Shown here in pieces: positions 1 through 39,710 of a stretch of DNA of 39,710 bases; the first letter of the stretch is position 1, and each line of letters begins with the position of its first letter. A program made the position numbers and the translations under genes. Origin of the DNA: an uncultured Verrucomicrobiae bacterium (lineage in GTDB: Bacteria > Verrucomicrobiota > Verrucomicrobiia > Limisphaerales > J093); the NCBI GenBank assembly GCA_937976685.1, contig CALJWR010000363.1:1-39710 (forward strand). The letters run 5' to 3'. The notes under the pieces are model-generated. The model was not told where the DNA came from. It searched no databases and saw only the letters and a list, made by a program, of their open reading frames with translations.

Positions 1-69
1 GGCGGAAACCACACCCTGGGCGACCCACTTTTTGGTTTGTTCCCGCAGCCAGCGTACATCCTTGATCAT
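1..69 (-). CDS. N-terminus of a protein running off the left edge (possible DUF2157-like membrane protein)
   Basis: Only the first 23 codons are visible on the minus strand. They begin at an ATG at 69 with a GGGAG-like ribosome site about 10 bases upstream, and encode a charged amphipathic stretch (MIKDVRWLREQTKKWV, then AQGVVSA). The pattern of a basic helix followed by a short turn ending in GVVSA resembles the N-terminus of DUF2157 membrane proteins. That is a resemblance only, because the membrane part lies outside the window. It starts 108 bases after the stop of the fumarylacetoacetate hydrolase family gene on the same strand, so it could be the third gene of that operon. Confidence 0.4.
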   Translation of the reverse strand, partial: MIKDVRWLREQTKKWVAQGVVSA

Positions 70-177
70 GGCAGGCGACTCCCGCCGTCCCAAGCCGCGA
101 TGAAGAACGGCGCCGAAGTCCTTGGGGCGGTTGCCAGGAACCTATTCCGCCGCCGCCGCGAAGTCCAGCGGCGCTGC

Positions 178-1029
178 TTACACCACGACCGCCCGGTTGC
201 GCAGGGTGCCGATGCCGCTGATGGCGATCGCGACCTCATCACCGGGATGAAGGGTGAAATCGTCCGGCGGCACGATGCCAGTGCCGGTCAACAGCACCAC
301 GCCGTGCGGGAAATGCTGGCTGGCGAAAAGGAAACGGCCCAGTTCAGCGAACCGGCGTTTCAACCGCCCCACCTCCGTCTGTCCGGAAAAAACTGTCGCG
401 CCCGCGCGTTCGCTCTGGAGCGAGATCGTCCACGAACGGACTTCCTCTTCGGTCACACCCACGGTCACCCACGGACCGAGCGCACAGGAGCCGGTGAAGA
501 TTTTGGCCTGGGGCAGGTAGAGAAGGTTCTCGCCTTCAATGTCGCGCCCGCTGACGTCGTTGCCGACCGTGCAACCCACGACCCGGCCGCGGGAGTTGAA
601 GTACAGCGCGAGTTCCGGCTCCGGCACCGTCCAGCGCGAATCACCGCGAATGCCGATCGTGTCGTCCGGCCCCACCACCCGTTCCGGCGTGGCCTTGAAG
701 AACAACTCCGGGCGTTCCGCGTCGTACACGCGATCGTAAGCCGTGGCGCTGAACTCCGATTCCTCCATGCGCGCGGCCTTGCTCCGAAGGTAGGTCACCC
801 CGGCGGCCCACACCTCCTGCCGCTCGACGGGCGGGAGGATCTCCAGTTCCGCGAGGGGCCAGCCCGAACCGGCCGCCGCCGACTCGGCGGCGGCCACCGG
901 GTCGGCGGCCTCCAGCAACTCGGTCAGCGAGTCGCCGCACGGGCGAACGTGGCGTTCATCGGCGGAGACCCAGCCGACGGAAACGCGACCGGCGGGATCG
1001 TGCCGGGATCGGAAGCGGACCAGTTTCAT
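178..1029 (-). CDS. Fumarylacetoacetate hydrolase (FAH) family protein
   Basis: A 283-residue protein of the FAH superfamily, whose members hydrate, hydrolyse or isomerise 2-keto acids around a bound Mg2+ or Mn2+. The C-terminal half carries the family signature: [12 protein letters not shown] (acidic metal ligands), then [14 protein letters not shown] and the [11 protein letters not shown] segment. The C-terminus ends in [19 protein letters not shown], also typical. The closest subgroup by eye is 2-dehydro-3-deoxy-D-arabinonate dehydratase-like or 2-hydroxyhepta-2,4-diene-1,7-dioate isomerase-like, and the exact substrate cannot be told. It starts six bases after the stop of the upstream dehydrogenase gene, so the two are almost certainly co-transcribed. 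A role in sugar-acid or aromatic-acid breakdown is inferred from that pairing. The start is a plain ATG with no clear Shine-Dalgarno sequence, as expected for a coupled downstream gene. Confidence 0.88.
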
Positions 1030-1035
1030 GGCGAT

Positions 1036-1944
1036 TCAGCGTTTGGCCTTGGCCGGCTTCGGTCCGCGGCCGCGGAAGGTGAGTTCGGCAATGCCGGATT
1101 TGTCGAGTTCCCCCAAACCGACCTCGACCATGCGGTCGTACTGCTTCTTGGTCGCGGCCGCCAGGGGCAGTTTCAGGCGGCATTGCTTCGCCAACTGGAG
1201 GGCGATGCCAGAATCCTTGGCCGCGTGGGCGGCGGAAAAGAAGCAGGAGTGCTCCCGGTGCTGCATGTCCTCGCCGTCGGTTTGAAGCACGCGCGAGTTC
1301 GCTCCCGTCTGGCTGAATACTTCCCGGAGCATGGCCAAATCCAGGCCAAGCGCGTCGCCCAGCGCCAGGCCCTCGGCAAGGGCGGCGGTGTTGATGTTCA
1401 TCACCATGTTGACCAGCGCCTTCACCTTGGCGGCCTCACCGGCCGGCCCGATGAAGCGCATCGAGCCGGCAAGCTTCTCGAGGATCGGCCGCGCGCGCTC
1501 GTAAGCCGCGGGAGCCCCGCCGCACATGAGGTAGAGCGTCCCTTGGCGCGCCTGAGTAATGCTGGACGCCATGCAGGCCTCCAGGGTCTGAGCGCCAACC
1601 GCCGCGGCGCGCCGCTCGATCTCCACGTGGCTCTCGGGGGAAACGGTGGCGCAGTTGATGAAGAGCCGGCCGGCGGCGCCGGACAGGAGACTCTGGCCGC
1701 GCGGTGCGAAGATTCGGTCCATCGCCGCGTCGTCGGTGACGACCGTGATGATCACGTCCGCCGCGGCCGTCACCGCTGGCAGACGGCGGGTGGCTTGGCA
1801 GCCCAGTTCCCTGGCAAGAGCGGCAGCGGTTGAAGCACGCGCGTCGAGCAAGACGGTCACATTGAAACCGCACTCCTTGAGGCGTCGTGCCATGTTCGCG
1901 CCCATGCGCCCGACGCCGACAAATCCGATTCGTTGTTCGTTCAT
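1036..1944 (-). CDS. NAD(P)-dependent 3-hydroxyisobutyrate dehydrogenase family oxidoreductase
   Basis: A 302-residue beta-hydroxyacid dehydrogenase. The N-terminal Rossmann motif GFVGVGRMGANMA sits at residues 7-19, and the substrate-binding segment near residues 115-130 (EACMASSITQARQGTLYLMCGG) matches the family motif, although the usual D-A-P-V-S-G core is changed to EACMASS. The catalytic-lysine helix is present (GEAAKVKALVNMVMNINTAA, about 167-186). Known members oxidise 3-hydroxyisobutyrate, tartronate, L-threonate or similar acids, and the substrate here is not determinable. The ATG at 1944 is chosen because it directly precedes the Rossmann fold, while the open frame runs further upstream without homology. 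It is the first gene of an operon with the FAH family gene (gap of six bases). It is divergent from the DUF4160 gene across 216 bases. Confidence 0.88.
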   Translation of the reverse strand: MNEQRIGFVGVGRMGANMARRLKECGFNVTVLLDARASTAAALARELGCQATRRLPAVTAAADVIITVVTDDAAMDRIFAPRGQSLLSGAAGRLFINCATVSPESHVEIERRAAAVGAQTLEACMASSITQARQGTLYLMCGGAPAAYERARPILEKLAGSMRFIGPAGEAAKVKALVNMVMNINTAALAEGLALGDALGLDLAMLREVFSQTGANSRVLQTDGEDMQHREHSCFFSAAHAAKDSGIALQLAKQCRLKLPLAAATKKQYDRMVEVGLGELDKSGIAELTFRGRGPKPAKAKR

Positions 1945-2160
1945 TCTGTTTTCGCGTGGCACAGCCGGCATCAGGGCCGCCGTGATGGCCGCATTGAGAC
2001 AGATGCCCGCCGCGCGGGCAAGGCGGGGTACGCCGGCGGAACGAAACTTGAAACAATTCCTCCGTCTGGTGCGTCTTCCCTCCCGTTGGTGCCCGGAGGC
2101 TGGGGCGCACGGAACAACCCAATCATCCCGGCCGGCCGAGGAGCCCACGGAGACCCGAAT

Positions 2161-2421
2161 ATGCCAGTGCTTGCAAAATTCTACGGTGTGGTGGTCCGGA
2201 TGCTGTTTGCTCCGCTGCTGGGGGCACACTTCTACGCCATTTACGGCGACCACGAACTGGTCGTGCGGATCGGCACGCTGAAAATCATCCAGGGCGACGC
2301 GCCCGAGGACATCAAACGCCTCGTCCTGGCATGGGCGCGGCGGCATCAAACGGAACTGCTTGACGCCTGGCGTTTGTGCCAGCGGGGCGCACGGCCGCAA
2401 CCCATCGGGCCGCTGGCGTGA
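2161..2421 (+). CDS. DUF4160 domain-containing protein
   Basis: An 86-residue protein matching DUF4160 across its length: MPVLAKFYGVVVRML at the start, the GAHFYAIYGDHELVVRIGTLKIIQG core, and the LVLAWARRHQTELLDAW helix near the end. DUF4160 proteins are small, of unknown biochemical role, and often sit beside DUF2442 proteins in loci suspected to be toxin-antitoxin-like. No DUF2442 partner is seen here. The usual PPHFHA motif is altered to GAHFYA. The ATG is preceded by GGAG with an eight-base spacer, which supports this start. The next gene, a Leu-rich mini membrane protein, begins 26 bases later on the same strand. Confidence 0.8.
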   Translation: MPVLAKFYGVVVRMLFAPLLGAHFYAIYGDHELVVRIGTLKIIQGDAPEDIKRLVLAWARRHQTELLDAWRLCQRGARPQPIGPLA

Positions 2422-2447
2422 GGCACGCAACCCACTCACCTCCGACC

Positions 2448-2651
2448 ATGAAGCTGCTCTTGCTGCTTGTTTGCTGGTGCCTGTTGCTGGTGCTCTGCTG
2501 GCCGCTGGCGCTCTTGGCGCTGGTTCTCTTCCCCTTGGTCTGGCTGGCGTTGCTTCCGTTCCGGCTGCTCGCTTGCGTCATCGAAGCGCTCCTGGCCCTG
2601 GCGAAGGCGCTGCTGTTTTTGCCGGCGCGTCTGCTGGGCCATCGCACCTGA
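2448..2651 (+). CDS. Leu-rich small membrane protein (67 aa)
   Basis: A 67-residue, extremely hydrophobic protein in which 28 residues are leucine. Residues 2-40 can form one long or two short membrane helices (KLLLLLVCWCLLLVLCW, then LALLALVLFPLVWLALL). A third amphipathic or hydrophobic stretch follows (ACVIEALLALAKALLFL), ending in a short basic tail. No enzymatic motif is present. Similar short Leu-rich proteins occur in Verrucomicrobiota genomes as unnamed hypotheticals, but no function is known to me. It follows the DUF4160 gene by 26 bases, so the two may share a transcript. Such a sequence could be a chance frame, but the ATG right after a gene and the clean membrane pattern favour a real gene. 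Confidence 0.55.
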   Translation: MKLLLLLVCWCLLLVLCWPLALLALVLFPLVWLALLPFRLLACVIEALLALAKALLFLPARLLGHRT

Positions 2652-3254
2652 ACGCAGTCGGCGTCTCGGTGGCAATCTGCCTGGACCATGCCGGGGCGCG
2701 GTTCCAATCCAGGAAGGCGGTGTCCGCCTGACGCTGACCGCAGGCCGAGGGGTTCTGGCGCGGCCTTCATGCTTCTCGGCCGCAGTTTTACCGCGGACCA
2801 GAGGGTGCATCTCAGTTTCTTGCAGGGTTGAAGGCGGTGTGGGGGCACAGGGGGTGCCAGCGGCCCCTGGGTCCGAAGATTTCCAGCCCCAGCAGGACCT
2901 CGCCACCGCGCTGACGCCAAGACTGGCGTGGCCGGCGGAGCAGCGGCTCAAAGGTTTGCCGCAGACCGGGCACCGTGGGGGGCGGCTTTGGTTTGAGCGC
3001 CCCGTTCGATGGCCCGGGGCAGCCACGCCTTCACCTCGCGCTCGGCCTGCCGTTCCCGATGACCCAGACCGTGATCGGCGGCCGAGACAATCGGGTGCCG
3101 CGATCTTTCCAACGCGCTGGCGGCCGGAGCCGCCGGTCCGGCCAGGGCCGCGGAGCGGAGTTGAGAAATCGGGGTGCCTGTTGCGGTTTGACAGCAGTTC
3201 GTGGTCATGGCTGCCGCCCACAGCGCCCTGCAAAAACGAAGATGCGCTCCCGGC
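2652..3254. other. About 600 bases without a convincing gene
   Basis: This stretch lies between the small membrane protein gene and the end of uvrC. Long frames exist on both strands but have low-complexity Arg/Pro/Gly composition typical of antisense frames in GC-rich DNA. On the minus strand near 2960 there is a short zinc-ribbon-like peptide (CPVCGKPLSRC). In a neighbouring minus-strand frame there is a more protein-like stretch (SWRQRGGEVLLGLEIFGP, then RGRWHPLCPH) ending at a stop near 2820. This could be the relic of a small frameshifted gene, but no family was recognised. Confidence 0.35.
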
Positions 3255-4925
3255 TCAACCCGGCCTGGCCGCCAGAAACTCCTTGAGCCGGGCCGCGCTC
3301 TCGCCGCCCCAGCCCGGAAGTGCCGCGATTTGCTCGACGGTGGCGGCGCGCAGCCGCTGCACCGAACCAAACCGCTTCAGGAGCGCCGCCTTGCGCGCCG
3401 CGCCGATGCCCGGGAACTCATCGAGCAGGCTCTCGGAAATCTTCTTGAGCCGGAGCTGCGCGTTGTAGCTGTTCGCCACGCGGTGCGATTCGTCCCGCAC
3501 CCGCTGCAGGAGTTTGACCGCGGGGTGGTCCTCGCCGAGGCGCAAGGGCTCGTCCACGCCCACCCGGTAGATTTCCTCGAACTCCTTTGCCAAGCCGATC
3601 ACCGGCACGTTCGACAGTCCCAGGCGTCGGAGTTCCTCCGCCGCGGCGTTCAACTGTCCGCGGCCACCGTCAATGAGCACCAGATCCGGCAGGCGCGGCC
3701 GGGTGGGCGGGCGTTGATCGGCGGCCGAAGAGTTGGCGGAATCGAGGGCGGCCGCGGCCGCATCTTCGTCCTTTCTCGGCCGACGGCCCTGGAACCGCGC
3801 GCTCACATCATCCACCGCGCGCTGGAGATCGGCGGGACTGCCTTCGCCGGCCGGCTCGTCGCGGTCGCTGAAGGCCAACTGGCCTTGACCGACCTCTTTC
3901 AAGAGCCGGCGATACCGGCGTCTGACCGTTTCGGCCATGCAGGCGAAGTCATCCTGCCCGACCACCGTCTTGATGCGGAAGCGGCGGTAGTTGACGCGGT
4001 CCGGCCGGCCACGCCAGAAGCTCACCATGCTCGCCACCTTGAACGTGCCCGAGATGTTCGAGATGTCGAAGCCCTCGATCCGGTCGGGCGGCGCGGGCAG
4101 GCCGAGCACCTCCGCGAGCGCACGCAACTCATCTTCCGGATTGATCGCCACGGGGAGTGAATAGGGCACGCGCTCGAATTTTTCCGTGCGGGCGGTGGTG
4201 CGTTTGAGGTCGGCGAGCAGGTCGCGCAACTGGGCCGCCTTTTCGAATTCAAGCGCGGCGGAGGCCCGCTGCATTTGCGCCTCCAGCTCGCGGGCCATCT
4301 CCTCGCACTGCCCATCGAGGAAATCGCACGCGGCCAGCACCTGCATCCGGTATTGCTCCCGGCTGACGTTGCCGATGCACGGCGCGGTGCAGACCTTCAG
4401 GTGGGCGTACAGGCAGTGCTTGTAGTCCGTCTCGGTCGGCAGCAGCGGACGGCAGCCACGCAGATTGAACCGGTGTCGCACGAGATTGAGCGTGCGCCGG
4501 ACCGCGCCCGCACTGGCAAACGGCCCGAAGTACCGCGAGCCATCCTCGTTCCGCAGCCGGGTGAGCGTGAAGCGCGGGATGGCGTCGTTCAGGTTGACCT
4601 TCAGCAGCAGGAAGCGCTTGTCGTCGCGGAAACTGATGTTGTAGCGCGGCCGGAATTCCTTGATCAGGCGGCCCTCGAGGAGCACGGACTCCGGCTCGCT
4701 CCGCACGACGTGCCAGTCGAAGTCGTGAATCGCCTCCACCAGGGCGTTGAATTTGAGATCCCATCCGCGGCGGCGCGAGGACTGAAAGTACTGCGCGACC
4801 CGGCGCCGCAGATCCCGCGCCTTCCCCACGTAGATCACGGTGCCGAAGCGGTCCTTCATCAGGTACACGCCCGGCCGATGCGGCACTTGGGAGAGCTTGC
4901 TGCGGATATGATCGGTGACCGGCAC
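3255..4925 (-). CDS. uvrC: UvrABC system protein C (excinuclease subunit C)
   Basis: UvrC makes both incisions around a DNA lesion during nucleotide excision repair. Domains in order are the GIY-YIG endonuclease (about 12-95, with GVYLMKD and VIYVGKARDLRRR), a Cys cluster (about 157-182, CRPLLPTET to CTAPC), the UVR motif that binds UvrB (about 225-240, LEFEKAAQLRDLLADL), the RNase H-like 5'-incision domain (about 280-490, with GFDISNISG, LVLIDGGRGQ and RDESHR), and a C-terminal helix-hairpin-helix pair (about 505-545, FPGIGAARKAALLKRFGS and LPGWGGESAARL). The start is taken as GTG at 4925, 12 codons before GVYL, giving 556 residues, a little short of the usual 600. A longer upstream frame has no homology and runs into the preceding gene. 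A low-complexity insert (about 360-405) separates two parts of the RNase H-like domain. The upstream gene ends in a terminator, so uvrC is likely transcribed on its own. Confidence 0.95.
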   Translation of the reverse strand: MPVTDHIRSKLSQVPHRPGVYLMKDRFGTVIYVGKARDLRRRVAQYFQSSRRRGWDLKFNALVEAIHDFDWHVVRSEPESVLLEGRLIKEFRPRYNISFRDDKRFLLLKVNLNDAIPRFTLTRLRNEDGSRYFGPFASAGAVRRTLNLVRHRFNLRGCRPLLPTETDYKHCLYAHLKVCTAPCIGNVSREQYRMQVLAACDFLDGQCEEMARELEAQMQRASAALEFEKAAQLRDLLADLKRTTARTEKFERVPYSLPVAINPEDELRALAEVLGLPAPPDRIEGFDISNISGTFKVASMVSFWRGRPDRVNYRRFRIKTVVGQDDFACMAETVRRRYRRLLKEVGQGQLAFSDRDEPAGEGSPADLQRAVDDVSARFQGRRPRKDEDAAAAALDSANSSAADQRPPTRPRLPDLVLIDGGRGQLNAAAEELRRLGLSNVPVIGLAKEFEEIYRVGVDEPLRLGEDHPAVKLLQRVRDESHRVANSYNAQLRLKKISESLLDEFPGIGAARKAALLKRFGSVQRLRAATVEQIAALPGWGGESAARLKEFLAARPG

Positions 4926-5002
4926 AACTGGGGCCAATGTGCCACCCGGTCGGGCGCTGCCAAGCCGGCCCGCGGCAGCGCGTGAAAGCGCCGGATAAAC
5001 AA

Positions 5003-5026
5003 ACGAGCGGCCCGAAGGCCGCTCGT
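5003..5026 (-). terminator. Intrinsic terminator with a UUCG tetraloop
   Basis: A perfect 10-base-pair inverted repeat (ACGAGCGGCC and GGCCGCTCGT) encloses four bases. Read on the minus strand the loop is TTCG closed by C-G, the very stable UUCG tetraloop, and the stem is followed by the T-rich run TTGTTTATCC. It lies 27 bases after the stop of the Gfo/Idh/MocA gene and before uvrC, so it should end that transcript. Confidence 0.85.
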
Positions 5027-5052
5027 GCGAATTCAAGTTGCGGCGGGCTGGC

Positions 5053-6246
5053 TCAGATCTTCGCCGGCATCGGCGTCCAGGCGCCCTTGTTATGGCTGGA
5101 TTCGATACAAGCCTTGAGGAAGGCCATGCCCATCCAGCCGTCCTCGACGTTGGCGTACTTGGATCCGTCGCAGGCGAACGGTTGACCGGCCTGGTACTTG
5201 CGCACGTCCGCTTCGAAACACCGGTGCAGGCGCGCGAACGCATCGTGAAACGCCTCGGGGTGGCCCGGCGGAATCGTCGGCTCGCTCATCAAATCTGCCG
5301 GTGCATCCGCCGGAATGAAGCCGTCGCCCGGGCTGACGGCGCCGCGGTAGTACACCCGGTCCGGCTGCCCCATGAGCTTGATGGTGATGGATTCCGGGTC
5401 TTCCTGCCGCCACTGCAGCGTGCCTTTGGTGCCGCAGACCTCGATGCCAAGGTCGTTCAGGTGGCCGATGCTGATCTGCGAGGCGCGGACCAGCGCGCGG
5501 GCGCCGTTGCTCAGGTGGCAATAGGCGGTGAAGTGGTCGTCAATGGGCCGCCCCTTCACAAAGATCTCGAGGTTGGCCGAGACCTCCTGAACCTCGAGCC
5601 CGGTGACGTACCGCAGTTGCATGAGAGCGTGGGTGCCGATGTCGCCGCCGCAGCCGGAGCCGCCGGCCTTTTTGGGGTCCACGCGCCAGGAGGCCTGCTG
5701 CTGGCCGGTGTCCTCCAGCTTGGTGGCGAGCCAGCCCTGCAGATAGTAGCTGTCCACCCAGCGGATGTCGCCCAGCAATCCAGCCCGCACGATGTAGCGG
5801 CTGAAACGGCTGGTCCAGTGGCCGAGATACGTGTGCGCCACGCCGAACGGAATCTTCTTCTCGCGGACCTTCTTCACGATCTGCTCCGCCTCCTCGAGGG
5901 TGACGGTCAGCGGCTTCTCGCAGAAGACGGGAATCCCCGCCTCGAGAGCCTTCATGGCCGGATCAAAATGCACGAAATTGGGCGTAACGATCAGGATGTA
6001 ATCCAGCCGTTGCTCGGGCGGGAGATTCTTCTGATCGTTGATCATCTCGGTGTACGAGCCGTAACCCTTGATCGGGTAGGGCCAGTTCGCGGCCTCTTCG
6101 AGCGCGATCTTGGGGTCCGGGAACAGGGCCCCGGCGACGACACGCCGGGTGCCGTCAAAGTGGATCGCTTTCTGGTGCGGGTGGACGATGAACGCGCCTT
6201 TGCCGCCACCGACCAAACCGACATTCAGGGGTCGAGGAGATGCCAT
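5053..6246 (-). CDS. Gfo/Idh/MocA family oxidoreductase
   Basis: A 397-residue NAD(P)-dependent oxidoreductase. The N-terminal Rossmann domain begins NVGLVGGGKGAF and includes the family's EKP motif (VFCEKPLTVTLEEAEQI, about 130-147) carrying the conserved lysine. The C-terminal alpha/beta domain contains GGDIGTHALMQLRYVTG, whose histidine is commonly part of the active site. Family members oxidise or reduce sugars, inositols and glycosides, and these enzymes are greatly expanded in Verrucomicrobiota and Planctomycetota, often in polysaccharide use. The substrate here is unknown. No twin-arginine or Sec signal is seen, so it is probably cytoplasmic. It is a single-gene unit ended by a strong terminator and is divergent from the thioredoxin-TPR gene, sharing a 208-base control region. 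Confidence 0.9.
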   Translation of the reverse strand: MASPRPLNVGLVGGGKGAFIVHPHQKAIHFDGTRRVVAGALFPDPKIALEEAANWPYPIKGYGSYTEMINDQKNLPPEQRLDYILIVTPNFVHFDPAMKALEAGIPVFCEKPLTVTLEEAEQIVKKVREKKIPFGVAHTYLGHWTSRFSRYIVRAGLLGDIRWVDSYYLQGWLATKLEDTGQQQASWRVDPKKAGGSGCGGDIGTHALMQLRYVTGLEVQEVSANLEIFVKGRPIDDHFTAYCHLSNGARALVRASQISIGHLNDLGIEVCGTKGTLQWRQEDPESITIKLMGQPDRVYYRGAVSPGDGFIPADAPADLMSEPTIPPGHPEAFHDAFARLHRCFEADVRKYQAGQPFACDGSKYANVEDGWMGMAFLKACIESSHNKGAWTPMPAKI

Positions 6247-6340
6247 AATTGGGGTGCAGGTTTAATGAGTTTCCACAGTTGATCCGCACCTCACCGACGC
6301 TCACGCGAGCGGGGCGGTGCGAGTTGGCGAGAGCGTATTG

Positions 6341-6362
6341 GCCTTGAATCTCGGTTCAAGGC
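6341..6362. promoter_or_regulatory. Inverted repeat in the divergent control region (candidate operator)
   Basis: A perfect 8-base-pair inverted repeat, GCCTTGAA and TTCAAGGC, is separated by six bases. It lies between a TTGGCC hexamer at 6338 and a TTTAAT hexamer at 6363, which is one mismatch from the consensus -10. The 19-base spacing is longer than ideal, so the promoter call is weak. The position, about 92 bases upstream of the thioredoxin-TPR start and 95 from the Gfo/Idh/MocA start, suggests a repressor or activator site. Confidence 0.4.
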
Positions 6363-6454
6363 TTTAATCGGGCCAGCGCCCCCAAACGTCTTCTGCGCGG
6401 GTGGATCAATTCTTTGGCGCGCCCGTTGCGGCGTTGCTATGCTGCCAATCCGTT

Positions 6455-7270
6455 ATGGGTGACGACGTGCGTGATTTCGAGCGGAACGTGATCGAGCGCA
6501 GCCGACAGGTGCCAGTCGTGGTGGATTTCTGGGCGCCGTGGTGCGGACCGTGCAAGGTGCTCGGTCCGGTCCTCGATCGCCTCGCCGCTGAGGCCAACGG
6601 CCGCTGGGAACTGGTGAAGGTCAATACCGAGGAGCATCAGGACCTGGCGATGGCCTTTGACATCCGCAGCATTCCCGCGGTGAAACTCTTTCGCGACGGT
6701 GACGTGGTGGACGAGTTCGTCGGGGCACTGCCGGAGCCGGAAATCCGCCGCTGGCTCGCCAAGGCCATCCCCTCACCGGCTGCCGCGCAACTGGACGAGG
6801 CCCGCGCACTCCTCGCGGCGGACCGACGCGCCGAGGCGGCAAAAGCCGCCCGCGCCGTGCTCGCGACGGAACCGGCCAACATGGCCGCCCGCCTCTTGCT
6901 GGCCGAAGCCGTCTTGCTCGAGTCGCCGTCCGAAACCGCGAGTTTGCTCGCCGACCTCCGGGAGGGTGATGAGTTCGCCGACCGCGCGGGCGCCTTGCGC
7001 ACGCTGGCGGCGCTGCTGGTCCAAGGCACGGATGAATCAGCCTGGCCGCCGTCCCTGGTGCGACCGCGACTGGTGGCCGGGATTCAAGCCCTTGCCCGCG
7101 GCGACTTCGACGCCGCGCTGCGCGCCTTGATCGAGGTGGTCGGGCGCGACAAGGCGTACGCCGACGGCGCGGCACCGGCGGCGTGCAAGGCCATCTTCCA
7201 ACTGCTTGGCGTTCGGCACCCCATCGTGGAACAGCATTACCGGGCGTTCGCCAGCGCGCTGCATTCGTGA
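6455..7270 (+). CDS. Thioredoxin-domain protein with a C-terminal TPR region (YbbN/CnoX-like)
   Basis: A 271-residue protein with a thioredoxin domain (about 1-100) and the active-site WCGPC (Cys30 and Cys33), followed by an Ala-rich helical region (about 105-270) that fits the TPR-type tail of the YbbN/CnoX family. In E. coli that family acts as a chaperone-redox protein that hands clients to GroEL or DnaK. E. coli CnoX has lost the second Cys of the motif, whereas this protein keeps both, so it may be redox active. The ATG at 6455 gives a standard thioredoxin N-terminus ([12 protein letters not shown]). An upstream in-frame ATG at 6401 would add 18 unlikely residues. No signal peptide is present, so it is cytoplasmic. 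It is followed by queD after ten bases and probably co-transcribed with it. Confidence 0.9.
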
Positions 7271-7280
7271 TTCAGCCGCC

Positions 7281-7646
7281 GTGAGAGTCGAACTTCGCAA
7301 GACCTTTCAGTTCGAAGCGGCGCACCTGCTACCGCATCTGCCCGCAACCCACAAATGCCGACGGCTTCACGGCCACAGCTTCCAGGCCGAGATCGCGGTG
7401 ACGGGCGACTGCGACCCGAAGCTGGGCTGGCTCGTGGACTACGCGGACATCTCGGCCGCCTTCAAGCCCCTCTGGGAGCAACTCGATCACCGCTATCTGA
7501 ACGAGGTGGAAGGGCTGGAAAACCCGACGAGCGAGAACATTGCCGTCTGGATTTGGTCGCGGCTCAAACCGCGCCTGCCCCTGCTGACGGAAGTCGTCGT
7601 GGCTGAGACCTGTACGGCCCGCTGCGTCTATCGCGGCGAAGGCTGA
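7281..7646 (+). CDS. queD: 6-carboxytetrahydropterin synthase QueD / PTPS family
   Basis: A 121-residue member of the 6-pyruvoyl-tetrahydropterin synthase family. It carries the zinc-binding histidines (His15 in FEAAHLL, His30 and His32 in LHGHSF) and the catalytic cysteine (Cys26 in HKCRRLHGH). The downstream LDHRYLNE and the glutamate in [10 protein letters not shown] are also conserved. In bacteria with this length the usual role is queuosine synthesis, converting dihydroneopterin triphosphate to 6-carboxytetrahydropterin. A biopterin role is possible, since no other queuosine genes are in view. The start is GTG at 7281, ten bases after the thioredoxin-TPR stop; no ATG suits the N-terminal strand. 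Confidence 0.92.
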
Positions 7647-7742
7647 ACGCCCCGTCCGCGCGCCGCTGGCGTGCGAGCGCCGGGACCGGCAGGCCGGACT
7701 CCGCGCGCGCGATCGCAGTCACCCCGAGCCGCCGCCGGTTCA

Positions 7743-10700
7743 TCAGGGCGCGGCGACCACCGTGCCATCGCTTCGCACGGAAAGCTCACGCGTGCCGGCA
7801 GGTACGGGGGCGCTGGTCTCGCGCCCGCCGGGCCACCGGATGAGCAGGGCGTCGGGAGATCGCGGGCCCGTTACCACCAGCACGCTGCTGTCTTGAGACC
7901 AGTAACCGCCGCCCGCCCGAACTTCCAGCACCGGCCCCGCCCGCTCGCCGAACAAGCTCCGGACCTGCGCCCCGATGCCGTCCGGATTCTCCGGGCCGGC
8001 GTCCAGCCGCACGCGAAGACCCGGAAGCGCCGTCCGATTGCGGAACAACCGGGTCTCCGCCCCGTTTTGGGCCACGACCAGGTCCACCCGGCCGTCCGCA
8101 TCGAAGTCCGCCACCGCGGCCCCACGTTGCTCGCCGTAGATCAGAACACCGGAGTCCTGACCGGCCACGGGGGCAAAGTCACCGCGGCCGTTGCCTCGCA
8201 GGATCAAACCGCGCCCGGCGTCGTAGCGGGGCGTGTCGGGCTGGGCGCCGAAAAAGTTTTCCGCGAGGAAGAGATCCAGATGGCCATCACCATCCAAATC
8301 AGCGGCACACAGGCCGAATATCGGCGCGAATTGCGCCTCGATGGGGAGCGGCCGGACCTCGAACCGCTCGCCGCGATTCAGGAACACGGTCGTTTCCAGC
8401 CAGGCGGCCTCAAGGATCTTCGCCTCGGCGAGCCGCTCACCGAGCACCTCCTCGATGCCGGCGGTGCTGAAGGCGCGGTGGGAGGGGAATTCGCCGCGGA
8501 GAAATGGCAGCGAGGCGGCCAGGACGTCGAGCTGGCGTTCGGGCACCAGCTTCTTCAATCCCGCGTCGAAGTGCGCCTCGATCACATCCACCTTGCCGTC
8601 ACCGCCCAGGTCGCCGAAGTAGAGGCGCAACGGCTGCGACCGATGGGCCTGGTATTTCGTGTTCCGGCCCCAGTTGCCGGCCACCAGGTCCAGCCGGCCA
8701 TCGCCGTCGAAGTCACCCGCGGTCACGCTGTTCCACCAACCGGTGAGGGCGGAGAGCTTCGCCGGTTGAGCGCCGGCTGGTTTGCCATCCGCCCAGGTCA
8801 GCGCCGCATCCCACGGCCGTAATTGCCCGCGCTCGTTGCGAAAGACCCGAAGCGGGCCCCACTCGGTGGCCAGAACCAGTTCCGGAAAACCGTCACCGTT
8901 CAGGTCCGTGAACACCGCCCCGCTCACGAGGCCCACTTGCTTGAGTGCTTCGGCGGATCCCCCGGTCACCTCGGAGAACTGTTGGCGGCTTGGGTGATTG
9001 ATGAAAAGACGGGAGGTCGCCGGCTCCGGATACCGTCCGGGAATCACTCGCCCGCCGACAAACAAATCGAGGTCGCCGTCGCCGTCCACGTCCGCCACCG
9101 CCAGCGGTCCCACGCTGGACGCCGTGGCCGGCAGCCAGTCGGCGACGAGGGATCCCCCACGGATCACCAGCACCGCTGCTCCGTTCGTCAGGCCGTCCTC
9201 GTAATTGGAACTGCCGACCACCACCCGAGGAGCCTCGTCGTGGGCATTTCGCCAAACCAAAGCGGTTGTTTGATCCCGGCTCGCTGCGGCCACCGCCGGA
9301 CCGGAATGCCGACCGCGAAATCCGCCCGCGCCGTCGTTGGTGAGCACCGCCAGCCGGCCGCCCTTGCCCGAGGGAACAATGAGGTCCTCCCGGCCGTCCC
9401 GGTTTACGTCGAACCAAGTCACGCCGGGGCCCAACTGGCTGAGGCGGTTGGGCAGCAAGGGCTGCCGCTCGAAGTCATCGAAACTCTCCTCGTGGTGGCG
9501 GTGCGCGAGGCGGGACGTCAGGTCTTCAAACCACGTCGGCCGCGCGGCGGGTCGGACGGAGGCGGACAGCCGTGGGTTGTCCGTCGCCTTGGCTTCGTCG
9601 AATTCGTACACGCGGTTGGCCTCCGCGTCCGTCAGCAGTGACCGCCGTCCGCTGCGCCAGAGCACCTCGATGGTCAGACGGTTGGTAAGAGAGCCGGCGG
9701 CGAAGGTCCGCAGGGCTTCGTCTCCCGCCAGGTAACGGCCGCCGGCAATGATCTCTTGCATCTGCTCCGGGAGGCCCGGAACGGTCACGCGGACGCGGGC
9801 ACCGATGCCGTGAGTGTTGGGTGGCAGACCGCGCAGACGGACGGCCACCCGCGGCGCGGCGGCGTTGTTGCGCAGCAACAGGGGAGGCGCGTTAAGATTG
9901 TTGACCACCACATCCAGGTCGCCGTCGTTGTCCACGTCGGCCAGCGCCATGGCCTGCGACACGCCGCGCCAGTCGAAGCCCCACGCCGTACTGATTTCCT
10001 CGAACGTGAGGTCGCGACGATTGCGAAAGGCGAGGTTTCCGGTGGCCAGGCGCGGGAAGGCGCGGCGCTCGCGGAAGATCTCCGCATCGGTCAACCGGCG
10101 CGTGGCGCGCAGCCGCTTGAGGTACTCGACCACATCCATGTCGCGAGCCGCGCGCTCCATGCCGTTCACGGCCAGGAGGTCCTCCCAGCCATCGAGGTCC
10201 ACGTCGAGGAACACGCAGGACCACGCCCATTCGGTCGCCTCCACGCCCGCCAGTTGCGCGATCTCGGCATACGTGCCGTCGCCCCGATTCAGAAGAAGCA
10301 CGTTGAGCCCGTATTGGGGGCGATCGTCGTACACCCCGGGCGCGGAGACCGCGGGATTGCGGTCCCCCATGTATCGCATCCGCTGGCTGTGTTCCCGGCT
10401 CATCATGTCCATGGCGAAAAAGTCCAGCCAGCCGTCGCGGTTGAAGTCGGCGAAGTCCACCGCCATCGAGAACATCGCGTTCTTGCGAATGGCCAGTCGG
10501 GGTATCAGGCGGAAGCGGCCGTCGCCCTGATTCAGCCAGACCCGGTCCAGGGTCTGGAAGTCGTTGCAGACATACAGGTCCGGCAGGCCGTCCTCATTGA
10601 TGTCCCGGAATGCCGCAGTGAGACCCCATTCGCGTGGGGGCACGGTCAGCGGATGGCCGTCCTCATCCAGAAAGGCGCCGCCCGTGAATGGTACGGCCAG

Positions 10701-11519
10701 GAAATTCGAGCCGCCGACATTGCGATACAAGACATCCGGCTCCCCGTTCTCCTCGACCACCCCACGGGCATTGACCGTGAAGCGGTTGGTCAGGTCCGGT
10801 TCGGTGACCGGCCGCCCGTTGACGGTTTCGATCATCTGCCGCCCGTCCACCGTCTTGAAGGTGGCGCGGGCGTTCGGCAGGTCCATCAACGCCGAGGTGC
10901 GGTAGTTGCAGACGTAGAGGTCGAGAAATCCATCGCCGTCGTAATCGGCGAGCGCCGCGGTCATGCCGCCCTGGCCGGCGTTGAGGGGGGCGCCGCAGCT
11001 TTCAAAGCGACCCGTGCCGTCGTTGCGAAAGAGATGGGTGCCGTTGCCCACCGTGTTGACGATCAGGTCCAGGTCGCCGTCGCCATCGAGGTCGGCGAAC
11101 GCAGCGCCGCTGGAGGTCAGCCCGTGCAGCGCGACCCCGGCGCTGGCAGTGACGTTGGTGAAGCGCCAGTGGCCAAGATTCCGGTAGAGCGCGTTCGCGC
11201 CGTCGGCACAGGCGAGATACATATCCACCAGTCCATCACCGTCCACATCCCCCAACGCCACCCCGGCGCCGTTAAGGAGAATCTGATTGGTCAGATGCCG
11301 GGACTCCGGAAGGGTGTTGGTGAACGCAACGCCCGTTTGCGACGCCGCCAGCGCGGTGAAGCCCGATTTGCCCGCCGGGCCCGGCTGAAGGGCCGCGCTG
11401 CGGCCGACCGGATTGGGTTCCCACACCAGCGAACCCGCCACACCCGACGGAACCGTTACTGCGAACCCGACGACCCACGGAAGCCAGTGCCCAAAGATGC
11501 GAAATGGGTACGCCAACAT
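7743..11519 (-). CDS. Secreted CRTAC1-like protein with two FG-GAP/VCBS + ASPIC/UnbV modules
   Basis: A 1258-residue extracytoplasmic protein. An N-terminal hydrophobic segment (residues about 8-27, IFGHWLPWVVGFAVTV) reads as a signal peptide. The rest holds FG-GAP/VCBS beta-propeller repeats, with at least 14 calcium-type motifs of the form D-x-D-x-D-G-x-x-D (for example DVDGDGLVD, DLDGDGDLD, DFNRDGWLD, DVDNDGDLD). Two ASPIC/UnbV domains are present, one internal (about 556-640, with GIGARVRV, EIIAGGRYL and EVLWRSGRR) and one C-terminal (about 1168-1258, with GIGAQVRS, EVRAGGGYWSQ and IRWPGG). The protein is thus an internal duplication of the CRTAC1 layout. Such proteins are frequent in Verrucomicrobiota and Acidobacteriota, and their role is unknown (surface adhesion or polymer binding is suggested). 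The ATG at 11519 is preferred over an upstream TTG at 11555. Confidence 0.9.
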   Translation of the reverse strand: MLAYPFRIFGHWLPWVVGFAVTVPSGVAGSLVWEPNPVGRSAALQPGPAGKSGFTALAASQTGVAFTNTLPESRHLTNQILLNGAGVALGDVDGDGLVDMYLACADGANALYRNLGHWRFTNVTASAGVALHGLTSSGAAFADLDGDGDLDLIVNTVGNGTHLFRNDGTGRFESCGAPLNAGQGGMTAALADYDGDGFLDLYVCNYRTSALMDLPNARATFKTVDGRQMIETVNGRPVTEPDLTNRFTVNARGVVEENGEPDVLYRNVGGSNFLAVPFTGGAFLDEDGHPLTVPPREWGLTAAFRDINEDGLPDLYVCNDFQTLDRVWLNQGDGRFRLIPRLAIRKNAMFSMAVDFADFNRDGWLDFFAMDMMSREHSQRMRYMGDRNPAVSAPGVYDDRPQYGLNVLLLNRGDGTYAEIAQLAGVEATEWAWSCVFLDVDLDGWEDLLAVNGMERAARDMDVVEYLKRLRATRRLTDAEIFRERRAFPRLATGNLAFRNRRDLTFEEISTAWGFDWRGVSQAMALADVDNDGDLDVVVNNLNAPPLLLRNNAAAPRVAVRLRGLPPNTHGIGARVRVTVPGLPEQMQEIIAGGRYLAGDEALRTFAAGSLTNRLTIEVLWRSGRRSLLTDAEANRVYEFDEAKATDNPRLSASVRPAARPTWFEDLTSRLAHRHHEESFDDFERQPLLPNRLSQLGPGVTWFDVNRDGREDLIVPSGKGGRLAVLTNDGAGGFRGRHSGPAVAAASRDQTTALVWRNAHDEAPRVVVGSSNYEDGLTNGAAVLVIRGGSLVADWLPATASSVGPLAVADVDGDGDLDLFVGGRVIPGRYPEPATSRLFINHPSRQQFSEVTGGSAEALKQVGLVSGAVFTDLNGDGFPELVLATEWGPLRVFRNERGQLRPWDAALTWADGKPAGAQPAKLSALTGWWNSVTAGDFDGDGRLDLVAGNWGRNTKYQAHRSQPLRLYFGDLGGDGKVDVIEAHFDAGLKKLVPERQLDVLAASLPFLRGEFPSHRAFSTAGIEEVLGERLAEAKILEAAWLETTVFLNRGERFEVRPLPIEAQFAPIFGLCAADLDGDGHLDLFLAENFFGAQPDTPRYDAGRGLILRGNGRGDFAPVAGQDSGVLIYGEQRGAAVADFDADGRVDLVVAQNGAETRLFRNRTALPGLRVRLDAGPENPDGIGAQVRSLFGERAGPVLEVRAGGGYWSQDSSVLVVTGPRSPDALLIRWPGGRETSAPVPAGTRELSVRSDGTVVAAP

Positions 11520-11635
11520 GCTGGCGATGATGGAACAGTCCACCGCCGGGTGCAATTCGATGGACCGGGGACGTTGCCGCCGGCAGGGCAGTCCCCGGGC
11601 CAGCTTCGATTTGCGGCGGACGGCGCTGCTTGGAG

Positions 11636-12316
11636 TCAGTACGCGGGAGCGTTCAGGCCATTTCCCGGCGCTTCTCCACGCACGATGGCCACGCCGGCGG
11701 AGGTGCCCAAGCGCGTCGCCCCGGCCGCGATCAGTGCCCGAGCCGTGGCCGCGTCCCGGATGCCCCCCGCAGCCTTGACGCCGTAATGCGGGCCAACGAC
11801 CTCGCGCAAGAGCTTCACGTCTTCCACCGTCGCGCCGCCGGCGTTGAAACCGGTGGAGGTCTTCACGAAGCGTGCCTCGGCTTTCATCACCAGCTCGCAG
11901 GCACGGCGCTTCTCCGCCCCGGTCAGCAGCCCGGTCTCGATGATCACTTTGACCACCCGATCGTCGGCTGCTTCCACGACATCCCGCAGTTCGCGCACCA
12001 CTGCGGCGTCTTCGCCGCCCTTGAACCGGCCGAGGTTGAGCACTACGTCAATCTCGTGCGCGCCGGCATCCACGGCGGCCTCGGTCTCGTAACGCTTCAC
12101 GTCCGCTTCCGATGCTCCGAGCGGGAAGCCCACCACCGCGACCACCTTCACGCCCGAATCTTCGAGGGCGTGATAGGCAGACGCGACCCACGTGCCGTTC
12201 ACGCAGACCGCGTGAAAACGGTGCTCGCGCGCCTCGGCGCACAGATGCTTGATGTCGGCGGCCGTGGCGTCCGGTCGCAGCAGGGTCTGGTCAATGTATC
12301 GGGCCAGCTCGCTCAT
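11636..12316 (-). CDS. deoC: Deoxyribose-phosphate aldolase
   Basis: A 226-residue class I aldolase that splits 2-deoxyribose 5-phosphate into glyceraldehyde 3-phosphate and acetaldehyde during deoxynucleoside breakdown. The N-terminus ARYIDQTLLRPDAT is the standard opening. The Schiff-base lysine lies in FVKTSTGF (about residue 151) and the second active-site lysine in GVKAAGGIRD (about 178). HEIDVVLNLG carries the conserved Asp. Two ATGs are close together, at 12325 and 12316. The second is chosen because GAGG stands nine bases ahead of it, while it would abut the first. Length matches the short bacterial DeoC type. It is divergent from the DUF2934 gene. No other deo genes are next to it. 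Confidence 0.95.
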   Translation of the reverse strand: MSELARYIDQTLLRPDATAADIKHLCAEAREHRFHAVCVNGTWVASAYHALEDSGVKVVAVVGFPLGASEADVKRYETEAAVDAGAHEIDVVLNLGRFKGGEDAAVVRELRDVVEAADDRVVKVIIETGLLTGAEKRRACELVMKAEARFVKTSTGFNAGGATVEDVKLLREVVGPHYGVKAAGGIRDAATARALIAAGATRLGTSAGVAIVRGEAPGNGLNAPAY

Positions 12317-12425
12317 GGATGCCATCCTCGGCAAGGCAGGCGGGTCTGACAAGCGTGATGGCGCAGGAATCGGCCCGGGGGCACTTGCGCGGTCGAAGGG
12401 GGCGCTTACCTTGCGCGTGGAGGCC

Positions 12426-12653
12426 ATGAAAACTATCAGAAAGAAAAGCAAACCGGCGTCCGAGCCGGCCTCTTCACCCACCGCCAACGTCGAATTGAGC
12501 GAAGCCGAGATCGCGCGGGTGGCTTACGAAATCTGGGAGGAAGAAGGTTGCCCGGAAGGCCGTGATCTCGAGCACTGGATGCTCGCCCGCAAGCGGTTGC
12601 TCGCCCAGCTCGCGTCGCCGCGCGCCGGAGAGGCTCCGAAGACCGACGCCTGA
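12426..12653 (+). CDS. DUF2934 domain-containing small protein
   Basis: A 75-residue protein. After a Lys/Ser/Pro-rich start (MKTIRKKSKPASEPASS) it carries a DUF2934 motif at about residues 27-58: EAEIARVAYEIWEEEGCPEG followed by RDLEHWMLAR. The hallmark is the A-Y-x-I-W-E-x-E-G-x-P-x-G-R-D-x-x-H-W pattern. DUF2934 is a short helical domain of unknown function, common in soil bacteria and sometimes fused to or near stress-related genes. The ATG at 12426 lies only two bases after GGAGG; an in-frame GTG at 12417 is an alternative. It is divergent from deoC and 99 bases ahead of ldhA on the same strand, with which it may share a transcript. Confidence 0.8.
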   Translation: MKTIRKKSKPASEPASSPTANVELSEAEIARVAYEIWEEEGCPEGRDLEHWMLARKRLLAQLASPRAGEAPKTDA

Positions 12654-12752
12654 CGGAGAAGCGACAGGCGGGGTTGGCTGCCCGGGTGTTTCCGCGCCGC
12701 CACCTTGTCGAATTGGCCACTCCGGCCCTGCCGCGGATACTGCCTGCTGCTG

Positions 12753-13754
12753 ATGCTCACCGCCGCTGTCTTCGACACCCGCGCCTACGATCGGGAATCT
12801 CTGCTTCGCGCGGCCGCTGGCTTCCCGCTTGAGTGGCGCTTCCTGGATTTCCGACTGACCCGCGAGACGGCGTCGCTGGCGCGGGGGGCGCGGGCGGTGT
12901 GCGTGTTCGTGAACGACGAACTCGACCGGCCCTGCCTCGAAGCCATTGCGGGGCTGGAGGTGGAACTGGTCGCCCTCCGCTGCACCGGTTTCAACAACGT
13001 GGATCTCGCGGCGGCCAAAGAGCTGCGGATTCCGGTCGTCCGCGTGCCCGTCTATTCGCCGCACGCCGTGGCGGAACACGCCGTCGCCCTGCTGCTGGCG
13101 CTCAACCGCAAGATTCACCGGGCCTTCAACCGGGTGCGGGACCTGAACTTCGCCTTGCAGGGCCTCGAGGGCTTCGATCTCCACGGCAAGACCGCCGGAA
13201 TCGTGGGCACCGGCAAGATCGGCCGGGTGGCCGCGCAGATCCTTCGCGGTTTCGGGATGCGGATCCTTGCCTACGACCCGTACCCGAATCACGACTGGGC
13301 GTCGCAACACGCCGTGGAGTACACCGATGTCTCCTCCGTGATCGGCCTGAGCGATGTCATCTCGCTGCATACGCCGCTGACCCCCGAGACCAAGCATCTG
13401 GTTCGTTGGGAGACCATCGAGTTGATGAAGCCCGGCGTGATTCTGATCAACGTCAGCCGGGGCGCGCTGATCGAAACGCGGGCCCTGATTGAAGCGCTGA
13501 AGAGCGGGCGGCTCGGCGGCGTGGCTCTCGACGTGTACGAGGAAGAGGAAGGGATCTTCTTCGAGGACCTGTCCGGGCAGGTGTTGCAGGATGACGATCT
13601 GGCGCGCCTGCTGACCTTCCCCAACGTGCTGATCACCGCCCACCAGGCTTTTCTGACCCGCGAGGCCTTGGAGGACATCGCCCGCACCACGGTGGCGAAC
13701 CTGCGAGCGCTGGCCGAGGGCACGCCCTTCGTCGAGGGCTCGGTCTTGGTCTGA
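12753..13754 (+). CDS. ldhA: D-lactate dehydrogenase (fermentative, LdhA type)
   Basis: A 333-residue D-2-hydroxyacid dehydrogenase that is strikingly close to E. coli LdhA along its whole length. Shared blocks are AVCVFVNDELDRPCLE, ALRCTGFNNVDLAAAKEL, HAVAEHAVALLLALNRKIHR, LHGKTAGIVGTGKIG, ILAYDPYPN, VSRGALIETRALIEALKSG and TAHQAFLTREAL. The NAD-binding motif GTGKIG is at about 152-157. The catalytic Arg lies in VSRGAL and the catalytic His in TAHQAF near residue 296. It reduces pyruvate to D-lactate to recycle NADH in fermentation. The ATG at 12753 gives the usual N-terminus (MLTAAVFDTRAYD). An upstream in-frame ATG adds 16 residues without homology. tRNA-Val follows on the other strand. 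Confidence 0.95.
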   Translation: MLTAAVFDTRAYDRESLLRAAAGFPLEWRFLDFRLTRETASLARGARAVCVFVNDELDRPCLEAIAGLEVELVALRCTGFNNVDLAAAKELRIPVVRVPVYSPHAVAEHAVALLLALNRKIHRAFNRVRDLNFALQGLEGFDLHGKTAGIVGTGKIGRVAAQILRGFGMRILAYDPYPNHDWASQHAVEYTDVSSVIGLSDVISLHTPLTPETKHLVRWETIELMKPGVILINVSRGALIETRALIEALKSGRLGGVALDVYEEEEGIFFEDLSGQVLQDDDLARLLTFPNVLITAHQAFLTREALEDIARTTVANLRALAEGTPFVEGSVLV

Positions 13755-13815
13755 TCTCGGCGGGCCGGGCGGCAACGCGCCGCGCTCGTCCGTTTTGGGG
13801 AAAGGTTGCCAGAAC

Positions 13816-13891
13816 TGGTGGGCGCTGAGGGATTCGAACCCCCGACCTACTCGGTGTAAACGAGACGCGCTAGCCACTGCGCCAAGCGCCC
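13816..13891 (-). tRNA. tRNA-Val (anticodon UAC), CCA encoded
   Basis: A 76-base cloverleaf on the minus strand. The acceptor stem pairs GGGCGCT with AGCGCCC, the D stem GCGC with GCGC, the T stem GGGGG with CCCTC (one G-U), and the T loop is TTCGAAT. The anticodon loop TTTACAC gives UAC, which reads GUA valine codons. The anticodon stem has a U-U pair at its outer end. The discriminator A and the CCA tail are encoded. Confidence 0.95.
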
Positions 13892-14009
13892 CACCTAGTC
13901 GAAGACCGGCTCGCCGGGAGAAAAGCGTCCAAGTAGTGGCTCCCGCCACCCCTCCCCCAGCCTTGTCGCCGCGCCCGAGCCGCCCGGCCCTCGCGACGGA
14001 CTATGCAAG

Positions 14010-14519
14010 TTACCCACTCGCCGGCAAGCAGTTCTGCTCGGCAAGGGCTGCACTGGTCGTTGTGGTGACGTCTTCGGCGCGAACCGGCCTTGCCGAAACC
14101 AGATCCGACGCCTCAGCGGAGTCCCGGAGGATCGCGCTGATCAGCACGGCGGCGGAGAGCAGGTGCATTCCCCAGTTGGCGAACTGGTGGCGCACCCACT
14201 CGGCGAACCCATAGGCGGGAAACACCTCGCGATCGAAGAAGTAAGAACCGGCCAGTCCGCCGCCGATGCCCGCCAACAGCCGAAAATACCAGGGCGGGGC
14301 GGATTCCCGAAGCACCAATTCAGTCAGCGCGGTTCCCAGGGCGGCCGCGGCAAGGACATTCCACACCGCGCCGACGCGGGCCGGCCAAAGCAGCCGGGCG
14401 CGCTCGGTCCAGTGCTCGCCCGCCGAGCAGCGCCAGGGACGCAGCGCCAGCCAGTTGGCGAGGATGGTGACGGTCGCGCCGAAACTGAAGAGAGCAATGG
14501 AGAGCAGGAGCGGCGGCAA
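14010..14519 (-). CDS. Hypothetical integral membrane protein, possibly a truncated M48-type protease
   Basis: A 169-residue protein with about four membrane helices: [24 protein letters not shown] in pieces over residues 3-26, [20 protein letters not shown] (about 49-68), a Gly-rich segment near 81-93 ([13 protein letters not shown]) and [18 protein letters not shown] (about 114-131). The segment [15 protein letters not shown] after the first helix is reminiscent of the membrane N-terminus of M48-family zinc proteases in Verrucomicrobiota, but the HExxH-containing peptidase domain is absent. The last 30 residues are low-complexity Ser/Ala/Thr. It may be the surviving front half of a larger gene or a complete small membrane protein. 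The start used is TTG at 14519, 17 bases after the tRNA-Ala gene. No Shine-Dalgarno sequence is visible, so the start is uncertain. Confidence 0.5.
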
Positions 14520-14535
14520 ACGATTCAGCAGGAAT

Positions 14536-14611
14536 TGGTGGAGCCGAGGGGAGTCGAACCCCTGACCTTCTCATTGCGAACGAGACGCTCTGCCAACTGA
14601 GCTACGACCCC
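14536..14611 (-). tRNA. tRNA-Ala (anticodon CGC), CCA encoded
   Basis: A 76-base cloverleaf on the minus strand. The acceptor stem pairs GGGGTCG with CGGCTCC and includes the G3-U70 pair that defines alanine tRNAs. The D stem is GCTC with GAGC, and the T arm is AGGGG, TTCGACT, CCCCT. The anticodon loop TTCGCAA gives CGC, which reads the GCG alanine codon frequent in GC-rich genomes. The CCA tail is encoded. Confidence 0.95.
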
Positions 14612-15237
14612 AACCGTATTTGGTGGCCGGCGAGGTTCCCTTCGCCAGCTCCGCAACGACTATGATTTCGACCATCTTCAGCGCAAGCAGAAACTCCCAT
14701 GACCCAAGCGTCAACGGGTTGCTGATCGGAGAGGAATTCGAGTTTGAGCGAGGCCAAGACGCCTACGCCGAAGGCATGGTCGTGGCAGCAACCGGCGGCT
14801 CTCGTGCTTTGGCGCAGGCCGGTAGCGGCGAGGACGGCACGGGTGTGGCGGCGGCGTACCGGCAGCCCCGGACGGAGTGGAAGAAGGGTCCTGGGGGGCG
14901 AGCCGGCGGGAAGCAGGGTACTGTCGAGGGCACCGCTAAAAAATGCGGCGTGAAGGGAGGAGGCGAACCCCAACCGTTGACGGTGCGGGAAAAGACCTCA
15001 AGGGTGATGGGTCGGCTGGAAAGCCGGCGTTTCAGTCGTCCCCAAATTCTTGTCGGTACTCAGCGCAGAACTTGCGGTCGGCAGCGAGGCGGTCTGGAGA
15101 CCGGCGTTACAAGCTTCGGATCCGGTCCGGAGACCGGCGGTGCAAGAAGGTGGCAGTAACCGCCGGAGCCCCCTGGCAGCGCCGTGCGGCGAAACGGGCA
15201 CTTGCCAGAACCGCAAGAATTTCCCATTCTCATTCCC
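14612..15237. other. About 600-base spacer with hairpin repeats, no gene
   Basis: No convincing coding frame is present between tRNA-Ala and the prepilin gene. Frames on both strands are Arg/Gly-rich and lack homology. The right half holds three copies of a short hairpin repeat (described separately). A long minus-strand frame antisense to the prepilin gene ends here, and its tail simply translates these repeats. Confidence 0.6.
15014..15146 (+). repeat. Three dispersed copies of a short hairpin repeat (GGTCTGGAGACCGGCG type)
   Basis: Three units lie at about 15014-15035, 15091-15113 and 15124-15146. Each begins with a small hairpin (GGCTGGAAAGCC, GGTCTGGAGACC or GGTCCGGAGACC) followed by GGCG and a short tail (TTTCAG, TTACAAG or GTGCAAG). 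The stems differ, but the two arms change together and stay complementary. Units 2 and 3 share 20 of 23 bases. This covariation indicates a repeat family kept as a structure, like REP/BIME-type intergenic elements. Confidence 0.6.
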
Positions 15238-16095
15238 ATGAGACTGCGAGTTCCCCTGCCGAAAGGCCCCGGCGTGCGCGCTGGCCGCGCCGGCTTCACC
15301 CTCATCGAACTGTTGGTGGTCATTGCCATCATTGCGATCCTTGCCGGGATGCTGTTGCCCGCCCTGAGTCGGGCCAAGGCCAAGGCCCAGGGCATTTCCT
15401 GTCTGAGCAATCTCAAGCAGATGGGACTCGCCTGGGTCATGTACGCGACGGACAACGGCGAGCGCATCCCGCCGAACAACGGCAACGACCAAAGCGGCTT
15501 CATTGCGAACGTCACGCCGCACTATCCGAATACCTGGGTGGCCGGCTGGCTGGAGTTCAACGGTACCCCGGACAACACCAATACGCTCTTCCTCACCCGC
15601 AGCCATCTGCATCCGTTCCTGAACACGTTGGGGGTTTGGAAGTGTCCGGCAGACCAGAGCGTGTCGAAGCACGGCGGGCGTACCTACAACCGGGTGCGGA
15701 GCATGTCCATGAACAACTGGATGAACAGCCGGGACCCGTGGAACGGCGCCAGTGATTACAAAATCATTCGCCGCACCTCGGACATGACGGAGCCCGGTCC
15801 GGCCGGCACTTGGTTGCTCATTGACGAGCGCGAGGAAAGCATCAACGACGGCTTTTTCGTGGTGACCATGAACCAGCGCGGGCAGGGCTGCTACTTGGTG
15901 GATTACCCTGCCAGTTATCACAACGGCGCCGGGGGCCTCAACTTCGCCGACGGACACTCGGAGATCAAAAAGTGGCTCGACCCGCGCACGACGCCCAAGC
16001 TGAAGAAGAACAGCAATCTTCAACTCAACATTCCCTCGCCGAACAATCGCGATATCGCCTGGCTGCAAGAGCGCTCGACGGGCCGGGTACGGTGA
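15238..16095 (+). CDS. Prepilin-type (type II pseudopilin-like) protein, H-X9-DG class
   Basis: A 285-residue protein. A short basic leader ends at Gly19, followed by the prepilin signature FTLIE (F20 to E24) and a hydrophobic helix ([19 protein letters not shown]). Prepilin peptidase would cut after Gly19 and methylate Phe20. The large C-terminal domain contains [20 protein letters not shown] after the helix and ends with [14 protein letters not shown] and DIAWLQERS. Proteins of this class are strongly expanded in Verrucomicrobiota and Planctomycetota. They are expected on the periplasmic or outer side, possibly as minor pseudopilins or secreted proteins, with unknown individual roles. It is a paralogue of the protein encoded at 31777-32631. 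The ATG at 15238 gives a normal leader; an upstream in-frame start adds 18 residues without need. It stands alone, with no secretion genes nearby. Confidence 0.88.
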
Positions 16096-16253
16096 ACGGC
16101 TCCGCCAGGTCACTCCCCCCGCCAACCTGCGGCTCGCTCCGATTTACTCCGTCCACGGGCTCTCCCAAACCACCCGCGCGTCACCGGATTGTCACGCGCT
16201 GTTCACCGTGCTGCCCTTCACGGGGCACCGGGCGGCGGCAACCGTTGGCATCT

Positions 16254-17057
16254 GTGAATGATTTCTTGGTTGCCGATGGGCCCCGATCGGAGCGCGCGGC
16301 CGCGCGCCTCGGCGAGCGTGTCTTGAGCCGGGCGAGCGGCACGGCCCGCTATCGCGTGCGCCTCGCCGAGGACGAGGACGATGTGCAGGCTGCGCAGACG
16401 TTGCGCTTCCTCGTCTTCAATCTCGAACTGAACGAAGGGCTCGAGGAATCGTTTGTCACCTGTCGGGACACCGACCCCTTTGATGCCGTGTGCGACCACC
16501 TGCTGGTGGAGGATGCCGCTTCGCGGGAAGTCGTGGGCACGTACCGCCTACAGCCGGGACCGCGGGCGGCGGGGGCCCTCGGATTTTACTGCGACCGGGA
16601 GTTCGATCTCGCGCCATTTGCCGGGCGACGGGACCAACTGCTGGAACTGGGGCGCGCGTGCGTTCATCGCGACCACCGCAATCTCGCCGTCCTGGCGCTT
16701 CTCTGGAGCGGCATCCATCAGTACGCCCGGCACTGCGGGGCGCGCTTCCTGATGGGCTGCAGTTCGCTGCCGACAACCGACCCCGCGATGGGTGCCCGCG
16801 CCTATTCAGATCTCATGCGCCGCCATCTGGCCCCGGAAGACTGGCGCACGATGCCGCGCGTTGATTCCGCTTGTCCGCTCGATCGCCTCCACCCGGCGCC
16901 CGTGCCCGTGCCCAAGCTGCTCTCCGCTTATCTTTCCCTGGGCGCATGGCTCTGCGGGCCGCCGGCGCTCGACCGCGAATTCAAGACGGTGGATTTCCTG
17001 ACGGTCCTCGATTTGGCCGCACTGAGTCCGCGGGCCAAGAAGATTCTAACGGGCTGA
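16254..17057 (+). CDS. GNAT-type N-acyltransferase, OlsB / hemolysin-like family
   Basis: A 267-residue protein of the OlsB/hemolysin-like acyltransferase family (GNAT fold). Recognisable segments are YRVRLAEDEDDVQAAQTLRF, FNLELNEGLEE, DHLLVEDAASREVVGTYRL, ELGRACVHRDHRNLAVLALLW and GARFLMGCSSLPTTDPA. OlsB moves a 3-hydroxy fatty acyl group from acyl carrier protein to ornithine, the first step in making phosphorus-free ornithine lipids. The next gene, 24 bases downstream, is a PlsC-like acyltransferase, which matches the OlsB-OlsA order. The pair therefore suggests aminolipid synthesis, although glycine- or other amino-acid lipids are possible. The start is taken as GTG at 16254, and TTG at 16245 is also possible. 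No membrane helix is present, so it is cytoplasmic or membrane-associated. Confidence 0.82.
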   Translation: MNDFLVADGPRSERAAARLGERVLSRASGTARYRVRLAEDEDDVQAAQTLRFLVFNLELNEGLEESFVTCRDTDPFDAVCDHLLVEDAASREVVGTYRLQPGPRAAGALGFYCDREFDLAPFAGRRDQLLELGRACVHRDHRNLAVLALLWSGIHQYARHCGARFLMGCSSLPTTDPAMGARAYSDLMRRHLAPEDWRTMPRVDSACPLDRLHPAPVPVPKLLSAYLSLGAWLCGPPALDREFKTVDFLTVLDLAALSPRAKKILTG

Positions 17058-17081
17058 TCGGCAACCTGCTTCCGCGCGCAC

Positions 17082-17951
17082 ATGCCCGCTCTCAACGCGC
17101 CGTCTTCCGCGATGGAATCGCGGCCAGAGCTTGCCGCGACGGGCGCATTTGCCTCCGAGTCTTGGAGGGCCCGGCTGAGGCGATGTGGCCGGGTGATTTT
17201 TCGTGCGGTCCTGCTGAGCGGCGTGTTCATCGCGGCGGCAATGGACTTTGGGTGGCGAAGCGCCGGCGAGCACCGGCGAGGCTCCTCGCGCTTCCGCAGC
17301 CAATGGCTGTCGCGCTGGAGCCGGGTCGCGTTGCGCGTCCTTCACGTGTCCGTGCGATCGTCCGGCGTCCCGCCGTCCGGTGGCCTGCTGGTTGCCAATC
17401 ATCTGAGCTATCTGGACATCCTCGTGCTGGCCGCGGAACGGCCGCTGACTTTTGTGTCGAAGGCGGAAGTGGCGGACTGGCCGGTCATCGGCCGCTTCGT
17501 CCGGTGGGCAGGCACGATCCTTCACCCGCGGACCGTGCGTTCCGAATTGCCGAACACAGCCGACGCCATGTGTGGCCGGGTACAAGCCGGCGAAATGGTA
17601 GTGCTCTTCCCGGAGGGCACGAGTTCAGATGGGGCGCGGGTCCTGCCCTTTCACTCGGCCTTGTTTGCTTCGGCGGCGCGGCACCAATGGCCCGTCACCG
17701 CAGCGTGGCTGGGCTACTCCGCCCCCGACGGTCGCGTGGAGGACGATGTGTGTTTCTGGCGCGAGATGCTGTTCCTGCCGCACTTGTTCCGACTGCTCGG
17801 ACTGCGGTCCATTACGGCGCGGGTGGTTTTTGGTTCCTCCGCTCTCGTCTCACCGGACCGCAAGTGGCTGGCCCGCGAGGCGCGCGCCCAAGTCATGGCG
17901 CTGGGGGACCTGGCAACGCGACCGAGCGGCCTCGCGGGAACTGGCGCCTAA
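17082..17951 (+). CDS. PlsC/OlsA-like lysophospholipid acyltransferase
   Basis: A 289-residue 1-acyl-glycerol-3-phosphate acyltransferase superfamily protein. The catalytic NHxxxxD motif is NHLSYLD (about 106-112) and the substrate motif FPEGTSS is near 175-181. The block FVSKAEVADWPVIGRFVRWAG matches motif II of the family. A membrane-entering helix lies at about 40-60 (VIFRAVLLSGVFIAAAMDFG). It would place a second acyl chain on a lyso-lipid. Following an OlsB-like gene by 24 bases it is best read as OlsA-like, acylating lyso-ornithine lipid, with ordinary PlsC activity as the alternative. An internal ATG at 17112 could be the true start. Its stop is 35 bases from the convergent stop of mfd. 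Confidence 0.88.
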   Translation: MPALNAPSSAMESRPELAATGAFASESWRARLRRCGRVIFRAVLLSGVFIAAAMDFGWRSAGEHRRGSSRFRSQWLSRWSRVALRVLHVSVRSSGVPPSGGLLVANHLSYLDILVLAAERPLTFVSKAEVADWPVIGRFVRWAGTILHPRTVRSELPNTADAMCGRVQAGEMVVLFPEGTSSDGARVLPFHSALFASAARHQWPVTAAWLGYSAPDGRVEDDVCFWREMLFLPHLFRLLGLRSITARVVFGSSALVSPDRKWLAREARAQVMALGDLATRPSGLAGTGA

Positions 17952-17986
17952 ATCAGGGAAGATGGCCACACTGAGTCCAAGACCGC

Positions 17987-20900
17987 TCATACCAGCGAGA
18001 GCAGCCGGCGAATTTCCGCCAGTCGCGCCGTGGGGTCACGCTTGGTCAGGCGCGGAAAACGCCCGCCGACCTGGATGAAGTCGTTGCCGCGCGTGAGCAT
18101 CAACCGCTCGCCGCGCGTCTCGATGGCCGTCACGCCCCGCGCAGCCGCCAGCAGTTTCAATTCGGCGATCCGCAGTAGCCGCTCGGTGGCCGGCGGCAGG
18201 CGTCCGAACCGGTCGCGCAATTCGCCGCGCAAAGCCTCGAGTCCCGCCTTGTCGGTGACTTGGGCCAGTTTCCGGTACAAATCAATCCGGTGCTGCGCCT
18301 CGGGCACGTAATCCAGCGGGAAACCCGCCGCCGCCCGGGGGCCTTCCCACGTCTCGCTCACCCGCTCAGCCGGGGACGCGCGGCGGCAACGGTCCGGTCC
18401 GCAGGTGGCCACTTCGCGCGGAACGGTGATGTCCGGCGCAGCGCGACCTGAACCGCGTTTGGCGCGGGTCGGGAGCGGGGGTTCAGCGGGAGCGGGTTCC
18501 CCGCTTGCGGCGCTGAGGTCGAGGAAGTCGAGCCGCACCTGGACCTCGATCCGGTGCGGCGGCTTCTCACCTTTGAGGGCGGCGATGCTTTGCTTGAGCA
18601 ACTGGCAGTACAGTTCGAAGCCGACGGCTGTGATGTGGCCGCTCTGGGCTGCGCCCAGCAAGTTGCCTGCGCCGCGGATTTCGAGGTCGCGCATGGCGAT
18701 CTTGAAGCCGCTGCCCGGCGAGGAGAATTGCTTGATGGCCGTGATGCGTTTGCGGGCATCGGCCAGCAAGCCGGCGTGCCGGGGAATGAGCAGGTACGCG
18801 TAGGCCTGATGCTTGTAGCGGCCGACGCGCCCGCGGAGTTGGTAAAGCTCGCTCAATCCGAAGCGGTCGGCCCGGTCAATGATGATGGTGTTCGCGTTCG
18901 GAATATCAATGCCGCTCTCGACGATGGTGGTCGAGAGGAGCACGTCCACCTCGCCGTTGACGAACCGGGTCATGACCTCCTCGAGGTCGTCCGCGTGCAT
19001 CTGGCCGTGGCCGACGGCAATCCGCGCCTGCGGGACGAGCCCGCGCAGCTTCAGGGCTACCGACTCGATGTCGAACACGCGGTTGTGCAGGAAGAACACC
19101 TGTCCGCCTCGCAGGAGCTCGCGCTGGATGGCATCGCGAATCGTTCGTTCATCGTACGGCGCGATGATCGTCTCGACCGGGAGCCGGTCCTGCGGCGGCG
19201 TTTCGATCGTGCTCATGTCGCGGGCGCCGGTGAGCGCCAGATAGAGGGTGCGCGGGATGGGCGTGGCGCTGAGAGTCAGCACGTCCACCAACTTGCGCAG
19301 TTGTTTGAAGCGTTCCTTGTGCGCCACGCCGAACCGTTGTTCCTCGTCAATCACCACCAGGCCCAGGTCCTTGAAAGCCACGTCCGGTTGGATGAGCCGG
19401 TGGGTTCCGATCACGACGTCCACCGCCCCCTGGGCCACGCCGGCAATGACCTGCTGTTGCTGGCGGCGCGACTGGAACCGGGAGAGGGCCTCGACGCGCA
19501 CCGGGTAGTCGGCCATCCGCTCGCGGAACGTCCGGAAGTGTTGTTGCGCCAGCACCGTGGTCGGCACCAGCACGGCCACCTGCCGGCCGGCCATCACGGC
19601 CTTGAAGGCGGCCCGGATGGCCACCTCCGTCTTGCCGAAACCCACATCGCCGCAGATCAGCCGGTCCATCGGGCGCGGGGCCTCCTGGTCGCGCTTGGTC
19701 TCCTCGATGGCCCGCAGTTGGTCCGGCGTTTCCTCGTACAGGAACGCGCTTTCAAAATCGCGTTGCCACGGAGTATCCGCCGGCAGCGCGAAGCCGGGCA
19801 GGGACGCCCGCGCCGCCTGGATGCTGAGGAGGTCGGCCGCCAAGTCCCGCACTGCTTCGGCCGCCTGCGCCTTGGTCTTCATCCAGCGTGTGCCGCCCAG
19901 GGTGTTCAGCGCCGGCCGCGCCTTGCCCGCGCCGACGTACTTGCTGACCAAGTGGGATTCGCTGATCGGCACGTACAGGCGCGGTGACGATTGCCCCTCT
20001 TCCCGCGGCGCGTACTCGATCACCAGGCACTCTTCGCCGGGTGCCGTGGCGGCGGCGTCGGCGCTGCGTCCCTGGCGCGGCCTTGCCGGCAACCGCTCCA
20101 GCCCCAGGTAGCGCCCGATGCCGTGCTGGCGATGCACCACGTAGTCGCCCGGCTCGATGTCCGTGAAATTGATGTCCAGCACCGAGCGCACCGCGGTCGC
20201 GTGCGGCGAGCGCAACCGTCGGGGCCGTGTGACCTTGTAGCGGCCGAAGATCTCGGCGTCGGTCACGATGACCAGCCGCGCCGCGGGGCAGAGAAACCCC
20301 CGTTGCAGCGCGCCGAGTTGCAGCGTGGGCCGGAGCGGCGGACCGGTGGCGCCGTCCCGAGCGGGACCCGTTGCCACTTCCTTCTTCGCGCCGCGGTCTT
20401 CGTCCGGGCGATCCAGACCCACTTCGGCCCAGATCTCCGCGAATCGCCGCTGCTCGCCGGCATTGTTGCAGAAGACATGCACCGTCTCGCCCTGGCGCAA
20501 CCAGCGATGCAGTTGGGCGAAGAACTCGCGGCGCTGCCGCGTGGCAACTTGAGGGTCCGGCGCGCGTTCAGCGATGGGGCGGAACGCATCGAGCGAGGGC
20601 AGTTCGAAACGCAGAGGCCCGGCGGTGGGGCTTCCCCGGGCTTCCGCTGACGGTGCAGACGGCGAGGTGTTGGTCCCGGCGAGGTCCGGCACCAATTCGC
20701 TCAGCGCCACGGCGGTCAGCGCCCGTTGCTCCCGTGTTGCCAGAACCGCGGACCACGAGGTGAAAAAGGGGTTGCCTGGCGGGACTCGATCGCCGTAAGC
20801 CGTCGCTTCGGCGGCCAGCGCTTCGGGCTCGCAGAGCACCACCAGCGCGCCCGCCGGCAGGTGATCCAGCAGCGTGCCCAGTGCGTTGGGCGCACCCACG

Positions 20901-21760
20901 TCGCGCTTCAGCAAGCCCAGTTCCCCCGCCGGCCCGAGCGTGACAGTTTCAATGGCTTCCCGTGTGATCTGCGTGGCGGGGTCAAACCAGCGGAGTGACT
21001 CGATTTCATTGCCGAAGAATTCGATCCGGACCGGCCACGGGCTGTTGAGCGGGAACACATCCACGATGCCGCCGCGCAGGGCCAGCTCGCCTTTGGCGGT
21101 GACCTGGGCCTCGGGTTGGTAGGCCTGATCTTCCAGCCACTCGATCAGGTCCAGCGGCTCCAGCCGGTCGCCCCGCCTTAGCCGGCGCAGCCGTTGTTCG
21201 AGCGCTGTCGGGGAGAAGGTGTGTTGGAGCAACGCGGGCACCGACGCCACGATTACCGGCGGCCGGGCGTTACCCTGGGTCGCGTCGCGCAAAGCCGCGA
21301 GCGTCTCCAGGCGTTCCGCCAGCACATCCGCGTGGGGCAGTTTGTCCTCGTCGGGAAGCACATCCCAGGGCGGATAGAACAGCGGGCGCGCGGCTTCGGC
21401 GGCCGGCGGAGAGCCGGCGCCGAGCCAGGTCTGCAGGTCGGTTTCCAGCCGCTCCTGGCCCTTCACGTTGGCTGCCACCGCCAGAATCACTCGCTGGGAA
21501 AAGAGGCAGCGCAGCATTCCGATCACCGCCGCTTGGGCGGGCTCGGAGACGCCCTCCACGGACAACAAAACTCCCGGCTCCACGCGCCGCGCCAGGGTCT
21601 GCGCGGCGGGAGTTTGGGCCAACGTGGACAGCACGGCTGCCACCGACGCGGAATCTGCCGGCGTCAAATCGCGCGCAACTTCCTTCTCGTCCGCCGGGGC
21701 GTCAAGCGTGGGGCAATTGCGGGTCGCCGTCGGCGGTGAGCCTTGATAGCGTGCGCTCAT
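17987..21760 (-). CDS. mfd: Transcription-repair coupling factor
   Basis: A 1257-residue Mfd, the ATP-driven translocase that removes RNA polymerase stalled at DNA damage and recruits UvrA. Order of domains: UvrB-like N-terminus (LFYPPWDVLPDEDKLPHADVLAERL; AYQPEAQVTAKGELALRGGIVDVFP), RNA polymerase-interacting domain (about 535-615, PGDYVVHRQHGIGRYLGLERL), helicase motifs (GDVGFGKTE near 705, DEEQRFG near 805, SATPIPRTL, RGRVGRYKHQAYAYLL near 976) and the C-terminal regulatory domain. A low-complexity insert of about 65 residues (about 1083-1150, Pro/Arg-rich) separates the last two parts and makes it longer than the usual 1150. The ATG at 21760 overlaps the pyrF ATG on the other strand, and a GTG at 21644 is an alternative. 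uvrC is also in this window, but not adjacent. Confidence 0.95.
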   Translation of the reverse strand: MSARYQGSPPTATRNCPTLDAPADEKEVARDLTPADSASVAAVLSTLAQTPAAQTLARRVEPGVLLSVEGVSEPAQAAVIGMLRCLFSQRVILAVAANVKGQERLETDLQTWLGAGSPPAAEAARPLFYPPWDVLPDEDKLPHADVLAERLETLAALRDATQGNARPPVIVASVPALLQHTFSPTALEQRLRRLRRGDRLEPLDLIEWLEDQAYQPEAQVTAKGELALRGGIVDVFPLNSPWPVRIEFFGNEIESLRWFDPATQITREAIETVTLGPAGELGLLKRDVGAPNALGTLLDHLPAGALVVLCEPEALAAEATAYGDRVPPGNPFFTSWSAVLATREQRALTAVALSELVPDLAGTNTSPSAPSAEARGSPTAGPLRFELPSLDAFRPIAERAPDPQVATRQRREFFAQLHRWLRQGETVHVFCNNAGEQRRFAEIWAEVGLDRPDEDRGAKKEVATGPARDGATGPPLRPTLQLGALQRGFLCPAARLVIVTDAEIFGRYKVTRPRRLRSPHATAVRSVLDINFTDIEPGDYVVHRQHGIGRYLGLERLPARPRQGRSADAAATAPGEECLVIEYAPREEGQSSPRLYVPISESHLVSKYVGAGKARPALNTLGGTRWMKTKAQAAEAVRDLAADLLSIQAARASLPGFALPADTPWQRDFESAFLYEETPDQLRAIEETKRDQEAPRPMDRLICGDVGFGKTEVAIRAAFKAVMAGRQVAVLVPTTVLAQQHFRTFRERMADYPVRVEALSRFQSRRQQQQVIAGVAQGAVDVVIGTHRLIQPDVAFKDLGLVVIDEEQRFGVAHKERFKQLRKLVDVLTLSATPIPRTLYLALTGARDMSTIETPPQDRLPVETIIAPYDERTIRDAIQRELLRGGQVFFLHNRVFDIESVALKLRGLVPQARIAVGHGQMHADDLEEVMTRFVNGEVDVLLSTTIVESGIDIPNANTIIIDRADRFGLSELYQLRGRVGRYKHQAYAYLLIPRHAGLLADARKRITAIKQFSSPGSGFKIAMRDLEIRGAGNLLGAAQSGHITAVGFELYCQLLKQSIAALKGEKPPHRIEVQVRLDFLDLSAASGEPAPAEPPLPTRAKRGSGRAAPDITVPREVATCGPDRCRRASPAERVSETWEGPRAAAGFPLDYVPEAQHRIDLYRKLAQVTDKAGLEALRGELRDRFGRLPPATERLLRIAELKLLAAARGVTAIETRGERLMLTRGNDFIQVGGRFPRLTKRDPTARLAEIRRLLSLV

Positions 21761-22466
21761 GCGCAACCCAATCATTGCGGCCCTGGACGTTCCGACAACG
21801 GAACGCGCCCTCGAACTGGCCGGACAACTGGCCGGCGCCGTCGGTGCGTTCAAAGTCGGAAAGGAGCTCTTCACGGCCGCCGGGCCGGACATCGTCCGCC
21901 GCCTGCGGACCACCGGAGCGGCGGTGTTTCTCGACCTCAAGTTCCACGACATTCCCAACACCGTTGCCGCCGCGGTGCGGGCGGCGGTGCGACTGGATGT
22001 TCAGATGCTCACCATTCACGCCAGCGGCGGGCGGGCGATGATGCAGGCCGCCGAGGAGGCCGCGCGGGACGAAGCCGCCCGAAAGGGCGCGGCGCCGCCG
22101 TTGGTTTTGGGGGTCACGGTCCTCACCAGCCTGGATGATGCGGCGCTGGCCGAGGTGGGCATCGCCGCCACTTCGGCCCAGCAGGTGGCACGGCTGGCGC
22201 GGTTGGCGGTCGAGGCCGGCTTGCGGGGGCTGGTGTGCTCGCCGCTCGAAATTGGGCTGCTGCGCAACGTCCTGCGTCCGACGGTCCAACTGGTGACGCC
22301 GGGCATTCGGCCGGCGAGCGCAGACCGGGGCGATCAGAAACGCACCCTCACGCCCGCCGAGGCCATTGCCGCCGGGGCCAACTGGCTGGTGATTGGCCGA
22401 CCCATCATCGCGGCCCCCGACCCAGCCGCGGCGGCGCGGGCCATCGTCGAGTCACTACCCGACTGA
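21759..22466 (+). CDS. pyrF: Orotidine 5'-phosphate decarboxylase
   Basis: A 235-residue type I OMP decarboxylase, which makes UMP in the last step of pyrimidine synthesis. The catalytic D-x-K-x-x-D array is in VFLDLKFHDIPNT (Asp59, Lys61, Asp64). FKVGKELFTAAGP, LTIHASGG, VTPGIRP and WLVIGRPI are the other conserved blocks. Length is standard. The ATG at 21759 overlaps the divergent mfd start by two bases (CATG), so the two genes share a very tight control region, or the mfd start lies further inside. The next gene, an uncharacterised protein, follows after 65 bases on the same strand. Confidence 0.96.
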   Translation: MRNPIIAALDVPTTERALELAGQLAGAVGAFKVGKELFTAAGPDIVRRLRTTGAAVFLDLKFHDIPNTVAAAVRAAVRLDVQMLTIHASGGRAMMQAAEEAARDEAARKGAAPPLVLGVTVLTSLDDAALAEVGIAATSAQQVARLARLAVEAGLRGLVCSPLEIGLLRNVLRPTVQLVTPGIRPASADRGDQKRTLTPAEAIAAGANWLVIGRPIIAAPDPAAAARAIVESLPD

Positions 22467-22531
22467 GCGCGTCGCCGACCGCGATTTCCGTTCCTTGACT
22501 GGCGCGCGCGGGCTTCGATCTTCCCGACACC

Positions 22532-23065
22532 ATGACCACGGAATCATTGCACATCGGCCAGCGGGTGCGTCACCCCGCGCACGGCACCGGCACCGTGAAG
22601 GCCATCAGTGAACTGGCCGCCGAGATCGCGTTCGACGACGGACAGCGCCGGACGATCGCGCCCGAGACCAGTGGCCTCGCCCCGGCCGAAGCGACCGCGA
22701 CGCTGACGGGCCTCGACGTGCCACTGGCGGGGTTGCTGCGCGACATGGCCGAGGCCACCGTGAAGGCGATGGGGTGGGAAAGTCCCGGCGAGGTGGTTCG
22801 CTTGCTGGCGAACCGCTGGCGGGGCGGGAAGCTTGTGCTCCACCCCTCCGATCCCACCCTGCAAACCAAGGAGGTCGAACTCGAGACCTTCTTCCACAAG
22901 ATCGTCATGATCCGCAACAACCTGCGGGTGCTCGAACAGAAGATCAACGCCCACGAGGGCCTGACTTCCGCCGAGAAATTCGACTGGCAGCAGTACGTCA
23001 CCCGCTGCTACGGCTCACTGACCACATTCAACGTGTTGTTCAAGGAGAAGGACGATCAGTTCTGA
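22532..23065 (+). CDS. Uncharacterised protein with a CarD-like N-terminal segment
   Basis: A 177-residue protein of unknown function. The first 40 residues (IGQRVRHPAHGTGTVKAI, then a strand-rich EIAFDDGQRRTIAP) resemble the SH3-like fold of CarD, the RNA polymerase-interacting domain of Mfd and the UvrD/PcrA tail. The middle and C-terminal part is helical and distinctive: AEATVKAMGWESPGEVVRLL, ANRWRGGKLVLHPSDPTLQ, ELETFFHKIVMIRNNLRVLE, KFDWQQYVTRCYGSLTTFNV. No known domain was recognised there, although the conserved-looking aromatic and charged residues suggest a real family. It lies 65 bases after pyrF. No signal or membrane segment is present, so it is cytoplasmic. A link to transcription or DNA binding is only inferred from the N-terminus. 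Confidence 0.8.
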   Translation: MTTESLHIGQRVRHPAHGTGTVKAISELAAEIAFDDGQRRTIAPETSGLAPAEATATLTGLDVPLAGLLRDMAEATVKAMGWESPGEVVRLLANRWRGGKLVLHPSDPTLQTKEVELETFFHKIVMIRNNLRVLEQKINAHEGLTSAEKFDWQQYVTRCYGSLTTFNVLFKEKDDQF

Positions 23066-23123
23066 GCCGGGTTTTCACCGAAGGCGGGCCGTTTGGCTGG
23101 ACGGACGGGCGCCCGCTGAAAGC

Positions 23124-23148
23124 GTCGTCCGGGCCGCCAACGGACGAC
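23124..23148 (+). terminator. Hairpin in a convergent region (possible terminator)
   Basis: An 8-base-pair perfect inverted repeat (GTCGTCCG and CGGACGAC) with a nine-base loop lies 59 bases after the stop of the CarD-like protein gene, in the 219-base gap before the convergent DUF2249 gene. No U-run follows on either strand, so termination is only suggested by position. Confidence 0.35.
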
Positions 23149-23284
23149 AATTCCCCCCCCGGGCCAGGAAGCCCTCCAAGAAGACGCCCGCCAACCAAAC
23201 GCGACCCGCGTCGGGTGAAAGGCATCTCGACGCGGGGCGATGGCGGGCGGGCGGGAACGGTTGGCCAGAACCTTCCTCTGCGTC

Positions 23285-23848
23285 TCAAAAGTGACTGCCG
23301 CACGAGCAGGCGACGGACGCGCCATGAGCCGCGGCTTCGCGGGTGAACTCCATGCGCCACGTCCCGTCGGACAATTGACTGCCGACGCCTTTGAAGCCTT
23401 GTTGGGCCAGCTTGGCGTACAAGGGCACGGGCTCGAAAGGCACCAGCAGCACCAGCGTCTGGCCGACCCCGACTCGCGCCACGGCTTCATCAATCGCCGC
23501 ACACGGAGTGTCCCCGCGCGCGAAGATCGGTCGGGTGTCGAGGACGGTCGGCCCACTCCCGGCCACCGGAGAGGGGTCGGGGGCGGTGGCCTTCCTCGGC
23601 GTGAAGCCCGGGTCGCCAAAGCGGCCCTTGGTCAGCCGCACTTCCCATCGCTCCGGACCGCGCTGCAGGTAATCCCAGCGGAAGTTGCCCGCGTGCTCGC
23701 AGGCGAATTGGTAGTAAAGCGGCAGTGGATCATGGTCGTTCACGAGGCGGAACGAGTCGCCATCGGTCAAGTTGGCCCAAAGGTTGAAAATGGCGGGGTG
23801 GCGGTCGCGCGGCGGCATCGGCCGCACGTCCAGTTCGATCTCGGTCAT
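23285..23848 (-). CDS. Tandem DUF2249 domain protein with a C-terminal CSC tail
   Basis: A 187-residue protein with two DUF2249 domains. The first is at about 3-75 (IELDVRPMPPRDRHPAIFNL, SFRLVNDHDPLPLYYQF, FRWDYLQRGPERWEVRLTK). The second is at about 103-172 (VLDTRPIFARGDTPCAAI, TLVLLVPFEPVPLYAKL, GTWRMEF). The hallmark D-x-R-P and H/F-x-P-x-P-L-Y motifs are seen in both, but the second has lost the N-D-H-D of the first (replaced by VPFE). The last residues, SVACSCGSHF, form a Cys-x-Cys tail that could bind metal. DUF2249 proteins often occur near nitrogen-oxide and denitrification genes, but the biochemistry is not settled. The ATG at 23848 is preferred over an upstream GTG at 23860. It is divergent from the GH130 gene. 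Confidence 0.85.
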   Translation of the reverse strand: MTEIELDVRPMPPRDRHPAIFNLWANLTDGDSFRLVNDHDPLPLYYQFACEHAGNFRWDYLQRGPERWEVRLTKGRFGDPGFTPRKATAPDPSPVAGSGPTVLDTRPIFARGDTPCAAIDEAVARVGVGQTLVLLVPFEPVPLYAKLAQQGFKGVGSQLSDGTWRMEFTREAAAHGASVACSCGSHF

Positions 23849-24009
23849 CGTCGCATTCACGGGGCCCAAGGTGCGCCCGGCGCGCCGGGGTGTCTTTGAT
23901 GGGCGTCAACGGCTTGACGGGTTCCAGCGCGAGGGCCAGTCCACCGGCGGGCGGTGTCACCCGCTGCCACCTTGCCGGTCGCGGCTGGGATCGCCAAGCT
24001 CCGGGCGCG

Positions 24010-25038
24010 ATGAAACTTCAGCGGTTTGCCGGCAACCCGATCCTCACCCCGCATCCCGACCACCCTTGGGAGGATCTGGCGGTTTTCAATCCCGCCGCAT
24101 GGATGGACGAAGCCACGGGCGAAATCTGGCTGCTTTACCGGGCGGCGGAGTCCGGTCCGGAGTACAAGTGCTGGTTCGGCCTGGCGCGGAGCCGCGACGG
24201 CTACCACTTCGAGCGGGTGAGCGAGCAACCCACCCTGAGCCCCAGTGGCGAAGGCTTCGACGGCGCCACCATTCAGGATCCGCGCGTCGTCAGGATCGGC
24301 GAGTGGTACTACGTCACGTACGCCTGCCGGCATTATCCATTTGGGCAGTTCTGGGTTCCGGGCGGGCGCGATCGCTACGCGACACCGGCCGAGGCGGCGC
24401 CGGAGTTTCCGCGGTACCTGCGCACCAACGCCACCCTCACGGGCCTCGCGATGACGAAGGATTTCCGCCACTGGATCCGGGCCGGCTGGATCACCGATCC
24501 GCTCCTCGATGACCGCGACGTCATCCTGTTCCCGGAAAAGATCGGCGGGAAATTCTGGCTGATGCACCGGCCGCTCGAGTGGGTGGGGCCTCAGTACGGC
24601 ACCGGGCACGCTTGCGCGTGGATCAAGTGTGCCGACGACCTGATGGGGTTGCCGGCGGCGCCCAGCCGGTTGCTCATCAAGCAACGCTTCCCGTGGGAGA
24701 CCTACAAGCTGGGCATCAACACACCGCCCATCCGCACGCCGCACGGTTGGTTCACGCTCTACCACGCCGTGGGGGCCGATAAGTTCTATCGGCTGGGCGC
24801 GTTGCTCCTGGGCCTCGATGACCCGGCCAAGGTGCTGCATCGGACGCCCGACTGGTTGATGCAGCCCGAAGCCGATTACGAGATCGAGGGCTTCTACCGC
24901 GGCGTGTGCTTTCCCTGTGGAACGGTGGTCAAGGACGGCACCCTGTTCGTCTATTACGGCGGGGCGGACAAATACTGCGCGCTGGCGACGTGCAATTTTG
25001 CGGACCTGCTCGACCACCTGCGAAGCTGTCCGTCGTAA
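24010..25038 (+). CDS. Glycoside hydrolase family 130-like protein (mannosyl phosphorylase/mannosidase type)
   Basis: A 342-residue five-bladed propeller protein resembling GH130. The opening KLQRFAGNPILTPHPDHPWED is typical, followed by FNPAAWMDEATGEIWLLYRA and IQDPRVVRIGEWYYVTYAC, where the Asp of QDPRV corresponds to the family's catalytic acid. Later blocks are DRDVILFPEKIGGKFWLMHRP, NTPPIRTPHGWFTLYHAV and VCFPCGTVVKDGTLFVYYGG. GH130 enzymes split beta-mannosidic bonds with phosphate or water. Which one applies depends on phosphate-binding Arg/Lys/His residues that I cannot place safely. There is no signal peptide, so it works in the cytoplasm on imported oligosaccharides. It stands alone, without transporter genes beside it. 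The ATG at 24010 gives the canonical N-terminus. Confidence 0.85.
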   Translation: MKLQRFAGNPILTPHPDHPWEDLAVFNPAAWMDEATGEIWLLYRAAESGPEYKCWFGLARSRDGYHFERVSEQPTLSPSGEGFDGATIQDPRVVRIGEWYYVTYACRHYPFGQFWVPGGRDRYATPAEAAPEFPRYLRTNATLTGLAMTKDFRHWIRAGWITDPLLDDRDVILFPEKIGGKFWLMHRPLEWVGPQYGTGHACAWIKCADDLMGLPAAPSRLLIKQRFPWETYKLGINTPPIRTPHGWFTLYHAVGADKFYRLGALLLGLDDPAKVLHRTPDWLMQPEADYEIEGFYRGVCFPCGTVVKDGTLFVYYGGADKYCALATCNFADLLDHLRSCPS

Positions 25039-25154
25039 AACGCGGCGGCGAGGTTAGCGGAAGTCCCGTCGCCCCGTTGCGGCCGGACCGCCGAGGGGTT
25101 GCCCGCGCCACCGCCTCGCGACGTGAGCCCCGGCCCCGACCGTTCCCGCTCGCT

Positions 25155-26492
25155 TCAAGTGGCTGGCAGCGGGCCCGGCGCAGCTTCCGCTTTGGGCTGT
25201 CGCCACACGTAGCGGAACATCAACACCCGCAGCGCGGCGGTGAAGGGGATGGCGAGAATCGCCCCGAGAATGCCGCCGAAGAGCGTGGTACCCACCATGA
25301 CCGCGATGATGATGGTCACTGGATGCAGCCCCACGCGGTCGCCCATGATCTTCGGCTGGATCACCAGGCTCTCGGCGGTTTGCACAATCCCAAACACCCC
25401 CAGCGCCAGCAACGGGTGCAGCCAGTCGCCAAACTGGACGATGGCAATCACCACGGCGCTCACGCAGGTGATGATCGCCCCGACGAAGGGAATCACCGTC
25501 AGCACCGTGGCCACCATGCCGATCAGGACGGCGTACGGCAGGCCGATCAGCAGGAAGCCGATGGTGTAGAGGATGCCGTCGCAGATCGCCACCAGCACCT
25601 GGCCCCGAAAGAACGCGATCAGGTAGTCATTGATCGAGGACAGGATGAAAACGAGTTCGTCTTTGAACCCGGACTTCACCACCGGCAGGTAATCGGTCCA
25701 GTGGCTTTGGATGCCCTTCTTCTCCATCAGGAAGTAGAAGAGATAGACCGGCACCAGCGCGAGGCCGGCGATGACCGCGAACCACGACGCCAGCTTGCCC
25801 ACCTGGCCGAAGATCCAGTTTGCCACCGCGGGCAGCACCTTGGCCAGCCAGCCCGATACCGAGCGCAAGGCGTCCTGGCCAAGAAGGAGTTGCCACAAGG
25901 TGGCTGCCTCCGGTGACGCCTGAACGCCGTCCGGGTCAAAGCCGCCGTCGGCCGGCAACAAGGCCGTGACGGCCGCCGCGGACGAAACCGTTTCGCCGGG
26001 CGCGTTCGTGGCGAGGGGAACGACCGCGCCGAGGGGGAGGCCGTTGGTGGCGGGTTGGGGCAGGAAAGGCAGGAAGCGGAGGAGTTCACGCATCGGGCCG
26101 GAAGGTTCGGTCACCCATCGCTCCACCTTGGTCTGCAGCCGGGTGACGTAGGTGGGCACGCGCACCACCAGCTCGCGCGCTTCCACGACCGCGCGCGGGA
26201 CCACGCTACCGAAGAACGCCACCACCAGCCCGAGCGCAAGCGCGAAGACACACAGGATGGCGCGGGTGCGTGTGGCGCCCTTGCGCTCGATGAAGTCCAC
26301 CACCGGGTCCAGGAGATACGCGATCGCGCCCGCGATGGCGATGGGCCACAAGACCGGCGCCAGCACGTTGATGACCAGCCCCAGGAGCCACATCAGCCCC
26401 ACCACGAGGGTCGCGAGGACGGCGAGCGCGATACCGCTGAGGGCGGCCCAAAACAACCGGGCTTGCGCCGGCGTGGGAGCGGGGAAGTTCAT
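25155..26492 (-). CDS. AI-2E family transporter
   Basis: A 445-residue inner-membrane protein of the AI-2E (YdgG/TqsA/PerM) family. Two N-terminal helices (about 12-58) lead into AYLLDPVVDFIERKGATR, a family motif, then a third helix. A long extracytoplasmic region of about 150 residues follows with low-complexity Pro/Ala/Thr sequence, and then a C-terminal bundle of about five helices with VPVYLFYFLMEKK, DGILYTIGFLLIGLPYAVLIG, VIPFVGAIITCVSAVV and GLHPVTIIIAVMVGTTLFGG. Some members export autoinducer-2 and others act as ion or amine antiporters, so the substrate cannot be told from sequence. It begins 27 bases after the stop of proC on the same strand and is probably co-transcribed with it. 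Confidence 0.9.
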   Translation of the reverse strand: MNFPAPTPAQARLFWAALSGIALAVLATLVVGLMWLLGLVINVLAPVLWPIAIAGAIAYLLDPVVDFIERKGATRTRAILCVFALALGLVVAFFGSVVPRAVVEARELVVRVPTYVTRLQTKVERWVTEPSGPMRELLRFLPFLPQPATNGLPLGAVVPLATNAPGETVSSAAAVTALLPADGGFDPDGVQASPEAATLWQLLLGQDALRSVSGWLAKVLPAVANWIFGQVGKLASWFAVIAGLALVPVYLFYFLMEKKGIQSHWTDYLPVVKSGFKDELVFILSSINDYLIAFFRGQVLVAICDGILYTIGFLLIGLPYAVLIGMVATVLTVIPFVGAIITCVSAVVIAIVQFGDWLHPLLALGVFGIVQTAESLVIQPKIMGDRVGLHPVTIIIAVMVGTTLFGGILGAILAIPFTAALRVLMFRYVWRQPKAEAAPGPLPAT

Positions 26493-26519
26493 CGTCGCCT
26501 CGGTGTCGGCACCCGGGAC

Positions 26520-27335
26520 TCAGGCTTGCCCGAGCTTGCGGGCCTTGTCCGCCGACGCGCGGACGGCGTTCATCAAAGCCCCACGCACACCGGCCCGTTC
26601 CAACTCGTGGAGACCTTCAATTGTGGTGCCGCCCGGACTCGTGACCATGTCTTTCAGCGCCCCGGGATGCAGGCCGGTTTCCAGCACCATGCGTCCGGCC
26701 CCCACCAGCGTTTGGGCCGCCAGGCGAAGAGCAGCGTCCCGGGGTAGTCCCGCCGCCACGCCGCCGTCACTCAAGGCCTCGATCATCAGGAAGGCGTAGG
26801 CCGGGCCGCTGCCGCTAAGCCCGGTGACGGCATCCAGCAACGCCTCCTTCACCGGATAGGCCACGCCGATCGCCGAGAAGAGCCGTTGCGCGAGCGCCCC
26901 GTCGGCATCGGTCGCGGCCGCGCCCAAGGTGTAGGCGGCGGCGCATTCGCCCACCAGCGCCGGCGTGTTGGGCATCACCCGGACCAGGCGCACGCCGTCG
27001 CCGGCGGCCTCCTGGAGCCGCGCCAACGGGACCCCGGCGGCGATGGAGATGACAAGATGATGATTGCCGAGAGTGCCTCGAAGGTCGCGCAGGACGCCGA
27101 GGACCTGGTCCGGCTTTACCGCCAGCACCAGTACGGTGGCTTCCCGGATGACGTCGAGATTGGATTCCACCGTCCGCGCGCCCACCTCGCGGGCGAACGC
27201 CTCGCGCGCGGCGGGCGCGGCATCACTGGCCACGACGTGCGCCGGGGCGCAGAGGCCGGCCTTGACCCAGCCCTGGGCCAGGGCGGTGGCCATCTTGCCC
27301 GCGCCGACGAAGCCAATGCTCAACTCGCACGACAT
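26520..27335 (-). CDS. proC: Pyrroline-5-carboxylate reductase
   Basis: A 271-residue ProC, which reduces 1-pyrroline-5-carboxylate to proline with NAD(P)H. The N-terminal motif IGFVGAGKMATALAQG binds the nucleotide. VLAVKPDQV, VRVMPNTPALVGE, VTGLSGSGPAYAF and DMVTSPGGTTIEGL (the family signature near the C-terminus) are all present. Length is normal. The start is the ATG at 27335, five codons ahead of the Rossmann strand. It heads a likely two-gene unit with the AI-2E family transporter. The 256 bases upstream, up to the thioesterase gene, hold no recognisable gene. Confidence 0.96.
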   Translation of the reverse strand: MSCELSIGFVGAGKMATALAQGWVKAGLCAPAHVVASDAAPAAREAFAREVGARTVESNLDVIREATVLVLAVKPDQVLGVLRDLRGTLGNHHLVISIAAGVPLARLQEAAGDGVRLVRVMPNTPALVGECAAAYTLGAAATDADGALAQRLFSAIGVAYPVKEALLDAVTGLSGSGPAYAFLMIEALSDGGVAAGLPRDAALRLAAQTLVGAGRMVLETGLHPGALKDMVTSPGGTTIEGLHELERAGVRGALMNAVRASADKARKLGQA

Positions 27336-27591
27336 GGCCGCGTTCTAGCAGGCGCTCCCAGGTGGCGAAAGGGCAAAGCGGCGGCGCAGGCGATGCAGCC
27401 GTGGTGATCCATTGGTCCCTCCCGGCGACGGCTCACCGCGAACCACTGCGGGGCGTTCCAGCGGACCGATTCAGGGGGAGATGACCGGGACGTACCAGCC
27501 GGCGGTGGTCGCCGGGCGGCAGTCCGAAGCCAAGGCCCTTGGCGCCCAATTAAGAGTTCGGACAGAAAAATCCGGCGGCGGGTTCCGCCGT

Positions 27592-28050
27592 TCATACCGC
27601 ATACCGGCGGGCGATGTCTTCGGGGATCGGCACGGCGTGGCCGGTGCGCGCGGAGACGAGCGTGTAGTGAAACCATCCGTCGCAGGCCAGCTTCCGCTTG
27701 TCGCGCTTGATGATCTCGAAGTCCACCCGCACCCCGTCGGCATACAGCTCCTGAATCCACGTCCGAACGATGAACCACTCACCCAGCAGCAGGGGCCGCT
27801 TGTAGTCGAGATGCGCCGTCCGGACGAACCACGCCAGCCCGCGTTCGGCGAACTTTGCCATGCCCATCCCGTAGCAGCGCTCCATCTGATCGAACCGCGC
27901 CGCGAGCACGTAGTCGCCATACCGGCTGCTGTGGACATGGGCATACATGTCCAAATCGTCCGGTCGGACTTGCATCTCCGATTCGAACTGGGTCCGCCCC
28001 AGGATGATCCCGGGAAATCCCGACGCGGACGAGGGAGCCATCGCATTCAT
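27592..28050 (-). CDS. Hotdog-fold acyl-CoA thioesterase (4HBT family)
   Basis: A 152-residue single hotdog domain. The active-site helix region EMQVRPDDLDMYAHVHSSRYGDYVLAARF follows the 4-hydroxybenzoyl-CoA thioesterase pattern, with Asp34 in DMYAHV at the catalytic aspartate position. The later FVRTAHLDYKRPLLLGEWFIVRTWI and KLACDGWFHYTLVSARTGHAVPIP are typical. It probably hydrolyses an acyl-CoA in the cytoplasm; the substrate is unknown. Two ATGs, at 28050 and 28041, are possible, and the first is used. It is divergent from hprK across 168 bases. No genes of fatty-acid or aromatic metabolism adjoin it. Confidence 0.88.
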   Translation of the reverse strand: MNAMAPSSASGFPGIILGRTQFESEMQVRPDDLDMYAHVHSSRYGDYVLAARFDQMERCYGMGMAKFAERGLAWFVRTAHLDYKRPLLLGEWFIVRTWIQELYADGVRVDFEIIKRDKRKLACDGWFHYTLVSARTGHAVPIPEDIARRYAV

Positions 28051-28218
28051 CGCGTGATCGCTGAAACGCCAGGTGGTGGCACCGCCGAAGCAGACTCAAC
28101 GAGTCGGCGCTCGTCGAGCGATTTCCAGCGGTCGGCGGGGCAACGCAATTCTCCCTTGCCGGGCAGGCCGGACTCGCCACGCTGCCGGCGGTCCAAGCAA
28201 CGCAACCGCCGTCCGCCC

Positions 28219-29196
28219 ATGAGCAACACCACCCCAGCGCCCAGCGCCCCCGCCCCGATAACCGTCTCCCGATTGGTCCAGGCCGGTGCCGGTCTGGAGC
28301 TGCGGGTTGTCTGCGGAAACGCGGGTCTGGAGCGCCCGATCACCGAAGCGGCCGTGAACCGACCGGGGCTCGCGCTGACGGGCTTTTTCGAGTATTTCGC
28401 CGAACACCGGGTTCAGGTGATTGGCGGCGCCGAGCGTACCTACCTTGACTCACTGCCCCCAGAAGAACGGGTGCCGCGTTTCGCCCGGCTGCTCGATCGG
28501 CCGGTGCCTTGTGTGGTCTTCTGCCGCGCTTACGAACCGGAACCGGGTTTTGTCCTGGCCGCCGAGCGGGCAGGGATTCCGCTGCTGACCTCCAGTCTGG
28601 AGACGATGAGCTTCATCAATCGCGCCACCATCCTGCTGGATACCCTGGCGGCCCCGGCCACCCAGGTGCTTGGCAGCATGGTGGACATCCTCGGCATCGG
28701 GGTGATCATCCGCGGCCGCCCCGGCATTGGCAAAAGTGAGTGCGTCCTGGCACTGATCGAGCGCGGGTACAGCCTGGTGGCGGACGACGTCACCGCGCTG
28801 CGTGTCCATCAGGACCGCGAGCTGATCGGCACCAGTCCGCCCACCACCCGGGATTTCATGGAGGTTCGCGGGATCGGCATCATCAACGTCCCCGCTATGT
28901 TCGGAGTCCGCTGCATCCGCACCGAGAAACGTCTGGATCTGGTGGTGGACCTTGAAGACTGGAACAAGCTGGAGGAAGTCGAACGCGTGGGACGCGAAGA
29001 GAAGGTCATCGAACTGCTCGGCGTCCGCGTGCCCCACATGGTGCTGCCCGTGCATCCCGGTCGCGATATCGCCCGCCTCGTCGAGGTGGCCGCCTTCCAC
29101 GTGAAACTACGCATCCAAGGCATCAACCCCGTGGATCAACTGGAGGAACGCATGTTCGAGCGCATGCGGGACACGGGTGGCAAAGCAGGCGGATGA
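28219..29196 (+). CDS. hprK: HPr kinase/phosphorylase
   Basis: A 325-residue HprK, which phosphorylates a seryl residue of HPr and reverses it by phosphorolysis. The N-terminal domain (about 1-130) is of the standard type (SFINRATILLDTLAAP at its end). The C-terminal kinase holds the P-loop GRPGIGKSE (166-174), LVADDV with Asp189 and Asp190, and the family signature FMEVRGIGIINVPAMFG. The conserved histidine of the VHG motif just before the P-loop domain is replaced by Leu151 (VLGSMVDILGIGV). In bacteria lacking sugar PTS components HprK is thought to act in carbon or global regulation, and no ptsH or ptsI is in the window. The ATG at 28219 is used. It is followed after four bases by the YkgJ-type gene, so they form an operon. 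Confidence 0.92.
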   Translation: MSNTTPAPSAPAPITVSRLVQAGAGLELRVVCGNAGLERPITEAAVNRPGLALTGFFEYFAEHRVQVIGGAERTYLDSLPPEERVPRFARLLDRPVPCVVFCRAYEPEPGFVLAAERAGIPLLTSSLETMSFINRATILLDTLAAPATQVLGSMVDILGIGVIIRGRPGIGKSECVLALIERGYSLVADDVTALRVHQDRELIGTSPPTTRDFMEVRGIGIINVPAMFGVRCIRTEKRLDLVVDLEDWNKLEEVERVGREEKVIELLGVRVPHMVLPVHPGRDIARLVEVAAFHVKLRIQGINPVDQLEERMFERMRDTGGKAGG

Positions 29197-29200
29197 ACTC

Positions 29201-29785
29201 ATGCGACGCCCGGCCGACCTCGCGCGGCGGTCGCGACTCTGTTTGAGCTGCGGCCTGTGCTGCAACGGCGTGCTCTTCGCGGAGGTCTGCCTGGTGCGGG
29301 GCGACGATCCGGCAGCACTAAGAGCAGCGGGCTTGCCGATTGAGCCCCGCCGTCCGCCGTCCACAAATGCCGACCCGGCATCCAGCGAACCGCCCGCCCA
29401 ACTTCTGCCCTGGCGCTTGCGGCAACCCTGCGCCGCGCTCGCGCCCGACCGGACCTGCGTCGTGTACGCGGGCCGCCCGGCCCGCTGCCGCGCCTTCAAG
29501 TGCGCCCTGTTTCAGCAGGTTCAAGCCGACGCAGCCCGGTTTGCCAGTGCCCGCCGCCGCATCACGGCGACGCAACGACTGGTGAGCCGGGTCAACCGCC
29601 TGCTGGTCCGGCTCGGCGAGTCCGATGTCCGGAAGGCTCTGTTTGCCCGGATTCGCGCCACGCGCGGCCGTTTCGAACGTCAGACCGTGGAACCCGAAAC
29701 CGCGGCGGTGTACGCGGACCTGACTCCTGCCGCTCATCAACTGCGGCTGGCTTTGGACCGCGATTTTTGCGCGCGACCCGAATGA
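29201..29785 (+). CDS. YkgJ-family Cys-cluster protein
   Basis: A 194-residue protein with a Cys-rich metal-binding arrangement: CLSCGLCCNG near the start (Cys14, 17, 20, 21), then PCAAL, then CVVYAGRPARCRAFKC near residues 86-101. This spacing matches the YkgJ-type zinc/iron-chelating cluster family. The C-terminal half is helical and Arg-rich, without known motif. The family's role is unsettled, with an iron or zinc site suspected. The start at ATG 29201 has AGGCGGA eight bases upstream; a GTG at 29177 would overlap hprK. The four-base spacing to hprK indicates co-transcription. The next gene, a DUF2007 protein, follows after 70 bases. Confidence 0.82.
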   Translation: MRRPADLARRSRLCLSCGLCCNGVLFAEVCLVRGDDPAALRAAGLPIEPRRPPSTNADPASSEPPAQLLPWRLRQPCAALAPDRTCVVYAGRPARCRAFKCALFQQVQADAARFASARRRITATQRLVSRVNRLLVRLGESDVRKALFARIRATRGRFERQTVEPETAAVYADLTPAAHQLRLALDRDFCARPE

Positions 29786-29855
29786 CGGCCGCCCGCCTTT
29801 GTGAGCGCGACGAAACACTGGTTGAATCACCCGCCGTTTGCGCCAACCTTCCGCC

Positions 29856-30335
29856 ATGAAGCTCGTCACCGTTTCCCGTGTGTTCAGCCCCGCCGAAGCG
29901 CAACTGCTGCGGTCGCGACTCGAAGCCGCCGGCATCCCGGCCGTGGTCACCCACGAGACCGCCGCGATCATGATTGATGGCTACTCAATGGCGGCCGGGG
30001 GCGTGCTGGTGCAGGTGGCCGACAATCGGGTGGAGGAGGCGCGGGAACTCCTGGGCCTCCCTCCCCTGCCGCCGGTCGCGCCGGAACTTGGACCTCCCGC
30101 GGCGCCACCCTCGCCGCCGTTGGTGACCGTGTTTCACACGTTCGTGCCCGCCGAGGCGGAGGTCGTTCGTTCGCGGCTGACCGCCGCCGGCATCGAAGCC
30201 GTTGTCACGCAGGAGACCGCGCCCTTGGCGAGTCTGCTCGCGACTGGCGGGGTCCTCGTGCAGGTGGCTGAAGACGAGGCGGACGCAGCACGGGCATTGA
30301 TCAATCCCGGGGAACCCGATGAGCCGAAAGCTTGA
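29856..30335 (+). CDS. Tandem DUF2007 domain protein
   Basis: A 159-residue protein made of two copies of the short DUF2007 domain (putative signal-transducing type). Copy one is at about 1-67 (VTVSRVFSPAEAQLLRSRLE, AAGIPAVVTHET, GGVLVQVADNRVEEARELL). Copy two is at about 89-152 (VTVFHTFVPAEAEVVRSRLT, AAGIEAVVTQET, GGVLVQVAEDEADAARALI). A Pro-rich linker (residues about 68-88, LPPLPPVAPELGPP in part) joins them. The copies are clearly homologous by eye. Function is unknown; single-copy relatives lie beside many gene types. Its end overlaps the start of the downstream FAD oxidase gene by 17 bases, so translation is likely coupled. Confidence 0.82.
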   Translation: MKLVTVSRVFSPAEAQLLRSRLEAAGIPAVVTHETAAIMIDGYSMAAGGVLVQVADNRVEEARELLGLPPLPPVAPELGPPAAPPSPPLVTVFHTFVPAEAEVVRSRLTAAGIEAVVTQETAPLASLLATGGVLVQVAEDEADAARALINPGEPDEPKA

Positions 30336-31698
30336 CGCCCTGCTGCGCCGCCTCGCCCGCCACCTGGCGCCCGACGAACTGAGCTTCGAACCGGCCGTGA
30401 TCGCCGCCCACGCGGGCGACAAATGGTTCGCGAGTTCCCCGCCCGACGCGGTGGCCCTGCCACGCGAAGCGGAATCGGTTGCCAAAGTCCTCCGCTTTGC
30501 CCACGAGCACCGCATTCCCGTCACGCCCCGGGGTGCCGGCCACGGGTATGTCGGCGGCTGTGTCCCGGTCAAAGGCGGTCTCGTGCTGTCGTTGGTGCGG
30601 ATGAAGCGCATCAAGGAAGTCCACCCGGGCGACTTTGTGGCCGTGGTGGAGCCCGGAGTCGTGACCAGCAAGCTGCAGGCGGCAGTGGAGCGGCGCGGTC
30701 TGTTTTACCCTCCCGACCCAGCCAGCCGCGGCGATTCCACCATCGGGGGCAACATCGTGACGAACGCGGGTGGGCCGCGCTGCCTCAAGTACGGCGTCAC
30801 CCGCGACTACGTCCTGGGCGTCGAGGTGGCGCTGGCCGGTGGCTCATTGGTCCGGCTGGGCAGCCGGACCCACAAGAACAAGACGGGTTTCGATCTCGCG
30901 CGGCTGTTTGTGGGGAGCGAGGGACTGTTGGGCGTGGTCACGGAGGCGACCCTGAAGCTGCTCCCCCTGCCCCCGTTTCGCGCCGCGCTGGCGGCCGGGT
31001 TTTTGTCGGCGCGCGATGCCGCGCGGGCGATTCGCGCGATCTTCGCCGCCGGCTTCCTGCCCTGCGCCTTGGAGGTGGCCGACGCCTTCACGCTGGCCGC
31101 CGCCCAGAAGCGAACCGGCAGCCGCCGCCTGGCCGGTTGCGAGGCTCATCTGATCACCGAACTCGACGGTCAGGAGCGGTCCGTCCGGGGCGAATTGCGG
31201 ACGGTCGAACAGGTCATCCGACAGCACGCGCCGCGGTTCGTCGAGCGGGCGTTCGGCGCGGCCGAATGCGAGGCGATCTGGCAACTGCGCCGGGAGTTTT
31301 CCTACGCGCTGCGCGACACGGGCCTGACCAAACTGAACGAGGACATCGCCGTGCCGCGCAGCCGGCTGGAGGATTTGTTTGCGTTCGCAGCCCGGTTGCA
31401 GCGGCGGCACGGCCTGCCGGTGGCCTGCTTCGGCCATGCTGGCGACGGCAACATCCACGTGAACGTGATGGTGGATTTCGATCAGCCCGGCGCCCGCGAG
31501 CGCAGCGAGGCGGCGCTGGACGAACTGTTCGCGCAGGTGCTGGCCTGGGGCGGCGTTGTCACGGGCGAACACGGCATCGGCCTGGCGAAGAAACGCTGGT
31601 GGCCACAGGCGGTCGCCGCGGAGGCCCGTGGGCTGCACCGGCGAATCAAGCGTGCGCTCGACCCCCGGGGGATCCTGAATCCCGGGAAGTTCGTTTGA
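30319..31698 (+). CDS. FAD-binding oxidase, GlcD / D-lactate dehydrogenase-like
   Basis: A 459-residue FAD-linked oxidase of the vanillyl-alcohol oxidase fold, GlcD branch. The FAD-binding domain includes PVTPRGAGHGYVGGCVPVKGG (about 64-84), YPPDPASRGDSTIGGNIVTNAGG and RDYVLGVEVALAGG. The C-terminal substrate domain includes ACFGHAGDGNIHVNVMVD and VVTGEHGIGLAKKRWW, and it ends in LDPRGILNPGKFV. Members oxidise glycolate, D-lactate or other 2-hydroxyacids, passing electrons to the chain. With ldhA elsewhere in this window a D-lactate role is plausible but unproven, and no GlcE or GlcF partner adjoins it. The ATG at 30319 lies inside the end of the DUF2007 gene. Confidence 0.92.
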   Translation: MSRKLDALLRRLARHLAPDELSFEPAVIAAHAGDKWFASSPPDAVALPREAESVAKVLRFAHEHRIPVTPRGAGHGYVGGCVPVKGGLVLSLVRMKRIKEVHPGDFVAVVEPGVVTSKLQAAVERRGLFYPPDPASRGDSTIGGNIVTNAGGPRCLKYGVTRDYVLGVEVALAGGSLVRLGSRTHKNKTGFDLARLFVGSEGLLGVVTEATLKLLPLPPFRAALAAGFLSARDAARAIRAIFAAGFLPCALEVADAFTLAAAQKRTGSRRLAGCEAHLITELDGQERSVRGELRTVEQVIRQHAPRFVERAFGAAECEAIWQLRREFSYALRDTGLTKLNEDIAVPRSRLEDLFAFAARLQRRHGLPVACFGHAGDGNIHVNVMVDFDQPGARERSEAALDELFAQVLAWGGVVTGEHGIGLAKKRWWPQAVAAEARGLHRRIKRALDPRGILNPGKFV

Positions 31699-31776
31699 TC
31701 CGGGCGGCTCGCGGAGGCCGGGCGGCGGAGGCTACAGAACCGAGACTGTCGGGTGGACCAGCAGTCCGGCGTGGCG

Positions 31777-32631
31777 TTATTCGATCGGCAACGGACTGCT
31801 GGAGCGCTCCTGGAGCCAGGCCACGTCCGGATTGTCCGGCGAGTGGACACCCAACTGGATGATCTGATTGGCGTGGAGTTGCGGCATGGTGCGACGGTCG
31901 CGCCAGCGTTTGGTCTCGCCATGGCCGTCCGCAAACATGATCCCGGCCGCGCCGCCGTGGTAGGCCGCCGGGTAGTCGACGATCTTTGACGCGCTCCGGC
32001 GATCCTTCAGATTGGTCTGAAACAGCCCGTCGTTGATGCTGTCCTCCCGCTCATCAATGAACACCCACGCCTTCTCAACGGGCGGATCCACAATGTCGGT
32101 CAGGCGCCGGAAGATCCGGTACCGATCCTGCCCGATGTCGCCGGAGCCTACGTAGTTCATCCAGCAATTCATCGAAATGCTGCGCACCCGCGGGTAATCC
32201 CGCCCGCTGATACGCACGGTGCTGCGGTCCGCCGGACAGCGGTACGGCGCTGCGGAGCGGAGGTACGGGCCAATCTGCGAAAACTCCCGGTCCGTCAGGT
32301 ACACGGTGTTGGTGTTGTCCGAACTGCCATTCATGGCCAGCCAGCCCGAGACCCAGCGGTCCGATCCCGGGAAGGAGCCCCCGGCCACCCCGGGGAGGAC
32401 GTCGCCATTATCTTGCGCGTACATCGTCCACGCCAGATGCACGTGCTTCAGGTTGTTGAGGCACACCACGCTCTGGACACGACGTTTCGACGCGCTCAAC
32501 GCGGGGAGCAGGAGGCTGAACAGGATCGCCACGACCGCGACCACCAACAGGAGTTCGAGCAGCGTGAACCCTCCCCGCGTCCGGCCAGCCGGCCCGACGT
32601 GCCCGAAAGAGTTTTTCGCGGTCCCGATCAT
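31777..32631 (-). CDS. Prepilin-type protein, paralogue of the 15238-16095 protein
   Basis: A 284-residue prepilin-type protein. The leader ends at Gly21 before FTLLE (F22 to E26), then the helix LLLVVAVVAILFSLLLPAL. The C-terminal domain is clearly homologous to that of the protein at 15238-16095: NGSSDNTNTVYLTDRE, YRCPADRS, RVRSISMNCWMN, FIDEREDSINDGLF, FADGHGETKRW and DVAWLQERS align with counterparts there. It is expected to be processed by prepilin peptidase and exposed outside the cytoplasmic membrane. The ATG at 32631 gives a normal leader; a longer upstream frame exists without need. It is divergent from nrfHA, with 263 bases between the two starts. Function is unknown. Confidence 0.88.
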   Translation of the reverse strand: MIGTAKNSFGHVGPAGRTRGGFTLLELLLVVAVVAILFSLLLPALSASKRRVQSVVCLNNLKHVHLAWTMYAQDNGDVLPGVAGGSFPGSDRWVSGWLAMNGSSDNTNTVYLTDREFSQIGPYLRSAAPYRCPADRSTVRISGRDYPRVRSISMNCWMNYVGSGDIGQDRYRIFRRLTDIVDPPVEKAWVFIDEREDSINDGLFQTNLKDRRSASKIVDYPAAYHGGAAGIMFADGHGETKRWRDRRTMPQLHANQIIQLGVHSPDNPDVAWLQERSSSPLPIE

Positions 32632-32804
32632 GTTCGGTTCTGGGTTCCGCCAAAGGAAACTAGGACTCCCGCCCATTCATGCAAGACGGATTTCAGCGCG
32701 GTCGCCCGTCTCAGATCGCCTGAAGAGGCTGCGTTCGGCAAGGGGACGACCGGCTGGTGATTCGTGCTCGCCGAAGCACGCGTCGCGGTCCCGGCGTGCG
32801 CTGT

Positions 32805-32818
32805 TTGAGTTGTGTCAA
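32805..32818 (+). promoter_or_regulatory. FNR/CRP-type box upstream of nrfH
   Basis: The sequence TTGAGTTGTGTCAA fits the FNR-family consensus core TTGA-N6-TCAA exactly, although positions 5 and 10 (G and G) differ from the T and A of the strict FNR site. It ends 76 bases before the nrfH ATG. For an activator centred near -41.5, transcription would begin near 32853, giving a leader of about 40 bases. Control of nitrite ammonification by an FNR-type regulator is well known, which supports the call. Confidence 0.5.
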
Positions 32819-32894
32819 GGCACCCGACCTGTTGAACTCGCAGAATGCAGCCCGCGATGCGAAGCGACAACCTGCGGCCAGCGCGCTCCCGAGC

Positions 32895-33356
32895 ATGAAA
32901 CTCCGAACCGCGGCCGGAATCATCTTGGGCACGGTCATGGGCCTCGCCTTCGGCGTGGTCGCTTTCACCTTCGTCTATGCCAAGGGCGCGTCGTATCTGA
33001 CCGACGATTCCGCCGCGTGCGCCAACTGCCACATCATGCGGGAGCAATACGACGGCTGGATCAACTCCAGCCACCGCAGCGTGGCGTCCTGCAATGATTG
33101 CCACACCCCGGACGGCCTGATCCCGAAATACTGGTCCAAGGCGCAGAACGGCTTCTGGCATTCCTTCTATTTCACCACCGGGAATCACCCGGACCCCATC
33201 CGCATCAACGAGCGCAACCGTCGCATCACCGAGGACGCCTGTCGCAAATGCCATGCGGACATCGTCCACGGCATCGAAGGGGTCGGACGGGGTGACGCGC
33301 CGGGCAACCGCGCCTCCTGCCTGCACTGTCATCGTAGCGTCGGCCACTTGCACTGA
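32895..33356 (+). CDS. nrfH: Cytochrome c nitrite reductase small subunit NrfH
   Basis: A 153-residue membrane-anchored tetraheme cytochrome of the NapC/NirT/NrfH family. A single N-terminal helix (about 7-28, AGIILGTVMGLAFGVVAFTF) anchors it in the cytoplasmic membrane. Four CXXCH heme sites follow at 42-46, 66-70, 116-120 and 142-146. The first is CANCHIM, with a Met two residues after the His as in known NrfH heme 1 (methionine ligation). NrfH takes electrons from menaquinol and passes them to NrfA. It overlaps nothing and is followed by nrfA six bases later, the standard nrfHA operon. Its ATG lacks a strong Shine-Dalgarno sequence. An FNR-like box lies upstream. Confidence 0.95.
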   Translation: MKLRTAAGIILGTVMGLAFGVVAFTFVYAKGASYLTDDSAACANCHIMREQYDGWINSSHRSVASCNDCHTPDGLIPKYWSKAQNGFWHSFYFTTGNHPDPIRINERNRRITEDACRKCHADIVHGIEGVGRGDAPGNRASCLHCHRSVGHLH

Positions 33357-33362
33357 ATCTCC

Positions 33363-34796
33363 ATGAAAACGGCACACTACCCACCCCAAGCACCTTGGCT
33401 CCCGCAACGCGGCGGCCAGATTGCCAAATTTGGCGCCGTGGTTGGCCTGGCTGCACTGGTTACCATCGCCGGCCTTGCCTTGCTCGTGAACATCATGGAG
33501 CGCAAGCAGGAGGCGAGGAATCCGTTCTTCCGTGTGGTCGAGTTGACCGATGACACGGATGATCCCGTCATCTGGGGCAAGAACTTCCCGCTTCAGTATG
33601 ACTCCTACCGCCGCACCGTGGACCAGGTGCGCACCCGTTACGGTGGCAGCGAAGCCGTGCCCCGCACGCCTACCGCGGTCGACCCACGCTCAATCGTCGC
33701 ACAGTCCAAACTGGAGGAAGACAGCCGCCTCAAGACGCTCTGGGCAGGCTTCCCATTTGCCCTCGACTTCCGCGAGGAGCGGGGCCACGCCTACATGCTC
33801 GATGACCAGACGTTCACCGGCCGCCAAGCACGACCGCAACCGGGCGCATGCCTCAACTGCCACTCCTCAAGCTACGTGGCGCACAAGCGCGCCGGAGACG
33901 GCGATCTCTTCAAAGGCTTCGAGAAAGTGAACGCGATGCCCTTCGCCGAGGCGCGCAAACTGGTGGAACATCCGGTCTCGTGCATTGATTGCCACCATCC
34001 TCAGACCATGCAACTGCGCATCACTCGACCCGCCTTCATGGAGGGCATCAAGGCCTTGAAAGCCAGCGAGGGGATGGCCGACTACGACGTGAATACCATG
34101 GCCACCCGGCAGGAGATGCGCAGCTTCGTCTGTGCTCAGTGTCACGTGGAGTACTATTTCAAGGGGCCAGAGCGCCGGTTGGTTTTCCCGTGGTCCAAGG
34201 GGCTCAAGGTCGAGGACATGCTCGCCTATTACGACGAGATCGGTTTTTCGGACTGGAAACACGCCGAGACCGGCTCGCCGCTCCTGAAGGCGCAGCACCC
34301 CGAGTTCGAACTCTGGCAGCAGGGCACCCATGCCCGATCTGGCGTGGCGTGTGCCGACTGCCACATGCCGTATGAGCGGGTTGGCGCCGCCAAGGTCAGC
34401 AACCACCACGTCCGCAGTCCGCTGCTGGATGTCAACAAGGCGTGCCAGACCTGTCACAAGTGGTCGGAAAAGGAACTGCTGGACCGCACCCATCTGATCC
34501 AGGACCGCACCCACACCTTGCGCGACCGCGCGATGGACGCCGTGGTGGACCTCATCGCCGACCTCAAGGCCGCCGTCGCCGCCGGCCGCACCGACCAAGA
34601 GCTGACCGAAGCGCGCGGGTTCCACCGCAAGGCGCAGTTTTACGTGGACTACGTGGAAGCGGAGAACTCGATGGGCTTCCACGCGCCCCAGGAAGCCGCG
34701 CGCATCCTCGGCGAAGCGATTGACTACGCACGCCAGGGCCAGAACGCGCTCCGCCGCCTGCCCGTGACGCCCGCGACTGCTGCCGTCGGACGCTGA
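33363..34796 (+). CDS. nrfA: Cytochrome c nitrite reductase NrfA (CXXCH heme-1 type)
   Basis: A 477-residue pentaheme enzyme reducing nitrite to ammonium with six electrons. Heme-binding sites are CLNCH (163-167), CIDCH (207-211), CAQCH (257-261), CADCH (330-334) and CQTCH (361-365). Around them are NrfA hallmarks: CAQCHVEYYF with the active-site Tyr, LLKAQHPEFELW with the active-site His, and NHHVRSPL. The first, catalytic heme site is CXXCH and not the CXXCK typical of E. coli-type enzymes. The N-terminus has an uncleaved-looking helix (about 22-44, KFGAVVGLAALVTIAGLALLV), so the enzyme may be membrane-anchored with its catalytic part in the periplasm. It follows nrfH by six bases. No heme-lyase genes of cytochrome c maturation are in view. 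Confidence 0.95.
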   Translation: MKTAHYPPQAPWLPQRGGQIAKFGAVVGLAALVTIAGLALLVNIMERKQEARNPFFRVVELTDDTDDPVIWGKNFPLQYDSYRRTVDQVRTRYGGSEAVPRTPTAVDPRSIVAQSKLEEDSRLKTLWAGFPFALDFREERGHAYMLDDQTFTGRQARPQPGACLNCHSSSYVAHKRAGDGDLFKGFEKVNAMPFAEARKLVEHPVSCIDCHHPQTMQLRITRPAFMEGIKALKASEGMADYDVNTMATRQEMRSFVCAQCHVEYYFKGPERRLVFPWSKGLKVEDMLAYYDEIGFSDWKHAETGSPLLKAQHPEFELWQQGTHARSGVACADCHMPYERVGAAKVSNHHVRSPLLDVNKACQTCHKWSEKELLDRTHLIQDRTHTLRDRAMDAVVDLIADLKAAVAAGRTDQELTEARGFHRKAQFYVDYVEAENSMGFHAPQEAARILGEAIDYARQGQNALRRLPVTPATAAVGR

Positions 34797-34822
34797 GGTG
34801 CACGCCAAGACCGGCGGGCAGA

Positions 34823-34844
34823 AAGCGCAGATCGCGCTGCGCTT
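34823..34844 (+). terminator. Hairpin after nrfHA (possible terminator)
   Basis: An 8-base-pair inverted repeat (AAGCGCAG and CTGCGCTT) with a six-base loop lies 27 bases after the nrfA stop. The stem is followed by TGCGGC and not by a U-run, so it is either a Rho-assisted 3' end or an mRNA-stabilising hairpin. A second stem (GACCGCCCC at 34944 with GGGGCGGTC at 34965) lies further along in the same 256-base gap. Confidence 0.4.
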
Positions 34845-35052
34845 GCGGCTGGAGGGACAACCACGCAGGCGTTACTGGCCTGGCGCTTGCAGATGGGGAG
34901 CGTGAACACGTTGAAGAACCCGCCGCAGTGGACCAGTAGCCGGGACCGCCCCCTGCGACACCACGGGGCGGTCTGTGGTGCCCGCATTCCTCGGGCCGTC
35001 CTTCGCTGCAAGTTGTTTGACGGTGCTGGCGATCTGCCGCTAGAACCCGCCG

Positions 35053-35757
35053 ATGAATGTTCCCTTCCGCTGCTTCGCCTCGCTGCTCGTGGGCTTGCTG
35101 ACGGTCACCCGCTGCCCCGCCAGCGAATGCCCACCCAACACGCTCTCAGACGCTGAGCGGGAGGCCGGCTGGCAGCTCCTGTTCGACGGGCAGACCACCC
35201 AGGGATGGCGCGGCTTCGGGAAGAAGGAGTTTCCGCGGACCGGCTGGATCGTCGAAGACGGCTGGCTCAAGCGGCGCGGCCCCGGCGGCGACATCATCAC
35301 GGAGGCGGAGTTCGATGACTTCGAGCTGGTGTTCGACTGGAAGATCGGGGCCGGTGCGAACAGCGGACTGAAATACTTCGTGGTGGGCGGGCGGCCCGGA
35401 GCCATCGGCCACGAATACCAGTTGCTCGACGACGGTGCCCAGCCCGCCCGCACGAACGACCTCCATCGCACGGCGACGTTTTACGACGTCCTGCCGCTCC
35501 AAGCCCTCGTGGGACCGAAACCGGCGGGCGAAGTGAATCAATCGCGCATCGTGGTGGCAGGTGACCGGGTGGAGCATTGGCTGAACGGCGTCTGCGTGTT
35601 GACCTACCAACTCGGTTCGCCGGAGGTCAAAGCAGCGGTGGCGCGGAGCAAATTCAAGGACGTCGCCGGCTTCGGCACCAAAGTCCGCGGCCATCTCCTG
35701 TTGCAGGACCACGGCGGCGAGGGGGCGTTTCGGAACCTCAAGGTGCGAGCGAAGTAA
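35053..35757 (+). CDS. Secreted DUF1080 (3-keto-disaccharide hydrolase-like) protein
   Basis: A 234-residue protein. A signal peptide (about 1-23, MNVPFRCFASLLVGLLTVTR) precedes a DUF1080 domain (about 36-232): GWQLLFDGQTTQGWRGFG, WIVEDGWLKRRGPGGDIIT, FDDFELVFDWKIGAGANSGL, GHEYQLLDD, VEHWLNGV and the C-terminal GHLLLQDHGGEGAFRNLKVR. DUF1080 belongs to the concanavalin-like fold, and some members split 3-keto-glycosides formed by sugar oxidation. They are expanded in Verrucomicrobiota and Planctomycetota. The protein is expected in the periplasm. Gfo/Idh/MocA oxidoreductases, one of which is in this window, are a usual partner, but it is not adjacent here. It stands 79 bases ahead of the YncE/phosphoesterase gene. 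Confidence 0.92.
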   Translation: MNVPFRCFASLLVGLLTVTRCPASECPPNTLSDAEREAGWQLLFDGQTTQGWRGFGKKEFPRTGWIVEDGWLKRRGPGGDIITEAEFDDFELVFDWKIGAGANSGLKYFVVGGRPGAIGHEYQLLDDGAQPARTNDLHRTATFYDVLPLQALVGPKPAGEVNQSRIVVAGDRVEHWLNGVCVLTYQLGSPEVKAAVARSKFKDVAGFGTKVRGHLLLQDHGGEGAFRNLKVRAK

Positions 35758-35775
35758 GGGGCGCGACTCCCAATC

Positions 35776-35821
35776 GTCACCTAGAATTTTCCGGGTGACG
35801 GCTTGCCGCGAGGAGTCACCC
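35776..35821 (+). promoter_or_regulatory. Overlapping hairpins just upstream of the phosphoesterase gene
   Basis: Three segments can pair in two mutually exclusive ways. GTCACC at 35776-35781 can pair with GGTGAC at 35794-35799, and the slightly longer GGGTGAC at 35793-35799 can pair with GTCACCC at 35815-35821. The block ends 15 bases before the ATG of the next gene. This could be an attenuator-like or translation-control switch, the 3' end of the DUF1080 transcript, or a protein-binding repeat. Confidence 0.35.
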
Positions 35822-35836
35822 CCCTAGACTCCCACC

Positions 35837-38557
35837 ATGAATTCAGAGTTTCGCTTCACCCTCGCGCCGTGCCTCGGCCGTCTGCTCGCCCATTTCTTGG
35901 TTGCCACTTTGCCCGCGCTCGCTGCTGACACCGAAACCGTCGGTCGCAAGGACGGCAACCGCACGGTCCTGCCCGTAAATCAGGTCGTCACGCCGCTGGG
36001 GAAACAGACCGATCTCGCCGGTCTGCGGCCACAGGCGATGGCGCTCTCACCCGATGGCCGCCGACTGGTCGTCTCCGGCAAGACGAGCGAACTCCTCGTG
36101 CTCGATCCGGCAACCGGGGGCATTTTGCAGCGGGTCCCTCTTCCCTCGGATAAGCAGAATGAACCTTTGCCGCCTACGGCCTCCGACAACATCCTGCAAC
36201 CGGATACCAAAGGGCAGGTGAGCTACACCGGCGTCATTTTCTCGCCGGACGGACGGCGCATCTTCCTGAGCAACGTCAACGGGAGCATCAAGGTGTTCTC
36301 GGTTGACGCTAATGGCTCGGTCTCGCCCTCGCATTCGCTGCCGCTGCCGCCGGCCGATGCGCCGCGGCGCAAAGAGGAAATCCCGGCGGGGCTGGCCCTC
36401 TCACCCGACGGTTCCCGCTTGTACGTTTGCGGCAATCTCTCCAACACGCTCCTTGAACTGGACGTCGCGACCGGCCGCGTGCTGCGCACCTTCGCGGTGG
36501 GCGTTGCGCCGTACGACGTGGTGCTGCTGGGCAACAAAGCGTATGTGAGCAATTGGGGCGGACGACGGCCCGGTTCGGGCGACCTTGTGGGTCCCGCCGG
36601 TCGCGGCACGCAGGTGCGGGTGGATCCGGTGATGCACATCGCGAGCGAAGGATCGGTCACCGTCGTCCAACTGAACGTGAGCGAACGAGCGGGAAGCGCG
36701 GATTTCGATATTCTGACCGGCCTGCACGCCTCCGCCCTCGCACTGTCACCGGATCGCCGCTGGCTGGTGTGCGCCAACGCGGCGGCGGACAATCTCAGTG
36801 TCATTGACACCCGGACCGACCGGGTGGCGGAAACGATCTGGGTGAAGCCCAGCCCCAGCGATCTGCTCGCGGCCTCGCCGAACGCGCTGGCCTTCTCGGC
36901 CGACGGCAAAACGCTCTACGTCGCCAACGGGACACAAAACGCCATCGCGGTGGTGGACTTCTCGCCGGCCCGCCAGCGCTCGAAGCTGCGGGGCCTTTTC
37001 CCGGTGGGGTGGTTTCCGGGCGCCTTGGTGCTGGACGCGCCCCGTCAACAGCTTTGTGTCGCCAACATCAAGGGACACCCGCTTCAACCGAAGCCCTATC
37101 GCGAGACAGGCGCCGCACCGGGCGCCGAAGGCTTCAACTCGCACCATTACCACGGCTCGCTTTCGCTCGTGCCGCTGCCGCGTCCACGCGACCTGGCCCG
37201 GATGTCGCAGACGGTGTACGACAATCTGCGTCAGGAACGCATCGCCGAGTCACTGAAGCCGCCCCGGCGCGGTCAGCCCGCGCGGGCGATCCCCGAGCGC
37301 ATCGGCGAACCGAGCCTCATCAAGCACGTGGTGTACGTGATCAAGGAGAACCGCACGTATGACCAGGTGCTGGGCGACCTGCGGGAGGGCCGGGGCGACC
37401 CGGGCCTGTGCATCTTCGGCGAACACGTCACGCCCAACCAGCACAAGCTCGCCCGGGAGTTCGTGCTGCTCGACAACACCTACTGTGCCGGCATTCTCAG
37501 CGCCGACGGCCATCAGTGGAGCACCACCGCCTTCGGCACCGACTACCTGGAAAGATCCTTCGCCGGGTGGCCGCGCAGCTATCCCGACGGCATGGGAGAA
37601 GATGAGGACGATGCGCTCGCCTATTCGCCCGCCGGCTTCATTTGGGACAACGCGCTGCGGAACAAGATCAGCATCCGCAACTACGGCGAGTTCATGGCCC
37701 CGAATGTCCGCTGGCGCGACGGGCGCAAGGGAACCCCCGACTTCCTGGCCTGTTACCGCACGTGGAAGGGCGAGAGCAACGAAGTGATCTTCGAAAGCTA
37801 CCCGATGATCCCCACCATCGCGCCCTTCTCACCGACCAACTACGTGGGCTGGGAGATGTCCGTCCCGGACCAGTACCGGGCGGATTTCATCATTCGTGAG
37901 TTGAGGGAGTTCGAGGCCCGGGGGGAATACCCGCAACTGGTGATCATCTGCCTGCCGCAGGACCACACCAGCGGCACCAGCCGCAACTGTCCGACCCCCG
38001 CCGCCACGGTCGCGGACAACGACCTCGCGTTCGGCCGGATCGTCGAGGCACTGAGCCACTCGCGTTTCTGGAAGGACATGGCGATCATCGGCATCGAAGA
38101 CGACCCGCAGGCGGGCTTCGATCACGTCAGCGGCTACCGCACGACGGCGTACATCGCGAGCCCGTACGCCAAACGCGGGGCCGTCGTCAGCACGCAGTAC
38201 AACACCACCAGCGTGCTGCGCACAATCGAGCAAATCCTCGGCCTGCCGCCGATGAACCAGTTCGACGCCAGCGCCACGCCGATGTTCGACTGCTTCTCCG
38301 ACACGCCGGACTTCGCGCCCTTCACGGCGGTGCCGAACAACGTACCGCTGGACGAGATGAATCCCGATCCCAAGGCCATCGCTGATCCGCAACTCCGGCG
38401 CGACGCGATCGTGTCCTCCCGCATGAACTTCCGCCAGGTGGACCGCGCGCCCGAGGGCGCGCTGAACCGGATCCTGTGGCGCGCCATGCGCGGCACCAAA
38501 GCCCCCTATCCGGACTGGGCGATTACCGTCCGGGGCGGCGACGACGACGATGACTGA
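35837..38557 (+). CDS. Secreted YncE-type beta-propeller / alkaline-phosphatase-like phosphoesterase
   Basis: A 906-residue bifunctional protein. After a signal peptide (about 1-31, ending FLVATLPALAAD) a seven-bladed YncE-like propeller runs over about 45-470, with repeated SPDGRRL motifs and NLSVIDTRTDRVAET. A phosphoesterase domain of the alkaline-phosphatase superfamily starts near residue 495 (HVVYVIKENRTYDQVLGD), followed by NTYCAGILSADGHQWSTTAFGTDY in two blocks, LVIICLPQDHTSGT, MAIIGIEDDPQAGFDHVSGYR and YNTTSVLRTIEQILGL. The N-terminal ENRTYD and the late D-D and D-H pairs are the expected metal ligands. Substrate (phosphate ester or phospholipid) is unknown. The C-terminus ends in a short poly-Asp run. 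This combination is common in Verrucomicrobiota and Acidobacteriota. It is expected in the periplasm or outside the cell. Confidence 0.9.
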   Translation: MNSEFRFTLAPCLGRLLAHFLVATLPALAADTETVGRKDGNRTVLPVNQVVTPLGKQTDLAGLRPQAMALSPDGRRLVVSGKTSELLVLDPATGGILQRVPLPSDKQNEPLPPTASDNILQPDTKGQVSYTGVIFSPDGRRIFLSNVNGSIKVFSVDANGSVSPSHSLPLPPADAPRRKEEIPAGLALSPDGSRLYVCGNLSNTLLELDVATGRVLRTFAVGVAPYDVVLLGNKAYVSNWGGRRPGSGDLVGPAGRGTQVRVDPVMHIASEGSVTVVQLNVSERAGSADFDILTGLHASALALSPDRRWLVCANAAADNLSVIDTRTDRVAETIWVKPSPSDLLAASPNALAFSADGKTLYVANGTQNAIAVVDFSPARQRSKLRGLFPVGWFPGALVLDAPRQQLCVANIKGHPLQPKPYRETGAAPGAEGFNSHHYHGSLSLVPLPRPRDLARMSQTVYDNLRQERIAESLKPPRRGQPARAIPERIGEPSLIKHVVYVIKENRTYDQVLGDLREGRGDPGLCIFGEHVTPNQHKLAREFVLLDNTYCAGILSADGHQWSTTAFGTDYLERSFAGWPRSYPDGMGEDEDDALAYSPAGFIWDNALRNKISIRNYGEFMAPNVRWRDGRKGTPDFLACYRTWKGESNEVIFESYPMIPTIAPFSPTNYVGWEMSVPDQYRADFIIRELREFEARGEYPQLVIICLPQDHTSGTSRNCPTPAATVADNDLAFGRIVEALSHSRFWKDMAIIGIEDDPQAGFDHVSGYRTTAYIASPYAKRGAVVSTQYNTTSVLRTIEQILGLPPMNQFDASATPMFDCFSDTPDFAPFTAVPNNVPLDEMNPDPKAIADPQLRRDAIVSSRMNFRQVDRAPEGALNRILWRAMRGTKAPYPDWAITVRGGDDDDD

Positions 38558-38560
38558 TCG

Positions 38561-38581
38561 CGCGGCGACGGGATCGCCGCG
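38561..38581 (+). terminator. GC-rich hairpin after the phosphoesterase gene
   Basis: A perfect 8-base-pair stem (CGCGGCGA and TCGCCGCG) with a five-base loop starts three bases after the phosphoesterase stop. The stem is followed by TTGGAGATT, only weakly U-rich, so it is a candidate transcript end without a full U-run. Confidence 0.4.
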
Positions 38582-38617
38582 TTGGAGATTGCCTCGGCCC
38601 GCAGCGTGAACTAAACC

Positions 38618-38635
38618 GGCCCGGTCATCCGGGCC
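38618..38635 (+). promoter_or_regulatory. Stem-loop abutting the start codon of the third prepilin gene
   Basis: GGCCCGG (38618-38624), loop TCAT, CCGGGCC (38629-38635): a perfect 7-base-pair, all-GC stem whose last base directly touches the ATG at 38636. It covers the place where a ribosome-binding site would lie. It could limit translation, or the gene could be translated in another way. Confidence 0.4.
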
Positions 38636-39292
38636 ATGAAGCGCGCGGCATTCACGTTGCTCGAGCTACTGGTTGTGGTGGCAGTGATCGCCATTCTCGC
38701 CAGCCTGCTCCTGCCTGCCTTGAGCCGGGCGAAGCTCCGCGTGCGCGATATCGCCTGCCTCAACAACCTGCGCCAGTGGGGCCTGGCCACGCAGCTCTAT
38801 GCGTCCGACCACGACGACTTCCTACCGCCCGACGGCACGCCCAATCCCTCAGCCAGCGCGACGAACACCGGCTGGTACGTGCTGCTGCCGCGGCAACTGG
38901 GACTGCCACGGTACCACGACCAACCGTGGCGAACCAATGCCGCCATCGAACCGGGTCGCTCGATCTTCATCTGTCCTGCGAACCCCCGGCGCAGCAACGG
39001 GCGAAACCTCTTCCACTACTGCCTCAACGAACACATCAACGGCACGGCCGAAGACAATCGTCCGGTCAAACTGAGCCATCTGGACGGCCTCCCGACCTTG
39101 GTCTGGCTCTTCGACTCCAAGAACTTGCCGGCTGTCGGCTACTGGAACTACGTGCATACGAACCTGCACGGCGGCGGGGCGCAGTTTGTTTTTCTCGATG
39201 GCCACGCCGCGCGTTTCCGGCAGGCGGACTACTGGAACTCGGCGACCGGCAAGGCCCGTACCAACCACCCCGCCCTGCGCTGGCTGCCGTGA
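38636..39292 (+). CDS. Prepilin-type protein, short form
   Basis: A 218-residue prepilin-type protein with a very short leader (MKRAA) before FTLLE (F6 to E10) and the helix [19 protein letters not shown]. The residue before the cleavage site is Ala5 and not the usual Gly; Ala is tolerated by some prepilin peptidases and is frequent in this group. After the helix come [21 protein letters not shown] and a C-terminal domain ending [13 protein letters not shown]. It is more distant from the two other prepilins in the window, sharing mainly the N-terminal helix, the CLNNL block and the DGH motif. It would be exposed at the cell surface or in the periplasm, function unknown. The ATG is preceded by a strong stem-loop and no clear Shine-Dalgarno sequence. 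Confidence 0.88.
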
Positions 39293-39518
39293 CTCCGTCG
39301 GTTGGACGGGGCGGCGGCCGACCAGTCGTTGGTCTTCGCACGGCATCGCTTCTCAGCGGTGCCCTGAACCGCTCCGTTGCGCCCGGACGGCCGCTCGCTC
39401 GAAATCGGTTTTACCCGTCCCCGACGACATGATAGCAACCGCGCGTGGTTTACCTCGCCCAGAAGATTGATGGCCGGGCGGCGTCCGGCTGGTTGATTTT
39501 GGTTGTCCCTCACCAAAC

Positions 39519-39710
39519 ATGAGCGCCGAAACGCAGCCCGCCGCACCGGCGCCGGCACCCGCCATCGCGACCGCTGCCGAACAGCAGCTCCTCGCCACCG
39601 AGGGCCTCGTCAAGGAGTACCGGGGTCGGCGCGTCGTGAACGGCGTCTCCATCCACGTCAACGCGGGTGAGGTCGTCGGCCTGCTCGGACCCAATGGGGC
39701 GGGCAAGACC
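39519..39710 (+). CDS. lptB: ABC transporter ATP-binding protein, LptB-like (N-terminal part)
   Basis: The first 64 codons of an ABC ATPase that runs off the right edge. An Ala/Pro-rich extension (about 1-22) precedes [20 protein letters not shown] and the Walker A motif [11 protein letters not shown] at the edge. The wording of the region before Walker A ([16 protein letters not shown], then [17 protein letters not shown]) fits LptB, which powers lipopolysaccharide export, but branched-chain amino-acid transporter ATPases look similar. The extension at the front is unusual for LptB. The 226 bases upstream of the ATG hold no recognisable gene. Confidence 0.75.

Follow-up and report, generated by a model that had tools for sequence, protein, structure and literature searches.

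The nrfA gene of the window, the whole 39,710-nt stretch of DNA analysed here, encodes an intact, unremarkable NrfA nitrite reductase of the known CXXCH clade. His167 of its first heme motif, CLNCH, is probably the proximal ligand of the catalytic heme, as judged from a comparison of 195 CXXCH and 76 CXXCK sequences (271 rows). The CXXCH branch is widespread, in print already (Nat Commun 2023), and barely studied. To this clade the comparison adds a survey of conserved lysines, a His/Asn/Gln rule for residue 165, a contrast at the cleavage column (column 41) and a contrast in neighbouring lyase genes, the last three of which were not found in the portions of the CXXCH NrfA literature available here. 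The find is an ordinary one, yet it helps make the proximal-ligand question testable.

Dropped from the comparison set were copies, either of the window or of a different locus (L001, L004, L088, L020), nine sequence duplicates, other cytochromes (L002, L003, L216-L228), ONRs (L021, L022, L266) and one fragment (L023); fragments G989, G1021 and G018, and weak matches, were not taken in.

The nrfHA locus

Pfam PF02335 (Cytochrom_C552) matches residues 69-469 of the window NrfA (E 3.4e-136). In alignments to 2vr0, 1fs9, 2j7a and E. coli NrfA, the CLNCH motif falls on the catalytic CWNCK, CWTCK or CWSCK, with the solved D. vulgaris and W. succinogenes enzymes among those so paired. The sequence-only reading had assigned it to the catalytic heme and had described the other four heme sites, the active-site Tyr and the His of KAQHPEF as intact, all of which the alignments bear out (Table 1). 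Arg140 and the calcium-site residues Q311 and E263 are intact as well; a Gln rather than an Arg before the active-site His (Q311, kept in 193 of the 195 CXXCH NrfAs) and a Glu before the Tyr predict an active site of the calcium type. There are five heme sites, not the eight of an ONR.

Table 1. Features of nrfH and nrfA, with positions in the window and residue numbers in each protein
Feature	Position	Strand	Remarks
nrfH	32895..33356	+	153 aa; membrane tetraheme quinol dehydrogenase; CXXCHXM motif is CANCHIM
NrfH heme site 1, CANCH	33018..33032	+	
NrfH heme site 2, CNDCH	33090..33104	+	
NrfH heme site 3, CRKCH	33240..33254	+	
NrfH heme site 4, CLHCH	33318..33332	+	
nrfA	33363..34796	+	477 aa, ATG start; predicted pentaheme ammonia-forming nitrite reductase, CXXCH type
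Hydrophobic segment	33429..33497	+	Residues 23-45; probable uncleaved signal anchor
Active-site Arg140	33780..33782	+	R in 193/195 CXXCH, 75/76 CXXCK
Catalytic heme 1 site, CLNCH	33849..33863	+	Residues 163-167, by alignment; candidate proximal ligand His167
Heme 2 site, CIDCH	33981..33995	+	Residue 207
Heme 3 site, CAQCH	34131..34145	+	Residue 257
Active-site Tyr264	34152..34154	+	Invariant, 271/271
KAQHPEF	34287..34307	+	Calcium-site K309 and Q311, active-site His312; K309 and H312 invariant
Heme 4 site, CADCH	34350..34364	+	Residue 330
Lys344	34392..34394	+	Presumably aligns with the D. vulgaris NrfA lysine that is the putative ligand of an NrfH heme; K in 270/271
Heme 5 site, CQTCH	34443..34457	+	Residue 361

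The AlphaFold2 model, made with the window NrfA and 53 relatives, has a pLDDT of 90.8, and its best solved neighbours are NrfAs: the top Foldseek match is 1fs7 (E 6.6e-27), and the predicted fold superposes on E. coli NrfA 2rdz with a VIA Z of 40.9 (375 residues, 1.7 A). The CXXCK NrfAs of W. succinogenes and D. vulgaris (1fs7 and 2j7a; Z 39.3 and 38.0) share with it hemes 2-5, the Arg/Tyr/His triad, the calcium Gln and the NrfH lysine, and differ from it at heme 1, where it has His for Lys and a Leu, not a Trp, after the first Cys, and in its shorter C-terminal tail and probable uncleaved anchor. The residue number of the D. vulgaris lysine, and hence its match to Lys344, is our assumption. 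A lysine of this kind, presumed to coordinate an NrfH heme, is described for D. vulgaris (PMC8840924). ONRs (2ot4, 8rv0) have a common catalytic core with the window NrfA (Z 34-36), but with eight hemes and CXXCK rather than five and CXXCH. From the CXXCH clade itself nothing sets the window enzyme apart: a CXXCH first heme, a calcium-type active site, an NrfH partner and a spread over many phyla are all features of that clade (PMC10716430). Among 22 solved sequences found, none is labelled a CXXCH NrfA, and the motif is CXXCK in all five alignments in which it was read; an intact nrfHA pair for which a His ligand, an anchor and a general heme lyase are clearly predicted would be a good target for the first structure from this branch.

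The nrfH product exceeds the TIGR03153 equivalog cut-off (163.9 against 134.2 bits), and its sole match among solved structures is chain C of 2j7a (E 1.2e-12). It lies upstream of nrfA on the same strand, six bases away, in a two-gene nrfHA unit that gives NrfA its redox partner within the operon. An NrfH-like gene lies directly upstream at 183 of 194 CXXCH loci (window excluded) and is missing at four, with the contig edge too near to judge at the remaining seven. Two CMTCK NrfAs (L200, L259) have a tetraheme NrfH-like gene downstream and none upstream.

The flanking genes are unrelated, encoding a pilin-like protein upstream (opposite strand) and a 3-keto-disaccharide hydrolase downstream. 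Pilin-like proteins with N-terminal methylation motifs are found at 31777-32676 (-) and 38636-39292 (+), the latter with an additional DUF1559 match, and a 906-aa protein at 35837-38557 has a lactonase-like beta-propeller fused to a phosphoesterase domain.

Proposed function

From the gene, its predicted fold, the motif, the conserved residues and the gene order, we infer His ligation, an anchor, an electron route and activity; it is reasonably probable that nrfHA encodes a quinol-driven nitrite-to-ammonium reductase with a His167 ligand, a general lyase and a likely anchored helix. NrfH would pass electrons from menaquinol to an NrfA dimer, in which hemes 2-5 would relay them to heme 1. There, above a five-coordinate heme with His167 of CLNCH as its proximal ligand, Arg140, Tyr264 and His312 would bind nitrite and protonate it. 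The heme of such an ordinary CXXCH site could be attached by the general System II synthase, so that a dedicated lyase would be unneeded. The N-terminal helix, most likely uncleaved, would keep NrfA in the membrane beside NrfH.

The N-terminal helix

The hydrophobic N-terminal helix noted earlier is present as described, with R16 and K22 in the basic stretch before it. Its model is a single unbroken helix from residue 16 to 51 (mean pLDDT 95 and 98 over residues 21-40, 90 over 41-50), although such a model does not discriminate between anchors and signal peptides. A hydrophobic segment, taken as a mean hydropathy of at least 1.6 over 19 residues, is found in 192/193 CXXCH and 73/74 CXXCK sequences. 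The PDB chains of W. succinogenes NrfA have 507 and 485 residues; the 22 extra ones are N-terminal, and the junction lies between LLA and SNINER. The column aligned to this cleavage Ala, column 41, holds a small residue in 65 of 73 CXXCK sequences versus just 6 of 192 CXXCH ones, and L41 in the window; the pairing of A22 with L41 used here follows the NI.ER motif, while a weak N-terminal phmmer stretch pairs A22 with A39.

The bulky column 41 of the CXXCH clade favours an uncleaved anchor, without proving it, and on these comparisons the helix of the window NrfA is likely to be one. The other reading, in which it is a signal peptide cleaved for example after Ala39, leaving a soluble periplasmic NrfA whose only hold on the membrane is NrfH, as in W. 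succinogenes, is rather unlikely, although cleavage would be possible there: a pair permissive under the (-3,-1) rule is present at column 39 in 131/192 CXXCH sequences, G37-L38-A39 of the window among them, and known NrfAs are called soluble (PMC3475470). Against it, the aligned cleavage position is not small in 186 of the 192, the LLVNIM after Ala39 extends the hydrophobic run, and the model helix continues unbroken through this region, for what a model of this kind can say. The tether beside NrfH proposed from the sequence thus gains from column 41 and is weakened by the permissive Ala39. No title or abstract opening seen in the literature on membrane-anchored NrfA treats anchoring in the CXXCH clade; one paper gives lipoprotein predictions for Firmicutes NrfA.

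Physiological role

That the main role is removal of nitrite, NO or hydroxylamine rather than respiratory growth, or that the main substrate is a different one, seems improbable. NO and hydroxylamine are further substrates of NrfA (PMC8840924), and no frame among the scanned molybdopterin frames of the window's genome (80% complete) reaches the NarG or NapA cut-off. However, nitrite may be supplied from outside, and a quinol-coupled NrfH together with the full set of catalytic residues suggests the same chemistry, in keeping with a nitrite-to-ammonium reductase. One 1192-aa frame of this genome (L306, contig C244) belongs to the type II DMSO reductase alpha family but is below every equivalog cut-off; it is possibly a nitrate or nitrite oxidoreductase.

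The proximal ligand of the catalytic heme

His167 is invariant in the 195 CXXCH NrfAs, but by the way the sequences were sorted. No lysine is conserved in CXXCH NrfAs alone among the 195 CXXCH and 76 CXXCK sequences. Lysines in at least 194 of the 195 are limited to K309 and K344, both also present in 76/76 CXXCK, and with the only (near-)invariant lysines fixed in CXXCK too, no clear candidate for a substitute is left. That a lysine from elsewhere ligates the heme instead of the motif His, a choice described in a 2025 review as not yet reported and left open there (PMC12285233), is therefore very improbable, the best remaining positions being K48 and K116 (162 and 139 of 195). K309 belongs to the stretch with the calcium site and active site, and K344 matches the presumed NrfH-ligating lysine in the alignment. 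The earlier suggestion that His replaces Lys as proximal ligand is strengthened by this survey, which is a comparison of sequences only.

When Lys-to-His changes have been engineered, activity was at most 40% of wild type in W. succinogenes (K134H), and the E. coli variant was inactive (PMC8840924), so the natural CXXCH clade must compensate. Residue 165, the second X, is His (146), Asn (35) or Gln (14) in the 195 CXXCH sequences versus Thr (48), Ser (23), Ala (4) or Val (1) in the 76 CXXCK ones. Other columns fixed in CXXCH and rare in CXXCK include M145, Q149, R339 (13/76 CXXCK) and E434 (15/76 CXXCK), and we infer that these clade-specific residues, with 165, are candidates for the compensation. 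A tentative extension, with slightly less than an even chance of holding, is that the clade goes beyond a point variant and represents a coordinated redesign of NrfA, with a His-ligated heme tuned by residue 165 and others, no dedicated lyase and its own anchor. If so, both subunits of the NrfHA complex would have transmembrane helices, and the harm done by a bare Lys-to-His swap in CXXCK enzymes, as against a natural clade thriving in soil, would be explained.

Heme attachment and the C-terminal tail

In the window's genome, one ResB match and a CcsB-like frame lie close together on contig C196, and there is a second, separate CcsB-like frame; both CcsB-like frames are below the equivalog cut-off, and no ResB match or CcsB-like frame is on the window's contig. 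The genome is 80% complete, at which the absence of a lyase is not demonstrable. Across 79 genomes hand-picked from the draws, some with short contigs, 13/34 CXXCK versus 0/45 CXXCH genomes have a PF01578 match no further than 10 kb from nrfA (Fisher 3.5e-6), and 13 and 1, respectively, have one within 20 kb, all of these being "at least" counts because some weak matches are unlisted. Rows of the same clade are not independent, and with about one motif change on the tree the lyase contrast amounts to about one event. The missing lyase neighbour in CXXCH genomes backs the use of the general System II synthase, as support and not proof.

The tail from H440 to the end has a median of 35 residues in CXXCH versus 88 in CXXCK sequences. 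In E. coli it binds a maturation chaperone (PMC12285233). A reading of the short tail as a lost CXXCK maturation signal was rejected: CYSCK NrfAs have tails of 30-59 residues, and CXXCK accounts for 14/17 NrfAs in the Chloroflexi draw. CXXCK enzymes therefore do not require a long tail, nor is the lack of one linked to the motif.

Phylogeny and distribution

On a quick tree of the 271 rows, built without the motif columns, the CXXCH/CXXCK label changes once; with an ONR outgroup it needs two changes. A more careful tree of 58 rows groups 33 of 35 CXXCH rows (support 100/99); this group contains a starred CXXCH set of 17 rows, to which the window belongs. Both trees agree with the reported monophyly of CXXCH NrfAs (PMC10716430); an earlier survey has three CXXCH clades of 18 (PMC8840924). 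The two sequences outside the main group in the careful tree, L056 and L199 (motifs CMNCH and CANCH), may go back to a second origin or to an early branching. Neither a single CXXCH clade (p-AU 0.41) nor a single CXXCK clade (0.56) is rejected and the base of this tree is unresolved, so the Lys/His change may have gone in either direction. The idea of a verrucomicrobial CXXCH clade, put forward with the sequence-only reading as a tree check, was rejected, since both types occur in Verrucomicrobiota and many phyla are intermingled in the CXXCH clade.

The motif in the window is not a chance variant, because 15 same-family and same-order relatives (16 with the window) also carry CXXCH at the catalytic site, with a single CXXCK NrfA among those fetched. 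A draw of 387 genomes from the window's phylum gave 63 NrfAs, counted as places with a strong NrfA match, of which 46 (including the window) are CXXCH and 17 CXXCK. The earlier description of CXXCH as a minority type thus holds among characterised NrfAs only. Draws from the phyla of a Gimesia, a Chlorobiota and a Caldilineaceae (Chloroflexi) MAG gave CXXCH:CXXCK ratios of 54:12, 6:31 and 3:14, respectively. The best 80 named contig loci matching the window NrfA are all CXXCH, which as a set of top matches gives no estimate of frequency; their titles include Verrucomicrobia, Planctomycetota, Acidobacteria, Myxococcota, Gemmatimonadetes, Chloroflexi, Bdellovibrio, Brocadia and others. CXXCH NrfAs are reported to account for about 90% of the nrfA placements from soil (PMC10716430), and active examples are named from Campylobacter jejuni and Anaeromyxobacter dehalogenans (PMC12285233).

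The anammox bacterium Candidatus Brocadia pituitae (L144) carries a CXXCH NrfA. Those of two Telmatospirillum MAGs (L128, L130) have the calcium Glu changed to Thr and the calcium Gln to Arg (MKARHPEF), and are predicted to be calcium-free enzymes inside the CXXCH clade. In two Holophagaceae MAGs (L159, L168) the active-site Arg is replaced by Gln (NQRQGH), while their Geothrix relatives (L160, L161) keep it. ONR-like octaheme nitrite reductases with CXXCK occur in other genomes of the window's family (L021) and order (L022).
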